DNA of 64,000 nucleotides from Epilithonimonas sp. JDS (lineage in GTDB: Bacteria > Bacteroidota > Bacteroidia > Flavobacteriales > Weeksellaceae): positions 124,001 through 188,000 of the forward strand of contig NZ_JAJSAX010000005.1 of NCBI RefSeq assembly GCF_021261315.1, in the 5' to 3' direction. The notes beneath the pieces were generated by a model. That model saw only the letters and a list, made by a program, of their open reading frames with translations, ran no database searches and had not been told where the DNA came from. The position numbers were made by a program, and so were the translations under genes. Below are positions 1 to 64,000 of this stretch, one piece after another. Every line of letters starts with the position of its first letter. Within the stretch, counting starts at the first letter, position 1.

Positions 1-30
1 CATTTTAATTAAATTTAAAAATACTTTAAG

Positions 31-807
31 ATGATCAAAGGGCAAAAGATCAGTTACCAAAGTCAGAAAATCAGCATTTTGAAAGATGTTGATGTTAATG
101 TCGGTTTCGGCGAATTTCTGGCAATCGTAGGTCCAAACGGCGCAGGAAAATCGAGCCTTTTGAATTTGCTGGCCAACGAAATTAAAACTGAAAATAAAAA
201 GAATATTCAATTCAAAGACAAAATCCTTTCCGATTGGAATCTGGAAGAATTATCAAAACATAAAGCCAAATTTTCTCAGCACAATGCGCAGGACATTCCA
301 CTTTTAGTTGCAGATGTTGTGATGATGGGCAGATATCCATATTTCAGCTCACAACCGCATTCCGAAGATTTTAAATCTGTTGAAAAAGCAATGGCGGAAA
401 CTGATGTTTTACATTTTAGAGAGCGAGAATACAATTCACTTTCGGGTGGCGAAAAGCAGCGCGTTCACTTGGCAAGAGTTTTAGCCCAATTGGATAATGA
501 GATAGAAAACACTTTACTTTTCCTGGACGAACCGCTTAATAATCTGGATATTAAGCATCAGTACAAAACATTGGAACTGATAAAAAATTATACTAAAAAT
601 AATAACACCGCGATTGTTGTTTTGCACGATCTCAATCTGGCAGCACAATTTGCAGATCATATTTTATTAATGGAAAAAGGCGCCGTTTTATCTTACGGAA
701 CGCCCGAAAAAGTGTTTACAGCCGGCACAATTTCCAAAGCTTACAATTTCCCTTGTACGATTTGCAAACATCCTGTGAATGATAACACGATGATTTTGTT
801 TGGCTAA
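31..807 (+). CDS. hmuV: Haem ABC transporter ATP-binding protein
   Basis: ATPase of a haem (or siderophore) importer, acting on the cytoplasmic face with a FecCD-type permease that would lie just off the left edge. At 258 residues it has the normal family length. Visible motifs are Walker A (GPNGAGKS, residues 34-41), the ABC signature LSGGEKQRV (about 137-145), Walker B LLFLDEP (162-168) and the switch histidine in VVLHD (about 199). The insert before the signature, with VVMMGRYPYF, is typical of the FecE/HmuV group. The next gene, 31 bp downstream, is a haem-degrading factor, which supports haem over other iron chelates. Gene name is inferred from family and context. Confidence 0.9.
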   Translation: MIKGQKISYQSQKISILKDVDVNVGFGEFLAIVGPNGAGKSSLLNLLANEIKTENKKNIQFKDKILSDWNLEELSKHKAKFSQHNAQDIPLLVADVVMMGRYPYFSSQPHSEDFKSVEKAMAETDVLHFREREYNSLSGGEKQRVHLARVLAQLDNEIENTLLFLDEPLNNLDIKHQYKTLELIKNYTKNNNTAIVVLHDLNLAAQFADHILLMEKGAVLSYGTPEKVFTAGTISKAYNFPCTICKHPVNDNTMILFG

Positions 808-838
808 AATTTAAATGATAACTATAAAATAAATCAAT

Positions 839-1867
839 ATGAGTACTTTAACAACCGATTTAAAAGAAAAATGGGAAGCGCTGAAAGCAGAAAATCCACA
901 TCTTAGAATAAGAAACGCGGCAGAACAATTAGGCGTGAGCGAAGCAGAATTACTGTCCACAAACATCGGCAACGGCGTTACAGTTTTGAAACCGGAATTT
1001 GCAGAGCTTCTTCAGGAAGTTTTAAAACTGGACAAAGTAATGGCCTTGACCAGAAACGACGAATGCGTTCACGAGAGAAAAGGCGTTTATTTAAATCCAG
1101 ATTTCAGCAATCCTCACGGGCAGGTTTTCGTAGGCGAAGATATTGATTTGAGAATTTTTATCTCTTCCTGGAAATTTGGTTTCTCTGTGATCGAAGGTGA
1201 TAGAAAAAGCCTGCAGTTCTTCGGAAAAGACGGATTGGCACTTCATAAAATCTATTTGACAAAAGACAGCAACGAAGCAGAATTTGATGCTATAACAGAA
1301 AAATATAAATCCGACCAACAATCTTCTGAAATTGTAACCGAAGCAATTCCAGGAAAACCTTCTGAAAAAGCCGATTCTGAGATTGATGTAGCGGGTTTCC
1401 AACAGGCTTGGAAAGATTTGAAAGACACGCATGATTTCTTTATGATGCTAAGAAAATTCGGCGTTACAAGAACTCAGGCTTTGAGATTGGCGCCGGAAGG
1501 TTTTGCTACAAAAATCGAAAATTCCAAAGTAGTGAATGTGTTGGAAGACGCTTCGGAAAAGCAATTGCCAATTATGGTTTTTGTTGGAAACAGAGGAATT
1601 ATTCAGATCCATACAGGCGAAGTTAACAAGACGCTTTGGCATCAGCAGTGGTTCAATGTGATGGATCCTGATTTTAATCTTCACCTGGACACCACAAAAA
1701 TTGCTGAGACCTGGATCACTAAGAAACCAACAGACGACGGCGAGGTGACTTCGGTGGAAGTATTCAACAAGGAAGGTGACTTTATTGTGCAGCTTTTTGG
1801 GAAAAGAAAACCTGGAAATCCGGAGCTTCAAGGCTGGAAAGATCTGGTTGCCGATCTGACAAAATAG
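839..1867 (+). CDS. hmuS: Haem-degrading factor, HemS/ChuS/HmuS family
   Basis: Cytoplasmic haem-binding and haem-degrading protein that handles haem delivered by the HmuUV importer. The 342-residue length matches the family, which consists of two tandem structural repeats. The first repeat begins at LKEKWEALKAENPHLRIRNAAEQLGVSE-like sequence (cut short here) and the second at FQQAWKDLKDTHDFFMML (about residue 187), with the same order of a helix followed by a sheet. RNAAEQLGVSEAELL near residue 25 is the typical family N-terminus. It follows hmuV by 31 bp, so the two are very likely co-transcribed. A hairpin terminator lies just after the stop. Confidence 0.9.
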   Translation: MSTLTTDLKEKWEALKAENPHLRIRNAAEQLGVSEAELLSTNIGNGVTVLKPEFAELLQEVLKLDKVMALTRNDECVHERKGVYLNPDFSNPHGQVFVGEDIDLRIFISSWKFGFSVIEGDRKSLQFFGKDGLALHKIYLTKDSNEAEFDAITEKYKSDQQSSEIVTEAIPGKPSEKADSEIDVAGFQQAWKDLKDTHDFFMMLRKFGVTRTQALRLAPEGFATKIENSKVVNVLEDASEKQLPIMVFVGNRGIIQIHTGEVNKTLWHQQWFNVMDPDFNLHLDTTKIAETWITKKPTDDGEVTSVEVFNKEGDFIVQLFGKRKPGNPELQGWKDLVADLTK

Positions 1868-1884
1868 AATTTAAATTATATATC

Positions 1885-1914
1885 AAACCGTTTCGAATTA
1901 ATTTGAAACGGTTT
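1885..1914. terminator. Bidirectional terminator between convergent genes
   Basis: A 10-bp perfect stem (AAACCGTTTC with GAAACGGTTT) and a 10-nt loop, followed on the plus strand by TTTTTTG. The convergent lipoprotein gene ends inside the loop, so the same hairpin can serve both transcripts. Confidence 0.85.
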
Positions 1915-2581
1915 TTTGTTTTCTAAGTTTTGCCATTATTCTTTCTTTAGAATATTCAGAAATTGTTTTCAAAGAATCCTGATATTTGAAGGTTCTACTT
2001 TTCATTGAATTAAAATTCATTTCCCTAATCGCCGGTCGTTGTTCATAAGAATTTTCCAAGAGAACGATCGTTTGATCATCTTTCCAGTAAGCATCTTCCA
2101 CCCAATTTGATGATCCGTAAAAAGCGATTTTTTCTATTTTTTTATTTGAAATATCAACCAGATTTATTTCCTGATCAACCTCGAATCCTGGTTTGCCTTC
2201 GTCATCCAGACTCCAGTGGTAACTGTCGATATCAATATATTTTTGTCGGTTTGGGCTGTAAATTAAAAAATCAGAATAGAGCTTATCAAATTCCTTATCA
2301 TAGATTCCATAGATGTTTCCAGCGATTTTGTCAAACGAATTTTCCGATTCAAATTCAAAATTATCCAAATTGAAATCGGGATCAATTTTTTTGTAATAAT
2401 CGACCCAGTTGTTCAAGGTTTCATTGTTGTCGGAATGAAATTTTTGCACTCTAACTGAATCTTTCCTTTTCCCAGATTGATTTTGAAGAACAGTTTTCTT
2501 GTGATCTGTACACGAAATTAAGAACGAAAATAAAGTCAGTAAAAATATTGTTTTTTTCGCTTTAAAGTTTAGATTTTCCAT
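1898..2581 (-). CDS. Hypothetical lipoprotein
   Basis: I do not recognise a family. The protein has 227 residues. It starts with a charged stretch, a hydrophobic segment (TIFLLTLFSFLIS) and a lipobox-like LISC at about residues 21-24, so it is probably an envelope lipoprotein. The rest is polar and rich in Asp, Glu, Lys and aromatic residues with no transmembrane segment. WVEDAYWKDDQTIVLLE near residue 160 gives the look of a small beta-rich secreted domain. It is convergent with the haem genes and shares their terminator. Function unknown. Confidence 0.7.
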   Translation of the reverse strand: MENLNFKAKKTIFLLTLFSFLISCTDHKKTVLQNQSGKRKDSVRVQKFHSDNNETLNNWVDYYKKIDPDFNLDNFEFESENSFDKIAGNIYGIYDKEFDKLYSDFLIYSPNRQKYIDIDSYHWSLDDEGKPGFEVDQEINLVDISNKKIEKIAFYGSSNWVEDAYWKDDQTIVLLENSYEQRPAIREMNFNSMKSRTFKYQDSLKTISEYSKERIMAKLRKQKTVSN

Positions 2582-2621
2582 AGATCACGTTATTGAAATT
2601 ATTTTCATCTAGTTTATAAAT

Positions 2622-3029
2622 CTAATCTTCTAATATTTCTTTCATTTTTAATAAATCAAATAATATAAAAAATGATATTAAAAGATTAGAAATTGCGAGT
2701 ACAATTATCCATCCTTGATCTAAATAAATAAGTTTTAGCAGTGTTGCGACAACATAAATTATTAACAGATTTAAATTTAGAATTCCAGCAAATAAATAGA
2801 AAAAATTTTGTTTGTTCTCATTTTGTTTTTTTCTCATTATTATTCTGAAACTTATTACAATAATTCCTAATATTATTGCAAACATCATTGTATATAAAAA
2901 ATAAGCTAAAGTTCTGAAACCTGCAAATAAACCTGGTGGTTCGGTAAAAGAATCAAAAAACATACAAATGCTCCAGAAATTAATTATTATTAATGATAAT
3001 GAGAAATTTTTATATAGTTTTTCTTTCAT
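2622..3029 (-). CDS. Hypothetical four-TM membrane protein
   Basis: Small (136 residues), very hydrophobic protein with about four predicted membrane segments ([72 protein letters not shown]). No recognisable family. An upstream in-frame TTG at 3083 would add 18 residues, but that TTG is part of a TATATTTG promoter box, so the ATG at 3029 (MKEKLYKN) is preferred. The gene is clearly richer in AT than its neighbours, which can mean recent acquisition or simply a membrane-protein bias. Confidence 0.6.
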   Translation of the reverse strand: MKEKLYKNFSLSLIIINFWSICMFFDSFTEPPGLFAGFRTLAYFLYTMMFAIILGIIVISFRIIMRKKQNENKQNFFYLFAGILNLNLLIIYVVATLLKLIYLDQGWIIVLAISNLLISFFILFDLLKMKEILED

Positions 3030-3080
3030 CTTTATTAGTTTTAAATTTTTCGAATTATTAAGCAATAAAATCTTGAATTT

Positions 3081-3119
3081 CAAATATAATTATTCCCAAT
3101 TTACTTTTTCCCATATTTG
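3081..3119. promoter_or_regulatory. Divergent promoter region with two TAnnTTTG-like boxes
   Basis: On the minus strand TATATTTG (3088 to 3081) matches the Bacteroidota -7 box exactly and would serve the membrane-protein gene. On the plus strand CATATTTG (3112-3119) differs by one base and lies 17 bp before the response-regulator ATG. No clear -33 element was identified for either. Confidence 0.5.
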
Positions 3120-3136
3120 TAAAAAATTCTCAACAA

Positions 3137-3814
3137 ATGCAGGCATTACTTTTAGAAGACGATTCCGTTTTGTCTTCAGAAATTGCACTTTTTCTGGAAT
3201 CCAGATCCATAAAAACCGACAAAGCAGAAGACGGCGAAGTGTTCCTGAATCTGTTCACCGGCAAAGATTATGATATTTTCCTTCTCGATATCAATGTGCC
3301 GAAGATCAACGGATTGGAGATCTGCAAAACCATCCGCGAAACCAATTCCGAAACGCCGATTATCATCATTTCTGCCTACGACGGAATCGAGGAAAAGAAA
3401 GAAGCATTCCTTAGAGCGGCCGACGATTATTTGGTAAAACCATTTTTACTGGAGGAATTATTACTGAGAATCAATTCTCAAATGAGACGATTGACGCCAA
3501 AAACCGAAGAAGTGGAAAAGATCGTGATTGAGGATCTTGAGATTTTCCCGGAAGACAGCAAAGTGTTTCGTTCCGGCGAGGAAATCAATCTGACGGTAAA
3601 GGAATTTCAGCTATTGGTTTTATTGGCAAGAGCTAATGGACGGACGCTTTCCAAACAATATATTTCCGATGAAGTATGGAAAAACCAATTCCAATCCACC
3701 AACAATGCCATCGAAGTTTACATTAATTTCCTCAGAAAAAAAATTGATAAAAACTATAAAACCAAACTCATCCACACCAGACCAGGCTTCGGATATTACC
3801 TGAGTCCACTTTAG
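3137..3814 (+). CDS. OmpR/CusR-family response regulator
   Basis: DNA-binding response regulator of 225 residues. The receiver domain (1-115) has the acidic pocket LEDD (E7-D9), the phospho-acceptor Asp51 in LLDINVP, the switch Ser79 and Lys101 in LVKPF. The C-terminal winged helix (about 130-225) ends with the usual wing sequence TRPGFGYYL. It is followed after 60 bp by a histidine kinase and then by an RND efflux operon whose promoter carries four 11-bp-spaced direct repeats, the arrangement expected for OmpR-family binding. Role inferred: metal- or envelope-stress-responsive activator of the efflux operon. Confidence 0.9.
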   Translation: MQALLLEDDSVLSSEIALFLESRSIKTDKAEDGEVFLNLFTGKDYDIFLLDINVPKINGLEICKTIRETNSETPIIIISAYDGIEEKKEAFLRAADDYLVKPFLLEELLLRINSQMRRLTPKTEEVEKIVIEDLEIFPEDSKVFRSGEEINLTVKEFQLLVLLARANGRTLSKQYISDEVWKNQFQSTNNAIEVYINFLRKKIDKNYKTKLIHTRPGFGYYLSPL

Positions 3815-3874
3815 ATTCGGTAGCAAAAATTCATCATTCATCAATTATCAATTATCATTCATCATTTATAACTC

Positions 3875-5239
3875 ATGTCTTTAAAACGCCGGATCGCACT
3901 TAGTCTTAGTATCGCATTTTCCCTGATTTTCGGGATTATGATGTTTGTGGTCTATATTTCTTTCAACGATTTCAGGAGAGATGAGTTCAAGGAAAGATTC
4001 CAGAAACGTTTGGTTTTCACGGTCAATTTTATCGAGAAGTCCAGAGATTTTGAAAAAGAAGCGCCTATTTTCTTCGATGAAAATTCCGACAATGTTTTGC
4101 TGAATGAAAACATTATGATTTTCAATGCAGAAAAAGAGTTGGTTTACAGTACTTTAAAAGATAAAAAAATCACCTGGGACGAAACACTTCTGGAAAGACT
4201 GGATAAAGAGAAAACCGTTTATATAGAACATTCGGCACCGGAAATTTATGCGACGTTGAGGAATATCAATGGCGAAAATTACTACATTCTGACAAGTGCT
4301 CAGGACGTTACGGGAGAATCCAAGCTTGACTTTTTGAAATATATGCTGATATTTTCTTATGTCGTCAGCATTCTTCTCATCTGGTTTTTCAGTTATTACA
4401 TCGTTTCGAAGTTTTTGGAACCGTTGGAGATTTTAAAATCTGATATTTCGGAAATCAGCGTTCACAGGTTGACGACGCCAGTTTTGGTCAAGAATCCGAA
4501 AGATGAAATCGGCGTTTTGGCAACGTCTTTCAATCTGATGACCAACCGGCTAAATGACGTTTTCCAATCGCAGAAAGACTTTAATTCCAGTGCGGCTCAC
4601 GAGATGCGAACGCCGTTGACGAGAATGGCTTTCCAGCTAGAGAATCTGATTCAGTTAGAAAATCATTCGCCTAAAACAAAAGCGACTTTACAGCAAATGT
4701 TACTGGATGTTCATCAGTTGTCCGACCTTACGATTTCACTGCTTTTACTTTCAAAATTTGATAAGGAAGGCATTGCGACAGTTTATGAAGAAGTCCGGAT
4801 CGACGAAGTGGTTTTCGACGCTTTCGAGTCTGTACACCGCAATTTCCCAGAATTCAAAATGGATTTCCAGATCGATGAAGAGAGTAGTGATGACGCAATT
4901 CTTACGGTTAAAGGTGTGAAATCTCTTCTCGAAATTACCTTTGTCAATTTGTTCAAAAATGCTGCTTTATATTCAGACAATCAGGAAGTTGATATTTCCA
5001 TCAAAGAAACAGAATTCCGAATCATCGTGAATGTTTTTTCAAAAGGGACGATTATTCCGATTTCCGAAAGAGAAAAACTCTTCGAAGCCTTTATGCGAGG
5101 CAGCAATTCTCAGAACAAATCAGGTTCTGGCCTTGGTTTGCGCATTGTAAAACGCATTCTGGAATATCATAAAGCGGAGATTTCCTACAATTCACTTTCA
5201 GATCATGAGAATCTTTTCACCGTGATTTTTAATAAGTAA
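3875..5239 (+). CDS. Sensor histidine kinase (two-component, HAMP)
   Basis: Membrane sensor kinase, 454 residues, partner of the preceding regulator. One transmembrane helix at about 9-29, a periplasmic domain of about 125 residues, a second helix at about 156-174, then a HAMP linker. The phospho-accepting His242 lies in AAHEMRTPLTR. The N box is FVNLFKNAALYS (Asn362) and the glycine-rich lid is GSGLGLRIVKRI. The D box, normally DxGxG, reads NVFSKGTII here, a weak form also common in Bacteroidota kinases. The neighbouring CusABC-like operon suggests a metal ion such as copper or silver as signal, but the ligand cannot be read from the sequence. Confidence 0.88.
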   Translation: MSLKRRIALSLSIAFSLIFGIMMFVVYISFNDFRRDEFKERFQKRLVFTVNFIEKSRDFEKEAPIFFDENSDNVLLNENIMIFNAEKELVYSTLKDKKITWDETLLERLDKEKTVYIEHSAPEIYATLRNINGENYYILTSAQDVTGESKLDFLKYMLIFSYVVSILLIWFFSYYIVSKFLEPLEILKSDISEISVHRLTTPVLVKNPKDEIGVLATSFNLMTNRLNDVFQSQKDFNSSAAHEMRTPLTRMAFQLENLIQLENHSPKTKATLQQMLLDVHQLSDLTISLLLLSKFDKEGIATVYEEVRIDEVVFDAFESVHRNFPEFKMDFQIDEESSDDAILTVKGVKSLLEITFVNLFKNAALYSDNQEVDISIKETEFRIIVNVFSKGTIIPISEREKLFEAFMRGSNSQNKSGSGLGLRIVKRILEYHKAEISYNSLSDHENLFTVIFNK

Positions 5240-5247
5240 TATTTTAA

Positions 5248-5355
5248 TTTGGGCAGCTTTATCCGCCTTCCACTCTCAATCTTTTTACCTTTGCTTTTTC
5301 CAGCCACAAAAAAGGATTTCCGTTCAAGTCGGGCTGCAGCTTCGCAAAGTTGAAG
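5248..5355 (-). repeat. Dispersed intergenic repeat, copy C (inverted, degenerate)
   Basis: Reverse-oriented, shorter member of the repeat family also seen at 11418-11557 and 23911-24038. Read on the minus strand it shares the flank TTGCGAAGC, the segment CCCGACTTGAACGGA, and the distal segment GGATAAAGCTGCCC. The central hairpin is degenerate: the TCATTGCGA arms present in the other copies are missing and only A-rich/T-rich arms remain. It fills most of the gap between the kinase gene and the efflux operon. Confidence 0.6.
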
Positions 5356-5467
5356 ATTCCCAATTGATCCAACTTTTGTCAATCAATTCGAATCTGCAAA
5401 ATTTGTTAAAGAATATTTTATCAAAGTCTTTCATCTATCCGTCTATAATCTATTATCTCAACCACAA

Positions 5468-5523
5468 TTAAGTTTTTTTTAAGTCTCATTTAAGTCCGTT
5501 TTAATCGAGGTAAGGCATTTTTG
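5468..5523 (+). promoter_or_regulatory. Efflux operon promoter with four 11-bp-phased TTAAGT repeats
   Basis: TTAAGT begins at 5468, 5479 and 5490, and the variant TTAATC at 5501, an exact 11-bp period. Ten bases later CATTTTTG (5516-5523) matches the -7 box TAnnTTTG with one mismatch. The repeats occupy the place of a -33 element, as in PhoB/OmpR-type activated promoters. The response regulator is encoded 2 kb upstream. A TTG at 5521 is inside the -7 box and is therefore unlikely to be a start codon. Confidence 0.7.
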
Positions 5524-5544
5524 CAAAACCAAAACGAGATAAAA

Positions 5545-6792
5545 ATGAATAAAATAACAACGCTGGTGTTATCCGTTTCGGCATTTGTCTGTCTATCCGG
5601 ACAGCAGCAGATGTCTCTTCAGGATTGCGAATTAGCATTTCAAAAAAACAACCTTCAAGTTCTCGCCGCGCAGTACAATATCAATATGGCAGACGCCGAT
5701 ATTATGCAGGCCAAGATCTGGGAATTGCCACAGATCAGCGGTTACGTGAATGCTTACAATCCCGAGGACAAGCGCGCTTTCGATGTTGGCCGGGCAAAAG
5801 GTGCAGAGATCACACAGCTCATCTATCTCGGTGGTAAAAAGAAAAACGAGATCCAGTTTGCCAAATCCAACAAGGAACTTTCGCAATTGCAATTCAACCA
5901 ATTGCTGGTTGATCTTAGATCTCAACTTCGGGAGACTTATTACAATCTGATCTACGAACAAAAGAAACAGATCAGCATCGATGGACAGTTGAAATATATG
6001 AATGAGCTTTTGGCAGCTTACAAAATCCAGACGGATAAAGGAAATATCTCGCTCAAGGATTATGTAAGACTTCAAAGCATTGTCATCCAATTGAACAATG
6101 ATAAGATCGAGATCAACAATAATATTCTGGCATTCCAGCAGAATATGAAGATCCTGACAGGCAATTCAGACAACATTCTTCCCAACATTTCCAAGCTCGA
6201 TGAGAATGATATTTTGATCTCTCAGCCTTTCGGCGATCTGGAGATCCTTAAAGAAAAAGCTTTGGTCAACAATGCCGATTATCTTTATAATCTTAGGCTG
6301 ATCGAGAATAGCAAACTCTTCGCCCAATGGCAAAAATCATTGAACACACCAGATTTGAATCTTGGCGCAGAATACGATCAAAACTCTGGAACATTCAGAA
6401 ATGAAATCAATTTGAAGGTCGGGATCCCCATTCCACTTTGGAAAGTGAACAAAGGAAATGTTGAAAAAGCAAAATATGCCATCCAGCAAAACGAGAAAAA
6501 TTCAGAATATCAAAAACTGAATCTTGAAACGCAGGTTGAATCGGCCTATCAAACCTGGAAAAATCAGTACGACCAATATTTCGAACTGAAACCTGTGGAT
6601 GTAGAAAACCTCAATACGGTTTATAACGGCATCCTCAAGAACTTTCGAAGCGGTAACATCAGCCTGATGGATTTCACAGACTTCCTGGAAAGCTACAGAC
6701 AAACGGTGCTGCAGATCTACGAAATGAAAAAACAGATCATGATCTCCGCAGAGCAGCTCAATCAATTAGTACAAACCAAAATCTTTTATTAA
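5545..6792 (+). CDS. Outer-membrane efflux protein, TolC/CusC family
   Basis: Outer-membrane channel of an RND efflux system. The chosen ATG at 5545 gives 415 residues starting MNKITTLVLSVSAFVCLSGQQ, a clear signal peptide; an upstream TTG start would lie in the promoter. The mature part shows the two long alpha-helical hairpins of the family (coiled-coil regions around 150-220 and 330-400) with the typical LYNLRLIENSK and PLWKVNKGNVEKA segments. Bacteroidota members are often annotated as TolC family or CzcC-like. First gene of a three-gene operon; its stop overlaps the next start (TAATG). Confidence 0.88.
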   Translation: MNKITTLVLSVSAFVCLSGQQQMSLQDCELAFQKNNLQVLAAQYNINMADADIMQAKIWELPQISGYVNAYNPEDKRAFDVGRAKGAEITQLIYLGGKKKNEIQFAKSNKELSQLQFNQLLVDLRSQLRETYYNLIYEQKKQISIDGQLKYMNELLAAYKIQTDKGNISLKDYVRLQSIVIQLNNDKIEINNNILAFQQNMKILTGNSDNILPNISKLDENDILISQPFGDLEILKEKALVNNADYLYNLRLIENSKLFAQWQKSLNTPDLNLGAEYDQNSGTFRNEINLKVGIPIPLWKVNKGNVEKAKYAIQQNEKNSEYQKLNLETQVESAYQTWKNQYDQYFELKPVDVENLNTVYNGILKNFRSGNISLMDFTDFLESYRQTVLQIYEMKKQIMISAEQLNQLVQTKIFY

Positions 6793-7874
6793 TGCAAAAA
6801 ATTATTATTCCCATTATCCTCGCCATCAGTTTGATTTCCTGTTCCAAAAAGGAAGAAATTGTGAAGGAAGAGACAAAAGGTTTTGAATTGAGCCAAACAA
6901 TGCTGAAATCCACAACATTTGCGAAGGTAGAAAAGAAATTCATCGAGGACGAATATAGCTTCTACGGAAAGATCTCTGCGGACAAAAATACCTATATCGA
7001 TATTTTCCCTTTGGTTGGCGGAAATGTGTTAAGTGTGAACGTTGAATTAGGAGATTATGTCCACAAAGGTCAGGTCTTGGCAACTATCAGAAGTACCGAG
7101 TTGGCAGAAGTTCAGAAAGATGTCAGCGATGCGAAAACAGATTTGCTGGTCGCAGAGAACAATCTTCGTGTTTCCAAAGAAATGTACGCCGGAAAACTGA
7201 ACACGGAAAAAGATATCTTGGAAGCACAAGGCGAAGTTCAAAAAGCCAAGGATGCTTTGCACCGATCCAACGCCGTGAGCACCGTTTACAATGTGAAAAG
7301 AGGAAATATCTACAGCGTAATCTCGCCGATCAATGGCTACATCGTTCATAAAGACATCAATAAAGATATGGAACTAAGAAGCGACCGAAGTGAGAATATC
7401 TTCGATGTTGCAAATACCAAAAATGTCTGGGCCATTATGAATGTCAACGAAGCGGATATTGACAAGATCAACCTTGGAATGAAAGCCCAGGTTTCCACAT
7501 TGTCCTATCCCGATAAAGTATTTTTTGGAAAGATTGATAAGGTCTTCAAGATCATCGACCCAGATACCAATTCGATGCAGGCTAGGGTAGTTCTAGATAA
7601 TTCTCAAGGCTTGTTGATTCCGGAAAGTAAAGCAACTATCAGAGTTTCTTCCGCAGAAAACGAAACCGCTTTGGCGATTCCATCCAGTGCCGTGATCTTC
7701 GATGACAACCGATATTTTGTAGTGGTTTACAAATCCCAAACGGATATTAAGGTGAAGGAAATCAAAATATTGAAACAAAACACAGAGAACACCTATGTTG
7801 CAAGCGGCCTTGCAGAAGGAGAAACAGTTGTGACCAACAATCAATTATTGATTTACCGCTCTCTGAATAACTAA
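6792..7874 (+). CDS. RND efflux periplasmic adaptor, CusB/CzcB type
   Basis: Membrane-fusion protein that links the inner-membrane pump to the outer-membrane channel. It has 360 residues and a lipoprotein signal (IPIILAISLISCSKK, lipobox LISC), so it is anchored by lipid. The biotinyl-lipoyl-like half-motif VELGDYVHKGQVLATI lies near residue 77, followed by a helical hairpin (EVQKDVSDAKTDLLVAENN) and the second lipoyl half (YSVISPINGYIVH). The C-terminal beta-barrel and membrane-proximal parts are present. Start overlaps the upstream stop, which shows translational coupling. Confidence 0.9.
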   Translation: MQKIIIPIILAISLISCSKKEEIVKEETKGFELSQTMLKSTTFAKVEKKFIEDEYSFYGKISADKNTYIDIFPLVGGNVLSVNVELGDYVHKGQVLATIRSTELAEVQKDVSDAKTDLLVAENNLRVSKEMYAGKLNTEKDILEAQGEVQKAKDALHRSNAVSTVYNVKRGNIYSVISPINGYIVHKDINKDMELRSDRSENIFDVANTKNVWAIMNVNEADIDKINLGMKAQVSTLSYPDKVFFGKIDKVFKIIDPDTNSMQARVVLDNSQGLLIPESKATIRVSSAENETALAIPSSAVIFDDNRYFVVVYKSQTDIKVKEIKILKQNTENTYVASGLAEGETVVTNNQLLIYRSLNN

Positions 7875-7887
7875 GAGATTTCAAAGA

Positions 7888-7963
7888 AACCCGCAGGGTT
7901 AAATATCAGTAGCCGTAGGTGAAACCTATGGTTAATACGCATCGCTACAGATTAAATCTGTGG
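7888..7963. repeat. Cluster of three small REP-like hairpins
   Basis: Three short imperfect or perfect palindromes lie in the 142-bp gap inside the efflux operon: AACCC-GCA-GGGTT around 7888-7901, CCGTAGGT-GAA-ACCTATGG at 7913-7931 and CTACAGAT-TAA-ATCTGTGG at 7945-7963. The middle one has the same GAA loop and a related stem to the hairpins that flank the IS200-like transposase at 14.8-15.3 kb. They may be REP-like elements; they could also affect mRNA stability between adaptor and pump. Confidence 0.6.
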
Positions 7964-8016
7964 TCAATATTAATATGAATAATCATAAATAAAAATTGTG
8001 ATTCAAAATATAAAAT

Positions 8017-11000
8017 ATGAACAAATTCATAAAAAGTATCATAGGATTTTCCCTTAAAAATAAAGCGTTCACATTCATTTGGGTAGCGATTCTGGCGGTT
8101 GCTGGTTTCATCAGTTTCAAGAATATGCCGATTGAAGCTTTCCCGGATGTGACGAACACACAGATCGTCATCATCAGCCAATGGAACGGGCGAAGTGCAG
8201 AAGAAGTAGAACGATTTGTCACCACACCAATTGAGTTGGCGATGAGTCCGGTCCAAAAGAAAACAAGCGTCCGAAGTACCACAATGTTCGGACTTTCCAT
8301 CGTCAAGATCTTGTTTGAAGATGGTGTGGACGATATTTTCGCAAGGAATATGGTCAACAACCAATTGCGAACGGTCAGTTTGCCAGACGAAATAGACCCG
8401 GAAGTTCAGCCGCCTTATGGACCAACCGGAGAGATCTACCGTTACACATTGGAAAGCAAAGACCGGGATTCCAGAGACCTTTTGACACTCCAAACCTGGG
8501 TCGTCGACAGAGCTTTGCGAAGTGTTCCCGGAGTTGCCGATGTCAATGTTTTCGGAGGTCAGGACAAAGTTTTTGAATTAAGCATCGATCCGAGAAAATT
8601 GGACAAATACAACCTGACGCCAGCCGAAGTTTTGGAAGCGGTAACCAACAGCAACCTGAATGTCGGCGGTGATGTCATCGAAAAAAGCGGACAAGCTTAT
8701 GTCGTTCGTGGAATTGGTTTGGTAAAATCAATTGCTGACATCGAAAATATTACAGTGCATAATGATAGCGGAAATCCAATCCTTGTCAAATATGTGGCCG
8801 ATGTTCACGAAGGTTCGATGCCGAGAGTCGGACAGGCTTCTCTCAATAATGAGAATGACACGGTGGAAGGAATCGTCGTGATGCGAAAAGGCGAGAATGC
8901 GCAGGAAGTTCTGAAACTGGTTAAAGCCAAGATCGAGGAACTGAATACGAAAATCCTTCCAAAGGATGTCAAAATGAGGACTTTCTACGATCGCCAGAAC
9001 TTGATGGATTTCACTACCAATACTGTGATGCACAACCTTTTGGAAGGGATCATTCTCGTAACGGTCATAGTATTGATCTTTATGGCGGATTGGCGGACTA
9101 CTTTGATTGTGTCCATCATCATTCCATTGTCCTTATTGTTTGCTTTTTTCTGTCTGAAGATGGCCGGAATGAGCGCCAACTTGTTATCGCTAGGTGCGGT
9201 TGATTTCGGGATCATCATTGACGGAGCGGTCGTGATGGTCGAAGGATTATTCGTCATGTTAGACCATAAAGCGAAGAAATATGGAATGGAACGCTTCAAC
9301 AAAATGGCAAAAGCTGGTTGGATTAAACAAACCGGAACCGGATTGGGGAAAGCGATCTTCTTTTCAAAATTAATTATCATCACCTCTCTTTTACCGATTT
9401 TCTCCTTCCAAAAAGTGGAAGGTAAAATGTTCTCTCCATTGGCATTCACCTTAGGTTTTGCATTGCTTGGTGCATTGATATTCACATTGACTTTAGTTCC
9501 TGTGATGTCACATTTGCTCTTAAAGAAAAATGTAAAGGAAAGACACAATCCATTCGTGGAATTCTGGGACAAATATGTGATGAAAGGTTTGAAGTTTACC
9601 TTCAGGTATAAAAAAGTCAGCCTTTTCGTTTCGACTGCAGTGTTGGCGATCACCTTATTTTCAGCGACATTCCTGGGAACCGAATTCTTACCGCAGTTGA
9701 ATGAAGGTTCGCTTTGGATCACAGCAGAAATGCCGATGAGTTCGTCCTTGGACAAATCTTTGGTCACTGCCAACGCACTCAAAAAAGATATTATGAGTTT
9801 CCCGGAAGTGACCGATGTTCTGGCGCAGACGGGTAGAAGCAATGACGGAACCGACCCGAACGGATTTGGTTTCGTACAGTTCGCCGTCAGCCTTCAACCG
9901 AAAGAAGATTGGAAACGGAAAATCACCTATGATGAATTGATCGAGCAGATCGATAAAAAACTGAAGAATTACCAAGGCATCACCTTTAATTATTCTCAAC
10001 CTATTTCTGATAACGTTGCTGAAGCAGTGGCGGGTTTCAAAGCGGAAAATGGTATCAAAATCTATGGTGACAATCTGCATACTTTGGACAGACTGGCGGA
10101 TGAAGTTCTGGCTTCTATCAAAAATGTGGAAGGTGTGAAAGAGCCTGGGATCATCAAGAATATTGGTCAGCCAGAGATCAGTGTGGTTTTGGACAGAAGC
10201 AAAATGGCGGCGTACGGCGTGTTGCCAGCCGATGCGCAAGCGGTACTGGAAATGGCTTTTGGTGGAAAAACTGGTTCTGAAATGTTTGATGGAGAAAGAA
10301 AATTCCCAATCAGATTGCGTTATGCTCAGGAATACAGAAAGAACGAAATCGATATTGCTTCTCTAATGGTTCCAACCCAGGACGGTGCGAAGATCCCATT
10401 GAAAGAAATCAGTACAATTGAGAAAGAAAACGGTGCAGCTTTCATTTACAGAGATGATATAAAGCGTTATATTGGCGTCAAGTTCTCTATCCGTGACCGA
10501 GACCTCGGTGGAACGATTGCCGATGCGCAAAAGAAAGTAGATAAGATCAAATTGCCAGATGGATATTCGATTGGATGGACCGGACAGTTTGAGAATCAGC
10601 AAAGAGCCACCAACCGATTGACGCAGGTGGTTCCTATCAGTATCATTGGCATCTTCTTCCTTTTGTTTATCTTATTTGGGAATATGAAAGATTCACTTTT
10701 GGTCTTGGCGAATGTTCCATTTGCCCTGATCGGCGCCATCATCGCATTGCATTTGACAAATATGAATTTCGGGATCTCTGCAGGTGTTGGGATGATTGCG
10801 TTGATTGGGATCTGTATCCAAAATGGGGTGATCCTGATTTCTGAGTTCCATCAAAATGTCAAGAACGGATTATCCTTGGATTCATCCATTATGGAAGGCG
10901 TGAAAGTACGAACCCGACCAGTTGTGATGACGGCTTTGATGGCTTCGATCGGACTTCTGCCAGCTGCACTTTCCACAGGAATCGGTTCTGAATCTCAGAA

Positions 11001-11115
11001 ACCTTTGGCGATTGTCATCATTGGTGGACTGATTACCGCAACGATATTAACCTTATTGATCTTCCCAATCATCTTCTGGATCTTCAACAGAAGGAAAAAT
11101 GAAGTGATCAATTAA
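8017..11115 (+). CDS. Heavy-metal efflux RND pump, CusA/CzcA family
   Basis: Inner-membrane proton-driven exporter of metal cations. It has 1032 residues, the normal family length. Twelve membrane helices are expected: one at the N-terminus (AFTFIWVAILAVAGFISF), a block around 340-520, and a final block around 870-1025. The helix-4 motif VDFGIIIDGAVVMVEG carries the Asp and Glu of the heavy-metal efflux proton relay (typically DFG..DGA..E). Large periplasmic loops contain AMPMSSS-like and GFGFVQF segments. The set channel-adaptor-pump is complete. A strong terminator follows. The exact metal cannot be deduced. Confidence 0.93.
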   Translation: MNKFIKSIIGFSLKNKAFTFIWVAILAVAGFISFKNMPIEAFPDVTNTQIVIISQWNGRSAEEVERFVTTPIELAMSPVQKKTSVRSTTMFGLSIVKILFEDGVDDIFARNMVNNQLRTVSLPDEIDPEVQPPYGPTGEIYRYTLESKDRDSRDLLTLQTWVVDRALRSVPGVADVNVFGGQDKVFELSIDPRKLDKYNLTPAEVLEAVTNSNLNVGGDVIEKSGQAYVVRGIGLVKSIADIENITVHNDSGNPILVKYVADVHEGSMPRVGQASLNNENDTVEGIVVMRKGENAQEVLKLVKAKIEELNTKILPKDVKMRTFYDRQNLMDFTTNTVMHNLLEGIILVTVIVLIFMADWRTTLIVSIIIPLSLLFAFFCLKMAGMSANLLSLGAVDFGIIIDGAVVMVEGLFVMLDHKAKKYGMERFNKMAKAGWIKQTGTGLGKAIFFSKLIIITSLLPIFSFQKVEGKMFSPLAFTLGFALLGALIFTLTLVPVMSHLLLKKNVKERHNPFVEFWDKYVMKGLKFTFRYKKVSLFVSTAVLAITLFSATFLGTEFLPQLNEGSLWITAEMPMSSSLDKSLVTANALKKDIMSFPEVTDVLAQTGRSNDGTDPNGFGFVQFAVSLQPKEDWKRKITYDELIEQIDKKLKNYQGITFNYSQPISDNVAEAVAGFKAENGIKIYGDNLHTLDRLADEVLASIKNVEGVKEPGIIKNIGQPEISVVLDRSKMAAYGVLPADAQAVLEMAFGGKTGSEMFDGERKFPIRLRYAQEYRKNEIDIASLMVPTQDGAKIPLKEISTIEKENGAAFIYRDDIKRYIGVKFSIRDRDLGGTIADAQKKVDKIKLPDGYSIGWTGQFENQQRATNRLTQVVPISIIGIFFLLFILFGNMKDSLLVLANVPFALIGAIIALHLTNMNFGISAGVGMIALIGICIQNGVILISEFHQNVKNGLSLDSSIMEGVKVRTRPVVMTALMASIGLLPAALSTGIGSESQKPLAIVIIGGLITATILTLLIFPIIFWIFNRRKNEVIN

Positions 11116-11171
11116 AACACAAATTGATTTATACTATAGTTGAGTTATAGTTGTTAGTTTCTCTCTAGTTG

Positions 11172-11207
11172 ACGTTCTCCCGGATTATTTCGGGGGAACG
11201 TTTTTTT
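11172..11207 (+). terminator. Terminator of the efflux operon
   Basis: Stem ACGTTCTCCCG with CGGGGGAACGT (one wobble pair, 11 bp), 8-nt loop, then TTTTTTT. It lies 57 bp after the pump stop codon. Confidence 0.9.
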
Positions 11208-11256
11208 GTTTAATAAGAGACGTTTTGAAAACTTATTGTGACGTAGTAAAAAATGA

Positions 11257-11292
11257 CGCGTGAAGTTGAGTGATGCCCCGCGTGAAGTTGAG
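11257..11292 (+). repeat. Two direct repeats of CGCGTGAAGTTGAG
   Basis: The 14-mer CGCGTGAAGTTGAG occurs at 11257-11270 and again at 11279-11292, a 22-bp period (two helical turns). A third partial CACGCGTG follows at about 11300. It lies in a 470-bp intergenic region otherwise holding the upstream terminator and repeat copy A. Function unknown; the two-turn spacing would suit a protein-binding site. Confidence 0.5.
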
Positions 11293-11417
11293 GCAAAGCA
11301 CGCGTGGTATTTTTGACATCCCTGCAAACCCTCTATCCATAAGACTTGGCAAAGGACATTTTTTAGTATTACTATGATCTTGGAAATTGTTGGAAAAATG
11401 TGAATTGAATCTGAAAA

Positions 11418-11557
11418 TTTCAACCTGGCGAAGCGCACCCCGGGCTGAGTGGAGCTCTTTTTCTGTCATTGCGATGGTAGAAATTTTCAACAAACAGCTG
11501 CACGTCGATCGCAATGGCAGAAAAAAGCGGGAACGGAGCACGGATAAGGGGCCCAAA
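11418..11557 (+). repeat. Dispersed intergenic repeat, copy A
   Basis: Structured repeat of about 140 bp shared with 23911-24038 and, inverted, with 5248-5355. Conserved blocks in order: TTTCAAC..GGCGAAGCGCA, CCCGGGCTGAGTGGAGCTC, TTTTTCTGTCATTGCGAT, a variable loop of about 34 nt, TCGCAATGGCAGAAAAAAGC, then GGGAACGGAGCACGGATAAG and GCCCAAAT. The inner arms pair as a 16-bp stem with one wobble. The stem is conserved between copies A and B while the loop is not. A promoter box for the next gene starts 6 bp after its end. Confidence 0.7.
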
Positions 11558-11562
11558 TTATT

Positions 11563-11570
11563 TATCTTTG
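11563..11570 (+). promoter_or_regulatory. -7 box TATCTTTG of the deformylase-like gene
   Basis: Exact match to the Bacteroidota consensus TAnnTTTG, 15 bp before the ATG at 11586. No convincing -33 element is visible upstream because that stretch is the end of repeat copy A. Confidence 0.55.
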
Positions 11571-11585
11571 AAGTAAAAATAAACG

Positions 11586-12209
11586 ATGCGGAATTTTACG
11601 GTTTTAATGTTATTGTGTCTGGGAACTTTTGCTTTTCCTCAGAAATTCTCAAAAGAAGAAAAAAATCTGATCCTCGCTGGCGACATCAAAACGGCTTTAC
11701 CGATCTATCAAACCGACCAGGAGCAGCAACACAAAGTGCTGCTGAACCAGTCCGAAGAGATCTCGCCCAAAGATAAAAACCTGCCGATCCTGATTGAGAG
11801 AATGAGGCTGGCTCTCGCTGCAACTGGCGGTGGCGTTGGGATTGCGGCGCCTCAGGTCGGGATCAATAGGCGAGTGGTGCTGGTGCAACGCTTTGATAAG
11901 CCAAATGCGCCAGTGGAATATTTTATCAATCCCAAAATTACCTGGTGGTCCGAACTTCTGAACAAAAGTCCGGAAGGCGACCTGTCGATAGAGACTTTCC
12001 GTGGTGATTTCTACAGAAGCTACAGCATCCGACTGGAATATTATGACCTTAATAACAAGAAACACGAAGAAATGGTGGAAGGTTTCACTGCTGTGATTTT
12101 CCAGCACGAAATCGACCATTTGTTTGGAATTCTGATTTCTGATAAGCAGGAAAAGGAGAAGGATCTGAAGGTAAATGAAGTGAAGGTTTACAAAAAATCT
12201 AAATATTAA
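11586..12209 (+). CDS. Exported peptide-deformylase-like protein, Cys ligand replaced
   Basis: Peptide-deformylase fold, but with a signal peptide (FTVLMLLCLGTFAFPQ) and a 207-residue length, longer than the usual 165-190. Motif I is GVGIAAPQ (83-90) and motif III is QHEIDHLFG (173-181), both intact with two His ligands and the catalytic Glu175. Motif II, normally EGCLS with the metal-binding Cys, reads EGDLS (130-134), so the Cys ligand is Asp132. True deformylases act in the cytosol on nascent chains; this one is probably periplasmic and its substrate is unknown. It may bind a different metal or be a non-deformylase hydrolase. Confidence 0.8.
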   Translation: MRNFTVLMLLCLGTFAFPQKFSKEEKNLILAGDIKTALPIYQTDQEQQHKVLLNQSEEISPKDKNLPILIERMRLALAATGGGVGIAAPQVGINRRVVLVQRFDKPNAPVEYFINPKITWWSELLNKSPEGDLSIETFRGDFYRSYSIRLEYYDLNNKKHEEMVEGFTAVIFQHEIDHLFGILISDKQEKEKDLKVNEVKVYKKSKY

Positions 12210-12298
12210 TTTGAAAGCTATCAACCAAAAGCCATCTGCTAAAAGCCGTTTAGGTCTGGTTTTTGAATGAGAAAATCAAATCCATTAAATTATAAACT

Positions 12299-12646
12299 AT
12301 GAACTTCATTATCCGTTTGCTGATCACTGCGATATCAGCTTTTATCCTTAGCAAAGTCCTTACAGGTGTACATTTTGACACTTTTGGCTCAACGATTATT
12401 TTTGCCATTGTACTCGGACTTCTCAACCTGATTGTAAAACCGGTTTTATCGATATTATCCTTGCCGATTACGATCCTGACGCTTGGTTTGTTTTCATTTG
12501 TTATCAATGCTTTGATTATTTTACTAACAGATTATCTGATGGACAGTATGCAGGTAGAAGGCTTCTGGTGGGCACTTTTGTTCAGTATTTTACTGTCGCT
12601 CGTCACATCAGCGTTCTCAACCATCTTCGAAAGCAAAGAGGATTAA
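12299..12646 (+). CDS. Phage holin family protein (4-TM, PF04020 type)
   Basis: Small integral membrane protein of 115 residues with four hydrophobic segments (FIIRLLITAISAFILSKVL, TIIFAIVLGLLNLIVKPVL, LPITILTLGLFSFVINALIILL, FWWALLFSILLSLVTSAFSTIF). The sequence GLLNLIVKPVLSILSLPITILTLGLF is the family hallmark (cut here to its ends: NLIVKP and ILTLGLF). The name is historical; bacterial copies outside phages have no proven lytic role. It stands alone between the deformylase-like gene and the trp operon terminator. Confidence 0.85.
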   Translation: MNFIIRLLITAISAFILSKVLTGVHFDTFGSTIIFAIVLGLLNLIVKPVLSILSLPITILTLGLFSFVINALIILLTDYLMDSMQVEGFWWALLFSILLSLVTSAFSTIFESKED

Positions 12647-12654
12647 ACATAAAA

Positions 12655-12687
12655 AAAGAGTTTCAGTCAATTGAAACTCTTTTTTAT
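12655..12687. terminator. Bidirectional terminator, holin-like gene / trp operon
   Basis: AAAGAGTTTCA pairs with TGAAACTCTTT (11 bp, 6-nt loop), with an A-run on one side and a T-run on the other. It serves the plus-strand holin-like gene and could also end the minus-strand trp transcript that stops at trpA (12746). Confidence 0.85.
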
Positions 12688-12745
12688 TAAACTTTTCTCG
12701 CAGATTAAGCAAATTCCGCAGATTCAATGATCTGCCAAATCAGCT

Positions 12746-13492
12746 CTATCTGCGAGAATTTATTTTTATTCCATTAATGAATTCTCGGCCTTTCTCATCC
12801 CAATTTTCATTCTCCAAAAGAATTTTAACGAAAGCTGTTCCGATGATTCCACCTTGTGCTTTCTCTGTCACGTTTTCAAAATCCTTTTTATCCTTGATTC
12901 CAAAACCGATGAAAACTGGATTTGTTAAGTTTAATGAAGCCAATTTATTCAGATAATCTTCATTCTTCAAAACAGAATTTGCATTTCCTGTGGTGGAAGA
13001 TGAACTCACGGCGTATAAAAATCCAGAACTTAAAGAATCCAGATATTTGATACGCTCTTCCGAAGTTTCCGGCGTTACGAGAAAAGTAAAGTTCAGATTG
13101 TATTTCTTAAAGATTTCGCCATATTGATTTTCAAAAGCGATTGGAGGAAGATCTGGAATAATCAATCCTGAAACGCCAACTTCCGCACATTTCTGACAAA
13201 AATTCTCAAATCCGAACTGCAAAACTGGATTCAGATAACCCATAAAGATCTTCGGAATCGTCACAAAATCTTTGATTTCAGCCAATTGTTCGAATAGTTT
13301 TTTGATGCTCATTCCGTTTTTCAAAGCCAACGAATGCGCATCTTGGATCACAGGTCCATCCGCAACCGGATCAGAATATGGAATCCCGATTTCCATCATA
13401 TCTGCGCCGGAATCCTGGATGAGTTTCGCGATTTTTCCTGTGTCTTCCAGCTCAGGCATTCCGGCTGTGAAGTATATGTTTAGTTTTTTCAT
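12746..13492 (-). CDS. trpA: Tryptophan synthase alpha chain
   Basis: Cleaves indole-3-glycerol phosphate to indole and glyceraldehyde-3-phosphate; works in the alpha2beta2 complex with TrpB. The start at 13492 (MKKLNIYFTAGMPELED) gives 248 residues, matching the short N-terminus of Bacteroidota homologues; an upstream in-frame start at 13558 would read through the intergenic repeat. Catalytic Glu34 (MMEIGIPYSDP) and Asp45 (PVADGPVIQ) are present, as are the phosphate-binding GFGIKD and GGIIGTAFVK loops. Last gene of the trp operon. Confidence 0.95.
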   Translation of the reverse strand: MKKLNIYFTAGMPELEDTGKIAKLIQDSGADMMEIGIPYSDPVADGPVIQDAHSLALKNGMSIKKLFEQLAEIKDFVTIPKIFMGYLNPVLQFGFENFCQKCAEVGVSGLIIPDLPPIAFENQYGEIFKKYNLNFTFLVTPETSEERIKYLDSLSSGFLYAVSSSSTTGNANSVLKNEDYLNKLASLNLTNPVFIGFGIKDKKDFENVTEKAQGGIIGTAFVKILLENENWDEKGREFINGIKINSRR

Positions 13493-13578
13493 TTTTTGTT
13501 GTATTAAAGTATTACTGTAAAATGTATTCACGATTCTAAGGATTGTTAATACATTCAAACGTTCTACATTTTACAGAT
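13493..13578. repeat. Inverted-repeat arms without gene (empty four-helix cassette site)
   Basis: The trpB-trpA gap consists almost entirely of two arms: CTGTAAAATGTA (13515-13526) pairs perfectly with TACATTTTACAG (13565-13576). The left side (13494-13538) matches 31509-31553, and the right side (from GTTAATACATT at 13545) matches 31916 onward; those are the two flanks of a four-helix-bundle gene in the beta-oxidation operon. By eye about 39 of 45 left-arm bases agree. Here the arms are joined by a short loop with no ORF. The homology is observed; the name 'empty site' is inference. Confidence 0.65.
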
Positions 13579-14757
13579 TTAAAGATGTTTCAAATACGTT
13601 TCCATATCTTTATCGCCACGACCGCTGAGGCAAATCACGACAATATCATCCTTGTCGAATTTCTTCTTGTCCAGAACAGCCAAAGCGTGCGCACTTTCCA
13701 GCGCTGGAATAATTCCTTCGATTTTGGTTAATTCAAAAGCAGATTTCAAAGCTTCATCATCATTAATACTGAAAAATTCAGCGCGATTCTCTCTGAAAAG
13801 ATTGGCGTGCATCGGTCCAATTCCCGGATAATCCAAACCTGCGGAAATAGAATGAGGCTCAATCACTTGGCCGTCTTCCGTCTGCATCACCAAACTCTGA
13901 CTTCCGTGTAGAATTCCTAAAGTTCCTAAGAAAGTTGTAGCAGCAGACTTGCCGGAATCAACGCCGAGACCGCCAGCTTCAGCAGCAATGATCTTCACAC
14001 TTTCTTCATTCACATAATGATAAAAAGTACCTGCGGCATTACTTCCGCCACCAACACAGGCAATTACATAATCCGGATTTTCTCTTCCAACTTTTTCATT
14101 CAGTTGTTCTTTGATCTCCTTCGAGATCACACTTTGGAATCTCGCAACCAGATCTGGAAACGGATGCGGACCTACCACACTACCGATGATGTAATGCGTG
14201 GTCGCCGGATTATTGATCCAATCTCTCAAGGCTTCATTCACCGCGTCTTTCAAAGTTTTGGAGCCAGAAGTTGCGGGAATCACGGTTGCACCGAGCATTT
14301 TCATTCGGGCAACATTCGGCGATTGTCTTGCAATATCGACTTCGCCCATATAAACGATGCATTCCAAGCCTAACAAAGCACAAGCTGTCGCCGTTGCAAC
14401 GCCGTGTTGACCAGCGCCTGTTTCTGCAATGATGCGGTTTTTCCCCAATTTCTTTGCTAGTAATGCTTGACCTAATGCGTTGTTGATCTTGTGTGCGCCG
14501 GTATGATTCAGGTCTTCTCTTTTCAGATAGATTTGAGTTTGATATTTTTCGCTGAGATTCTTAGCGAAATAGAGTGGTGTAGCACGTCCAACATAATTCT
14601 TCAGCAAATCCTGAAACTCGGTCTGGAATTCTTCGGATTCGATGATCTGGATGTATTTTTCCTGTAATTGTGCAACGTTTGGGTAAAGCATTTCTGGAAC
14701 GAAAGCGCCTCCGAAATCGCCGTAGTAGCCGTTTTTATCTGGGTTTTGGTAGTTCAT
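13579..14757 (-). CDS. trpB: Tryptophan synthase beta chain
   Basis: PLP enzyme that condenses indole with serine to give tryptophan. Start chosen at 14757 ([17 protein letters not shown]), giving 392 residues; a start at 14781 would add MAKKNKKN from a T-rich spacer. The PLP lysine is Lys90 in [13 protein letters not shown], the catalytic Glu is in ETGAGQHG, and the phosphate-binding loop is GGGSNAAG. It lies downstream of the IS200-like element and upstream of trpA, separated from each by repeat-derived spacers, so read-through of those hairpins is needed for full expression. Confidence 0.95.
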
Positions 14758-14776
14758 ATTTTTTTTATTTTTTTTA

Positions 14777-15356
14777 GCCACAAAGTGGCGATTTAATCAA
14801 GGATAGGATGAAATCCTATCAAATTAGATTGAAAGTCAATCCCATAGATATTTTTCATCATATTCGATTTTATATTTTTGATAATAACTCACGAGTTCTT
14901 TTTTGAAATCAAAGTCTTTGTGATGCTCTCTCTGATTTTTAATATAATTTTTCACAACAAATATGTTGTTCGGACTAACTGAAAATGCGCCATAACCATC
15001 TTGCCAAAAGAAAGATTCATATTTCTTTCCTTTACTTTTTATCCATTTTGAAGAATGTGCTTTTATTTCCTGAACTAATTTCATCAATGCAATTTTCCTC
15101 GAGAGCAGGCAAAGAATATGAATGTGATTGTCGGTTCCTCCAATTTGGATTGCTGTGCTTTCAAATTGTTTACAAATCGAACCAATGTAAGCAAATAGTT
15201 CATTTTCAATAGCTTCATCTATAAAATCATTTCGATAATTCGTACTGAAAATGATGTGAATGTAATTTTTTACGAGAGATTGTGGCATAATTTCAATTTG
15301 TGTTTTAAATTTCATAGGATTTCATCCTATTCTATATTATGTCGTCCCTTTGGGAC
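14777..15356. mobile_element. IS200/IS605-like element with flanking REP-type hairpins
   Basis: A single tnpA-type gene sits between short palindromes. On the left are GCCAC-AAA-GTGGC (14777-14789), GATAGGAT-GAA-ATCCTATC (14802-14820) and GATTGA-AAG-TCAATC (14827-14841). On the right are ATAGGAT-TTC-ATCCTAT (15314-15330) and GTCCC-TTT-GGGAC (15344-15356). The 14802 and 15314 hairpins are the same sequence in opposite orientation. There are no terminal inverted repeats of the DDE type and no obvious target duplication, as expected for a Y1 HUH element or a REP-associated transposase. Exact ends are a guess. Confidence 0.65.
14836..15288 (-). CDS. tnpA: IS200/IS605-family Y1 transposase (TnpA)
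   Basis: Single-strand DNA transposase of the HUH class, 150 residues from the start at 15288 (MPQSLVKNYIHIIFSTNYR), the usual family beginning. The metal-binding motif is NHIHIL (His55, His57) and the nucleophile is Tyr115 in VVKNYIKNQREHH. A start at 15315 would begin inside the flanking hairpin. The gene lies within the trp operon, between trpF and trpB, in the same orientation. All catalytic residues are present, so it may be active; it could mobilise itself as IS200 or act on REP-like hairpins in trans. Confidence 0.85.
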   Translation of the reverse strand: MPQSLVKNYIHIIFSTNYRNDFIDEAIENELFAYIGSICKQFESTAIQIGGTDNHIHILCLLSRKIALMKLVQEIKAHSSKWIKSKGKKYESFFWQDGYGAFSVSPNNIFVVKNYIKNQREHHKDFDFKKELVSYYQKYKIEYDEKYLWD

Positions 15357-16023
15357 TGTTTAATAAATTTAGGAAATCTTTTATTTTATCCAAATCTTTA
15401 TTTCCTGGTTCAACCTCGAATTTTGAATTAATATCTAGCGCAATTGGTTGGTGGTTGACAGCTGACAGTTGATGGATATTTTCTAGTGAAATTCCGCCAC
15501 TTAAAATGTAAGGAATTGGAATTATGATTTCATTTAAAATATTCCAATCGAAGATTTTTCCTGTTCCGCCGAAAGCTTTCGAGTCTGTATCAAATAGGAG
15601 ATAGTTGATGGTAGCTGGTTGTTCGTTGATGTTTTTTTGTAATTCCTCAGGCGATTGATTTCCGATTCTGATTACTTTTACCATTTTAATTTCGGGATTT
15701 AGTTTTTTTCTTAATTCTGAAATAAAATCATCATTTTCGTCGCCGTGAAGTTGGATGAAGTTTAAGTTTGCTTTTTCTGAAATTTCAATAATTCTTTCAA
15801 CATTTTCGTTTACAAAAACACCAACTTTTCCTGAATGTTCAATTTCTGAAATCTGTTCTAAAGTCAAATGATTCAAAACAAATCTTGGCGATTTATTATA
15901 AAAGATAAAGCCTAAGAAATTAATTTTTAAATCAATCAATTCCTGAATCTGGTCGAGTTTGGTCAATCCGCAGACTTTGAGTTGCAATTGGTTGTTGGCT
16001 TCTTGCTTTTGGCTTTTCATCAT
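15337..16023 (-). CDS. trpF: Phosphoribosylanthranilate isomerase
   Basis: Amadori isomerase converting phosphoribosylanthranilate to CdRP, third step after chorismate. It has 228 residues, slightly long. The catalytic Cys is in LKVCGLTK and the Asp in YLLFDTDSKAFGGTGK; the phosphate loop is LSGGISLENI. The last six residues (SPKGTT) are encoded by the REP-like hairpin at 15344-15356, and the first residues (MMKSQKQEANNQ) by a low-complexity stretch rich in TTGGC, so both ends have been remodelled by repeats. The start at 16023 or 16020 cannot be decided. Confidence 0.93.
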   Translation of the reverse strand: MMKSQKQEANNQLQLKVCGLTKLDQIQELIDLKINFLGFIFYNKSPRFVLNHLTLEQISEIEHSGKVGVFVNENVERIIEISEKANLNFIQLHGDENDDFISELRKKLNPEIKMVKVIRIGNQSPEELQKNINEQPATINYLLFDTDSKAFGGTGKIFDWNILNEIIIPIPYILSGGISLENIHQLSAVNHQPIALDINSKFEVEPGNKDLDKIKDFLNLLNSPKGTT

Positions 16024-16038
16024 TTTTAACTGTTAAAC

Positions 16039-16818
16039 TTAATTTGATACATTAGAAACAAATTCCCCAAACTTCTTCCCTGGATTTTCATCTTTCATAA
16101 AATATTCGCCCATCAAAAATCCATCAAAGCCTTTTTCTTTTAGGAATCTGAAATCTTCCTCGTTATAAATCCCGCTTTCTGCAATGGATAAAATATCTTT
16201 CGGAAGTTGGTTTTTCAAATTGACAGAATGTTGCAAATCAACTTTGAAATCTTTTAAATTTCTGTTGTTGATGCCGACAAAATCGACATTTTTATTAATG
16301 TGTACAAGTTCCTCTTCTGAATGGATTTCCAACAAAACTTCGAGTTTCAATTGATTAGCCAGTTCTGTAAATTCCGAAACCTGAGTTGGAGAAAGACAAG
16401 ATGCAATTAACAGAATCACATCCGCTCCAATAGCTTTTGCTTCGTAGAATTGATATTCATCGACCATAAAATCTTTTCTCAAAATTGGAATGTTGATGTG
16501 ATTTCGAACGCTCAAAATATCTTCGAAACTTCCACCGAAAAAATCTTTATCTGTCAAAATCGAAACGGCGCTTGCTCCGAATTTTTCGTATTGAGAAACG
16601 ACTTCCAATGGCGAAACTTTATCATTGATGATTCCTTTGCTTGGCGATTGTCTTTTGAACTCGGTGATGATTCCGGATTTGGATTTTAAGGTTTCCTTTA
16701 GCGAAAAAGTTTTCCTTCCAAAAAACTCTGAATCTTTCAGTTGTTCCAGAGAAATTTTGGATTTTGAATCTGCAACTTCCTGTTTTTTTCTTTCTATGAT
16801 TTTATCGAGAATGTTCAT
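16039..16818 (-). CDS. trpC: Indole-3-glycerol-phosphate synthase
   Basis: Closes the indole ring of CdRP. It has 259 residues and a complete TIM barrel. Family motifs are the N-terminal MNILDKIIERKKQEV helix, the catalytic Lys/Glu strand ITEFKRQSPSKG, FGASAVSILTDKDFFGGS, PILRKDFMVDEYQ, VGINNRNLKDFKVD, and the phosphate-binding IAESGIY and GFLMGEYFMK. It is separate from trpF, which lies 15 bp downstream, as is normal in Bacteroidota. The upstream neighbour in the operon is an ankyrin lipoprotein, not trpD. Confidence 0.95.
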   Translation of the reverse strand: MNILDKIIERKKQEVADSKSKISLEQLKDSEFFGRKTFSLKETLKSKSGIITEFKRQSPSKGIINDKVSPLEVVSQYEKFGASAVSILTDKDFFGGSFEDILSVRNHINIPILRKDFMVDEYQFYEAKAIGADVILLIASCLSPTQVSEFTELANQLKLEVLLEIHSEEELVHINKNVDFVGINNRNLKDFKVDLQHSVNLKNQLPKDILSIAESGIYNEEDFRFLKEKGFDGFLMGEYFMKDENPGKKFGEFVSNVSN

Positions 16819-16866
16819 TCTTTCTAAATATATTGTTTAAGTGTTTTAAATTTTGTTTTCAACAAA

Positions 16867-18240
16867 TTACAATTTCAAATCTAGCCACTTTTTATTCCCA
16901 GTTCTTTCGACGGTTTCTTTGAGTGTACTTTGGATTGTATGTCCATAAAAATCTGTAACATCTGTTCCTGCTCCATTTTTTAAAAGTAATACTGCAATAT
17001 CGTAATGATTATATTGAATGGCTTTTAGAAGAGGCGTTTGCTTATCATCATTCGTTTTGTTAACATCCGCGCCTTTTTGTATTAATAAGTTGACAGCGTT
17101 ATAATTCTTTTCATTCCAAACTGCCTCCATCAATGCTGTATCACCATTGTCTTTCTGAATGTTGACATCCGCACCATTTTCCACAAGGTATTTTGTTATT
17201 TCGAAGTTGGTTTCCCAAACTGCCTCAGAGAGTGGGGAAATACCTCCACCACCGTCTCTTTTTTGGTTGACGTTGGCTCCTTTTTCTACCAGAAATTTCA
17301 CTTTTTCTATGCAGTTTGATGAAACAGCTTCTATCAGTGGTGTTCTTCCATATTTGTTGGTGGGATTTATTTTTGCTCCTTTTTCAATTAAAAACTCCAT
17401 AAGTTCTGTTGAACACGAATTTTTTCCTGAAGCACAAGAAAGTGGAGTTGTCCCGCTTTTGGAAACCGAATTTACATTTCCTCCCTTGCTAACAATCATT
17501 TTTGCAATGTCGGAAAAATCTCTTCTGCAAGCCATCATCAAAGCGTTTTCCCCGTCTTTCGGATTGATATAATTGACATTCGCACCTTTACCAATGATTG
17601 TTGAAATCACTTCCTCAGAAATGGTTTCACTGTACAAAGCATCTAACAGTACGCTTCTCCCTGTTTCTGTGCTGGAAGAATTGACGTCTATATTTTGTTC
17701 CAATAATTTTTGCACAACATCATTCCATTCATAAGCTATTGCCCATTGCAAGGTGGAAGTTCCATCTGAATCCTTGCTATCAATTGTTGCATTCGCGCCT
17801 TTTTCCAATAGAAATTTTGCCATTTCTTCGCTTCTGTTGGCACACGCTAAAAAAAGTGCAGTATGGCCAGCTTTGTTTTGAAGATTGATGTCTGCCTTGT
17901 TTTCAAGTAACAATTCTGCAATTTTTTCCTGATTGTAAAAAGTTGCTACCATCAGCATTGTCCATTCTTTATTGGAAAAATCATCTGCGTTTTTCCGACG
18001 TCCACCTCTGAAAAAACCTTCGAATTTGGAATCGACATCAACTCCTTTTTTTAATAAATCCGGAATGCCTTTAACATCTCCATTTTTAATGATTTCTATT
18101 ATTTTTTCGCTCTCGGCTTTCGGGAGTTCCACAATTTTTTGGTGAATTTCTGTGGCTGGAATTGTCTTTTTCTCAGCCGTTTTGTCTTTGCAGGATGGGA
18201 ATGCTTGAGCTAGAATTAAAAATAGGAGTAGTTTTCTCAT
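16867..18240 (-). CDS. Ankyrin-repeat lipoprotein inside the trp operon
   Basis: Envelope lipoprotein of 457 residues from the ATG at 18240 (MRKLLLFLILAQAFPSCKDK; lipobox FPSC). After a linker, residues of about 60-445 form roughly ten to eleven ankyrin repeats with recurring G-x-TALxxA, GADVNxxN and LLLENKADIN patterns. Ankyrin arrays bind proteins; no enzymatic motif is visible. It sits between trpD and trpC in the same direction, with 25 bp and 48 bp gaps, so it is most likely co-transcribed with tryptophan genes. A role in tryptophan metabolism is not implied by the sequence; insertion of an unrelated gene is the simpler view. Confidence 0.88.
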   Translation of the reverse strand: MRKLLLFLILAQAFPSCKDKTAEKKTIPATEIHQKIVELPKAESEKIIEIIKNGDVKGIPDLLKKGVDVDSKFEGFFRGGRRKNADDFSNKEWTMLMVATFYNQEKIAELLLENKADINLQNKAGHTALFLACANRSEEMAKFLLEKGANATIDSKDSDGTSTLQWAIAYEWNDVVQKLLEQNIDVNSSSTETGRSVLLDALYSETISEEVISTIIGKGANVNYINPKDGENALMMACRRDFSDIAKMIVSKGGNVNSVSKSGTTPLSCASGKNSCSTELMEFLIEKGAKINPTNKYGRTPLIEAVSSNCIEKVKFLVEKGANVNQKRDGGGGISPLSEAVWETNFEITKYLVENGADVNIQKDNGDTALMEAVWNEKNYNAVNLLIQKGADVNKTNDDKQTPLLKAIQYNHYDIAVLLLKNGAGTDVTDFYGHTIQSTLKETVERTGNKKWLDLKL

Positions 18241-18265
18241 TTGTGTTTTATTAAATTCTACATTT

Positions 18266-19255
18266 TTAATTTTCAATTAATTTCTTCAAACAATTTAACG
18301 CTTTTCCGCTTTCCAAACTGTCTTTAGCAAGTGCAAGACAATTATCATAATCACCGTATTTTTCAGTGTTCAGAAGAGCGATTGACGCATTTGCCAGAAC
18401 TACAGAATTCTGTTCATCAGTTCCTTTACCTTCTAGAATATTGATGAAAATCTTGGCAGATTCTTCTTTTGTATGACCTCCAAAAATACTTTCAGGTTCG
18501 ATGTTTTTGAATTTCAAATCTTCCGCTGAAAAGATTTTTTCACCCGACTTATTGAAGATTTTTGTGTCGCCCGTCAATGAAATCTCGTCATAACCATCCA
18601 AAGCGTGAACCAGCATAAATTCACTTTTCTGCTGTTGCAAAAGGTATTGATAAACTCTAGCAATCTCCAGATTCGCAACGCCAATCATCGAATATTTTGG
18701 TTTCGCAGGATTTACCAACGGGCCAAGAATATTGAAAAAAGTCTTCAATCCCAATTGTTTTCTCAATGGCGCAACGGATTTCAAAGCCGGATGAAAAAGT
18801 GGTGCGTGGATGAAACAGATGTTTCCTTTTTCCAAATCGGCTTTCAAATCTTCAGAATTATCTTTGAATTGATATCCCAACTCTTCCAAGACATTGGAAG
18901 AACCGGAAATTGAAGACGCGCCATAATTCCCTTGTTTGGCCACTTTTTGTCCAGTTCCGGCAACGATGAAACTCGCTAAAGTGGAAATGTTAAAAGTATT
19001 TTTTCCATCACCACCAGTTCCGACGATGTCAACCAAATCGTTAGTTCCCAAATCGATAGGTTTTGCCAACTGAAGTAAAGCCTCACGGAAACCAGTGAGT
19101 TCTTCGAGCGTAATGCTTCGCATCAAGAAAACGGTGATGAAAGAAATGACCTCGCTTTCATTGAATTTATTTTGTGAAATCTCAGTCAAAATCGCCTTGG
19201 CTTCGGCTCTTGTCAAAGTTTGATGGTTGAAGAGATATTGTAATATTTGTTTCAT
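18266..19255 (-). CDS. trpD: Anthranilate phosphoribosyltransferase
   Basis: Transfers phosphoribosyl from PRPP to anthranilate. It has 329 residues. The glycine-rich GTGGDGKNTFNIST binds PRPP and the motif KQGNYGASSISGSSNVLEELG-type helix follows (shown here as ASSISGSSNVLEE). GPLVNPAKPKYSMIGV and VHALDGYDEIS are also typical of the family. It is not fused to trpG. A gap carrying an inverted repeat separates it from trpG upstream. Confidence 0.95.
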   Translation of the reverse strand: MKQILQYLFNHQTLTRAEAKAILTEISQNKFNESEVISFITVFLMRSITLEELTGFREALLQLAKPIDLGTNDLVDIVGTGGDGKNTFNISTLASFIVAGTGQKVAKQGNYGASSISGSSNVLEELGYQFKDNSEDLKADLEKGNICFIHAPLFHPALKSVAPLRKQLGLKTFFNILGPLVNPAKPKYSMIGVANLEIARVYQYLLQQQKSEFMLVHALDGYDEISLTGDTKIFNKSGEKIFSAEDLKFKNIEPESIFGGHTKEESAKIFINILEGKGTDEQNSVVLANASIALLNTEKYGDYDNCLALAKDSLESGKALNCLKKLIEN

Positions 19256-19262
19256 AATTTTT

Positions 19263-19320
19263 AGTCCGAAGTCAGAGGTCTGAAGTCGGAAGTTTTTGCG
19301 TTATATTTTTTCTTCGGACT
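19263..19320. repeat. Inverted repeat AGTCCGAAG / CTTCGGACT in the trpG-trpD gap
   Basis: AGTCCGAAG (19263-19271) pairs with CTTCGGACT (19312-19320). The left arm continues as a purine-rich series of GAAGTC-like units (19266-19292). The right arm is inside the last codons of trpG, whose tail GGTKSEEKI it encodes. The style is like the low-complexity arms around the four-helix gene at 29.9 kb, but the sequences are not the same. It may be a remnant of a similar element or a simple intergenic repeat. Confidence 0.5.
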
Positions 19321-19900
19321 TCGTACCTCCAGCTTCCAGCTTTAAGAAATTCTCTAAAATCTTTCTTCCGTCAGGTGTCAAGATGCTTTCCGGATGATAT
19401 TGTACGGCGTGAACATCGTAGGTTTTGTGTTTCAAACTCATAATCATTCCGTTTTTGTCGACGCTTGTGATTTCGAGTTCAGCAGGGAAGTCATCAGGAT
19501 TCACCGCCCAGGAATGGTATCTGCCAACTTCCAAAGTTTCTGGTAAACTGTTGAAAATAATATGCGCATTTGTCTGAATAGATTCTGTCGCAATGCCGTG
19601 ATAGATTTCAGAAAGGTTAATCAAACTTCCACCAAAAGCTTCCGCAATCGCCTGTTGACCGAGGCAAACCCCAAAAATCGATTTTGTGGGCGCATATTTT
19701 TTGATTAATTCCAATAAGATTCCTGCCTCTTCCGGAATTCCAGGACCGGGAGAAAGGATGATTTTGTCGTATTTGTCGATGTCTTCCAAGGCAATTTTAT
19801 CGTTGCGGAAAACGTCGACTTCTTCACCAACGATTTGTTCTATGATTTGAACGAGATTGTAAGTGAAACTATCGTAATTGTCAAACACTAATATTTTCAT
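19301..19900 (-). CDS. trpG: Anthranilate synthase component II (glutamine amidotransferase)
   Basis: Class I glutamine amidotransferase that supplies ammonia to TrpE. It has 199 residues. The nucleophile is Cys79 in GVCLGQQAIAEAFGG and the His/Glu pair is in VQYHPESILTPDG; LSPGPGIPEEAG forms the oxyanion loop. The start (ATG at 19900) overlaps the trpE stop by four bases, showing translational coupling. It may also serve aminodeoxychorismate synthase, as single amphibolic subunits do in other bacteria. The C-terminus is extended by repeat DNA. Confidence 0.95.
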   Translation of the reverse strand: MKILVFDNYDSFTYNLVQIIEQIVGEEVDVFRNDKIALEDIDKYDKIILSPGPGIPEEAGILLELIKKYAPTKSIFGVCLGQQAIAEAFGGSLINLSEIYHGIATESIQTNAHIIFNSLPETLEVGRYHSWAVNPDDFPAELEITSVDKNGMIMSLKHKTYDVHAVQYHPESILTPDGRKILENFLKLEAGGTKSEEKI

Positions 19901-21315
19901 AATTTCTCTGCTTTTAAAACGGCTTTCTTCAAAGCTCCTAATTTGTTGTTCACTTCCTGCAATTCACTTTCGGCAACGGATTTGGCTGTGATTCCAGCGC
20001 CGGCTTGATAAAATAATGTATTGTTTTTGCTAAGGAAAGTCCGAATCATAATCGCCTGATTACAGCTTCCGTCAAAACCTACAAAACCGATACAGCCTGC
20101 GTAATAACTTCGGGAAGTTTTCTCGTGTTCATCAATGAGTTGCATCGCACGATATTTTGGTGCGCCACTCAAAGTGCCTTGTGGGAAAGTGGTCGCAATC
20201 ATTTCGTAAGGGTTTTGATTTTCTTTCACATCGGCAACCACTTCAGAAACCATATGGATGACGTGGGAAAAGAAATGAATTTCCTTTAGTTTTGAAACCG
20301 CTGTATTTTTCCCGTGAATGCTCAAGTCATTTCGTGCCAAGTCAACCAACATCGTATGTTCCGCATTTTCTTTCGGGTCTTTTTTGAGTTCTTCTGCGGA
20401 TTCCAAATCTTTTTCAATGTTTCCGGTTCGTTTGAAAGTTCCGGCAATCGGATGAATGATGGCTTTTCCGTTTTTGATAATCAACTGACTTTCCGGACTT
20501 GAACCAATCAATTTATAATCTCCATAATCGAAGAAAAATAGGTAAGGTGAAGGATTTATATTCCTCAAAGCCCTATAAACATTGAACTCGTCGCCTTGGA
20601 ACTTCTGTTCAAATCGTCTGCTGAGAACCAACTGAAAAACGTCGCCACGGAAACAATGTTTCTTTGCAAATTCTACCGATTCCAGAAATTCTTCATCTTT
20701 TAAATTAGAAGTTTCTTCTGCCGTGATTTCAAATGGAAACACGGGTGCATTTTTTTGATTAATGAAATTCTTGATGGTTGACATTTCCGATTTTAAGCCA
20801 TCAATTTTATTCTCAATTAAGAACATTTCGTCGTTGTGATGGTTAATGGCGATGACATATTGATACAATCTGTAACGCATCAACGGAATTTTATTTTCCT
20901 CAGAAAGCTCCTTGAATTTTATGTTTTCAAAGAAAGGAATCGCATCGTAACTCGTGTATCCAAAAAATCCCTGCGCACTTTTCCCAATCTCGTGGTTTGG
21001 TTTTTCGCATTCGAAAGTATTGGAAAATTCCTGAAGCAAATCGGATAATTTTTCATTCTCCAACTGGATTTTTTCTGGATTTTCCAATGGGAATTTGAAT
21101 TCAGCTTCGTGATAATCTCTGATTTCAATTCCTGCAATGGCGTTTACACAAATAAACGAAAACGAATTTTCCGAGTTTTGGTTTCCTGCATTTTCCAAGA
21201 GGATTGTATCACGAAAGTTATCACGAAGTCGCAGGTAAATTCCGATTGGCGTGAAAAGGTCTGCCAATTGGGATTTTACGGTGGTTTTTATTTTTATGGT
21301 TTTACTGAATTTCAT
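19897..21315 (-). CDS. trpE: Anthranilate synthase component I
   Basis: Converts chorismate with ammonia to anthranilate, the committed step. It has 472 residues. Chorismate-binding motifs are present: HPIAGTFKRTGN, DLARNDLS, VVADVKENQNPYEMIATTFP (cut), PQGTLSGAPKYRAMQLI and GCIGFVGFDG. The N-terminal tryptophan-binding motif, LLES in enteric enzymes, reads LLEN here, so the feedback serine is Asn. First structural gene of the operon; a Trp-rich leader peptide and a terminator hairpin precede it (21336-21477), which indicates attenuation. Confidence 0.95.
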   Translation of the reverse strand: MKFSKTIKIKTTVKSQLADLFTPIGIYLRLRDNFRDTILLENAGNQNSENSFSFICVNAIAGIEIRDYHEAEFKFPLENPEKIQLENEKLSDLLQEFSNTFECEKPNHEIGKSAQGFFGYTSYDAIPFFENIKFKELSEENKIPLMRYRLYQYVIAINHHNDEMFLIENKIDGLKSEMSTIKNFINQKNAPVFPFEITAEETSNLKDEEFLESVEFAKKHCFRGDVFQLVLSRRFEQKFQGDEFNVYRALRNINPSPYLFFFDYGDYKLIGSSPESQLIIKNGKAIIHPIAGTFKRTGNIEKDLESAEELKKDPKENAEHTMLVDLARNDLSIHGKNTAVSKLKEIHFFSHVIHMVSEVVADVKENQNPYEMIATTFPQGTLSGAPKYRAMQLIDEHEKTSRSYYAGCIGFVGFDGSCNQAIMIRTFLSKNNTLFYQAGAGITAKSVAESELQEVNNKLGALKKAVLKAEKL

Positions 21316-21335
21316 CAGATTAATTTTAGAATTTA

Positions 21336-21435
21336 AATAAAAAAAGACTTCAACAAAAAATGTCGAAGTCTTATTATGATTGAGTTATAGTTAGTTCAGA
21401 ATTTAGAACACCGATAAGCCTTTCAGACCCGACAA
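21336..21435 (-). promoter_or_regulatory. trp attenuator: terminator and alternative antiterminator
   Basis: On the minus strand AAGACTTCGACA (21372-21361) and TGTTGAAGTCTT (21355-21344) form a 12-bp terminator stem with one wobble, a 5-nt T loop and a following T-rich run (about 21343-21336), ending 21 bp before the trpE ATG. Upstream, TGTCGGGTCT (21434-21425), inside the leader peptide codons Ser-Leu-Ser-Gly-Leu, can pair with AGACTTCGACA, using two G-U pairs and a one-base bulge. A ribosome stalled on the three Trp codons would leave this segment free and favour read-through. Folding is by eye. Confidence 0.8.
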
Positions 21436-21477
21436 AGAGTTAGAAAGCCACCACCAGATATTGTACATTGTTTTCAT
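21403..21477 (-). CDS. trpL: trp operon leader peptide (Trp-Trp-Trp)
   Basis: A 24-residue ORF starting MKTMYNIWWWLSNS and ending GLSVF. Three consecutive TGG codons (21456-21448) are extremely unlikely by chance directly upstream of trpE. The stop (21403-21405) is 30 bp before the terminator stem. A TAAATTTG promoter box ends only 5 bp before the ATG, so the mRNA is almost leaderless. Function: senses charged tRNA-Trp by ribosome stalling. Too short for routine gene calling. Confidence 0.85.
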   Translation of the reverse strand: MKTMYNIWWWLSNSLSGLKGLSVF

Positions 21478-21482
21478 TGGGA

Positions 21483-21512
21483 CAAATTTAGAAATGATTT
21501 TTAATTCTGCAA
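21483..21512 (-). promoter_or_regulatory. trp operon promoter
   Basis: Minus strand: TTG (21512-21510), 19 bp, then TAAATTTG (21490-21483), a textbook Bacteroidota sigma-ABfr type promoter. Transcription should begin at or within a few bases of the leader-peptide ATG at 21477. Confidence 0.7.
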
Positions 21513-21549
21513 CTATTTTATTGAAAAAATTCTAAACTAATTTTTATAA

Positions 21550-23100
21550 CTATTTTACCACTTTTTGCGAAGTAACCGATTTGTTGGTTTCGATTTTCAA
21601 CAAATAAGTTCCTTTTTGATAATTTCTAAAATCAACTTTATCGTGATTTCCTTCAATGGTTTTCAGTAATTTTCCATCAAGAGAATAGACTTGAACCGAT
21701 TTAATGGTGTCATCCGTTTTGATAGTCAATTGGTCAACAACCGGGTTTGGATAGATTTTGACTGAAGTTTTATTGACATCATTAACAGCCAAAGTAGTCT
21801 TCGTGAAAGTAACATTATCAACTCTTAAAGATGTAGTGGTCACAACTGGTGCTGTCGTGTTTCCAAATCCAAAATAATAAACATTGTCAGAATTTGCTTT
21901 GTAGGTTTTTGTAAATTCTGTGTAGGTATTGGTAGAAATTATATCCGAACTCAAAGTTTCTATAATGTCATTTTTATCCTGACTGTTTGCCACTGCAAAT
22001 TTCAGAGTTGCCGGACTTGCATCAGCACTTCCGATTGCGGAATAATATTTTACAGTTACCGTTTCATCCTTTTTCAAGTAGATAGGATAGGAAAAGATCC
22101 AGTCGTTCTTTGCAGTTGTTTTGCTTGTGTTGTTAAAAACATATCCTGTTCCGTTTTGAGCAGCAGTTTCACTTTCGCCATTCAGCCAGGTTGTAGATGC
22201 CCATCCGTCAGAGTCATATTCGCCAAAATTCTCTACAGTTTTTTCGAAATTGTATGCGTAAGGTAATTCTGATGGTGTCCAAACCGATTTTGGTCCAGCC
22301 CAACCAGATCCGCAATCTGCATTTTTCAGGAAGAACTGGTATCTTTTTCCAGACTGAAGATTGTCAAAATTCTTAGTTGTTGCAGAAGTTATTCCTTTTG
22401 AAGAAACAGAAGTTTCAAAAGTTGTCAATCCTGTATCATAATCTGAAATTCCAGAAGTTGCTGACCAGTTGATAGTTACAGAATTCGGTTTCAAATTGGA
22501 AGTTGAAAATCCATCTACTGAAGGCATCAAACAATTTGCAGATTGGCTGATGTATAAATCATCTAAAGCCAGGTAAGTCCCGCTGTTTGTGTTGTTTACA
22601 AATGCCAAATAGATCGTTTTTCCTTTGTAAGGAGAAAGATCAAGATTATGGCTCGCATAATCAAATGGTTGTTCCGCGTCCATCTGTGTAAGCGTTGTAG
22701 TGAAAGATTCCTGGTTGTTATTGGTTTCAGAAACTTTGACAGCATAAGAATCGGTGTATTCGAAATCGTAGGATTTGCCTTTCCAATAAAGGGTTGGATT
22801 TCCTTCTTGTGGAATTGTAATAGCTGGCGTAATCAACCAATCATTCGCTTGTCCTTCAGGATCATAATACGATGTGCTGAAGGCGATTTTATTGTCATAA
22901 CCGTCATAAAATTTGATCCAGGCTTCTGTATTGAAATCTTGAACCTGACCCCATTCCGGAACCTGTAAACCGTCTGCATTAATCGTTTTGAATTGGGACA
23001 AAGGTGTCCCGTTGTTGTTTTCGAATCCTGCATTGAAAACCTGTGCATTGATATTGACCACTAATGACAAGGCCAATAAACTGATAATTTTTTTATTCAA
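21550..23100 (-). CDS. Secreted T9SS cargo with choice-of-anchor J and fibronectin III domains
   Basis: Surface or secreted protein of 516 residues. A signal peptide (KKIISLLALSLVVNINAQ) is followed by a choice-of-anchor J/cleaved-adhesin type domain (about 22-175, with DWLITPAITIP and FVNNTNSGTYLALDDLYI), a fibronectin III module (about 190-265), a second jelly-roll domain (about 280-425), and a C-terminal type A sorting domain (VKIYPNPVVDQLTIK to the end) that targets it to the type IX system. The only start codon consistent with the signal peptide is TTG at 23100. It stands upstream of, but transcribed towards, the trp promoter; a protease activity is not visible. Confidence 0.85.
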   Translation of the reverse strand: MNKKIISLLALSLVVNINAQVFNAGFENNNGTPLSQFKTINADGLQVPEWGQVQDFNTEAWIKFYDGYDNKIAFSTSYYDPEGQANDWLITPAITIPQEGNPTLYWKGKSYDFEYTDSYAVKVSETNNNQESFTTTLTQMDAEQPFDYASHNLDLSPYKGKTIYLAFVNNTNSGTYLALDDLYISQSANCLMPSVDGFSTSNLKPNSVTINWSATSGISDYDTGLTTFETSVSSKGITSATTKNFDNLQSGKRYQFFLKNADCGSGWAGPKSVWTPSELPYAYNFEKTVENFGEYDSDGWASTTWLNGESETAAQNGTGYVFNNTSKTTAKNDWIFSYPIYLKKDETVTVKYYSAIGSADASPATLKFAVANSQDKNDIIETLSSDIISTNTYTEFTKTYKANSDNVYYFGFGNTTAPVVTTTSLRVDNVTFTKTTLAVNDVNKTSVKIYPNPVVDQLTIKTDDTIKSVQVYSLDGKLLKTIEGNHDKVDFRNYQKGTYLLKIETNKSVTSQKVVK

Positions 23101-23147
23101 TTGAATATATTTTTAATTTCCAGCAAAATTAAATATTGATATCCGTA

Positions 23148-23179
23148 TTGAATCATTCAGATTGTTAAATCTGATTCAA
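23148..23179. repeat. Imperfect inverted repeat
   Basis: TTGAATCA (23148-23155) and TGATTCAA (23172-23179) pair, with inner CAGATT and AATCTG giving an alternative fit. There is no T-run, so it is not a convincing terminator. It lies between two minus-strand genes and may bind a protein or be a weak terminator of the thioesterase transcript. Confidence 0.35.
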
Positions 23180-23226
23180 TTTATAATGATTATGGATTGT
23201 TATTTTTTAATTATAAATAATTTAAT

Positions 23227-23694
23227 CTAAAGAAATGGTTTCATCTCGTCCTCTATGTCACGACGGAGATTCATTAGTTTGATGGCGTATTCCTGCATTT
23301 GAATTTCCTGCTCGGTGGTTGGCGTCCATTTTGGAACTTGCACGGATTTTCCTTTTTCGTCAACGGCAACGAAAACGATGATGCAGTGCGTTTTCTTCTC
23401 GAAGGTTTTTTCTTTGATATTTCTGGAATAAACATCGATGGCGATGTGCATACTGGAAGTTCCGGTGTAAATCACGTGAGATTCCAATTTCACAATTTCA
23501 CCAATTTTAATAGGTTGATAAAACCGGATTCCGCCAACGTAAACAGTGACACAATAACTTGACGACCAATTGCTTGCACAGGCGTAGCCGACTTGGTCTA
23601 TCCATTTCATCACGCTTCCGCCGTGGACATTGCCTCCGAAATTGACGTCTGTAGGTTCTGAGATAAACTGGAAAGTAATTGGTTTGTTGTCCAT
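23227..23694 (-). CDS. Acyl-CoA thioesterase (hotdog fold, YciA/BACH type)
   Basis: Hydrolyses acyl-CoA to free acid and CoA. It has 155 residues with a single hotdog domain. TDVNFGGNVHGGSVMKWID contains the family catalytic Asp/Asn region and the HGG segment, and the central strand is SSMHIAIDVYSRN. It stands alone on the minus strand. The substrate chain length cannot be predicted from sequence. Confidence 0.85.
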   Translation of the reverse strand: MDNKPITFQFISEPTDVNFGGNVHGGSVMKWIDQVGYACASNWSSSYCVTVYVGGIRFYQPIKIGEIVKLESHVIYTGTSSMHIAIDVYSRNIKEKTFEKKTHCIIVFVAVDEKGKSVQVPKWTPTTEQEIQMQEYAIKLMNLRRDIEDEMKPFL

Positions 23695-23910
23695 TTTTTT
23701 TGATAATTAAATTCAAATGTAAGGTTTTTTGAAGGGATTTTGGAAATTCATATGACTACACATTCTATTTGATTTTTGTTTGCCCCGGCCCTAAAGGGAG
23801 CAAAAATAAATTAGAACTTATGGCAAAATTATTTCTTTTAGTTTCGGGGGAAAATAATTTTGATTAGAAATGGAAACTTCGATGTTGATGACAAAACTTG
23901 TTTGGACGAT

Positions 23911-24038
23911 GAATCTGCAACCCGGCCTGAACGGAGCTCTTTTTTGTCATTGCGATTGTTGACTGGTTATACTGAATGTCTAGCGCCGTTCGCAATGGCA
24001 AAAAAAGCGGGAGTGGAGGACGGATAAGTTGCCCAAAA
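23911..24038 (+). repeat. Dispersed intergenic repeat, copy B
   Basis: Best-preserved copy of the family also at 11418-11557 and 5248-5355. Order: CTGCAACCCGGCCTGAACGG, AGCTCTTTTTTGTCATTGCG, a variable loop, TTCGCAATGGCAAAAAAAGC, GGGAGTGGAGGACGGATAAG, TTGCCCAAAA. TTTTTTGTCATTGCGA pairs with TCGCAATGGCAAAAAA over 16 bp with one G-T. It lies in the 479-bp gap between the thioesterase gene and the ArsC-like gene. That gap also contains a GC-rich GCCCCGGCCCTAAAGGGAGC element near 23785 and a TTAACG-AA-CGTTAA palindrome at 24055-24068. Confidence 0.7.
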
Positions 24039-24161
24039 TATGAAACTTAAATCCTTAACGAACGTTAAAGTTCTGGATGTAAATGGCAGAGGATGAGACC
24101 TTGCGTCGGGGCGTAATATAAGATATCTAAACGACATAGCCAAGATGTGGAAAATAAAACG

Positions 24162-24169
24162 TATTTTTG
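24162..24169 (+). promoter_or_regulatory. -7 box TATTTTTG of the ArsC-like gene
   Basis: Exact TAnnTTTG match ending 4 bp before the ATG at 24174, so the transcript would be leaderless or nearly so. It rules out the upstream in-frame start at 24147. Confidence 0.6.
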
Positions 24170-24173
24170 CAAA

Positions 24174-24536
24174 ATGAAAAAAGTATTTTATCTTAAAACT
24201 TGCGATACCTGTAGAAAAATATTAGGACAATATGACACTAGAGATTGGGAGCTTCGCGAAATCAAAATCAACCCTATTACTGAGGAAGAAATTGAAGATA
24301 TGTACAAATTGGCTGGTTCTTATGAAGCCCTTTTCAATAAGAAATCGAATCAGATAAAACTGCAGGAGCTTGACCCAAAGACCCTACAGGAGAAAGATTA
24401 CAAAGAATTGCTACTGGACCACTACACGTTTTTGAAACGTCCAGTGTTCCTTACCGAAGACGAAATCTTCGTGGGTAGCGACAAAATAAATCTTGGTAAA
24501 TTAAAAGATTATTTCCTTTCTAAGAAAGAAAATTAA
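24174..24536 (+). CDS. ArsC/Spx-family thioredoxin-fold protein
   Basis: A 120-residue member of the arsenate reductase-like/Spx superfamily. The N-terminal active-site motif is CDTC in FYLKTCDTCRKIL, followed by the typical INPITEEEIEDMYKLAGSYE (cut) and the conserved proline region FLKRPVFLTEDEIFVGSD. The CXXC arrangement is closer to Spx than to classical ArsC (CX5R), so arsenate reduction is not assured. It could be a disulfide reductase or a regulator. No other arsenic genes are near. Followed by its own terminator. Confidence 0.8.
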   Translation: MKKVFYLKTCDTCRKILGQYDTRDWELREIKINPITEEEIEDMYKLAGSYEALFNKKSNQIKLQELDPKTLQEKDYKELLLDHYTFLKRPVFLTEDEIFVGSDKINLGKLKDYFLSKKEN

Positions 24537-24560
24537 GCAATAAAATTTGTACAGTAAATC

Positions 24561-24590
24561 AATCCGGAGCGTCATCGTTTCGGATTTTTT
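24561..24590 (+). terminator. Terminator of the ArsC-like gene
   Basis: AATCCG (24561-24566) pairs with CGGATT (24581-24586), followed by TTTT. The loop is 14 nt, so it is moderate in strength. Confidence 0.65.
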
Positions 24591-24593
24591 GGT

Positions 24594-24753
24594 AACCACA
24601 AAAGTCACAAAAGTAAAAAGCTTTCTTTATGTTTATCAAAAGTTTTAAAAAGATAATGTCATCTATATATTAGCTTTTTGCTCTTCGAAAGAATTTCATT
24701 TTTTTAATTTTCTTTTGTGGCTTTTGACTTCGTCGAATCTTCGATTTGTGGTT
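24594..24753. repeat. Long-arm inverted repeat in 259-bp intergenic region
   Basis: AACCACAAAAGTCACAAAAG (from 24594) is matched on the other strand by CTTTTGTGGCTTTTGAC (24712-24728) and by TTTGTGGTT (24745-24753). The arms are imperfect and about 100 bp apart, with an AT-rich centre. It resembles ACCACAAAGGCACAAAAG-type intergenic repeats common in flavobacteria. No ORF is inside it. Confidence 0.5.
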
Positions 24754-24795
24754 CAAAGATTTATCCAAAAAGAAATTTAGTCGTAATTTCACACA

Positions 24796-26004
24796 ATGAA
24801 ACGTTCCGGGACTGCAGATTTGCCTTTACATTACGGTCAGGTTCCGCCTTGGCTTTATGAACGGATGTCGAAACTTGGACTTGCTATTGTGGAAGTGATT
24901 CTCGCTGATTATGGCAAAGATGAAGTTCTGCGACGATTGGCAGACCCTTTTTGGTTTCAGAGTTTTGGGGCGGTGATGGGAATGGACTGGCATTCGTCCG
25001 GCATCACGACATCTGTGATGGGCGCTTTGAAACGTTCCATCAATCCGAATTCCAAATCGCTGGGAATCTACATCGCTGGCGGAAAAGGAAGATTCTCCAA
25101 AGAAACGCCGAACGAACTTCTGAAAATTGCAGATTCCACCGGACTTGACGGCACGGAACTCGTGCGATGCAGTAAACTTTCTGCGAAGGTTGATAACACA
25201 GCTATCCAGGATGGTTATCAGCTTTATCTTCATAATTTTATTTTGTCGGACCAGGGGAATTGGGCGGTTGTTCAGCAAGGAATGCACGATTCTGATGGAA
25301 CGGCGAGACGTTATCACTGGCTATCTGAGAATGTCAGTTCTTTTGTGAATGAGCCTCATACGGGAATTTCCGGTGTCAATCGTGGCAATATTCTTAATCT
25401 GACCTCTGCTCAAGCGGAACAAAGCAGAAATGGGATTGTGGACATCACAAAAACCGATTCCGAGAAATGGATGCAGGATTTCCAACGCTTGATTCTGCCT
25501 GCGCATCACGAAGTTTTTGCCAGTGATGTGGATATGAAAAAGCTGGGCAATATTCTTTGGCTGGCGAGGGAAAATCAACCTGAGAATTTTGAGGAACTGC
25601 TGATGCTGAAAGGCGTTGGTCCCAGAACGATGCAGTCTCTGGCGCTTGTGAGTGAGGTGATTCACGGAGCGCCGTCGAGATTTACAGACCCTGCGCGGTT
25701 TTCGTTTGCGCACGGCGGGAAAGACGGTCATCCGTTTCCTGTGCCTACCAAAACCTACGACGAAACCATTTCTATCCTAAGAACCGGCATCGAGAAATCT
25801 AAGTTGGGAAACACCGATAAGAGCCAAGCCATCAAAAAACTTCACGAAATTGCTTTGAGAACGGAAGCGAACTTCACGCCGGATTTTAACCTTGAAGAAG
25901 TGATAGAAGAGGAGCGACAAAACTCGTGGCGGTTTGGTGGGAAAACTGTTTTTGGTGATGCGAAGCCGGGGAAGAATAATGGTATTCAGTTGAGTTTGTT
26001 TTAG
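24796..26004 (+). CDS. DUF763 domain-containing protein
   Basis: Uncharacterised protein family found in archaea and scattered bacteria; 402 residues, full length. The start MKRSGTADLPLHYGQVPPWL is the family signature, followed by QSFGAVMGMDWHSSGITTSV and IYIAGGKG. A helix-hairpin-helix-like motif (LMLKGVGPRTMQSLALVSEV, near residue 270-290) precedes RFSFAHGGKDGHPFPVPT. The HhH motif suggests nucleic-acid binding; no enzymatic activity is established to my knowledge. Codon use matches the genome. It stands alone between inverted repeats and the AT-rich nuclease-like pair. Confidence 0.88.
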   Translation: MKRSGTADLPLHYGQVPPWLYERMSKLGLAIVEVILADYGKDEVLRRLADPFWFQSFGAVMGMDWHSSGITTSVMGALKRSINPNSKSLGIYIAGGKGRFSKETPNELLKIADSTGLDGTELVRCSKLSAKVDNTAIQDGYQLYLHNFILSDQGNWAVVQQGMHDSDGTARRYHWLSENVSSFVNEPHTGISGVNRGNILNLTSAQAEQSRNGIVDITKTDSEKWMQDFQRLILPAHHEVFASDVDMKKLGNILWLARENQPENFEELLMLKGVGPRTMQSLALVSEVIHGAPSRFTDPARFSFAHGGKDGHPFPVPTKTYDETISILRTGIEKSKLGNTDKSQAIKKLHEIALRTEANFTPDFNLEEVIEEERQNSWRFGGKTVFGDAKPGKNNGIQLSLF

Positions 26005-26141
26005 TTTTATTTTTGGAGTTGTCTTTTTGCGTTTTGATTGTGAAGTATTGTAGTTGTTAAGTGTAAGATTTATTAATTTCGTATTGAATATTTTCTTAAG
26101 TTAGTTAATCTATTTACTAATAGATAAATTACAAAAAAAAT

Positions 26142-26957
26142 ATGCTACCAACTAACGAACAAATTTTAGAAGCAATTAATAAATCTGGTTATTTATTTGA
26201 ACAAGAAGTTGGGACAATAATCGAAAACCAAAATTTTCATATACAAACAAACTCTGCTTTCAAAGACTTAGATGAAAATAAATCTAGGGAAATTGATGTG
26301 GTTGGATTTAAAAGATTTGTTTATGACAAAGAATTGAAAATTTCAATTGATGTAAGAATTTTATGTGAATGTAAAAATAATACTAATCCTTTTGTGTTCA
26401 TCTCAAGAAAAAAAAATGAATTTGATAAAAATTATTCTCCTCCAAATTTTTTATTTCCTAAGGATGATTATCACGAACCAATACCAAATGAACCGAATTC
26501 TTATTATGTTAGGAATGGTTTTATGTTTTATAAAATTAATGAGATATTTCCCTATACTAAAAGTGAAACAAAGAGCGTACAGTTTTGTAAATTAATACCA
26601 AAAGGAAAAGAGTGGAATGCTCATCATGAGCAAATTTATGATTCTATATTGTTACCAATTACAAAATGTTTAGAATATTTCAAGAAAAAAGATAAAAAGT
26701 CGAATTCTTACGATGGGCAAAATTTTATAATTTATTTTCCAATTGTTGTTGTGAATTCAAAAATATATAATATAAATTCATCAGATCCTAATTATGAGGT
26801 AAAAGAAGTAGACTACATTTCTTTTACCAGAGAAATCGAATCTGAAAAACAAAAAAATAAATATTTGATTGACTTTGTAAATAAGGATAGTTTAAATCTT
26901 TATATAGAAAATAATATAAAATCCTTTATCAATTTACTTACAGAGAGACTAAAGTAA
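26142..26957 (+). CDS. PD-(D/E)XK nuclease-like protein
   Basis: Hypothetical protein of 271 residues. The N-terminal third carries a plausible PD-(D/E)XK nuclease core: Glu22 in the first helix (LFEQEVGTI), Asp52 in SREIDVVGF and Glu76-Cys-Lys78 in RILCECKNNTNPF. The pattern 'REIDVVG ... ECK' is typical of restriction-endonuclease-like enzymes. The rest of the protein has no recognised domain. The gene is far richer in A and T than its neighbours. It is paired with a second nuclease-like gene 108 bp downstream. A defence or mobile-element role is inferred from that pairing and composition only. Confidence 0.65.
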   Translation: MLPTNEQILEAINKSGYLFEQEVGTIIENQNFHIQTNSAFKDLDENKSREIDVVGFKRFVYDKELKISIDVRILCECKNNTNPFVFISRKKNEFDKNYSPPNFLFPKDDYHEPIPNEPNSYYVRNGFMFYKINEIFPYTKSETKSVQFCKLIPKGKEWNAHHEQIYDSILLPITKCLEYFKKKDKKSNSYDGQNFIIYFPIVVVNSKIYNINSSDPNYEVKEVDYISFTREIESEKQKNKYLIDFVNKDSLNLYIENNIKSFINLLTERLK

Positions 26958-27065
26958 ATAAATGTCCGATAAAATTATGGCAATATATTAAGGATTATCT
27001 TATGGAAAACATTTTCGGAATTTGATTCTTAAGTTTATTAATTAATATAATAGTAATCCCTATAA

Positions 27066-28034
27066 ATGAAACATCAACTTGCTCCGCTTGAAAACGAGAA
27101 ACTTTTTGAAGATTTAATTTGCGATTTATTCAATTTAGAATATAAAGGAATTACATTTAAAAAATTTGGAAAACAAGGTCACAATCAAAAAGGTATTGAT
27201 ATTTTTTCTACCGAATTTGATATTGCAATTCAATGTAAAAAAAAGGATTTATCTCGAAAACCATCAGTTATTAAGAAAGAGTTATTTGATGATATAATTA
27301 CTGAAGTTGGTAAAACTCAGTCTCAAAATCTCAAGATTAAAATAAATAAATTATTTATTGCTACTACTTTTGAAGAACATCCAGATTTCGATGAATTTTG
27401 TGAAGAAATAAAAGAGCAAAATGATTGTAATTTTGAAGTATTATTTTGGGGATGGAATACAATACAAGAAAAAGTTTTAAATCATATAGAATTAATTCAA
27501 AAATATTATCCAAAATTTATAGTAAATATAGAAAGCAGTGAAGAAAGATTTCTAAAAATTCAAGAACTTAAAAAACGCGTAAAATCAGATTTTGCACCTT
27601 GGATTAACTATTCATTGGAAAATAGAAGATTTAATTCTAGAATGCTACTAAGAAATTTTAACGATACAAGCTATCCAAATCATAATGAACCCAATGATTT
27701 TAACGAATATAATTGGTTTAAGGCCGAACTTCATAGGTCATATCATCAAGGTTTAGAATTTATTATAGGAGTTCATGATATAGTTTCATTAGATGATGGA
27801 AAATGGCGATTTCTAAAACACAAAGAAGCCTGTTCAGAGTTTTATAGAGTTTTTACTATTGGTAAAATAAATTATACAGAAATAGTTGATTATGATATTG
27901 ATGGGGATGAATATGATGTTTGTCCTCATATATTTTGTAAATTTATTTATCAGGGAACTCCTTTTGAAAAAATATATTATGAAGATGTTGACAGAGTGTA
28001 CAATCAATTTGAAAAACAAAATCAGGTAGAATAA
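27066..28034 (+). CDS. Mrr-like restriction endonuclease-fold protein
   Basis: Protein of 322 residues with an N-terminal Mrr/PD-(D/E)XK-type domain (about 1-130): Glu15 in LFEDLICDLF, GKQGHNQKGIDIF with Asp45, and QCKK with Lys58. The acidic residue of the usual ExK is Gln56, as in Mrr-type QxK enzymes. LFIATTF and VLFWGWNTIQEKV complete the fold. The C-terminal part (about 170-322) has no recognised family and contains many aromatic and acidic residues. Very AT-rich. Related N-terminal domains occur fused to sensors in anti-phage proteins, so this may be a defence effector; that is inference. Confidence 0.7.
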   Translation: MKHQLAPLENEKLFEDLICDLFNLEYKGITFKKFGKQGHNQKGIDIFSTEFDIAIQCKKKDLSRKPSVIKKELFDDIITEVGKTQSQNLKIKINKLFIATTFEEHPDFDEFCEEIKEQNDCNFEVLFWGWNTIQEKVLNHIELIQKYYPKFIVNIESSEERFLKIQELKKRVKSDFAPWINYSLENRRFNSRMLLRNFNDTSYPNHNEPNDFNEYNWFKAELHRSYHQGLEFIIGVHDIVSLDDGKWRFLKHKEACSEFYRVFTIGKINYTEIVDYDIDGDEYDVCPHIFCKFIYQGTPFEKIYYEDVDRVYNQFEKQNQVE

Positions 28035-28048
28035 ATGTATTTAAAACA

Positions 28049-28076
28049 AAACCCTCCGAAAAAATTCAGAGGGTTT
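28049..28076. terminator. Bidirectional terminator between convergent genes
   Basis: AAACCCTC (28049-28056) pairs with GAGGGTTT (28069-28076). On the minus strand it is followed by TTGTTTT, serving the beta-oxidation operon. Confidence 0.75.
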
Positions 28077-28099
28077 ATTATTTCAATCAAATTGATAAT

Positions 28100-29887
28100 C
28101 TAGTAAGAACCTTTCGCAATAAAATGAGATGCAATTTTCTCAGTCAAAGCAATTGGATTTGGCGTGTTCACGTATTTTGTGAAACGTCTTAGTCCGGCCA
28201 ACATCATTCTTTGCTCGTCGCCTTCGGAGAAAGAGACGATGCCTTCTTTGGCGTTGGTGGCGATGATGTCAACGGCTTTGTAAAGATTCAGTCTTGCCAT
28301 TGATGCTTCTACAGAACCGGTGTCGAAATGTTTCTCCGCTCTCAGGATGGCAGATTCTGCCATATAGATTTGGTTCAGGATTTCGGAAGCGTTCAGGAGA
28401 AGATGCTGTTGTTTCTCGATGTCCATCATATATTTTTGAAGGGCAGAACCGGAAACCATCAGGAAAACTTTCTTCAGATTTTTGATAACTTCTTTTTCCT
28501 CAGACATATATTCTGAATAATCCGGAATATCGAAAGACGGGATTCCCATCAATTCTTTCCCTACATTTTTAGCAGGCGTCAAAAGGTCGATTTTCCCTTG
28601 CATTGTGCGTTTGATGAGCATTCCCACGGCAAGAAGTCTGTTGATTTCGTTCGTTCCTTCGTAGATTCTGGAAATCCTTGAATCTCTCCAGGCAGATTCC
28701 ATTGGTGTATCTTCTGAGAAGCCCATTCCACCGAAGATTTGAATCCCTTCATCCGCTGAATGTTGCGCCAAATCCGAAACGAAAACTTTCAAGATAGAAC
28801 ATTCTACTGCGAATTCCTCTACGCCTTTCAATTCCGCTTCTTCGTGGTTCATTCCGCCGGCAACCAATTCCTCGATTTTGTTTTCGACATCTTTTGCACC
28901 ACGGTAAGAACCAGCCTCACTCACAAAAGCGCCAGTCGCCATCTCCGCCAACTTCTTGCGAATTGCCCCGAAAGTGTTGATAGAAACGCCAAACTGCTTT
29001 CTCTCCGTAGAATAAGTCAATGAATGGTTCAGGATTCTTCTTTGCGCATCCAGACAAGCCGCCGCTAATTTGATTCGGCCAACGTTCAAGGCATTAAGAG
29101 CGATTTTGAAACCGTTGTTTCTTTCACCCAAAAGATTCTCAACAGGAATTTTCATATCATTGAAGAAAACCTGACGCGTAGATGACGCACGGATTCCCAA
29201 TTTGTGTTCTTCCTCTCCGAAAGTCAGGCTCTCAGGATTTTCCAATTCTGAACGGTTGATAACGAAGCCGGTGATGTTTTTGTCATCATCAATCTTGGCA
29301 AACAATGTGAAAGTGTCTGCAAAACCAGCATTCGAAATCCACATTTTTTGTCCGTTGATGATGTAATGTTTTCCGTCTTCGGAAAGTTTGGCTCTTGTTT
29401 TTCCGCTGTTTGCATCGGAACCTGCGTCCGGCTCGGTCAAGCAGTAAGCACCAAATTTAGTTCCCGCCGCTAGGTCCGGAAGGTATTTGTTTTTCAGATA
29501 TTCGCTTCCGTAAAGTAGGATTGGAAGTGTTCCAATTCCAGTGTGTGCACCATAAGCTGTTGCTAATGAGCCAGTGGTTCCGGAGATGTAATCGCAAGCC
29601 AGCATTGTGGTCACGAATCCCATTCCAAGTCCGCCGTAAGCTTCAGGAACAGCGATTCCCAAGAATCCCATTTCTCCGATTTTACGCATCACTTCTTCCG
29701 TGTAGGCGTAATCTTTTTTCTCGAAGCGTTCTTTGTTCGGAACCACTTCTTTATCTATGAATTCTTTCGCAGAATCGCGTAGCATTTTTTGTTCTTCGGA
29801 AAGTTCTTCGATGCTGAAGATTTCCTGAGCAGTGATGTCCTTTACCAGGAATTCGCCACCGTTTAATGTTTTGGTTTCAGTACTCAT
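28100..29887 (-). CDS. Acyl-CoA dehydrogenase (VLCAD-like)
   Basis: FAD enzyme of the first beta-oxidation step. It has 595 residues: the dehydrogenase core (about 25-410) plus a C-terminal extension of about 180 residues, as in very-long-chain enzymes. Typical motifs are CLTEPDAGSDANSG, ISNAGFADTFTLFAKI, LNVGRIKLAAACLDAQRR and the catalytic-Glu region SRIYEGTNEINRLL. Last gene of the operon marR, fadJ-like, thiolase, acyl-CoA dehydrogenase. A four-helix-bundle cassette separates it from the thiolase gene. Confidence 0.93.
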   Translation of the reverse strand: MSTETKTLNGGEFLVKDITAQEIFSIEELSEEQKMLRDSAKEFIDKEVVPNKERFEKKDYAYTEEVMRKIGEMGFLGIAVPEAYGGLGMGFVTTMLACDYISGTTGSLATAYGAHTGIGTLPILLYGSEYLKNKYLPDLAAGTKFGAYCLTEPDAGSDANSGKTRAKLSEDGKHYIINGQKMWISNAGFADTFTLFAKIDDDKNITGFVINRSELENPESLTFGEEEHKLGIRASSTRQVFFNDMKIPVENLLGERNNGFKIALNALNVGRIKLAAACLDAQRRILNHSLTYSTERKQFGVSINTFGAIRKKLAEMATGAFVSEAGSYRGAKDVENKIEELVAGGMNHEEAELKGVEEFAVECSILKVFVSDLAQHSADEGIQIFGGMGFSEDTPMESAWRDSRISRIYEGTNEINRLLAVGMLIKRTMQGKIDLLTPAKNVGKELMGIPSFDIPDYSEYMSEEKEVIKNLKKVFLMVSGSALQKYMMDIEKQQHLLLNASEILNQIYMAESAILRAEKHFDTGSVEASMARLNLYKAVDIIATNAKEGIVSFSEGDEQRMMLAGLRRFTKYVNTPNPIALTEKIASHFIAKGSY

Positions 29888-29907
29888 TTATATTATTTTT
29901 TTTGATT

Positions 29908-30319
29908 AAAGAATAAAGAGAAAAGATTAAAGACTTACCACTTCAATGTTTTTTGAAAGCCTGAAATCATTCTCTGTAATTCGGTGATTTTATTTTCTAT
30001 TAATTTAAATTTCGATTGTTCAATATAATTCCTCCTTGAGGAAATAATTACTTGAGTTTGTAATTCATAAAGAGAACCTAGACTGATTTCTAAAAATCGG
30101 TTAAAGTCTTTTTGTGAAGTTCTGCTTGAGCCTTCTGCAATATTAGAAGCAACAGAAACTGTACATCTTCTAATTTGAGATTTCAAACCGAATTCTTCAT
30201 TTTTAGGAAAACTTTCTGTAATTGCATAAATTTCATCTGCTAATTCGATGGATAATTTCCAAATATTCAGATTCTTAAAATTATGCTTCATTATTATAAG
30301 TCTTTTCTCTTTATTCTTT
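29908..30319. mobile_element. Inverted-repeat-bounded four-helix-bundle cassette 1
   Basis: A 19-bp stretch beginning AAAGAATAAAGAG at 29908-29926 is the exact reverse complement of 30301-30319. Between them lies one four-helix-bundle ORF. AAAGACTT (29929-29936) can alternatively pair with AAGTCTTT (30298-30305). In the operon mRNA the arms would pair and place the ORF in a large loop, bringing the thiolase stop (30331) next to the acyl-CoA dehydrogenase start (29887). This is the design of 23S rRNA intervening sequences. Mobility is inferred, not shown. Confidence 0.6.
29935..30291 (-). CDS. Four-helix-bundle protein, S23/IVP family
   Basis: Small all-helical protein of 118 residues related to the proteins encoded in 23S rRNA intervening sequences and to Avd of diversity-generating retroelements. 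Family motifs: NLNIWKLSIELADEIY, FPKNEEFGLKSQIRR, SVASNIAEGSSR and FNRFLEISLGSLYELQTQ. Basic surface residues suggest nucleic-acid contact. Molecular function is not established. It is flanked by perfect 19-bp inverted repeats and lies between two beta-oxidation genes. A paralogue with about one third identity is at 31552-31914. Confidence 0.9.
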   Translation of the reverse strand: MKHNFKNLNIWKLSIELADEIYAITESFPKNEEFGLKSQIRRCTVSVASNIAEGSSRTSQKDFNRFLEISLGSLYELQTQVIISSRRNYIEQSKFKLIENKITELQRMISGFQKTLKW

Positions 30320-30330
30320 TCTCTCCTTGT

Positions 30331-31506
30331 CTAAAGAAGTTCAAAAACACTCGCCGCACCTTGACCAGTTCCTACGCACATTGTGACAACACCATATTTG
30401 CTGTTTCTGCGTTTCATTTCGTCAAGAAGTTGAACGGTCAATTTAGTTCCTGTACAACCTAGTGGATGTCCAAGTGCGATTGCGCCTCCGTTTACGTTGA
30501 CGATATCTGGATTGATGTTCAGTTCTCTTAAGATTGCAACAGACTGAGAAGCAAACGCTTCATTCAACTCAAACAAATCGATGTCAGATTGTTTAAGACC
30601 TGCTTGTTCCAATGCTTTCGGAATGGCGAACATCGGCCCGATTCCCATAATTCTTGGCGGAACGCCGACGGTCGAATAGGAGAGAAGTCTCGCAACTGGC
30701 GTTAGATTTAATTCTTTGACCATTCTTTCGGACATTACCATTGTAAAAGCAGCGCCGTCAGAAGTTTGAGAAGAGTTCCCAGCCGTCACAGAACCATTCG
30801 CTGCGAAAACTGGACGAAGTTTCGCCAAAGCTTCCACCGATGTGTCAGCTCTCGGACCTTCATCTTTTTTGAAGGCGTATTCTTTGGTTTGGATTTTTTC
30901 CTTTTCGTCAAGGAAATTATATGCAACATCAATTGGAACAATCTGGTTTTCAAATTTTCCTTCCTTGATAGCTTTCATTGCTTTCTGGTGCGAGTTATAA
31001 GCAAATAGGTCCTGCTCCTCACGACTCACTTTGAATTCGTTGGCAACAGCTTCCGCCGTCAATCCCATTCCCCAATAATAATCGGGATGTTTCTTGGCCA
31101 AATCCGTGTCTGGAATTGGTTTGTAACCGCCCATCGGGATGTACGACATACTTTCTGCACCACCAGCGATGATGCATTCTGCCATTCCCGCTTTGATTTT
31201 AGCCGCTGCAATCGCAATCGATTCTGAACCTGAGGCGCAATATCTGTTCACTGTAAGACCTGGAACTTTGTCAGTGTCTAGTCCCATTAATGAAATCAGT
31301 CTCGCGACGTTAAGGCCTTGTTCTGCTTCCGGCATTGCACAACCGACAATCAAATCGTCGATGCGAGCTGGGTCAAGATTTGGAACATCTTTCATCAGAT
31401 GTTGTATCACAGTTGCCGCCATATCATCTGGTCGGGTAAAACGTAAAGAACCTTTCGGCGCTTTACCAACTGCTGTTCTGTATCCTGTTACTATATATGC
31501 TTCCAT
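30331..31506 (-). CDS. Acetyl-CoA C-acyltransferase (3-ketoacyl-CoA thiolase)
   Basis: Last step of beta-oxidation, thiolytic cleavage of 3-ketoacyl-CoA. It has 391 residues. The acyl-accepting Cys is in VNRYCASGSESIAIA (about residue 89), the catalytic His in NVNGGAIALGHPLGCTGTK, and the second Cys in TMCVGTGQGAASVFEL. It is the partner of the multifunctional 3-hydroxyacyl-CoA dehydrogenase encoded upstream and is flanked on both sides by four-helix-bundle cassettes. Confidence 0.94.
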   Translation of the reverse strand: MEAYIVTGYRTAVGKAPKGSLRFTRPDDMAATVIQHLMKDVPNLDPARIDDLIVGCAMPEAEQGLNVARLISLMGLDTDKVPGLTVNRYCASGSESIAIAAAKIKAGMAECIIAGGAESMSYIPMGGYKPIPDTDLAKKHPDYYWGMGLTAEAVANEFKVSREEQDLFAYNSHQKAMKAIKEGKFENQIVPIDVAYNFLDEKEKIQTKEYAFKKDEGPRADTSVEALAKLRPVFAANGSVTAGNSSQTSDGAAFTMVMSERMVKELNLTPVARLLSYSTVGVPPRIMGIGPMFAIPKALEQAGLKQSDIDLFELNEAFASQSVAILRELNINPDIVNVNGGAIALGHPLGCTGTKLTVQLLDEMKRRNSKYGVVTMCVGTGQGAASVFELL

Positions 31507-31508
31507 TG

Positions 31509-31946
31509 TTTTTGTTGTATTTACGTATTAATGTAAAATGTATTTATGATTTTAAAATGTTTGAGTATTAAATTTCTGCTTCAATTTTACTAACATATTT
31601 TGGATGTGTTTGATTTCAGAGTAGATGTTATTAAAATCATCATTTTTAAAGTATCCCAAATCATTAGTAATTAATATTTGAGTTTCAAATTCGAATGATG
31701 AGCCTAAAGCTATATTCAGAAAATGCGAAAATTGAGCATTTGAATCACGACCAGCGCCTTCAGCAATGTTAGACGGAATTGAAATTAAACTTCTTCTTGC
31801 TTGAGAAGTTAATCCGAACAATTCATCTTTTGGAAAATTGTTAGAAGCCAAGTAAAATACTTTACAAAGTTTCATCGATTTTGTCCAAACTTCTAAATCT
31901 CTAAAATTGTGCATCGTTAATACATTAATACTTTTTACATTTTACA
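31509..31946. mobile_element. Inverted-repeat-bounded four-helix-bundle cassette 2
   Basis: Flanks of the ORF at 31552-31914 contain two pairs of perfect 11-bp complements: GTATTAATGTA (31525-31535) with TACATTAATAC (31921-31931), and TGTAAAATGTA (31532-31542) with TACATTTTACA (31936-31946). The pairs cannot both form at once. Both flanks are matched, without the ORF, in the trpB-trpA gap at 13493-13578. The different arm sequence but same layout as cassette 1 suggests that the arms vary while the architecture is kept. Confidence 0.6.
31552..31914 (-). CDS. Four-helix-bundle protein, S23/IVP family (second copy)
   Basis: A 120-residue paralogue of the protein at 29935-30291, with the same order of motifs: DLEVWTKSMKLCKVFY, FPKDELFGLTSQARR, SIPSNIAEGAGRDS and FSHFLNIALGSSFEFETQ. 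The start (ATG at 31914) is just inside the right arm of the cassette. It lies between the 3-hydroxyacyl-CoA dehydrogenase and thiolase genes in the same direction. The last codons run into the left arm. Divergence between the two copies argues for two separate insertions rather than a recent local duplication. Confidence 0.9.
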   Translation of the reverse strand: MHNFRDLEVWTKSMKLCKVFYLASNNFPKDELFGLTSQARRSLISIPSNIAEGAGRDSNAQFSHFLNIALGSSFEFETQILITNDLGYFKNDDFNNIYSEIKHIQNMLVKLKQKFNTQTF

Positions 31947-31953
31947 AAAAAAT

Positions 31954-34326
31954 CTAATTTCTAAGAGGTTTTCCTGTCGTTAACATCGTCTGAATTCTCT
32001 CAAGCGTTTTTCTCTCGCCACAAAGTGAAAGGAATGCTTCTCTTTCCAAATCCAAAAGATATTGTTCGGAAACTTCTGTTGGTTCGGAGAGATTTCCGCC
32101 GGTCATTACGTAGCCTATTTTGTTAGCAATCAGTCTGTCGTGTTCTGAGGCGTAACCGCCGGCAACCATTTGGTCTGTTCCAACGTAGAACATTCCCATT
32201 GATTCTTTTCCAAGAACTTTTATTTTTTCTGGAACTGGTGGAGTGTAGCCTAATTCGTCCAAAACAATCGCCTGACGTTTTGCTTCCACAATTTGTCGGT
32301 CTTTGTTGACAACGATGATATCTTTGTCGGTCAAAATTCCCATTTGCTTGGCTTCGTGCGCAGAAGTTGCCACTTTTGCGGTTGCAATGTTCATAAAGTA
32401 ATTTCGAAGATGATTGGTTTTAACATCGTCTGGAAGTGCGCCTTTCAAAGCTCTTAAGGCAAACTCTTTCGTTCCGCCACCGCCTGGAATCAAACCAACG
32501 CCAACTTCTACAAGTCCGATATAAGTTTCCGCTGCTGCAACAATTTTATCCGAATGCATCGAGAATTCGCAACCGCCACCAAGCGTCATTCCGAACGGTG
32601 CCGCGATAACTGGAATTGAGGAATATCTCAATTTCATCGATGTTTGTTGGAATAAGTTAATGGCCATATTCAGTTCGTACCAATCTTGTTCAACTGCCAT
32701 CATCATTACCATCGCAAGGTTTGCGCCGACTGAGAAATTATCAGATTGGTTTCCAACAACCAAACCTCTGTAATCTTTCTCAGCAATGTCGATGGATTTA
32801 TTAAGTCCTTCCAAAACGCCTCCGCCAAGAGAATTCATTTTTGAACGGAATTCGAAGTTCAGTATTCCGTCGCCAAGGTCAATTAACGCAGATTCGGAGT
32901 TGGACCAGATTGTTTTTTCTTTTCTGATATTATCAAGAATAATGAATGCATCAAGACCTGGAATTGGCTCATAAGTTTTCGTGTTTTGATTGTAGAATAA
33001 CTGCTTTCCGTTTTCCAATTTATAGAAAGATTCGTTTCCGGAAGACAGCATTTCCTTAACCCAATCAGCAACTTTATAGCCTTCGCTTTCCACCAAATCA
33101 ATTCCTTTTTGAATTCCTAAGAAATCCCAGTTTTCAAATGGTCCATATTTCCACGCGTAACCGGTTTTCATTGCATCATCGATAGAGTAGAACACATCGG
33201 TGATTTCCGGAACTCGCTGAGAAACATAAGCAAAAAGGGAAGCGTAATGTTTTCTAATCAATTCGCCAGCCTTGGTTTGGTCTTGCAACAAAATTGGCAA
33301 ACGATTTTTCAGACTTCCTGCTTCTTTAGCCGTTTTAACGATTGGAAGTTTTGGCTGTTTCGTCGGTTCGTAACCAAGCGTTTCATAATTGAGAACGAAA
33401 CGGTTGACATTTCCACCAGCATCTTTTTCTTTATAATAGAATCCTTTTTTAGCTTTATCGCCGAGGAATTTATTTTCAATCAAATGATTTAAAGTCTTGG
33501 AATCTTTCAAAGCCTGAACCATTTCGTCGTCTTTCAAATTAGCTTGAAGGCCTTTCGTCACGTTGAAAGCCGTGTCTAATCCTACCAAATCTCCCAATTT
33601 GAAAGTTCCGGTTTTTGGACGATTCAATAAATCACCTGTCAAGGAATCAGCTTCCTCAATGGTCAAACCGATTTCCTCGGTCAATTCCATAATTTTCGCC
33701 ATCGAATAAACACCGATTCTGTTTCCGATAAATCCTGGCGTATCTTTACAAAGAACCGTAGTTTTTCCAAGGAATTTTTCGCCGTAAGACATAAAGAAAT
33801 CCACAACAGATTTATCAGTTTTCGGACCTGGAATCACTTCGAATAATTTCAAATATCTTGGCGGATTGAAAAAGTGCGTTCCACAAAAATGCTTCTGAAA
33901 ATCTTCTGACCTTCCTTCTGACATCAGATGAATCGGAATTCCTGATGTGTTGGAAGTTATCAAAGTTCCTGGTTTACGAAGTTTGTCCACTTTCTCGAAC
34001 ATCGATTGTTTGATGTCCAATCTCTCGACAATCACCTCAATCACCCAATCCGAATTTTTGATTTTCTCCAAATCATCTTCGAAGTTTCCAACCGTAATTC
34101 TGGAAGCAAACGATTTGTCGTAGATTGGCGAAGGATTGCTTTTCAAAGCGGTGTCAAGATGACCTTGAGCCACGCTGTTTCTCGTTTTCTTGTCGGCATT
34201 TTCTGAGTCTTTCGCAGGCATATCCAACATCAATACCTGAATCCCGTTTCCAGCCAAGTGACAGGCAATTCCGGAACCCATCACGCCGGAGCCGAGGACT
34301 GTAACGTGTTTTATTTTTCTGTTCAT
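31954..34326 (-). CDS. Bifunctional 3-hydroxyacyl-CoA dehydrogenase / enoyl-CoA hydratase
   Basis: Multifunctional beta-oxidation enzyme of 790 residues. The order is dehydrogenase first: NAD-binding VTVLGSGVMGSGIACHLAG at residues 8-26, C-terminal dehydrogenase lobe with CKDTPGFIGNRIG and GLDTAFNV. The hydratase-like domain follows (about 480-700) with the oxyanion motif FGMTLGGGCEFSMHSD and GLIPGGGGTKEF. Order is therefore the reverse of E. coli FadB. A hydratase Glu is present in VEVGVGLIPGGGG. It follows marR by 14 bp and precedes the thiolase. Confidence 0.93.
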   Translation of the reverse strand: MNRKIKHVTVLGSGVMGSGIACHLAGNGIQVLMLDMPAKDSENADKKTRNSVAQGHLDTALKSNPSPIYDKSFASRITVGNFEDDLEKIKNSDWVIEVIVERLDIKQSMFEKVDKLRKPGTLITSNTSGIPIHLMSEGRSEDFQKHFCGTHFFNPPRYLKLFEVIPGPKTDKSVVDFFMSYGEKFLGKTTVLCKDTPGFIGNRIGVYSMAKIMELTEEIGLTIEEADSLTGDLLNRPKTGTFKLGDLVGLDTAFNVTKGLQANLKDDEMVQALKDSKTLNHLIENKFLGDKAKKGFYYKEKDAGGNVNRFVLNYETLGYEPTKQPKLPIVKTAKEAGSLKNRLPILLQDQTKAGELIRKHYASLFAYVSQRVPEITDVFYSIDDAMKTGYAWKYGPFENWDFLGIQKGIDLVESEGYKVADWVKEMLSSGNESFYKLENGKQLFYNQNTKTYEPIPGLDAFIILDNIRKEKTIWSNSESALIDLGDGILNFEFRSKMNSLGGGVLEGLNKSIDIAEKDYRGLVVGNQSDNFSVGANLAMVMMMAVEQDWYELNMAINLFQQTSMKLRYSSIPVIAAPFGMTLGGGCEFSMHSDKIVAAAETYIGLVEVGVGLIPGGGGTKEFALRALKGALPDDVKTNHLRNYFMNIATAKVATSAHEAKQMGILTDKDIIVVNKDRQIVEAKRQAIVLDELGYTPPVPEKIKVLGKESMGMFYVGTDQMVAGGYASEHDRLIANKIGYVMTGGNLSEPTEVSEQYLLDLEREAFLSLCGERKTLERIQTMLTTGKPLRN

Positions 34327-34339
34327 TTATTGAGATTTA

Positions 34340-34804
34340 TTATTGTTTTCTATTATTAAGTTCGTTGGCGATTTTCAGAATATCATTCATCACTTCTTTG
34401 AAGACTTCAAACTTTTCCGGCTGAATCCTTTCCACAATTTTCTTATTGAAATTAAGAACAACTTCTTTTGATAAGTTTCTGGAATTGATGCCTTTATCAG
34501 TTAATTTGATGATAACTTCACGTTTATCCGTTGTGGTTTTCTCTTTATAAATATAACCGTTATCTTCCAGAAGTTTAATAATTCTAGTTAATGAAGTAGG
34601 TTCAATCGCCATTTTAGGACCAAGATTGGTACTTCTTGTTCCTTCTTTTGGATCGATTTTAAGTAATGTAAGTGCCTGAACAGCAGTTGAATTATACAGC
34701 GAAGCCTGATCCGAATACATTTTCGAGACCGCTAACCAAGCCGACTTGAGCATCAAGTCAACACTTTCGACTTTTTCTGAGTTTTTCTTTTCCATAACTG
34801 ACAT
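34340..34804 (-). CDS. MarR-family transcriptional regulator of the beta-oxidation operon
   Basis: Winged-helix repressor of 154 residues, probable homodimer. Recognition region: AIEPTSLTRIIKLLEDNGYI and the wing KTTTDKREVIIKLTDKG. First gene of the operon with the beta-oxidation enzymes, 14 bp upstream of the next gene. A 26-bp perfect palindrome overlaps its promoter (34832-34857), so autoregulation by an acyl-CoA ligand, as known for other regulators of fatty acid degradation, is a reasonable inference. Start may be 34804 or the Met codon at 34795. Confidence 0.88.
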   Translation of the reverse strand: MSVMEKKNSEKVESVDLMLKSAWLAVSKMYSDQASLYNSTAVQALTLLKIDPKEGTRSTNLGPKMAIEPTSLTRIIKLLEDNGYIYKEKTTTDKREVIIKLTDKGINSRNLSKEVVLNFNKKIVERIQPEKFEVFKEVMNDILKIANELNNRKQ

Positions 34805-34820
34805 ATTGAAGTGCTTTATA

Positions 34821-34857
34821 CAAATATAAAAAAAATACTATGCATGCATAGTATTTT
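34821..34857 (-). promoter_or_regulatory. marR-fad operon promoter with 26-bp palindromic operator
   Basis: Minus-strand TATATTTG (34828-34821) matches TAnnTTTG and lies 16 bp before the ATG. A perfect 26-bp palindrome at 34832-34857, centre TGCATGCA with arms AATACTA and TAGTATT, overlaps the spacer and -33 region. MarR dimers commonly bind palindromes of 16-20 bp in that place, so it is the likely operator. Confidence 0.7.
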
Positions 34858-34945
34858 AGATTTTTAATATTTAAACAATTGATTTACAAACTTTTAAATG
34901 CTATGCAAAACTTAATATTTAAAAATTTTAATTCGACATTTAATT

Positions 34946-35884
34946 CTAATACTCAGTATTAATGAGGTTTTGCAGAGATTGTTTAATTTCAGTCAATGTA
35001 TGATAATTGTCATAAAAATCATCCGATTTCAACTCCCATTTGTTATTTTTAAACGTCAATTTAAATTTAGTCAAATCTAAAGAGAAGCTTTTTTGAAGGA
35101 AAGAAAACATCATTTCCTTTTCCAATTTCGGTGCATCGATTTCGGGCGGATGGAAGTTTTTATTGAATTCTAAAATCTTTGGTGTAATCAATTCCGGATT
35201 ATCGAGAATGATTTCTTCCGAAATTCCGCTGATAAGTTTTTTGTCTTTCAACCACCAGATTTTATCAGAAAATTCCTTTGCCAATCGCCAATCGTGGGAA
35301 GAGAAGAGAATCAGTTTATTCTCATTTTTCGCGAGATTTCTAATCAAAGATAAAATCATCAATTTATTTTCTTCATCCAGATGCGTTGTTGGTTCATCCA
35401 AAATAATAAAAGGCGAATTCTGTGCTAAAGCTCTTCCAATAAAGACTTTTTGGAGATTGCCGTCGGATAATTCGGAGAGTTTTTTATCTCGAAATTGTGT
35501 CAAGTTTAGTTTATCAATGATGTCATCGATTTCAATTTTATCCTTTTCATTCAATTTAAAATAATAAGGATAATGAATGTATTTTCCCAATGAAATCAAA
35601 TCGGTAACTGTATAATTATCAGGAATTTCAGCTTTCGAAAAAACGATGGCGATTTGAGAAGCGGTTTCATTTGGATTTAATTTCTGAATCGATTTTCCGT
35701 TAATGGAAATTTCGCCACTTAAAAGCTTGTTCTGACCAAGAATAGATTTGATTAAAGTCGTTTTCCCAATCCCGTTATTTCCCATCAAAAGGCAAACTTC
35801 GCCCAATTCTAGGGAAGTGTTGATGTCAGAAATTAGTGGCTCTGAATAACCGATTGATGCGTTATTAATTTTTAGAAAACTCAT
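34946..35884 (-). CDS. ABC transporter ATP-binding protein, FecE/BtuD type
   Basis: Importer ATPase of 312 residues. Walker A is GNNGIGKT (35-42), signature LSDGNLQKV, Walker B FIILDEPTTH and switch His in FSSHDWRLAKE. There is a C-terminal extension of about 60 residues beyond the usual 250, ending in a polar segment. Partner permease is encoded two genes upstream (36210-37178). The predicted substrate is an iron-siderophore complex or cobalamin. No substrate-binding protein gene is adjacent in this window. Confidence 0.88.
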   Translation of the reverse strand: MSFLKINNASIGYSEPLISDINTSLELGEVCLLMGNNGIGKTTLIKSILGQNKLLSGEISINGKSIQKLNPNETASQIAIVFSKAEIPDNYTVTDLISLGKYIHYPYYFKLNEKDKIEIDDIIDKLNLTQFRDKKLSELSDGNLQKVFIGRALAQNSPFIILDEPTTHLDEENKLMILSLIRNLAKNENKLILFSSHDWRLAKEFSDKIWWLKDKKLISGISEEIILDNPELITPKILEFNKNFHPPEIDAPKLEKEMMFSFLQKSFSLDLTKFKLTFKNNKWELKSDDFYDNYHTLTEIKQSLQNLINTEY

Positions 35885-35891
35885 CTTAAGC

Positions 35892-36206
35892 TTATGGATT
35901 TCTTAGATTTAAGATTATCAAAATATTTGGTAATAAAAGAAATATGATAATCGGGGTCAAACATATAAATAACCAAATATATTTTAGTTTTTTTATTTTA
36001 ATTGCTGTGAAAATAGTTAGCGCTAATGAACTAAACATTGAAACTGGGAACGCAAAAAGTAAATACCAATTATGAGCTGAAGAATAAATCCAATGTTTTT
36101 CTTGATTCAGTCTATAGATGTTGGAATATTCCATAAAAGAGAAGCTCAGGATAAATAAGAAAATATTTATAATAATTAATGTTTTATATACTTGAATATT
36201 TCTCAT
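35892..36206 (-). CDS. Small hypothetical three-TM membrane protein within the ABC operon
   Basis: 104 residues with three hydrophobic segments (TLIIINIFLFILSFSFM, WYLLFAFPVSMFSSLALTIFT, YIWLFICLTPIIIFLLLPNILIIL). No recognised family. It fits between the permease stop and the ATPase start with gaps of only 3 and 7 bp, so it is translated from the same mRNA. It is AT-rich. It may be an accessory membrane subunit or a passenger. Confidence 0.65.
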   Translation of the reverse strand: MRNIQVYKTLIIINIFLFILSFSFMEYSNIYRLNQEKHWIYSSAHNWYLLFAFPVSMFSSLALTIFTAIKIKKLKYIWLFICLTPIIIFLLLPNILIILNLRNP

Positions 36207-36209
36207 TAG

Positions 36210-37178
36210 TTATTGCTTTTTAATCAACATCAACAAAATCACAGGAATCCCAAAAAACGTCGTAATAATATTAATCGGAAACTGACTCAATTCTGAAATA
36301 ATTGAGAAAACCTGCATCACAAAAACTCCCAAAACAACATTCAAAATCAATTGGTGCCAAAGCTGAGCGGGATTCCAAAGCATTCTGCAAAAATTCGGAA
36401 CCACAACGCCAATAAATAAAATCGGACCCAAAAAAGCCGTCACAGAAGCTGATAGAATGGATGAAGCGACAATGATGCTGATTTTCAGTTTCGATTGACT
36501 CACTCCAAAACTTTGCGCATAAGCGACTCCAAGAGAATTTCCAATCAAAGGTTTTATGGATTTGAAAGTGAAAAATAAGCCGATAATTATTAAAATGGTT
36601 AAGATTGAAATTTGAGAAAAATTAGCTTGATTATTTGCTCCGAAAGTCCATAGAATATAATTTTTCAGACTTTGACTTTCCACATAAAACTGAAGGAATG
36701 AAACAATTGCTCCAGCCAAAGCTGAAATCAGAAATCCGAAAATAATGATAAAACTTTTGTCCCGAAAACGATTTGAAAATATTAGCAAAACCATCATCAA
36801 AACAACACTTCCAAGAATTGATGACAAACTGATAAAACTATTCTGCAGGAAATCCGCAATCAAAACATCTTGCGAAAAGAAAATGTAAAATGCCACAAAC
36901 AAACTGGAAACCGACGTGATTCCCAAAACATCCGGGCCAGCCAAAGGATTTTTGAAATACTCCTGCAAAAGAAAACCGCTCGTCGGAATCGCAATTCCAG
37001 CCAAAATCATTGCTAAAGCGCGATTGATTCTGAATCCTGCGATTTCAAATTGTTCCGCAGAGTCATTATAAAAATCTGAAAATGAAAGTTTTGCATAACC
37101 AATATTCAAATTGATGATGAACGAAATAATGATTCCGACAATGATAAAAAAGCAAAGAACTCCGAATTTATTTTTCAA
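36210..37178 (-). CDS. FecCD-family ABC transporter permease
   Basis: Membrane permease for iron chelates or cobalamin, 322 residues, about nine to ten membrane helices. Family motifs include LAMILAGIAIPTSGFLLQ, NPLAGPDVLGITS, and the C-terminal GPILFIGVVVPNFCRML that contacts the ATPase. The usual sequence is GPIxFVGLIVPHxxR, so the conserved His is Asn here. Start at 37178. The gene is 3 bp from the next small membrane protein. Confidence 0.92.
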   Translation of the reverse strand: MKNKFGVLCFFIIVGIIISFIINLNIGYAKLSFSDFYNDSAEQFEIAGFRINRALAMILAGIAIPTSGFLLQEYFKNPLAGPDVLGITSVSSLFVAFYIFFSQDVLIADFLQNSFISLSSILGSVVLMMVLLIFSNRFRDKSFIIIFGFLISALAGAIVSFLQFYVESQSLKNYILWTFGANNQANFSQISILTILIIIGLFFTFKSIKPLIGNSLGVAYAQSFGVSQSKLKISIIVASSILSASVTAFLGPILFIGVVVPNFCRMLWNPAQLWHQLILNVVLGVFVMQVFSIISELSQFPINIITTFFGIPVILLMLIKKQ

Positions 37179-37223
37179 GATTTATCTTTTAGTTTAATTT
37201 TTTCATCATCGATTTTTTCTTAA

Positions 37224-37793
37224 TTATTTTGCAGATAAAAACTGTGTAATTTTCTGATTCAAAGCCTCTTCCGTCATAGAACCCAACGTTTCATCCACTT
37301 TATCGCCTTTTTTTATCAATGTAAAAGGAATTGCGCCACCGTCCCAAGTTTTGAAATTTTGTTTGAAAAACTCTGGTTTCAAAAGACTTCCGTCCAATAA
37401 GGTTACATTTTTTCTGATGTTAAATTCATCCGCAAAATCACTGACTTCGGTTGCCCAATCGGTTTTGTTGTCAAGACTTACAAACGTGAATTTCACAGGA
37501 TGACCTTTCAATTCCTCCATCTTTTTGTGGAAAAATGGAATCTCGTGCATGCACGGTCCGCACCAAGTCGCGAAAAAATTGGTCACATACAAAGTGTCAG
37601 AATTTTTATTTTGAATGTAAGCCGACATTTTTTCAGGAGAAAACTCCACCAATTCGGCGACGTCGGCTGCGGATTTCGAAGGTTCTACGGTGATGGAATC
37701 TTCTTTCGCTTGAGCTTCGGCAACCTTCTCATCGTTCTTTTTACAAGCTAAAAAGCTGATTGACAGGAATAAATATAATATTATCTTTTTCAT
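37224..37793 (-). CDS. TlpA-like thiol-disulfide oxidoreductase, lipoprotein
   Basis: Periplasm-facing thioredoxin-fold lipoprotein of 189 residues. Signal peptide and lipobox (LYLFLSISFLACKK), then a thioredoxin domain with the active site WCGPC in FFATWCGPCMHEIPFF and cis-Pro region GGAIPFTLI. It probably reduces disulfides in envelope or c-type cytochrome maturation proteins. It overlaps the upstream gene by four bases and lies 45 bp before the permease gene. Confidence 0.9.
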   Translation of the reverse strand: MKKIILYLFLSISFLACKKNDEKVAEAQAKEDSITVEPSKSAADVAELVEFSPEKMSAYIQNKNSDTLYVTNFFATWCGPCMHEIPFFHKKMEELKGHPVKFTFVSLDNKTDWATEVSDFADEFNIRKNVTLLDGSLLKPEFFKQNFKTWDGGAIPFTLIKKGDKVDETLGSMTEEALNQKITQFLSAK

Positions 37794-38662
37794 TTTTTTT
37801 TTTTAATTTTAATTTTTTTTACGATTGTAGAGTCATCTAAATAGATGGTTTTATCATCTTTGAATTTTGTAATAAAATAATAAGTATTACTATCAAATGC
37901 CGTGATTTCCATCTCGACTTCATCTCCGATTTTAAATCTAGATTTGTCCCTCTTCAAGTCTTTTAGGATAGATTTTATTTTGCAAGGATTACTTGCATCT
38001 CTAATAATATCCATTAAGTAATAACTATCTGCCGTCGTGTCCGTTTTTTCTGTTTCTAGTACAACGATATTTTGTTTTTTAAAATTGAAAGGTGATGTAG
38101 ATGTAAGTTCGATGTTACGATAATCTTTGCATTTATTAACCAAATTTTCATTATCAAAATCGTATTGAAGCATTGGCTTTATAGCTTTTACAATTCTATC
38201 GCTCAAAGTCGGAAAATGTACTTTTAACTCTTCATCGGAAAGAATAGACGTATCAATGATTCTCCAATATTTATCGTATTCATCAAAGATTCCAACCATA
38301 GAATATTCTCTTACGATTTTACCCTTGGGCGTATCAATCAGCATTACTTTTGTAAAAGCCGATTGGTATTTATCATTGAATTTGATAGGATGACTAAAAT
38401 CCTTATAATAGATATAAATGAGATTTTCGGCGTTTGATTTTGCCTTTTCCTGGTTACTTTTTATTCTTTTTACTAATCCTTCTTCATCTATTTTCATATT
38501 GTAATATAGAAACTTTGCGAACTTTGGAATGTTATTATTAATGTTATCGTTAAGGTAAAGAAATTTCATTTTGTAAACATCTGATTTCAAGATTTCTTCC
38601 CGAGACTGAGAGAATAGAAAAGAAGATGTGAGGCATAAAAATAGAATTAGTTTCGTTTTCAT
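37790..38662 (-). CDS. Hypothetical exported protein
   Basis: No recognised family. From the ATG at 38662 (MKTKLILFLCLTSSFLFSQ, a signal peptide) it has 290 residues; an upstream GTG would add four. The mature part is mixed alpha/beta, rich in Lys, Asp and Tyr, and ends in a lysine-rich tail (KKIKIKKKK) encoded by an A-rich tract. It is translationally coupled to the TlpA-like gene (four-base overlap) and is divergent from the oxidoreductase gene at 38730. Confidence 0.7.
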   Translation of the reverse strand: MKTKLILFLCLTSSFLFSQSREEILKSDVYKMKFLYLNDNINNNIPKFAKFLYYNMKIDEEGLVKRIKSNQEKAKSNAENLIYIYYKDFSHPIKFNDKYQSAFTKVMLIDTPKGKIVREYSMVGIFDEYDKYWRIIDTSILSDEELKVHFPTLSDRIVKAIKPMLQYDFDNENLVNKCKDYRNIELTSTSPFNFKKQNIVVLETEKTDTTADSYYLMDIIRDASNPCKIKSILKDLKRDKSRFKIGDEVEMEITAFDSNTYYFITKFKDDKTIYLDDSTIVKKIKIKKKK

Positions 38663-38729
38663 AATTTTATTCACAGTTGTTATTTTGATTTTTTCTTACC
38701 GTAATTTTCTTTAAATTTGATTCTTGACA

Positions 38730-39857
38730 ATGGAGAATCAATTAACAGTAGCCAACCAACCTCAGTTTCACAGGCTAAAAATAGCTAAAAAACAACAACT
38801 GACCAAACAAGCTTTTGCGCTGGAATTAGAGATTCCTGAGGCGTTGAAATCCCAATTTCAATTTCGTGCTGGGCAATATGTGACGCTGAAATATCACTTT
38901 GATGAAAAGGAAATCCAGAACGATTATTCCTTTACTTCTGCGCCTTCCGAAGAGAGATTGGCATTGGCCATCAAAATCAATGGTGAAAATAGTTCCACCA
39001 AATTCCTTTTTGATAATTACAATATTGGCGACGAAATCTCTGTGAGCGAACCTTTGGGAAGATTTTTCCTTAATTCAAAACCGAATGAGAAACGTACAAT
39101 TATCGCTTTCGCTTCAGGAATAGGCATTACGCCAATTCTCAGTCACATCAAAAATATTTTGTTTGAGGAAAAAACAACGCGGATTTTCCTTTTTTACGGA
39201 AACAAAAGTTACGAAGATATTATTCTGAAAGATGAGTTGGAAAAGCTTCAAATAGAATCTGGCGGAAGATTGGAATGTTTCTATTTCATCTCGCAGGAAC
39301 CTGTAAAAGATAAATTGTTTCAAGGAAGAATAGATGAGAAAAAAGTCTCGCTTATCATCAACCAAATCCTTCATCTGGACGAGGATGACGAGGAATCAAC
39401 AATCTGGGACAGCACAGATAAAGTGTTGATTTGTGGTCCAGGCGAAATGATAAAATCTGTCGCAAACGCTTGTTACAACCACGGAATTCCGAAAAAAAAC
39501 ATTCATTTTGAGTTGTTCGAGGCTTACAACGAGGACATCTATCCAACCGAAAAAGAATTTCCTCTCATCGAAAATGTTGAAGTTAAAATCAAATTCAATC
39601 ACATCGAAAAAGATGGCATTATCTTAAAAAATAACGAACGAAAAATTCTTCAGCAATTGTTGGATTTGGGTTACAAACTGCCTTATTCCTGCAAATCCGG
39701 AATCTGTGGAAGTTGTCTTTGCTACCTGAAAAACGGAGAAGTTGATATGACGGAAGATGAATATCTGACCGATAATGAAAAACATCAGGGAAAAATCTTA
39801 CCTTGTACTGCCATTGCGATGAGCAAGGAAATTTACTTGGATTTTGATATGATTTAA
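38730..39857 (+). CDS. Ferredoxin-NADP reductase / 2Fe-2S oxidoreductase, PaaE-like
   Basis: Flavin-iron-sulfur reductase of 375 residues. Domains in order: FAD-binding barrel (about 15-110; DYSFTSAP), NAD-binding Rossmann fold (about 115-260; FASGIGITPILSHIKNI, VLICGPGEMI), plant-type 2Fe-2S ferredoxin (about 285-375; cysteines in CKSGICGSCLCYL and LPCTAIA). Similar proteins feed electrons to oxygenases, for example PaaABCD, but no such genes are nearby. The ATG at 38730 is chosen over a TTG at 38724. The next gene begins 2 bp after the stop. Confidence 0.9.
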   Translation: MENQLTVANQPQFHRLKIAKKQQLTKQAFALELEIPEALKSQFQFRAGQYVTLKYHFDEKEIQNDYSFTSAPSEERLALAIKINGENSSTKFLFDNYNIGDEISVSEPLGRFFLNSKPNEKRTIIAFASGIGITPILSHIKNILFEEKTTRIFLFYGNKSYEDIILKDELEKLQIESGGRLECFYFISQEPVKDKLFQGRIDEKKVSLIINQILHLDEDDEESTIWDSTDKVLICGPGEMIKSVANACYNHGIPKKNIHFELFEAYNEDIYPTEKEFPLIENVEVKIKFNHIEKDGIILKNNERKILQQLLDLGYKLPYSCKSGICGSCLCYLKNGEVDMTEDEYLTDNEKHQGKILPCTAIAMSKEIYLDFDMI

Positions 39858-39859
39858 TT

Positions 39860-40483
39860 ATGGTTAAGGCGTTTACCAACTTTTTCAAAATAGCTTTCCG
39901 GCTTTTGGAATTCGGATTTTTGCTGATGATTTTGGCGAATTTCTGGGTTTACGCGCTTACCAGTGGAAGAACCTATAATAAAATCAGCCAAGTACCGCCG
40001 AGAGATTGCGCGTTGGTTTTGGGAACTTCTCCGAAGATGCGTTCTGGTGTTGCCAATCCTTATTTCACGGCGAGGATGGACGCTGTTGGAACGCTTTATC
40101 ATCACGGAAAAATCAAAAAAATTATTGTCAGTGGAGAGAAAAGTAAAAACTATGATGAGACTCAGGCAATGACCAATTTTTTGGTTTATAATGAAGGTGT
40201 TCCGGAAGATATTATCATCAAAGATCCAAAGGGTTTTAATACGCACAAAAGTATTTTGAATTGTAAAAATACATACAAGCAGAAAAACGTAATCATCGTC
40301 TCACAAGGCTTTCACAACTTACGAGCATTGTTTTTTGCCAGAAATAACGGGATGAATGCTTTAGGTTTCGACGCTCAGGATGTGACCAAAAACGAAAGCT
40401 TTTACCGAAATCACACCCGTGAATTTTTGGCGAGAGATTTGGCCGTTTTCTATTATATTCTTGGGATTTCTCCTGAAGAATAG
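39860..40483 (+). CDS. SanA/YdcF-like DUF218 membrane protein
   Basis: Envelope protein of 207 residues with one N-terminal membrane helix (FGFLLMILANFWVYAL) and a DUF218 domain: DCALVLGTSP, YFTARMDAVGTLYHHGKIKKIIVSG and FHNLRALFFARNNGMNALGF. In E. coli SanA affects vancomycin sensitivity at high temperature and peptidoglycan barrier. It is almost contiguous with the upstream reductase gene (2-bp gap), so the two are co-transcribed, although no functional link is obvious. Confidence 0.88.
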   Translation: MVKAFTNFFKIAFRLLEFGFLLMILANFWVYALTSGRTYNKISQVPPRDCALVLGTSPKMRSGVANPYFTARMDAVGTLYHHGKIKKIIVSGEKSKNYDETQAMTNFLVYNEGVPEDIIIKDPKGFNTHKSILNCKNTYKQKNVIIVSQGFHNLRALFFARNNGMNALGFDAQDVTKNESFYRNHTREFLARDLAVFYYILGISPEE

Positions 40484-40595
40484 TTTTCATCAATTATATT
40501 CATTCGCTTGAAGATTCTTTCAAAATTTAACTTGGCAGATAGTTTGTAATCTAAATAAGTGTTACGACTAACGTAATTTTTAAAACCAAGAAATA

Positions 40596-41210
40596 ATGAA
40601 AAATCTATTTAAAATATTAGTTCCTTCTTTTTTAGCATTGGCGATGACATCTTGTATTGCAACCACAGCTCCGGACGGTTATAATAATGGCAGTTACGGC
40701 TACAATGATAACTATTCACAAGGATATTCTGACGGTTACAGAGATGGATATTACCAGTCTCCAGACGGATTTTGGTATGCGCCAAATGTAGTTTATTTGG
40801 ATTATAACAACAATTATTATAGAAACGGAGTCGTATATAATTCCAGAAGAGGTAGAAATAATGTGATTGTTTCTCCACGAAGAGCTTCATTGCAAAATAA
40901 TATTTCAACCGGAACCAGAACGCAATCCCAACAGCCAATCCGAAGCGAACAAAATGGCTCACGAACTCAAAATAATATTAGAATTCAGCCAAATACAAGT
41001 GTTCAAAATGGGACCAGATCTCAATCTCAAAATAATGTGAGAGTTCAACCGAACGCAAACAGCGGGATGAGAAATCAGTCTCAAAATAACGTACGGGTTC
41101 AGCCGCAACCTCAGAATAATACAAGATCTGGCTCACAGAACAATGTAAGAGTGCAGCCGCAGCGGGCTCCGCAAGAAAATAATTCGCAGAGATCAAACGG
41201 ATCACGATAA
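40596..41210 (+). CDS. Asn/Gln/Arg-rich repeat lipoprotein
   Basis: Lipoprotein of 204 residues (signal to LAMTSCIATT, Cys at about 20). A Tyr/Gly-rich middle (YSDGYRDGYYQSPDGFWYAP) precedes a low-complexity tail from about residue 100 that repeats SQNNVRVQP-type units at least four times. No known domain. The tail is strongly basic and polar, and looks disordered; it may bind cell-wall or extracellular polymer. A strong terminator follows. Confidence 0.75.
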   Translation: MKNLFKILVPSFLALAMTSCIATTAPDGYNNGSYGYNDNYSQGYSDGYRDGYYQSPDGFWYAPNVVYLDYNNNYYRNGVVYNSRRGRNNVIVSPRRASLQNNISTGTRTQSQQPIRSEQNGSRTQNNIRIQPNTSVQNGTRSQSQNNVRVQPNANSGMRNQSQNNVRVQPQPQNNTRSGSQNNVRVQPQRAPQENNSQRSNGSR

Positions 41211-41214
41211 TGAA

Positions 41215-41246
41215 AAAGCCAGTTTCGACTGGTTTTTTTTTTTTTT
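41215..41246 (+). terminator. Strong terminator with UUCG tetraloop
   Basis: AAAGCCAGT pairs with ACTGGTTTT around a TTCG loop, then 14 consecutive T residues in total. It ends the repeat-lipoprotein transcript. Confidence 0.92.
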
Positions 41247-41296
41247 CTAAATTTCAAATTTTCGATATTTAAAACGAGTCCAAATGAAAATTATAT

Positions 41297-41304
41297 TATT
41301 TTTG
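41297..41304 (+). promoter_or_regulatory. -7 box TATTTTTG of the udk operon
   Basis: Exact TAnnTTTG, 14 bp before the udk ATG at 41319 and just downstream of the terminator at 41246. A -33 element is not obvious. Confidence 0.5.
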
Positions 41305-41318
41305 TAAAAATTGTAAAG

Positions 41319-41936
41319 ATGCTCGTGATTGGAATTGCCGGTGGAACAGGTTCCGGAAAAACTACTGTTGTAAACAAAATATTGCAACAACTTAATATAG
41401 AAGGTGTTAATGTTCTTTCCCAGGATAATTATTATCACGATAATCCGAATTTGACTTTGTCTGAAAGAGAAGTCCTGAATTACGACCATCCAAAGTCCAT
41501 CGATTTTGATCTGATGTTGCAGCACGTAAAAGCGCTCAAAAATCACCAAAGTATAGAACAGCCCATTTATTCTTTTGTAACGCATTCCAGAACAGGTGAT
41601 CACGTGACAGTAGAGCCAAAAAATGTTTTGATTGTAGAAGGAATTTTGGTTTTGACGAATAAGGAATTACTAAAGGAATTTAATCTGAAAGTCTTTGTTC
41701 ACGCGGATTCAGATGAAAGATTAATCCGAAGAATCCGAAGAGATACGCAGGAAAGAGGAAGAGATTTGCAGGAAGTTCTACATCGTTATCAAACAACTTT
41801 GAAACCGATGCATCAGGAATTCATCGAGCCTTCAAAAAATGAAGCAGATTTGATCGTTCCGAATATGAGGCAGAATTCTGTAGCGATTGATTTTCTGACG
41901 ACTGTTATCAATAATTCACTTAAAAAAGTTCATTAA
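41319..41936 (+). CDS. udk: Uridine kinase
   Basis: Phosphorylates uridine and cytidine in pyrimidine salvage. It has 205 residues. The P-loop is GIAGGTGSGKTTV near the start, with DNYYHD, NYDHPKSIDFD and the lid RLIRRIRRDTQERGRDL. All are diagnostic for the family. First gene of a likely operon with divIC, the mutA-like gene and dinB. Confidence 0.95.
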   Translation: MLVIGIAGGTGSGKTTVVNKILQQLNIEGVNVLSQDNYYHDNPNLTLSEREVLNYDHPKSIDFDLMLQHVKALKNHQSIEQPIYSFVTHSRTGDHVTVEPKNVLIVEGILVLTNKELLKEFNLKVFVHADSDERLIRRIRRDTQERGRDLQEVLHRYQTTLKPMHQEFIEPSKNEADLIVPNMRQNSVAIDFLTTVINNSLKKVH

Positions 41937-41988
41937 AAATAGACATTCGATTTTAGGTTTAAAATCGATGATTTAAAAATTTACTGTT

Positions 41989-42339
41989 ATGAAAGAACTT
42001 ATTAAAGAAATCAAGAAAAAATCGCCGACGCTGAAGTTTTTCCAGACTTATGTTTTCAACAAATATCTGTTGACGCTTGTCGGTTTTTTGGTCTGGATGA
42101 TCTTTTTTGACAGCACCTCTTTTTTGGTAATCAATGAACTGAATGGTGAAATAGGGCGTTATGAAAAACAGCTTGATTTCTACAAAACAGAATATGAAAA
42201 GAACGACAAATTCTTTCGCAAACTAATGAACAACAAGGACGAAAAAGAAAAATACGCCAGAGAAAATTACTTTATGAAAAAACCAAATGAAGAGATTTTC
42301 ATCTTGGTGGTCGATAGTTCTAAAATTGCAAAGAAGTAA
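41989..42339 (+). CDS. Septum formation initiator, FtsB/DivIC family
   Basis: Cell-division protein of 116 residues: short cytoplasmic N-terminus, one membrane helix (YLLTLVGFLVWMIFF), then a periplasmic coiled coil (ELNGEIGRYEKQLDFYKTEY) and the conserved YARENYFMKKPNEEIFIL end. It would bridge FtsQ and FtsL in the divisome. The position after udk is common in flavobacteria. Confidence 0.9.
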   Translation: MKELIKEIKKKSPTLKFFQTYVFNKYLLTLVGFLVWMIFFDSTSFLVINELNGEIGRYEKQLDFYKTEYEKNDKFFRKLMNNKDEKEKYARENYFMKKPNEEIFILVVDSSKIAKK

Positions 42340-42354
42340 TACAAAATTTTCAGA

Positions 42355-43509
42355 ATGAGTACATTGGAAGATTGGGAACAGCTTGTAAAAAAGCAACTCA
42401 AAACAGATGATATTTACGAAATTCTTCAAAAAGAGAATTTAGAAAATATTGATGTAAAACCATATTACCAAAACAATTCTGAATACAAAATCCTTCCGAA
42501 AATAGAAGAAAGCACACATCTTGTTGCCGAATATCAGGAAGGTTTGGAAAATCAAGCCTTCGCATTTCTCCTCAATGAGAATGTTGAAAATCTTGATGAG
42601 AAAACTATTTTCATTAATAACGCCGAGCTTTCCGAACGTATCTTGACAGAAGCATCCAACCGCTATTTTTCTTTGATTGATGTCTTTTCTGATGACCAGA
42701 AAGCTGAGATCAATGAACAGCTTGCTGGCGAATTGTTATCAAAATCATTTGAAAGAAATATTTGTATTGATGTTAGTTTACATCAAAATTCTGGCGCTTC
42801 TATTATTCAACAATTGAGTTTTGCTTTGGCGAAATCGAAGGAATTGGTGGAGAAATTTGGTACTGATATTTTAGATAAATTAATTTTCAAATTTGCAGTT
42901 GGAAGTCAATATTTCTTTGAGATTTCAAAAATAAGAGCTTTCAAATATCTTTTCAACCAGCTTTCTAAAGAGTTTGGGAAAGATTCAATTCCGTATATTT
43001 TCGTGAAAACTTCGTTAAGAAATAAATCGAAAAACGATCAAGACAACAATCTCATCCGTTCCACTTTAGAATTGGCTTCTGCAATGATTGGCGGCGCTGA
43101 TGCGGTTTTCTGCAACAATTATAAAATCAAAAACCCCACGGAGCTTTCCAAAGAGATTTCGTTCAAGCAACAGATTGTTTTGGCTTACGAAAGCATTATC
43201 AATGTTTTTGAAGATGCAACTTCCGGAAGTTATTTCGTGGAAGACATCACCCAACAATTCGCTGAAAAATCCTGGAAACTATTTCTTCAAATCGAGGAAA
43301 AAGGCGGTTATCTAGAACTGTTGAAATCCGGAGAAATCCAAAAACTGATTTTCGACCAAGCAACCAAAGAACAAAGTTGGATTGAAGAAGGGAAAATCAA
43401 AATCATTGGTGTCAATCTTTATCCGAAATTGGATATTAAGAAATCAATTTCTGAACTTTATGATTCTGCTGAAATTAAACAAGTGCGTTTGGCTGAAATG
43501 TTTGAATGA
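42355..43509 (+). CDS. Methylmalonyl-CoA mutase small-subunit-like protein
   Basis: Related to the non-catalytic (beta) subunit of methylmalonyl-CoA mutase. At 384 residues it is shorter than the usual 450-620 and stops after the barrel domain, with no B12-binding domain. Recognisable parts are LEDWEQLVKKQLKTDDIYE, NLIRSTLELASAMIGGADAVFCNNY and the sequence ASGSYFVEDITQQFAEKSWKLF (seen as TSGSYFVEDIT). The large subunit gene is not adjacent: a DinB protein follows with a four-base overlap. Partner must be encoded elsewhere, or the protein has another role. Confidence 0.82.
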   Translation: MSTLEDWEQLVKKQLKTDDIYEILQKENLENIDVKPYYQNNSEYKILPKIEESTHLVAEYQEGLENQAFAFLLNENVENLDEKTIFINNAELSERILTEASNRYFSLIDVFSDDQKAEINEQLAGELLSKSFERNICIDVSLHQNSGASIIQQLSFALAKSKELVEKFGTDILDKLIFKFAVGSQYFFEISKIRAFKYLFNQLSKEFGKDSIPYIFVKTSLRNKSKNDQDNNLIRSTLELASAMIGGADAVFCNNYKIKNPTELSKEISFKQQIVLAYESIINVFEDATSGSYFVEDITQQFAEKSWKLFLQIEEKGGYLELLKSGEIQKLIFDQATKEQSWIEEGKIKIIGVNLYPKLDIKKSISELYDSAEIKQVRLAEMFE

Positions 43510-43952
43510 TGAAGAAAAACTTCCAAGATTATTTAGAATATAATCAACATTTCAATCAATCATTAATTCAAAATTATCTTGAAAACAAGTTGATTTGGGG
43601 CGAAAAAAGTAAAAGCCTTCTCAATCATATTCTTAATGCACATCAGATTTGGAATGCAAGAATCCTTAATGATAATCAATTTGAAGTGTGGCAAATCAAC
43701 GCTGATGATTCATTAATAAAAATCAATTCTGAAAATTTCATCAATAGTTCCAAAATCCTTGCTGGAAGAGATATTACAGAAATAATCAATTATCAAAATT
43801 CAAAAGGAAAGATATTCGAAAACTCGATTCAGGAGATTTTCTTCCATTTTATTAATCATTCAACTTATCATCGCGGACAAATCGCAACGCTGATGAAGGA
43901 AAACGGATTGGAACCTTTGAATACTGATTATATATTCTACAAAAGGTTTTAA
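43506..43952 (+). CDS. DinB-family protein
   Basis: Four-helix metal-binding protein of the DinB/YfiT superfamily, 148 residues. The expected His triad is visible in HILNAHQIWNAR (first) and FINHSTYHRGQI (second and third). Many relatives are thiol-dependent transferases or have no known activity. The start overlaps the mutase-like stop (ATGATG), so expression is coupled. Confidence 0.85.
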   Translation: MMKKNFQDYLEYNQHFNQSLIQNYLENKLIWGEKSKSLLNHILNAHQIWNARILNDNQFEVWQINADDSLIKINSENFINSSKILAGRDITEIINYQNSKGKIFENSIQEIFFHFINHSTYHRGQIATLMKENGLEPLNTDYIFYKRF

Positions 43953-44032
43953 TTTATTATAAAATTAAAATTACATTATTCTCAATTTTTAGAATTCTTA
44001 AACTCAGAATTCGTAACTCTTAACTAATTCAC

Positions 44033-44040
44033 TATCTTTG
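44033..44040 (+). promoter_or_regulatory. -7 box TATCTTTG of the rluB-like gene
   Basis: Exact TAnnTTTG match, 15 bp before the ATG at 44056. The final TTG could be mistaken for a start codon for the downstream gene, adding six residues, but it belongs to the promoter. Confidence 0.55.
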
Positions 44041-44055
44041 CAAAAATTTTTAGAA

Positions 44056-45087
44056 ATGAGCGAAGACGGAAAAAGACCAGAAAGAGACAAAAAACCTAGA
44101 AGTGCAGGTAGTAGCAGACCTTCTGGAAACTCCCGTAGCTCTGGCGAAAGAACGTCCAAAAGCAGACCATCTGCAGGAGGTGCGCGTAAACCAAAGACAA
44201 CAAGAGGTGGCGACCGTAATTTTGACAGTAGAGACAAATACGAAAATGGCGATAAAAAGCCTTTCAATAAAAAGCCTTCAAACAAAAAACCATACATCCG
44301 ACCAGAAACCGCTGAGGACAAAACCAAATCTTTCATCCAAAGAAGAAGACTGGAAAAGATCAGTAAAGAAGTTCATAAAGATACCATCAGACTAAATAAA
44401 TATATTGCGAATTCCGGGATTTGCAGTAGAAGAGAAGCGGACGAATTGATAGCGCAAGGTCTTGTTGAAGTGAATGGAAAAGTAGTTACAGAAATGGGTT
44501 ATCAGGTTCAGAAAACGGATAGAGTGGTTTTCGACAGCCAGAATATCACGCCAGAAAAACCGGTTTATGTTCTATTGAACAAACCAAAAGGTTACATCTC
44601 AACAACCAAAGACGAAAAAGCGAGAAAAACGGTGATGGATTTGACTGCAAATGCGTCGCCGTACAGAATTTTCCCAGTTGGAAGATTGGACAGACAAACG
44701 ACTGGTGTTATCCTGTTGACAAACGACGGTCACATCACGAAAAAACTGACGCATCCATCTTTTGCAATGCGAAAAATCTACCACGTAACTTTGGATCGAA
44801 AACTGACGAATGACGATATGAAATTAATCGGTGAAGGAATCCGTTTGGAAGAAGGTGTTGCAGAAGTTGACAGCATTTCATTCATCGAAGGGAAACCGAA
44901 AAATGAAGTCGGAATCGAGATCCACATTGGATGGAATAGAGTAGTGCGCAGAATTTTCCAAAAGTTGGGTTATGAAGTGGAAGCGCTTGACAGAGTTATG
45001 TTTGCCGGACTTACAAAGAAAAATATCAAAAGAGGACACTGGAGAATCCTTACGGAACTGGAAGTGAATAATTTGAAAATGTTGTAA
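44056..45087 (+). CDS. rluB: 23S rRNA pseudouridine synthase, RluB/RsuA family
   Basis: Modifies a uridine in 23S rRNA (position 2605 in E. coli by RluB). It has 343 residues from the ATG at 44056. The first about 105 residues are a disordered, Arg/Lys/Ser/Gly/Pro-rich extension (SAGSSRPSGNSRSSGER). An S4 RNA-binding domain follows (LNKYIANSGICSRREADELI), then the catalytic domain with Asp in VGRLDRQTTGVILLTNDG and KIYHVTLDRKL. The basic tail is typical for Bacteroidota homologues and probably adds RNA affinity. A terminator with a GNRA loop follows. Confidence 0.92.
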   Translation: MSEDGKRPERDKKPRSAGSSRPSGNSRSSGERTSKSRPSAGGARKPKTTRGGDRNFDSRDKYENGDKKPFNKKPSNKKPYIRPETAEDKTKSFIQRRRLEKISKEVHKDTIRLNKYIANSGICSRREADELIAQGLVEVNGKVVTEMGYQVQKTDRVVFDSQNITPEKPVYVLLNKPKGYISTTKDEKARKTVMDLTANASPYRIFPVGRLDRQTTGVILLTNDGHITKKLTHPSFAMRKIYHVTLDRKLTNDDMKLIGEGIRLEEGVAEVDSISFIEGKPKNEVGIEIHIGWNRVVRRIFQKLGYEVEALDRVMFAGLTKKNIKRGHWRILTELEVNNLKML

Positions 45088-45141
45088 TTAGCTTTTGGCT
45101 AGTTGCTTTTTGTGGTTGGCTTTTAGAACAAATAAAATATT

Positions 45142-45168
45142 AAAGACCGAAGAGATTCGGTCTTTTTT
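45142..45168 (+). terminator. Terminator with GAGA tetraloop after rluB
   Basis: AAAGACCGAA (45142-45151), loop GAGA, TTCGGTCTTT (45156-45165), then TTT. The preceding 50 bp hold a TTTTGGC-rich low-complexity stretch (45091-45128) similar to one at 12220-12250. Confidence 0.88.
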
Positions 45169-45194
45169 GTTATCTTACAATTATAATTTGTAAA

Positions 45195-45845
45195 ATGAGT
45201 AAGATTTATATTTTAAGCGGTCTTGGCGTTGACAGAAGGGTTTTTGATCATATTGACTTTGGAAATCTGGATATTGAATTTGTTGATTGGATTGAGCCAA
45301 ATGAAAATGAACATTTCGAAAATTATGCAGAAAGGATTTCGAGAAAAATCACTTCTGAAAATCCAATTTTAATTGGTTTGTCTTTTGGTGGAATGGTTGC
45401 TGTTGAAATTTCTAAAATCATTAAAACAAAAAAAATAATTCTCATTGCATCAGCAAAAAACAAATTTGAACTTCCAAAATTCAACCGGATTTCAGGGAAA
45501 TTAAAACTGAATAAATTAATACCAAAATCCCTTTTTAAAAAGCAAAACTTCATCACCAATTGGCTTTTCGGAATAAAAACAGACTCTGAAAAACAACTTC
45601 TAAAATCTATTCTTAAAGATACAGATCCTAACTTCTTTTCTTGGGCAATCAATGAAATTGTGAATTGGAAAAATGAAATCAGTCCCGAAAATATAATTCA
45701 CATTCACGGAAATAAAGACTTGATCATTCCTTTTAAAAATGTAAAAGCAGATTTCGTGGTTGAAGGTGGTGGTCATTTTATGACGGTGAATAAACCTGAA
45801 GAAATTCGCGAAATTATTTTTAATTCAATCAAATCATTGTTATAA
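45195..45845 (+). CDS. Alpha/beta hydrolase
   Basis: Putative hydrolase of 216 residues. The nucleophile elbow is LIGLSFGGMVAVEIS (Ser in GLSFGG), the acid is likely Asp in IHGNKDLIIPF, and the His is in VEGGGHFMTVNKPEE. N-terminal LSGLGVDRRVFDHIDF is the oxyanion region. No signal peptide, so cytoplasmic. Substrate unknown. Single gene between the rluB terminator and a convergent plug-domain gene. Confidence 0.85.
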   Translation: MSKIYILSGLGVDRRVFDHIDFGNLDIEFVDWIEPNENEHFENYAERISRKITSENPILIGLSFGGMVAVEISKIIKTKKIILIASAKNKFELPKFNRISGKLKLNKLIPKSLFKKQNFITNWLFGIKTDSEKQLLKSILKDTDPNFFSWAINEIVNWKNEISPENIIHIHGNKDLIIPFKNVKADFVVEGGGHFMTVNKPEEIREIIFNSIKSLL

Positions 45846-45880
45846 AGAAACATTTTATTTACAAAAATAATGGTGTGTAA

Positions 45881-48259
45881 TTACTTTACGATTTCATTAT
45901 TGTAAAAAAGCATGCCGTTCTTATCAAATCCAATGATTGTGATTTCTCGATAAGTTGCAATATCGTTGTTGAAGAAATTGATTTTGGTATTAGAAAAATT
46001 TGGATTCCAATACAGGACTTCTCTCCAATCTCTGACATTACCTGTGTACTTTGCCTGAGAATAATCGATTGTCCGAAAGTTGGCGACCTTGTCATAAGCT
46101 TTTATTTCCACCTTATTATTAATGTTTGAGGATTTGGATATTGGCGTTTTCATATTTGCGCTACGTGTGTAGATCAGGATCGAATTTCCCACTAATCTGC
46201 TTCCCTTGATCACTTTTACCATTGCAATGCTGCTAATACTTATTGATCGTATCATATCGGCACTCACACTGATCTCATCCAGATATATTCCTGCTTCTAC
46301 GCCTCGGATGACAGGCATGTAATTTCCAGGACCAACCATCATAATACTAAGACCCGCAACACGACCTTGCAACCATTGCAAGACATTGAGGGAACCAAAT
46401 GCATCCTGATTGTCGTTAACAAAATCAAAAATAGTTGCATTCATACTGGAGAACATTCCGGAGGTCAGCTCATCATTCAGTTTTTTGATGGCATCACTCT
46501 TTTTCTTTACAATTTTAACTTCTTCGATAAGTGTTTCTTCGTGCTTAATTTTTTCTTCATTCTCAGCATTAATAAAAGCTTTTTCTAAGTTAGAAGGTAT
46601 TTGGTAATTTTCATCAGCTTCTTTGAGATCGTATCCGGTTTGAGGAAAATTAAATTTTGTAATATTAGATTCGATCAGTGATTTTAATTTCAAGGTAAGA
46701 TTGGCCTGTTGCTTATCGTTAGAATTTAGAAAATAATTCACAAAATAAGAATCCTCGAAATTCAAATTAGTGATCAATATATCGCCATCTTTATCTGTCG
46801 TGAGTTGTGATAAGACCGGTTCTCCATCATCACTTTTGAAAACTAGATTTACAGTTGTGTCTGGTAATGGACGGCTATTGAGCGCAAGTTTTGCGTTATA
46901 AGAAATATACTCATTATCAATAAGATTGTATTTAATTATAGGTTTCTGACCATTCAAAACCTTCGACCAGTCAAATCGTTTCCATTTTTCTGAAATAAGG
47001 AGCGCGTCCAATGCTACCTGATTTGCGTTTTTTGAAAAATACTGCGCCGGATTTTTTATTGGATTTTTAAAATCTTCGGTTAGAAAAAGACTGCTGACAA
47101 TGTCTTCCTGCGATGAAGAATTTGAATCACTCACATCTTTTATCAAAACAGTATAATTACTAACGCTTGAATTTTCTTTAATGTCAAAAATGTTCAAAGT
47201 TCTGGGTTCATTATTGAAATTCGAATTTTCTATGATGTTAGTGTTTTCATTCAACTTACTATGATTCAAAAAGCAAAGTCTTTGCGCCACCAGATTATCT
47301 GTTGCGTTGAATATGGAAATCTGTAAAATTCCCTTTTGATCGATTTCTTTTAGCGGAATTACACTTGAAACTTGAGAATTTGTAGATGTTATTTTTGCTT
47401 TGTAAGCCAATTGATTGTTAATGGTTCCTACGATGCTGAAATTTTGTAAATTTTTCTCCAAATTAACGGCATTGATCGTGTACTCTAATCCTGATTTTAC
47501 AGCAGTGATTTTGAGATTTACTCCTCTGTCCATAACGGTTGGCAACTTACTGATCTGCGAATTTCCTTCATCATCTTCCACCACAACTTTGTATGTTTTG
47601 CCAACTTGCGGCGTCATTTGAAATATTGCAATATTATCGTCAAGCGATTTAAAACTTTCTATTTTTTCATCAGGGAAATCGGAGTCTATCAAATAGCCGC
47701 TCCAGTTCTTCGTAGATTTTCCCGGAGAATATAATCTGACAGCCACTTTCGTAGAAATCTGATCTACAAATGTTCCTCCTTCTGTAAATGTGTCGATTGA
47801 CCACTTTGCAGTTTGGGATAAAACTAATTTTTTCTTCGAAGCAGGATTATAAATTGGAATCGATTTGATGAAATTCCATTCGCTGTCAAAGTTTGCCATC
47901 CAATTCGTGTAAGCTCTTACAAAATATACATCTTCATTTAATGTTTTATTGATTTCGAATATTCCGGAAGCTTTACCGTCATTGATTAGAATTGTTTTTT
48001 TATCAATTAGATTTTTGCTTTGATCATAGAATTCCACGTACAAAGTCTTTGAAATGGAAGATAAACTGTATCCATCAAAAATAAATGATTGAAAACGCAT
48101 CTGATCACCTGCTACATACTGTTCTTTGTCAAAAAGGATATAAACCTTTTCCTGAGAATAATTTTCCTCAAGATTTGCGATTCCAATATTTAATTTATTC
48201 TGGGCATCAATTATTAAAAAATTAAAAATCACAACAAATGCAGTAAAAATTCCTTTCAT
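45881..48259 (-). CDS. Exported MG2-like / TonB plug-domain protein, paralogue 1
   Basis: Large exported protein of 792 residues with signal peptide (FTAFVVIFNFLIIDAQ). The N-terminal region (about 30-140) resembles a macroglobulin MG2 beta-sandwich: EKVYILFDKEQYVAGDQMRF and the VYFVRAYTNWMANFD end. Several beta domains follow. Near the C-terminus (about 645-715) is a TonB-receptor plug-like domain: LNVLQWLQGRVAGLSI, PVIRGVEAGIYLDEI, ISSIAMVKVIKGSRL. No beta-barrel follows, so it cannot be a complete receptor. Paralogue of 49310-51709. It may be an outer-membrane-associated partner protein. Confidence 0.78.
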   Translation of the reverse strand: MKGIFTAFVVIFNFLIIDAQNKLNIGIANLEENYSQEKVYILFDKEQYVAGDQMRFQSFIFDGYSLSSISKTLYVEFYDQSKNLIDKKTILINDGKASGIFEINKTLNEDVYFVRAYTNWMANFDSEWNFIKSIPIYNPASKKKLVLSQTAKWSIDTFTEGGTFVDQISTKVAVRLYSPGKSTKNWSGYLIDSDFPDEKIESFKSLDDNIAIFQMTPQVGKTYKVVVEDDEGNSQISKLPTVMDRGVNLKITAVKSGLEYTINAVNLEKNLQNFSIVGTINNQLAYKAKITSTNSQVSSVIPLKEIDQKGILQISIFNATDNLVAQRLCFLNHSKLNENTNIIENSNFNNEPRTLNIFDIKENSSVSNYTVLIKDVSDSNSSSQEDIVSSLFLTEDFKNPIKNPAQYFSKNANQVALDALLISEKWKRFDWSKVLNGQKPIIKYNLIDNEYISYNAKLALNSRPLPDTTVNLVFKSDDGEPVLSQLTTDKDGDILITNLNFEDSYFVNYFLNSNDKQQANLTLKLKSLIESNITKFNFPQTGYDLKEADENYQIPSNLEKAFINAENEEKIKHEETLIEEVKIVKKKSDAIKKLNDELTSGMFSSMNATIFDFVNDNQDAFGSLNVLQWLQGRVAGLSIMMVGPGNYMPVIRGVEAGIYLDEISVSADMIRSISISSIAMVKVIKGSRLVGNSILIYTRSANMKTPISKSSNINNKVEIKAYDKVANFRTIDYSQAKYTGNVRDWREVLYWNPNFSNTKINFFNNDIATYREITIIGFDKNGMLFYNNEIVK

Positions 48260-48332
48260 AAAATTCAGTCATTTTAGTTAAAATTCCAATCGATTTGAAT
48301 TCTTTAAATTATGAATAATTTCCAAACAAAAA

Positions 48333-48355
48333 AACAGCATTTTAAAAATGCTGTT
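48333..48355 (-). terminator. Terminator of the haloperoxidase-like gene
   Basis: AACAGCATTTT and AAAATGCTGTT form an 11-bp near-loopless palindrome; on the minus strand it is followed by TTTTTTGTTTGG. Confidence 0.8.
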
Positions 48356-48378
48356 GAGATATATAGCTAATTGTTTTT

Positions 48379-49206
48379 CTAACTCTTAAGAAAATTAATC
48401 AAAATCTGATTTAATTCCTCAGCGTGCGTCACATTCAATCCGTGTGGTGCACCAGCAATCACATAGTATTGATTATTAGCTATTCCTTTTGCAGCCTGCT
48501 CGCCAGCTGTTGCTATCGGTACAACTTTGTCATCGTCTCCGTGAACGATTAATGTTGGAACAGTTATATTACTTAATTCTGGACGGAAATCCGTATTAGC
48601 CCAACTTTCTGCACACTTTATAGTGGCAATTGGAGAAGCTTGGGAAGCAATGCTCCAGTCGTAATTCAATTGTGCCTGGCTGACAGATTGAGATAAAAGT
48701 CCGTAATTATAAAAGTTTTTATGGAAACCTTCGAGGAAAGTGACGCGGTCTTTTTTCAGATTTTCAAGAATTTCATTAAGATCACTTTCCGGAACGCCAT
48801 CGGGATTGTCTTCTTTCTGTTTAACCAAAGGAATAATTGACGATATCAAAGCAACTTTGTCAACATTATCAGAACCGTTGTTCGTAAGATAACGAACTAC
48901 TTCTCCGCCGCCCATTGAGAATCCGACTAAAACAACGTTTTGAAGATCCAAATCTGAAATTAACTGCTCAAGGTCTGCCGTCAAACCATTGTAATCATAA
49001 CCGTCCAAAGTAGGCTGAGATTTTCCAAATCCTCGTCTGTCATAAGTGATGACTCTATAGCCTGCATCTAATAATGCCCGCACCTGAGGTTCCCAGGATT
49101 TACCGCTGAGCGGCCATCCGTGAATTAAAATAACAGGTTGTCCCTGTCCGAAATCTTCGTAATAAATACTGTAGTTTTTGTCAATGTCTTTTGTGATGTA
49201 AGGCAT
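48379..49206 (-). CDS. Alpha/beta hydrolase, non-haem haloperoxidase-like
   Basis: Hydrolase of 275 residues, cytoplasmic. Oxyanion HGWPLSGKSWEPQV, nucleophile elbow LVGFSMGGGEVVRYL, acid in VHGDDDKVVPI and His in GAPHGLNVTHAEEL. The DRRGFGKSQPTLDGYDYNGL segment is typical of the haloperoxidase/esterase group, whose members are mostly esterases or perhydrolases in vivo. It sits between the two plug-domain paralogues on the same strand but has its own terminator, so a functional link is uncertain. Confidence 0.88.
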   Translation of the reverse strand: MPYITKDIDKNYSIYYEDFGQGQPVILIHGWPLSGKSWEPQVRALLDAGYRVITYDRRGFGKSQPTLDGYDYNGLTADLEQLISDLDLQNVVLVGFSMGGGEVVRYLTNNGSDNVDKVALISSIIPLVKQKEDNPDGVPESDLNEILENLKKDRVTFLEGFHKNFYNYGLLSQSVSQAQLNYDWSIASQASPIATIKCAESWANTDFRPELSNITVPTLIVHGDDDKVVPIATAGEQAAKGIANNQYYVIAGAPHGLNVTHAEELNQILINFLKS

Positions 49207-49262
49207 AATGTTAAATTTTTGATATTAATATTTGAATATTTTTATCCAAACATCAGACCATA

Positions 49263-49292
49263 AAAAAGACTTTTCATGCGAAAAGTCTTTTT
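49263..49292 (-). terminator. Terminator after plug-domain paralogue 2
   Basis: AAAAAGACTTTTC (49263-49275), loop ATGC, GAAAAGTCTTTTT (49280-49292), a perfect 13-bp stem with a T-run on either strand. Confidence 0.9.
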
Positions 49293-49309
49293 AATATTAT
49301 TTTAACTTT

Positions 49310-51709
49310 TTACTTTACGATTTCATTATAGTAGAGTAATTTATCATTTTTATCGAAGCTGATGATAATGATCTGCCGGTTTTTCGCTTCGTCATTATTA
49401 AAGAATTTTGCTCTTGGCGCCAGCCCGCCATCTTCGGAGAGTGACGGATTCCAGTAAAGGGTTTCCCGTGTGTCTTTCGTGATTTTTTTGTAAGCATCAC
49501 TTGTAATATCAGGCAATTCAAATTCGATGGATTTGTCGTAACCTTTCAAAACCAGTTTGTTGATTTTTTCTTTGTTTTTATCTTCCTCAGCTATCATATC
49601 GCCTCTTCGTGTATAGATTGCGATGGCGTTGCCAACCAAACCATCATTTTTCATCACTTTTACCATTGCAATATCACTTACCGGAAGAGAATTAATCATA
49701 CTGACATCCACCGGCATCTCGTCCAAAAACAGACTTGCCTGCGAACCACGAATACTTGGAATCAAATTACCTGAACCATCCATTGTAAAGGTCAAACCGG
49801 CCGCTCTTCCCTGCAGCCACTGCAATATGTTTTGAGAAGTCTGCGCATCTTTATTTTCATTAACTAAGTCAAAAATTGTAGAATTCATGCCACTGAATTT
49901 CCCACTAGAAAGCTGCTTGTCCAATTCTGCTTTTTTATCTACTTTTTTAGCTGTCACTTTCACTTCTTCAATCAATGTTTCTTTGTTGAAGTCATCAATT
50001 CCCTTATTGTTTTTTCTGTTTTGAAGTGCTTTTGCAATTGCCGGGTCTTGTGCAGCATTTTTATCATTAATTAAACGATAATTCGTCGCTGGCAAAGCCG
50101 ATTTATAAGGAATACTTGTTACCAACGGTTGGAAACTGATGTTCAGATTATCTGATTCTGAAACTTGTTTTTTGTCTTTATTAAGGTAATATGAAATGGT
50201 CAGAGGCTCGTCAAAATAAATGTTATCAAGATAAATAAAACCGTTGTCATCCGTTACAACCGGCACAAAACTTTTATCAGATTTTTCAGTTTTCAGAAGA
50301 AGATTGAGACTTTTATTCGGAATAAACCTCCCATTATTGGTGACTTTTCCTTTGAATGAAAGATTTTTTTGAGGTTTGTAGCTGAATTCCGGAGTCTTTC
50401 CTGCCAGCACAGATTCCCAGTCGAAACGTTTCCATTTTTCTGAAATTAATATTGCATCAATCGCTTCCGGATTTGAATCCTTTTCGAAATATTGAGAAGG
50501 ATTGAAAATGGAATCTGTAAAATCACCAGTCAACCATTTTGCACTCAAAAGCGTATTCTCATTTTTAATTTCTCCCGGATTGTTTTCTTTGACTAAAACC
50601 GTGTAGCTTGAATGATCTCCATCCGGCTCAATATCAAAACTGTTGAACGCTCTAGGCTCGTTGTTCATTGATAAAGCTAAAGTCGGCTCATCAAGATTAA
50701 TTTTTTTTGGATTGACGAAAAATAATCTTTGTGCCGCAACGTTCTGTTTCTCATCAAAGATGGTAAGGTTCAAAACTGCCGTTTCATCGTTGCTCACTTT
50801 ATTTGGGATATTGCTGGACGCTTCGTTGGCGTTTGTTTTAATATTAGCTCTGTAAACCAACTGATTATTAATCGTTCCTATGATTGTGTAACCTTGAAGG
50901 CCCTGTGCGAGATTTGCACCAAGCATTTTATAATTAATACCTTTTGGATCGCTAGTCAGCTGAAGATTAATTCCTGAATTTGAAACTGCAGGTAAATTAA
51001 TGGTTTGTTTTACACCTTTATTGTCTTCGACAATCGCTTTGTATGATTTTCCAGCTTTTGGATTGATCGTGAAAGTACCAACATTTTCATCAATATTCTT
51101 GAAGGTCACCAATTTCTCATTTGGTTTTTCAGAATCGATGACGTAGCCACTCCAAGCGGCCGGTGGAGTTCCTTGTGAATATAATCTCACCGCAAATTTG
51201 GTCGGGATGTTCTCGATGAAGGTTCCACTTTCGGGAAAAGCATTGGCTGTCCATTTTGTGTTTTTATCAAGAATTAATTTTGACTCAGAATTCGGATTGT
51301 AGATCGGAACCTGTTTCATAAAATTGAACTCTTCAGAAAAATTCGCCATCCAGGTCGTGTAGGCTCTTAGGAAATAGATATCTTCATTAAGGAAATCATT
51401 GAGGACAAATGTTCCGTCACCCTCACCATCTTTCAGGAAAACTGTTTTCTTGTCGACCATATTTTTGTTGTGGTCATACAATTCAACAAAAAGTGTATTT
51501 GAAATTGTCGAACGTCCATAACCATTGAAGACGAACGATTTGAAATAAATATGGTCTCCAACCACATATTTGTCTTTGTCCAGAAGTAAGTAGACTTTTT
51601 CCTGCGGATAATTTTGTTCCAGATTTTGAATCGCTTTATCTATTTTGTCCTGCGCATTCAGCTGTGACATCCCAACAACATAAAGAAAAAATAGGAAGAT
51701 TTTTTTCAT
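49310..51709 (-). CDS. Exported MG2-like / TonB plug-domain protein, paralogue 2
   Basis: Paralogue of 45881-48259, 799 residues from the ATG at 51709 (MKKIFLFFLYVVGMSQLNAQ, a signal peptide). A start at 51781 would read through the icd terminator and is rejected. MG2-like part EKVYLLLDKDKYVVGDHIYF; linker with KETLIEEVKVTAKKVDKK, which resembles the TonB-box side of plug domains; plug-like ILQWLQGRAAGLTFTMDGSG, SIRGSQASLFLDEMPVDV and SDIAMVKVMKNDGLVGNAI. Both copies end with the same (F)DKN..L.YYNEIVK tail. No barrel. Function unknown. Confidence 0.8.
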   Translation of the reverse strand: MKKIFLFFLYVVGMSQLNAQDKIDKAIQNLEQNYPQEKVYLLLDKDKYVVGDHIYFKSFVFNGYGRSTISNTLFVELYDHNKNMVDKKTVFLKDGEGDGTFVLNDFLNEDIYFLRAYTTWMANFSEEFNFMKQVPIYNPNSESKLILDKNTKWTANAFPESGTFIENIPTKFAVRLYSQGTPPAAWSGYVIDSEKPNEKLVTFKNIDENVGTFTINPKAGKSYKAIVEDNKGVKQTINLPAVSNSGINLQLTSDPKGINYKMLGANLAQGLQGYTIIGTINNQLVYRANIKTNANEASSNIPNKVSNDETAVLNLTIFDEKQNVAAQRLFFVNPKKINLDEPTLALSMNNEPRAFNSFDIEPDGDHSSYTVLVKENNPGEIKNENTLLSAKWLTGDFTDSIFNPSQYFEKDSNPEAIDAILISEKWKRFDWESVLAGKTPEFSYKPQKNLSFKGKVTNNGRFIPNKSLNLLLKTEKSDKSFVPVVTDDNGFIYLDNIYFDEPLTISYYLNKDKKQVSESDNLNISFQPLVTSIPYKSALPATNYRLINDKNAAQDPAIAKALQNRKNNKGIDDFNKETLIEEVKVTAKKVDKKAELDKQLSSGKFSGMNSTIFDLVNENKDAQTSQNILQWLQGRAAGLTFTMDGSGNLIPSIRGSQASLFLDEMPVDVSMINSLPVSDIAMVKVMKNDGLVGNAIAIYTRRGDMIAEEDKNKEKINKLVLKGYDKSIEFELPDITSDAYKKITKDTRETLYWNPSLSEDGGLAPRAKFFNNDEAKNRQIIIISFDKNDKLLYYNEIVK

Positions 51710-51767
51710 ATCAAAAAGCGTATTATTATTGATTTTAAATTCTTTCTGCAAATTAATTAAACAAAAG

Positions 51768-51795
51768 AAAACCCTCAACATTTGCCGAGGGTTTT
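51768..51795 (-). terminator. Terminator of icd
   Basis: AAAACCCTC (51768-51776) pairs with GAGGGTTTT (51787-51795); 10-nt loop; on the minus strand followed by TTCTTTTG. Confidence 0.8.
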
Positions 51796-51814
51796 ATGTA
51801 ATATTTAACACGGT

Positions 51815-54037
<2,223 letters not shown>

Positions 54038-54065
54038 TTAGTTGATTTTATTTCGTATTGAATCA

Positions 54066-54073
54066 CAAAAATA
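54066..54073 (-). promoter_or_regulatory. -7 box TATTTTTG of icd
   Basis: Minus-strand exact TAnnTTTG, 31 bp before the icd ATG at 54034. Confidence 0.5.
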
Positions 54074-54184
54074 CATATTTTATAATGATTTTTTGATAGT
54101 CAAAATATGATTTTTGTTCAAATCGGGATTAATTTTTTTCTAATTAATAGTAAAAGTTAAATTTTATTAAAGTAGAATGAATTG

Positions 54185-54216
54185 TTTGAGAATTCAGAAA
54201 TCAACCGTTAACTTTG
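54185..54216 (+). promoter_or_regulatory. tpx promoter (TTTG, 20 bp, TAACTTTG)
   Basis: TTTG at 54185-54188, 20-bp spacer, TAACTTTG at 54209-54216, 21 bp before the tpx ATG. One of the best matches to the Bacteroidota consensus in this window. Confidence 0.7.
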
Positions 54217-54237
54217 AAGAAATAAATTATACGAACA

Positions 54238-54735
54238 ATGTCACAAATTACATTCAAAGGAAATCCGATCAATACCGTTGGCACTTTGCCGGAAGTTGGA
54301 ACTGTCGCTCAGGAATTTACATTAATTGGTGCTGATCTTTCAGAAAAGCATTTGGCTGATTACACAGGAAAAAAGGTTCTTCTAAATATCTTCCCAAGCA
54401 TCGACACTGGTGTTTGCGCAGCGTCTGCAAGAGAATTTAACAAGGAAGCTAGTTCATTGGAAAACACAGTTGTCATCAATGTTTCCAGAGATCTACCATT
54501 TGCATTGAACAGATTTTGTGCAGCTGAAGGTCTTGATAACGTGGAGATTCTTTCAGATTTCAGAGGAAATTTCGGTGAAGATTACGGCGTTACACTTAGC
54601 GATTCTCCATTGAGAGGTTTGTTGAGCAGAGCTGTAGTGGCTTTGGATGAAACCGGAAAAGTAATCTACACAGAACAAGTGCCGGAAATAGGACAGGAGC
54701 CAAATTATTCCGAAGCTGTGAATGCTTTGAAATAA
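54238..54735 (+). CDS. tpx: Thiol peroxidase, Tpx type
   Basis: Atypical 2-Cys peroxiredoxin that reduces peroxides with thioredoxin. It has 165 residues. The peroxidatic Cys is in PSIDTGVCAASAREFN (usually DTPVCA; the Pro is Gly here) and the resolving Cys in LNRFCAAEGLDNV. The N-terminal TFKGNPINTVGTLPEVG and the GLLSRAVVALDETGKV segment are typical. It is followed by a terminator and a Crp-family regulator gene. Confidence 0.94.
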   Translation: MSQITFKGNPINTVGTLPEVGTVAQEFTLIGADLSEKHLADYTGKKVLLNIFPSIDTGVCAASAREFNKEASSLENTVVINVSRDLPFALNRFCAAEGLDNVEILSDFRGNFGEDYGVTLSDSPLRGLLSRAVVALDETGKVIYTEQVPEIGQEPNYSEAVNALK

Positions 54736-54758
54736 ATTCAAAATAAATCATTCAACAT

Positions 54759-54798
54759 AACGGGAAATCTATTATTTTAGATTTTCCGTTTTTTTTAT
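54759..54798 (+). terminator. Terminator between tpx and the Crp-family gene
   Basis: AACGGGAAATCTA pairs with TAGATTTTCCGTT (13 bp, one wobble), followed by TTTTTTTT. It ends directly before the next ATG at 54802. Confidence 0.85.
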
Positions 54799-54801
54799 TT
54801 T

Positions 54802-55374
54802 ATGGAGGTTTTAAAAAATATATACCAGCATCCTGCTTTTTCAGAAGAAGATTTGAAACTGATTTTTGATAAGCACGAAAAACTGACATTCAAAAAAGGT
54901 GAGTTTTTCCTTAAAGAAAATGAAGTTTCCAATGAGTATTTCGTTTTGGAATCAGGCGTTGTGCGATCTTTTGTTTTTGATATTGATAACAATGATATTA
55001 CGATTAATTTCTTTACAGAATCGGATATTATTATAGAAGCTTCTTCAATTTTCCAAAGAATTCCGTCGATGGAGAATATTCAGGCGGAAACAGACTGCGT
55101 GGTCTGGAAGATTGATTATGATGATTTTCAGGGATTATTTTTGACCATTCCCGCCCTTGCAGAATGGGGAAGAGCGTGGATGTCTTACCAGCTTTTTTAT
55201 CTTAAGCAAAGATCAGTCGAAGTGATAACTAAATCTGCAACAGAGCGTTACCTCGATTTAATTCAAGCAAAGCCTGATGTCCTGAAATTTGTGCCGTTAA
55301 AAAATATGGCTTCCTATCTTGGAATCACAGATACATCACTTAGCAGAATCCGAAAGGAAATTGTGAAAGGTTGA
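54802..55374 (+). CDS. Crp/Fnr-family transcriptional regulator
   Basis: 190 residues: cyclic-nucleotide-binding-like beta roll (about 15-120; KKGEFFLKENEVSNEYFVLESG), dimer helix, and a C-terminal helix-turn-helix (MASYLGITDTSLSRIRKE). The residues that bind cAMP in Crp (RES motif) are not visible, so the ligand is unknown. Regulators of this short flavobacterial group are frequent and mostly uncharacterised. The start is only 12 bp past the tpx T-run, so a leaderless or read-through mRNA is possible. Confidence 0.87.
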   Translation: MEVLKNIYQHPAFSEEDLKLIFDKHEKLTFKKGEFFLKENEVSNEYFVLESGVVRSFVFDIDNNDITINFFTESDIIIEASSIFQRIPSMENIQAETDCVVWKIDYDDFQGLFLTIPALAEWGRAWMSYQLFYLKQRSVEVITKSATERYLDLIQAKPDVLKFVPLKNMASYLGITDTSLSRIRKEIVKG

Positions 55375-55400
55375 TTCTTTAAAAATAAACTCAAAAAAAA

Positions 55401-55432
55401 TCAGCAATACTAGAATATTGCTGATTTTTTTT
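55401..55432. terminator. Bidirectional terminator, Crp-family gene / tatC
   Basis: TCAGCAATA (55401-55409) pairs with TATTGCTGA (55416-55424), with eight A before and a T-run after; convergent genes on both sides. Confidence 0.88.
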
Positions 55433-55453
55433 TAATTTATAAACTATTTGTTT

Positions 55454-56281
55454 TTATGGTTTAGTAAGATCATTCGAAGCCAGTTTTCTCTGCATCTTTT
55501 TGTAAATCACATTGGACATAATAACGCTGATCTCATAAAGCAAAACCAGTGGAAGTGCAGCGGCCATCATACTCAAAACATCGGCAGGTGTGATGATTGC
55601 AGCAACTACCATGATCAAAACAATAGCGTGACGTCTGTAAGTTCGTAAGAATTTCGGGGTCAAAATCCCGATTGATGTCAGGATATAAACTGCTATCGGA
55701 AAAAGGAAAACAACGCCCATTCCCATTGTAACCTGTAGAAATAGAGTCGTGTAATCTGACAAATCAAACAACTGAACGATATTATCAGAAACTTTGAAGA
55801 GTAATCCGAAATTGATTGCAAAAGGCAGAATCAAAAAGTAACCAGTCAAAACACCAAGCATAAATAAAATCCAGACAGAATTGATGTAGAAAATAGAATT
55901 TTTCTTCTCTGCCGGCATCAAAGCTGGGCTGATGAACCTCCAGATTTCCCAAACTATGTAAGGAAAAGCCAAGACTACACCTGAAAAAATTGAAACCGCC
56001 ATCATCACATTGAACTGCTGAAACAACTGCTTCTGCTGAACACTGAATTTGGCAGGCATAATAAAGCTATCAACGCCCGTCAGTTCTCTGGAAAAATGAT
56101 TAACAACTTTAAAAGTGAAAAAATCACTCCTCGTGGGACCGAAAAAAATATGATCCATGACCCAATTGATATTAAATCCGACAACAATTGCCAAAACAAT
56201 AATCGCTAAAATAGACCTTACCAAGTGGGATCTTAACTCTCCAATATGCCCAAGAAAGGACATTTCTTTTTCTTCACTCAT
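55454..56281 (-). CDS. tatC: Sec-independent protein translocase TatC
   Basis: Core of the twin-arginine translocon, recognising folded proteins with RR signal peptides. It has 275 residues and six membrane helices. The N-terminal MSFLGHIGELRSHLVRS is the signal-peptide-binding site motif (family: HLxELRxR), FPYIVWEIWRFISPAL and ITPADVLSMMAAALPLVLLYE (cut) are also typical. It precedes no tatA here; kdsD is upstream, 85 bp away on the same strand. Confidence 0.94.
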   Translation of the reverse strand: MSEEKEMSFLGHIGELRSHLVRSILAIIVLAIVVGFNINWVMDHIFFGPTRSDFFTFKVVNHFSRELTGVDSFIMPAKFSVQQKQLFQQFNVMMAVSIFSGVVLAFPYIVWEIWRFISPALMPAEKKNSIFYINSVWILFMLGVLTGYFLILPFAINFGLLFKVSDNIVQLFDLSDYTTLFLQVTMGMGVVFLFPIAVYILTSIGILTPKFLRTYRRHAIVLIMVVAAIITPADVLSMMAAALPLVLLYEISVIMSNVIYKKMQRKLASNDLTKP

Positions 56282-56366
56282 TATTTATATTAATGATAAT
56301 TTATTTTTGATAGATGATTCGCAAAACGAAATTAATCTTTTATCCCGATTCTTTGCTCTTGTTTCT

Positions 56367-57326
56367 TTAATTAATTCCCTCGTCGAGCAATTTATGTATA
56401 TCAATGATGCCGTAATATCGATTTTCGTCTGTCACTACCAATTGACCGATGTTGTATTCTTTCAAAATCTGCATTGCTTCTTTTGCAAGCTTATTTTTAT
56501 CGATGGTTTTAGGGTTTTTGCTGATGATATCCGAAGCTTTCGCTTTTGAAATATCATTTTGGTTCAGCAGCATTCTTCTAATATCACCATCTGTAATCAC
56601 GCCAATAATTTCTCCATTTTCAACAACAACTGTGATCCCATGTTTCGACCCGCTGACAGAAATAATAACGTCCCGAATTGAAGCTTCAGAGGTAACTTCC
56701 GGTTTATTCATAGAAACGAACTGTTCTACTTTTGCTGTAAGATTTTTCCCCAGACTTCCACCAGGATGAAACTTCGCAAAATCGATTTCTTTAAAATCTT
56801 TCAGTTCCATTAGGCATACTGCTAAAGCATCTCCCAGAGCCATTTGAACGGTAGTAGAACTTGTTGGTGCAAGCTTGTTTGGACAGGCTTCTTTGTCCAC
56901 GTGTGTATCCAAAACAATGTCTGCAGCTTTGGCTAGTTTACTGTCAACATTGCCAGTCATAGCAATTAAAGCAGCCGAATATTCCTTCAGAAATGGCAAA
57001 AGATTCACGATCTCAGGAGAATTTCCGGAATAAGAAATACATAAAACTACATCTTGTTTTTGGATCACACCAAGATCACCGTGAATGGCTTCAGCTGCAT
57101 GCAGAAATTGCGAAGGGGTTCCTGTAGAATTAAGCGTTGCCACAATCTTATTTGCAACGTGAGCAGATTTTCCAATGCCAACAACTATCAGCTTCCCTTT
57201 AACTTCATTGATTGTTAGAACACTTTTTATAAAGCTGTCATTCAGGCGGTTCCGAAGACTTGTAAGTTCGCTTATTTCGATATCAAGCGCCTGATGAGCA
57301 TTAGAGAGAATTTCTTTTGGATCCAA
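56367..57326 (-). CDS. kdsD: Arabinose-5-phosphate isomerase, KpsF/GutQ family
   Basis: Interconverts ribulose-5-phosphate and arabinose-5-phosphate for Kdo synthesis in lipopolysaccharide. It has 319 residues: SIS domain (about 25-190) with GIGKSAHVANKIVATLNSTG and HGDLGVI, FHPGGSLGKNL, then two CBS domains (about 205-319). It probably forms an operon with tatC. Divergent from recQ. Confidence 0.92.
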   Translation of the reverse strand: MDPKEILSNAHQALDIEISELTSLRNRLNDSFIKSVLTINEVKGKLIVVGIGKSAHVANKIVATLNSTGTPSQFLHAAEAIHGDLGVIQKQDVVLCISYSGNSPEIVNLLPFLKEYSAALIAMTGNVDSKLAKAADIVLDTHVDKEACPNKLAPTSSTTVQMALGDALAVCLMELKDFKEIDFAKFHPGGSLGKNLTAKVEQFVSMNKPEVTSEASIRDVIISVSGSKHGITVVVENGEIIGVITDGDIRRMLLNQNDISKAKASDIISKNPKTIDKNKLAKEAMQILKEYNIGQLVVTDENRYYGIIDIHKLLDEGIN

Positions 57327-57362
57327 AATTTTAAAATGTTTTATTATTTTTTTTAATAATAT

Positions 57363-57428
57363 TAATTTTGTATCTTCACTTCAATAATTTTAAAATCATG
57401 AAATGAAGTTTTAGGCTTCATTTTTTTA
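57363..57428 (+). ncRNA. Possible short RNA: promoter box and terminator in kdsD-recQ gap
   Basis: TAATTTTG (57363-57370) matches the -7 consensus. About 30 bp on, AAATGAAG (57401-57408) and CTTCATTT (57416-57423) form an 8-bp stem followed by T residues. Together they could produce an RNA of about 50 nt, or an attenuated leader of recQ (start 57508). The only ORF inside is ATG AAA TGA. Low confidence; the hairpin could simply insulate the divergent genes. Confidence 0.3.
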
Positions 57429-57507
57429 TCTAAAAAAAACAAAAAATTACTATCGATAATTTGTATAACCTTTAATAATATGCAAATTTAGCAAACAATA
57501 TCAAAGG

Positions 57508-59718
57508 ATGGACACAAAAGATATCAACTTATCTGCCGAACTCAAAAAATATTTTGGATTTTCAAAATTTAAAGGCCAACAGGAACAGATCATAACAGAA
57601 CTTCTTGGTGGTAAAGATATTTTTGTTCTAATGCCAACCGGCGGCGGAAAATCACTTTGTTATCAATTACCTGCGCTGATCTCTGAAGGAACTGCAATTG
57701 TAGTTTCGCCATTGATTGCCCTGATGAAAAATCAGGTGGATGCCGTGAACGGATTATCTTCCGATGAAGGCGTGGCGCACGTACTTAATTCCTCATTAAA
57801 CAAAACCCAGACAAAGCAGGTGATGGATGACATCACTGCAGGAAAAACAAAATTGCTTTACGTGGCTCCAGAATCATTAATAAAAGAGGAGTACGTTGAC
57901 TTTCTGAAAAACGTGCAAATCTCTTTTGTAGCGATAGACGAAGCGCACTGTATCTCGGAATGGGGACACGATTTCCGCCCGGAATACAGGAATCTGAAAG
58001 GCATTATTGATAAAATCGCAGACGTGCCTGTAATTGCGCTTACCGCCACGGCGACACCAAAAGTTCAGGACGACATTCAGAAAACTTTGGGAATGAACAA
58101 TGCTTTGGTATATAAAGAAAGTTTCAATAGAGCTAATTTGTTTTACGAAATCCGTCCGAAAGTCAATGTGGATAAAGAAATTGTAAGATTCATTAATCAG
58201 CATAAGGGAAAATCAGGTATTGTCTATTGTCTCAGCAGACGAAAAGTAGAGGAATTTTCACAACTTTTACAGGTGAATGGAATCAATGCTTTGCCATATC
58301 ACGCGGGACTTGATCAGAAAACAAGAGTTCTGCACCAAGATAAATTTTTGATGGAGGAAGCGGACGTTATTGTAGCAACAATCGCTTTCGGGATGGGAAT
58401 TGACAAGCCGGATGTTAGATTTGTCATCCATTACGATATTCCGAAATCTTTGGAAAGCTACTATCAGGAAACTGGCCGTGCCGGAAGAGATGGCGGAGAA
58501 GGCTATTGTTTGGCATTTTATGATCCAAAAGACATCGAAAAATTAGAGAAATTCCTTGCGCAAAAACCTGTTTCCGAAAGAGAAATTGGACTTCAATTAT
58601 TAAACGAAGTCGTTGGTTACGCCGAAACTTCAATGAGCAGAAGACAATATCTGCTTTATTATTTTGGAGAAATATTCGATCCTGTAAAAGGTGAAGGTGC
58701 ATTGATGTGCGATAATTCTCAGAATCCTCCAACCTTAAAAGATGCAACGAATGACCTGAAAAAGGTTTTGGAAATGATAAAAGTTTTGGGCGAAAAATTT
58801 AAAACTAAGGATTTGATTTCATTAATAACCGGAAAAGAATCTGCCGTTACCAAATCTTATAAATTAGAACAGACAGAATATTTCGGTTTCGGAAAATCGG
58901 AAAGTGATAATTATTGGAAATCCATTATCAGACAAGCGACAGTACAGGATTATCTTAAAAAAGACATCGAAACTTATGGTGTTCTGAAAGTTTCTGAAAA
59001 AGGACAGGAAGTCATCAACGGAAAATCAAAAAATAAGTTTCAAATTGCTGAAGACAGAGAATATGATCTTGCCCAATCCAAAACCAAAGCGGATAATGAG
59101 CAGGTTCAAATTCAAGCAGGCGGTGGCCTGGATCAGGTTCTTTTCGGACAATTAAAGGAACTTAGAAAAACAGTTGCCAAGAAATACGGCATTCCGCCTT
59201 ACACGGTTTTTATGGATCCGAGTTTGGAAGATATGACCGTTCAATATCCAATTTCTGTAGAAGAAGTCGCTAAAATTTATGGTGTTGGCGAAGGAAAAGC
59301 CAAAAAATACGGTAAAGATTTCGCTGAATTTATCAAGAAATATGTTGAAGAAAATGACATCGAAAGGACTCAGGATACAGTTATAAAACAAGTTGCCAAT
59401 AAGTCCAGCCACAAGGTTTTTATCATCCAGAATACGGACAAGAAAATCGATCTCGAAGATATTGCGAAAGCAAAAAACATTTCGATGACGGATCTCCTTT
59501 CTGAAATGGAAAGCATCATTTATCAAGGAACAAAGTTGAATATCGACTATTATGTCAATGAAAATTTTGATGAAGATATCGTAGAAGAATTTATGGATTT
59601 TATGAAAAATTCTGAAAGCGACAGTATGAAAACACTACTTGCAGAATATGGCGATGACTTGACAGACGAAGAAGTGAGAATCTTACGAATCAAATTCATA
59701 AGTGATATTGCGAATTAA
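57508..59718 (+). CDS. recQ: ATP-dependent DNA helicase RecQ
   Basis: 3'-5' helicase in recombination and repair, 736 residues. Walker [20 protein letters not shown] box [18 protein letters not shown], motif [17 protein letters not shown], then RQC winged helix, HRDC domain (about 540-615) and a C-terminal helix-turn-helix region. The zinc-binding module, which in E. coli carries four Cys (C..CGNCDIC), reads [14 protein letters not shown] then [12 protein letters not shown], with only one Cys left, so zinc binding is probably lost. Followed closely by a toxin-antitoxin pair. Confidence 0.94.
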
Positions 59719-59735
59719 TTTTAAATTGATGCGAA

Positions 59736-59981
59736 ATGAATTCTGATCTAAATAATAAAAAGACTGAACTTTTGCAATGGATTTCTGATCTGCAGGATAA
59801 GGATGTTATTTTAGAATTATTGGAACTCAAAAACAATTTAAAAATTTCTTCCTCTGTAAATGAATCAAAAACAGAATATGCTTTAAAAGATGATTTTGAA
59901 GAACGATGGGCGAAAGGTTTGACAAAAGAACAATCTATCGAAAGAAGCAAAAGTAAGATTAGAGGATGGTGGGGAAAATAG
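59736..59981 (+). CDS. Putative antitoxin of a RelE/ParE-type module
   Basis: 81-residue acidic-to-basic protein: helical N-terminus (LLQWISDLQDKDVILELLELKN), C-terminus DFEERWAKGLTKEQSIERSK typical of small antitoxins that wrap the toxin. The ORF overlaps the toxin start by 16 bp. No clear DNA-binding domain. The identification rests mainly on the neighbour. Confidence 0.7.
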   Translation: MNSDLNNKKTELLQWISDLQDKDVILELLELKNNLKISSSVNESKTEYALKDDFEERWAKGLTKEQSIERSKSKIRGWWGK

Positions 59982-60298
59982 TTATTTTCTCAGAGGAAGT
60001 TTCCGATTATTTAGATAATATTTCAATCATTCTGTATAAAAATCACTATTTTGGATTTTTGGAAGATGCATATCATTATGTCGAAAAAATTCACAATTAT
60101 ATTTATGACAATATTGATAAGCCGATTTCCAAAATTACACCCCAAGCTTTTCAAAAATTTGGGAAGTTTTACATAAAATACAAAGCCAACGAGAATACAA
60201 CGTGGTATATTTTCTTTGACAGAAGGGACAAACGGTTTCTCGTTAATTACATTTTAAATAATCATACAGAGCAATTTCCGGAATTATTTTTAGAATGA
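59966..60298 (+). CDS. RelE/ParE-superfamily toxin
   Basis: 110-residue protein with the fold pattern of RelE/ParE toxins: VIFSEEVSDYLDNI, a helix pair, and the C-terminal strands TTWYIFFDRRDKRFLVNYILNNHTEQFPE. Basic residues in FFDRRDKRF are in the expected active-site area. The start (ATG at 59966, MVGKIVIF) overlaps the antitoxin, a normal arrangement. Its own stop overlaps the next gene, a glycosyltransferase, by four bases, so all three are transcribed together with recQ or from an internal promoter. Confidence 0.78.
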   Translation: MVGKIVIFSEEVSDYLDNISIILYKNHYFGFLEDAYHYVEKIHNYIYDNIDKPISKITPQAFQKFGKFYIKYKANENTTWYIFFDRRDKRFLVNYILNNHTEQFPELFLE

Positions 60299-61365
60299 AA
60301 AAATCCATCCTTTTCATATTGCCAGATCTGGAAACCGGTGGTGCAGAACGCATCATCACAACCATTGCGAATCATCTTCCCAGAGACAGATTTTCGCCTT
60401 CCATCCTGTTGCTTAGGAAAGAAGGTGCTTATCTTGATTTTCTGAAACCCGATGTTGAAATTATAGACATCCAAACACCCAGAATCCGACATTCCTTAAA
60501 ACCAATTCTTCTTGAAATCAAAAGACGAAAACCAGACATTGTTTTTTCGGGTTTTGGTGAAGTGAATGCTTATCTTTCTTTATTCATCAAGCTTTTTCCG
60601 AATACAAAATTTATTGCAAGAGAAACCAATGTCGTTTCCCAGCACGTTACCAGGAAAGAAATCCGATTTTTCTATAAATTCTACAACAATTATGATAGAA
60701 TCATTGCACAAAGTAATGATATGCAGACAGATTTGATCAATAATTTTGGAATCAGAAAGAATAAATTGATCAAAATCAACAATCCGGTAGATATCGATTT
60801 CATTGAAGAAAAACTTAAACTTTCTGGAAAACCTGCCGAATTTTCACCACAATATAAACACGTTGTTGCCATCGGAAATCTCTCTGCCAGAAAGGGTTTT
60901 GATAATCTGTTAAAGGTTTTTTCACGTTTGAAAAATCAAAACATTTTACTTCATATTCTTGGTGATGGAAAAGATAAAGATGTTCTTTTGCAGATGAAAG
61001 AAATGCTGGGATTGGATCACGTCATTTTTCACGGCAAGAAAAGCAATCCATATCAATATTTAAAATTTGCAGATCTTTTCATCCTGTCTTCCAGATACGA
61101 GGGTTTTCCGAATGTGCTTCTAGAAGCCGGAACTTGCGGTATTTATGCCTTAGCCAATAACTGTCCCGGCGGAATTGATGAAATTGTTTTAGACCAGATT
61201 AATGGTGAAATTGCCAACATTGAGAATTATGATGATTTTGCTGAAAGGATAAAACATTCTGTCCACAGAAACAACAACAAAGAAGACATCAAAACAGCCA
61301 TCAAATCTAGATTTTCGAAAGATATTATTTTGAAAAAATATGAAGATCTGCTCTGGAATTTATAA
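60295..61365 (+). CDS. Glycosyltransferase, GT4 family
   Basis: Retaining GT-B enzyme of 356 residues for polysaccharide or glycoconjugate synthesis. N-terminal ILFILPDLETGGAERIITTI is the GT4 family beginning. C-terminal donor-binding half has IGNLSARKGFDNLLKVFSRL, LHILGDGKDKDVL, FHGKKSNPYQYLKFADLFIL, and the EX7E motif in SRYEGFPNVLLEAGTCG. No membrane helix. Donor and acceptor unknown; no polysaccharide cluster is next to it. Confidence 0.92.
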   Translation: MKKSILFILPDLETGGAERIITTIANHLPRDRFSPSILLLRKEGAYLDFLKPDVEIIDIQTPRIRHSLKPILLEIKRRKPDIVFSGFGEVNAYLSLFIKLFPNTKFIARETNVVSQHVTRKEIRFFYKFYNNYDRIIAQSNDMQTDLINNFGIRKNKLIKINNPVDIDFIEEKLKLSGKPAEFSPQYKHVVAIGNLSARKGFDNLLKVFSRLKNQNILLHILGDGKDKDVLLQMKEMLGLDHVIFHGKKSNPYQYLKFADLFILSSRYEGFPNVLLEAGTCGIYALANNCPGGIDEIVLDQINGEIANIENYDDFAERIKHSVHRNNNKEDIKTAIKSRFSKDIILKKYEDLLWNL

Positions 61366-61385
61366 CCAAAACTGAATTGAAAATT

Positions 61386-61838
61386 ATGAAAAGTATTTTT
61401 TTATTGGCACTAGTAAGTGTGATTTCAGTTTCCTGTAGTTCTGCAAAACCTGGAGATTCGGTTCTTAATCAGGAAGTTCCGTACAAAGTGGCAAAGAATT
61501 ATTTCGTAAAAAATAATATTGATGCAGCTATTGATAATCCGAAGTTTGAAAATCAGCAGGATTTTGATCAGGTATTCGGAATGGCGACAACGATGGGCGA
61601 GAGTGGAAAACCTACAGCAATTGATTTTTCTAAAGAATTTGCAGTGGCACAAATTGAAGATCCGTCAACTCAGAAAGTTGAACTGAAACCGATTTCGATC
61701 AGAAAAAATGCCAATATTCTTGAAATTAAATACAGAAAGATCGTTGGCGAAAATCAATCGTACACCTCTCAGCCAGTGATGATATTAATAATTGACAATA
61801 AATATAATGGCGACGTTAATTTTGTTGAAGTAAAATAA
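61386..61838 (+). CDS. Hypothetical lipoprotein
   Basis: 150 residues from ATG 61386 (MKSIFLLALVSVISVSCSSAKPGD; lipobox SVSC). The remainder is a small alpha/beta domain with KNYFVKNNIDAAIDNPKFENQQDF and MGESGKPTAIDFSKEFAVAQI. It resembles protease-inhibitor-like or DUF4377-like small envelope proteins, but I cannot assign a family. Follows the glycosyltransferase by 20 bp. Confidence 0.75.
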   Translation: MKSIFLLALVSVISVSCSSAKPGDSVLNQEVPYKVAKNYFVKNNIDAAIDNPKFENQQDFDQVFGMATTMGESGKPTAIDFSKEFAVAQIEDPSTQKVELKPISIRKNANILEIKYRKIVGENQSYTSQPVMILIIDNKYNGDVNFVEVK

Positions 61839-61844
61839 AAATAA

Positions 61845-61874
61845 AATTCCTGAAAACTACTTCAGGAATTTTTC
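61845..61874. terminator. Bidirectional terminator inside the 3' end of the NUDIX gene
   Basis: AATTCCTGAA (61845-61854), 6-nt loop, TTCAGGAATT (61861-61870), then TTTT. The convergent NUDIX gene ends within the hairpin. Confidence 0.88.
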
Positions 61875-62273
61875 TTTTGCAAACTCAAAAACACGTTTGT
61901 CTATCGGCAATGGGAAAGGATTCTCGCCATCCAGAGAAAACCATTCTGTCTTTTCTATACAAGGATCTAAGATTAATAAATCTTGCTCATTCAGAATTTC
62001 AGCCAGATAATAAATCGTGATCAGCTGCTCATTTTCCCGAAATCTGGAAACCAAAAAATCGTCTTGAGTGTAGAAATGTTCTGTAACATTAATATCAAGA
62101 TTCAGTTCTTCCTGAAACTCTCTTTTCAGACATTCAATCGTGCTTTCACCGAATTCCAAGCCGCCGCCTGGCAATTTAATGAGGAAATCTCCCGCATATT
62201 CTTCGTGAAGAGCAAGGATTTTATGATCTTTAATACAAAGGGCATAAACACGAATGTTGATCTTATCTATCAT
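61857..62273 (-). CDS. NUDIX hydrolase
   Basis: 138 residues, cuts nucleoside-diphosphate-linked compounds. NUDIX box: GGGLEFGESTIECLKREFQEELNLD, here written in parts, GGGLEFGE and KREFQEELN; the consensus Gly at the end (EExG) is Asn. N-terminal INIRVYALCIKDHKILALHEE is common to a broad subgroup that removes damaged or excess nucleotides. Substrate not predictable. Confidence 0.9.
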   Translation of the reverse strand: MIDKINIRVYALCIKDHKILALHEEYAGDFLIKLPGGGLEFGESTIECLKREFQEELNLDINVTEHFYTQDDFLVSRFRENEQLITIYYLAEILNEQDLLILDPCIEKTEWFSLDGENPFPLPIDKRVFEFAKEKFLK

Positions 62274-62306
62274 AGCTGTGATTTGGAATGTCTAATTTAG
62301 GGAAAA

Positions 62307-62981
62307 TTATTTTTTCCAGGCAATCATCATCTCTCTTTTTCCCGGAGGTCCTTGTTTTTTTTCAACTTCAAAACCAAGTTCCATTAAGTTTCGTCTTACG
62401 CTTCCTTTTGACGAATAAGTGGTTAGCAAACCGCCGGATCTCATTTTTGAAGCAACGATTTCCAGCAATTCCATTTCCCAAAGATCGGGCTGGACTCTCG
62501 CACCGAAACAATCAAAATATACAAGATCTATTGGAGGAAGTTCTGTGGTTTTAAGATCGAAAAAGTCTTTTTTAAGTTTGGTAAGGAAAAAGTCTGATGT
62601 CAATTCATTTTGGATTTCCCAATCTAACTCGTGGATTTTCAGAGACAAATCTTTGACAAAATCGTTAGAAAATAATTCAGAATAAACAAGTTCTAATGCT
62701 TCTTCCAAAAAAATCGGATATTTTTCCACGCCGAAATAGTTGATTTTATTATCTCTACTTTTTTTCAAATATTCATCAATTGTTACCAAAACGTTAAGAC
62801 CTGTTCCAAAACCGAGTTCTAAAATATTAATTTCGTAACTATTTATTAATTTAAGTCCATTTTCGACAAATACATGTATTGCTTCCTGCAAGGCACCGTG
62901 CTTTGAGTGGTAAGTCTCTTCTAAACCGTTGATTAATAATGTTTTACTTCCGTCTTTTGTGGTAATCAATTCTCTTTTCAA
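62307..62981 (-). CDS. mnmD: tRNA 5-methylaminomethyl-2-thiouridine methyltransferase, stand-alone MnmD
   Basis: Class I SAM-dependent methyltransferase of 224 residues, the final step of mnm5s2U34 synthesis in tRNA wobble positions. In E. coli it is one half of MnmC; here it is free-standing, without the FAD oxidase part. Motifs: N-terminal DGSKTLLINGLEETYHSKHG, SAM-binding ILELGFGTGLNVL and the family signature VYFDCFGARVQPDLWE. C-terminal GLLTTYSSKGSVRRNL and GKREMMIA are conserved. Promoter TAAATTTG (63001-62994) lies 12 bp before the start and is divergent from ilvE. Confidence 0.92.
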   Translation of the reverse strand: MKRELITTKDGSKTLLINGLEETYHSKHGALQEAIHVFVENGLKLINSYEINILELGFGTGLNVLVTIDEYLKKSRDNKINYFGVEKYPIFLEEALELVYSELFSNDFVKDLSLKIHELDWEIQNELTSDFFLTKLKKDFFDLKTTELPPIDLVYFDCFGARVQPDLWEMELLEIVASKMRSGGLLTTYSSKGSVRRNLMELGFEVEKKQGPPGKREMMIAWKK

Positions 62982-62993
62982 AGTATTTTTTTA

Positions 62994-63039
62994 CAAATTT
63001 AACATAAATTTTGATTATTAAATATTTATTATATATTTG
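62994..63039. promoter_or_regulatory. Divergent promoters of mnmD and ilvE
   Basis: Minus strand TAAATTTG (63001-62994) for mnmD. Plus strand TTTG (63010-63013), 18-bp spacer, TATATTTG (63032-63039) for ilvE. Both are exact -7 matches. Confidence 0.65.
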
Positions 63040-63063
63040 TAATACCTCAATTAAAATTTAAAA

Positions 63064-64000
63064 AATGATAATTCAAAAATCTACCAACCCAAGAATTTCC
63101 ACATTTGATCCTAATAATTTCTCTTTCGGGAACACTTTTATAGATCATATGATAATTTGTGAATACGAGAACGGAAAATGGGGGGATCTTCAATTGATTC
63201 CTTATGGACCGATCGGTTTTACCCCAGCTATGATGGGGGTCAACTACGGGCAAGCTTGTTTTGAGGGAATGAAGGCTTATAAGGATAACGATGATCAGGT
63301 ATTCCTTTTTCGTCCGGAAAAGAACTTTGAAAGGATTAACAAATCCGCAAAAAGATTGGCTATTCCTGAGATTTCCGAAGAAATGTTCATTGACGGACTG
63401 AAGGCTTTGGTAGATATTGACAGAGACTGGATTCCAAAGGGAGAAGGAATGTCATTATACATCAGACCAGTTTTATTCGCGACAGAAGAGGCACTTAAGG
63501 CAAGAATCTCAGAAAAATATATGTTTGCAATTGTTGCGACACCAGCGAAAAGTTATTACACAGCGCCGGTTTCTGTAAAAATTTCTGATCATTATTCCAG
63601 AGCTGCAAGTGGAGGTGTAGGTGCGGCAAAAGCGGCAGGAAATTACGCAGCTTCTTTCTATCCAACGCAATTGGCGATTGAAGAAGGTTATGACCAAATC
63701 ATCTGGACAGACGACTGTTCTCACGAATATTTTGAGGAAAGTGGAACAATGAATGTTTTTGTAAGAATCAACGATACCATTTATACACCTAAAACTTCCG
63801 ATAAAATCCTGGACGGAATCACAAGAGACAGTTTCCTGAAGCTTGCTGAAAGAAGAGGAATCGATGTAGTGGTAGGAAATGTGAAAGTGACGGACGTGAT
63901 CGAAGCGCAGAAGAACGGAACTTTGAAAGAAGTTTGGGGCGTTGGAACCGCTGTTGTAACAAGTATATTTGAAGCTTTAGGCTATCAGGGAGAACACCTG
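63064..64000 (+). CDS. ilvE: Branched-chain amino acid aminotransferase (partial, runs off edge)
   Basis: PLP fold-type IV enzyme transaminating Leu, Ile and Val. The ORF is open to the window end; 312 codons of an expected about 355 are present. Start ATG 63064 (MIIQKSTNPRIS). Family motifs: NYGQACFEGMKAYKD, IRPVLFATEEAL, the PLP-Lys region GGVGAAKAAGNYAASFYP and SGTMNVFVRI. Long eukaryote-like class (BCAT2 type) rather than E. coli IlvE. No leader peptide or attenuator was found in the 80-bp upstream gap. Confidence 0.94.

What the first reader, a model, noticed from the sequence alone, without database searches (positions are those of the whole stretch)
31509..31946. Second four-helix cassette, with different arms but the same layout, and an ORF-less twin in the trp operon
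Flanks of the second S23-like ORF contain two sets of 11-bp complements. The left flank 31509-31553 and right flank 31916-31946 recur almost unchanged at 13494-13538 and 13545-13576, where they sit side by side between trpB and trpA with no ORF (about 39 of 45 left-arm bases agree by eye). So one operon carries arms plus gene and another carries arms alone. This looks like a filled and an empty, or a master and a minimal, form of one mobile cassette.
Basis: partly seen in the sequence, partly recalled or inferred. Interest (0 to 1): 0.8.

Follow-up and report, generated by a model that had tools for sequence, protein, structure and literature searches.

The report
Four-helix gene framed by seven-letter repeats
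A small gene of unknown function sits between genes of bacterial operons inside a frame of repeated seven- or eight-letter DNA words whose two halves can pair, and copies of the frame without the gene are scattered nearby, which hints at a selfish element like the known inserts of ribosomal RNA.

Summary
In detail: the flanks of the S23/IVP gene 31552-31914 recur at 87% and 85% identity, side by side and without a gene, between trpB and trpA. It is also more general. Of 112 S23 copies (106 from the genus) 106 lie sense between co-directional genes. Their flanks are runs of degenerate 7-8 nt words (lag-7 z 15.5), pair with each other better than with other cassettes' flanks (72 of 145 in the top 5% of partners, 7.2 expected), and carry words that follow the S23 lineage, not the gap. 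Such arrays flank 83 of 108 further S23 genes against 15 of 457 and 39 of 466 control genes. The nearest described architecture is the Coxiella 23S rRNA intervening sequence: S23 ORF, complementary ends, heptamers before the ORF (PMC4990558, passages). Gene-less arrays outnumber S23 genes in this genome. 'Filled and empty forms of one cassette' is only partly right: at groES-groEL, alleles with and without S23 carry different words. Movement, and reading of words by the S23 ring, are inferred.

The parts
31552..31914 (-). S23/IVP four-helix ORF (120 aa), between a fadB-like gene and a thiolase gene
   Evidence: PF05635 E 6.8e-38, TIGR02436 E 3.8e-35; neighbours by NCBIfam
31915..31953 (-). 5' arm (sense of the gene): words GTAAAAT GTAAAAA GTATTAAT GTATTAAC
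   Evidence: 4 words, p 0.025
31507..31551 (-). 3' arm: complementary words
   Evidence: 5 words, 0 of 40 shuffles as long; matches the trpB-trpA gap at 87%
13493..13578 (-). ORF-less twin: both arms side by side between trpB and trpA
   Evidence: D7, D14; same word class in 11 of 23 genomes
29935..30291 (-). First S23/IVP ORF (118 aa), between thiolase and acyl-CoA dehydrogenase genes
   Evidence: PF05635 E 9.9e-40
30292..30330 (-). 5' arm of the first cassette (AAGAATAAAGAGAAAAGAC words)
   Evidence: 19-bp stem with the 3' arm in the RNA fold, z -3.36; not flagged by the array scan
29888..29934 (-). 3' arm of the first cassette
   Evidence: not flagged by the array scan
3815..3874 (+). S23-less array, 7 words (ATTCATC/ATTATCA), no partner arm seen
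19256..19300 (-). S23-less array, 5 words (ACTTCCG/ACTTCAG), no partner arm seen, trpG-trpD gap
   Evidence: gene names
5240..5520 (+). Gap with an S23-less array (TCATCTATCCGTCTATAATC), words shared with an S23 clade of the thiolase-acyl-CoA dehydrogenase gap in G006 and G011

Best explanation
An intercistronic S23 element with the architecture of a 23S rRNA intervening sequence: an S23 ORF in the loop of a stem made by two self-complementary arrays of 7-8 nt words, sitting between the stop of one operon gene and the start of the next, mostly in the sense direction. Shown: the S23 gene, the word periodicity, cassette-specific arm complementarity, words that follow the S23 lineage, occupation of the same gaps by unrelated S23 lineages, purifying selection on the protein. 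Inferred: (1) the operon transcript folds so that the arms pair and the ORF is looped out, possibly cut by RNase III as in rRNA intervening sequences; (2) the homopentameric S23 ring recognises the words, about one word per subunit, in RNA or single-stranded DNA; (3) S23 plus arms spreads as a unit, and the S23-less arrays are non-autonomous relatives, as REPs are to RAYT transposases. How a protein with no transposase domain could move DNA is unknown.
For: Sense between co-directional genes: 106 of 112 copies (100 of the 106 genus copies). Flank complementarity: z < -2 in 61 of 112 against 5 of 57 controls, p 3e-13. Own arms pair better than arms of other cassettes: 72 of 145 in the top 5%, p 1.6e-53. 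Periodicity at lags 7, 8 and 14 and at no other lag from 2 to 13. 83 of 108 further copies have an array in a flank, against 15 of 457 and 39 of 466 control genes; lags 5/6 give 4 and lags 9/10 give 9 of 108. Words follow the S23 clade. trpG, acyl-CoA dehydrogenase and carB gaps each need at least two S23 origins on branches with SH-aLRT 95 or more (quick tree, few columns). dN/dS median 0.08, 138 of 138 usable pairs under 0.5. The two solved homologues found, 2gsc and 2rld, each have five chains; PMC4990558 passages call the Xanthomonas protein a homopentamer. Coxiella intervening sequence: S23 ORF, 28-bp terminal stem, GACAGAT heptamers before the ORF, RNase III excision (passages).
Against: No transposition, excision or binding was seen; no target-site duplication was recognised by eye. 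Most labelled gaps hold one S23 lineage, so residence is long (16 label changes, minimum 12). The sense bias is not special to S23: Y1 transposase genes show 24 of 30 examined (of 56 listed), and 35 of 57 genes of the window have both neighbours on their strand. Three of six cyanobacterial copies read lie antisense between co-directional genes, and one has direct, not inverted, arrays; two genus copies are antisense to both neighbours. 51 of 112 copies do not reach z < -2. Strong purifying selection suggests a service to the host as much as selfishness. Words per 5' flank peak at 4 (47 of 164) and 5 (36), not sharply at 5. S23 and gene-less alleles of groES-groEL do not share words.
Confidence: 0.55

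Rival explanations
1. The arrays are ordinary heptanucleotide simple-sequence repeats made by polymerase slippage in tolerant intergenic gaps; S23 genes merely land or persist in such gaps.
For: Heptamers are the most abundant long-SSR category in most genomes studied by Mrazek 2007 (as cited in PMC4679880, section 3 read). S23-less arrays are frequent here: 31 of 205 co-directional gaps, null 6 (partly chosen stretches), 9 of 87, null 2, in 200 contiguous kb without an S23 gene. Two S23-rich genomes also have many (G070 6 of 32, G228 5 of 34).
Against: The other four S23-rich genomes sampled have arrays in only 2 of 144 random co-directional gaps, and six S23-free genomes in 2 of 155, yet phylum S23 genes have them in 24 of 28. 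Slippage alone does not make two arms complementary to each other rather than to other cassettes' arms, nor make words follow the S23 lineage.
Confidence: 0.15
2. Arms are host intercistronic hairpins (mRNA processing or stability), and S23 is a domesticated RNA-binding regulator that reads them, TRAP-like, without any mobility.
For: dN/dS 0.08; arrays concentrate in co-directional gaps (31 of 205 against 5 of 67) and occur in the groES-groEL gap and the mraZ-murC-murG-ftsZ region; the 5' array abuts the S23 start, as an autoregulatory site would.
Against: Gap contents change between species of one genus, including total absence; distant S23 lineages occupy the same gap; 13 of the 134 rows over the cut-off carry in-frame stops.
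Confidence: 0.2
3. The cassettes are REP/RAYT-type elements mobilised in trans by Y1 transposases of the same genome.
For: Y1 genes lie in the same kind of gap with their own inverted arms (window 14776-15357), and in the fadB-thiolase gap of G004, G006, G009, G016 and G020, with an arms-only form in G013 and G019 (arms by eye).
Against: Two of 23 genomes, G005 and G017, have no Y1 match yet carry 3 and 2 S23 genes. The Y1 arms of the window share 11 and 12 of 43 8-mers with S23 arms of the genus, the trpB-trpA twin 42 of 79.
Confidence: 0.1

Closest known systems
23S rRNA intervening sequence with S23p ORF (Coxiella burnetii; PMC4990558, passages read)
   Same: S23 ORF in the loop, complementary termini, tandem heptamers immediately before the start codon with strain-variable copy number
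   Different: Ours lie between protein genes of operons, not inside a 23S helix; excision by RNase III untested; several copies and word classes per genome
REP/BIME repeats with RAYT transposase (PMC2817692, abstract read)
   Same: Gene flanked by inverted repeats, gene and repeats co-evolve, gene-less repeats dispersed between genes
   Different: S23 has no transposase domain; repeats are word arrays, not single palindromes
Intergenic heptamer repeats: TAACTGA (PMC4679880, abstract and sections 3, 9, 10 read) and GGGAATC (PMC4692102, passages and section 10 read)
   Same: 7-nt units, intergenic, variable copy number; in two Xanthomonas genomes 70 and 75 convergent inverted pairs
   Different: Neither main text contains S23, 'four helix' or 'intervening' (0 hits); the parts I read name no gene partner
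Avd / bAvd of diversity-generating retroelements
   Same: Related four-helix family (PF22296 E 2.4e-9 for P0003, 0.03 for P0001, both under the curated cut-off)
   Different: Named neighbours are fatty-acid genes; RVT_1 in only 9 of 23 genomes

Membership tests
S23/IVP protein family | PF05635/TIGR02436 over curated cut-off | tested here: met
   129.6 bits against 33.8; 120.4 against 24
23S rRNA intervening sequence | S23 ORF between complementary ends | tested here: met
23S rRNA intervening sequence | Heptamer repeats before the ORF (reported for Coxiella) | tested here: met
   for Coxiella
23S rRNA intervening sequence | Insertion inside a 23S rRNA helix | tested here: not met
   Flanked by fadB-like and thiolase genes; the rRNA-linked arms-only copy lies in the 23S-5S spacer (L008 168-234)
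23S rRNA intervening sequence | Excision by RNase III | not testable with these tools
   -
RAYT/REP | Y1 tyrosine transposase | tested here: not met
   P0001 and P0003 match no transposase family in Pfam or NCBIfam at E up to 1
RAYT/REP | Gene and flanking repeats co-evolve | tested here: met
MITE | Terminal inverted repeats with target-site duplication | tested here: inconclusive
   Inverted arms present; no duplication recognised by eye in the gaps; not tested by alignment
Diversity-generating retroelement | Reverse transcriptase with Avd | tested here: not met
   RVT_1 in 9 of 23 genomes, one weak match in the window's genome, on another contig; template and variable repeats were not looked for
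Heptanucleotide tandem repeats | 7-nt period, intergenic | tested here: met
   units are degenerate and mixed with 8-nt units

The most novel reading that the evidence does not exclude
S23 proteins are the missing trans-acting partners of the widespread bacterial heptanucleotide repeats: a pentameric ring that reads 7-8 nt words, one per subunit, and with its inverted word arrays forms a gene-plus-repeat partnership like RAYT/REP but without a transposase. rRNA intervening sequences, operon cassettes and dispersed heptamer arrays would then be three faces of one element family.
Probability: 0.4. Interest if true: 0.9.

Novelty: new variant of a known kind. Interest (0 to 1): 0.75.

Why it matters
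S23 proteins are widespread (153 of 198 sampled genomes of this phylum have one over the cut-off) and have solved structures but, by PMC4990558 (passages), no known function. Heptamer repeats have been catalogued for years; the papers I read offer slippage, translational control or quadruplexes as causes or roles. If S23 reads these words, both puzzles become one testable question, with a clear substrate for binding assays: each S23 protein comes with its own candidate site.

Tried and rejected
Considered and rejected or weakened: (1) S23 inserted into the loop of a resident hairpin: at groES-groEL the S23 alleles keep, by eye, no trace of the GTAAAAT words. (2) Mobilisation by a reverse transcriptase: RVT_1 in 9 of 23 genomes, S23 in 23 of 23. 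(3) Mobilisation by Y1 transposases: none found in G005 and G017, which have S23. (4) Arms-only abundance driven by the matching S23 gene: no clear difference (collapsed by hand). (5) Known RNA family: one hit in 29800-32100, SNORD64 at E 0.97, taken as chance. (6) Covariation inside the trpB-trpA twin: the alignment (A2, 11 rows, 90% identity) varies too little; pairs were not counted. (7) Shared-7-mer fraction of S23-less arrays with S23 arms is near saturation (0.79 against 0.73 for reversed or complemented arrays, p 1.7e-4, 33 arrays), so weak. (8) The prediction that the Xanthomonas S23 gene (2gsc) lies among GGGAATC repeats could not be tested.

Limits and rows dropped: of 141 rows (134 over the cut-off) 112 were fetched with flanks and used, 106 from the genus and 6 from other genera; 6 genus and 16 other rows over the cut-off and 7 below it were not. 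One search used 99 of the 112; a few of its 'different gap' pairs are probably one gap with different gene calls (the MGLYHSAF/MGQYHSAF pairs), and aggregated by lineage and gap its test gives p 0.026. One search used 132 proteins, 28 of them phylum loci; its THIO label missed several thiolase loci of other genera. One search kept 145 of 212 cassettes after removing near-duplicates. Of the five controls with z < -2, three are the thiolase gene between two cassettes and one is the Y1 gene. The 20 stretches were partly chosen around known arms or S23 genes, so 31 of 205 is too high as a genome rate; 9 of 87 is the fairer figure. The 80 named loci are the best matches to one flavobacterial protein; their phyla are read from record titles, many are MAGs, and some may be misassigned (L323 has a thiolase start like that of flavobacteria next to it). 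Word classes and gap contents were judged by eye.

Full report
What is there. The window lies in an unnamed 4.17 Mb genome, one of 23 held for its genus. The finding concerns 31507-31953, between the end of a fadB-like gene and the start of a thiolase gene, all on the minus strand (names by NCBIfam; the FadB match is below its cut-off). It holds an S23/IVP four-helix ORF (31552-31914) and two arms. The arms recur, adjacent and without an ORF, in the trpB-trpA gap 13493-13578 (87% over 47 nt, 85% over 34 nt). A second S23 gene, 29935-30291, sits on the other side of the thiolase gene with different arms. The ORF between trpF and trpB (14836-15315) is not four-helix but an IS200-like Y1 transposase with its own inverted arms.

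Own genome. Five PF05635 genes were found. All five lie between co-directional genes and have flanks built of short related words that differ from gene to gene (words by eye). GTAAAAT-type arms without a gene occur between groES and groEL, next to mraZ, murC, murG and ftsZ, and in the 23S-5S spacer (L008, where Rfam places 5S at 9-116 and 23S at 301-1734). In 464 kb, partly chosen around known places, word arrays occur in 31 of 205 co-directional gaps (null 6), 4 of 37 convergent (null 2) and 1 of 30 divergent (null 1); three of these 36 gaps adjoin S23 genes. In 200 contiguous kb without an S23 gene, 9 of 87 co-directional gaps have one (null 2). So gene-less arrays are the common form here.

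Genus comparison. PF05635 has a match in 30 of 39 relatives (29 over the cut-off) and in 23 of 23 genus genomes, 1 to 9 each. In 112 copies with flanks, 106 lie sense between co-directional genes. This bias is shared by Y1 genes (24 of 30 examined) and must be read against 35 of 57 for genes of the window. Gap contents differ between species (classes by eye). fadB-thiolase (23 genomes): empty 4, S23 with GTAAAAT arms 6, S23 with GACAAGAG arms 4, another S23 1, Y1 element 5, its arms only 2, unidentified ORF 1. Thiolase-acyl-CoA dehydrogenase: three S23 types in 9, 5 and 5 genomes (one of the last, G012, with an in-frame stop), unidentified content of about 1050 bp 4. trpB-trpA: GTAAAAT arms-only 11, other arms-only classes and other contents 10, apparent ORF 2. 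trpE-trpG: overlapping genes 11, S23 6, other 6. groES-groEL (22 genomes): arms-only 15 (G002, G004, G014 and G018 only partly alike), contracted 2, none 2, S23 3.

Grammar of the arms. Three-letter autocorrelation in 63 distinct 5' flanks peaks at lag 7 (z 15.5), 8 (8.1) and 14 (10.6), and in 57 distinct 3' flanks at 7 (15.5), 8 (16.6) and 14 (12.2); no other lag from 2 to 13 exceeds z 0.7, and lag 15 gives 1.4 and 2.7. Over 164 distinct 5' flanks the most periodic dinucleotides at lag 7 are GT and AG; chains of words number mostly 3 to 5 (38, 47, 36), in shuffles mostly 2.

Complementarity. With fixed windows, flanks of S23 genes pair better than shuffles (median z -2.33; 61 of 112 under -2) and better than those of control genes (median +0.21; 5 of 57). 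The stricter control pairs each 5' arm with the 3' arms of all other cassettes: own pairs are in the top 5% in 72 of 145 (7.2 expected), 11 of 24 for copies titled as outside Bacteroidota. So complementarity is cassette-specific although the words differ.

Words follow the gene. Arms of one S23 lineage at different gaps resemble each other (median cosine 0.271, n 38) more than arms of different lineages at the same gap (0.157, n 150; p 1.7e-8; aggregated p 0.026), which equal background (0.155, n 4532; p 0.30). A quick tree of 132 S23 proteins shows that most labelled gaps hold one lineage, but trpG, acyl-CoA dehydrogenase and carB gaps each need two origins on branches with SH-aLRT 95 or more. 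The proteins are under purifying selection (13 lineages, median dN/dS 0.05 to 0.17); 13 of 134 copies over the cut-off carry in-frame stops.

Beyond the genus. Among 198 genomes of the phylum 157 have a match, 153 over the cut-off. Of 28 phylum loci read 24 lie sense between co-directional genes. A scan of named genomes gave the 80 best loci: of 54 titled Bacteroidota 51, and of 26 others 15, lie sense between co-directional genes; flank pairing reaches z < -2 in 21 of 54 and 14 of 26. Arrays are present in a flank of 40 of 54, 19 of 26 and 24 of 28 of these S23 genes, against 15 of 457 and 39 of 466 control genes from S23-free and S23-rich genomes; periods 5/6 and 9/10 give 4 and 9 of 108. 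In random co-directional gaps, six S23-free genomes have arrays in 2 of 155 and six S23-rich ones in 13 of 210, of which 11 in two genomes. An exact double TTAGTGG was found in 2 of 6 genomes searched: in one titled Ruminococcus only at its S23 gene, and at three places in Thiohalocapsa, one of them at S23. Of six cyanobacterial plasmid copies read, five lie among heptamer-like words by eye; three are antisense between co-directional genes, and one has direct arrays.

How it most likely works. The layout (stop codon, array, S23 ORF, complementary array, start codon) is that of the S23-bearing 23S intervening sequence, for which PMC4990558 reports a 28-bp terminal stem, RNase III excision, and GACAGAT heptamers directly before the ORF (passages). 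I infer that in operon mRNA the arms pair and loop out the ORF. S23 homologues in the PDB have five chains each (2gsc, 2rld). A ring of five reading about five words per arm is attractive but not shown; TRAP is a recalled analogy. The gene-repeat partnership resembles RAYT and REP (PMC2817692, abstract), but S23 has no transposase domain, and how it would spread is open.

What is known and what is not. Intergenic heptamers are known: TAACTGA (PMC4679880) and GGGAATC (PMC4692102), the latter often as inverted pairs. Neither main text contains S23 (0 hits). The ten library searches listed no paper that I could see to link S23 genes to heptamer arrays apart from the remark on Coxiella; I saw listings for most of these papers, and the library is open-access only, so this is a limited claim. 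Cyanobacterial STRR repeats are recalled from memory.

Verdict. A strong association, wider than the finding: S23 genes live in lineage-specific, self-complementary arrays of seven- and eight-letter words. The master/minimal idea is partly right. Mobility and word reading remain to be shown.

Noticed in passing
window 14776-15357: IS200-like Y1 transposase gene between trpF and trpB with long inverted arms (80% over 50 nt); Y1 elements or, by eye, their arms alone occupy the fadB-thiolase gap in 7 of 23 genomes.
   Followed up: partly
L008 168-234: Arms-only GTAAAAT element in the spacer between 23S and 5S rRNA; in G015 four similar hits come in two close pairs, perhaps rRNA copies (position not checked).
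   Followed up: partly
L440, L441 (G009, G011), trpE-trpG gap: The region before TrpG carries AAAACCATCAACC, the 3'-arm words of S23 cassettes found there in other species, beside a different palindromic element: perhaps a scar of a lost cassette.
   Followed up: no
L076, L084 (G009, G011), thiolase-acyl-CoA dehydrogenase gap: S23 gene with arms-only hairpins of the same words next to it, a composite arrangement (by eye).
   Followed up: no
L354, L355 (G000 C24 40-80 kb): The region with mraZ, rsmH, murC, murG and ftsZ holds eight word arrays of several classes in its gaps.
   Followed up: partly
L363 (Pseudanabaena plasmid): S23 gene inside a type I-D CRISPR-cas gene run, between cas6 and cas4, with 14 AAAAGCT units before it and 12 AAAAGC(C/T) units after it, in direct orientation.
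   Followed up: no
L359 (Nostoc plasmid): S23 gene antisense between the two ribonucleotide reductase genes, in AGTAGGG arrays.
   Followed up: no
window 11521-11568 and 24001-24048: A 48-nt direct repeat (81%) beginning AAAAAAGCGGGA, by eye unrelated to the arrays.
   Followed up: no
window 7875-8016: Intercistronic gap with two strong REP-like hairpins in a row.
   Followed up: no
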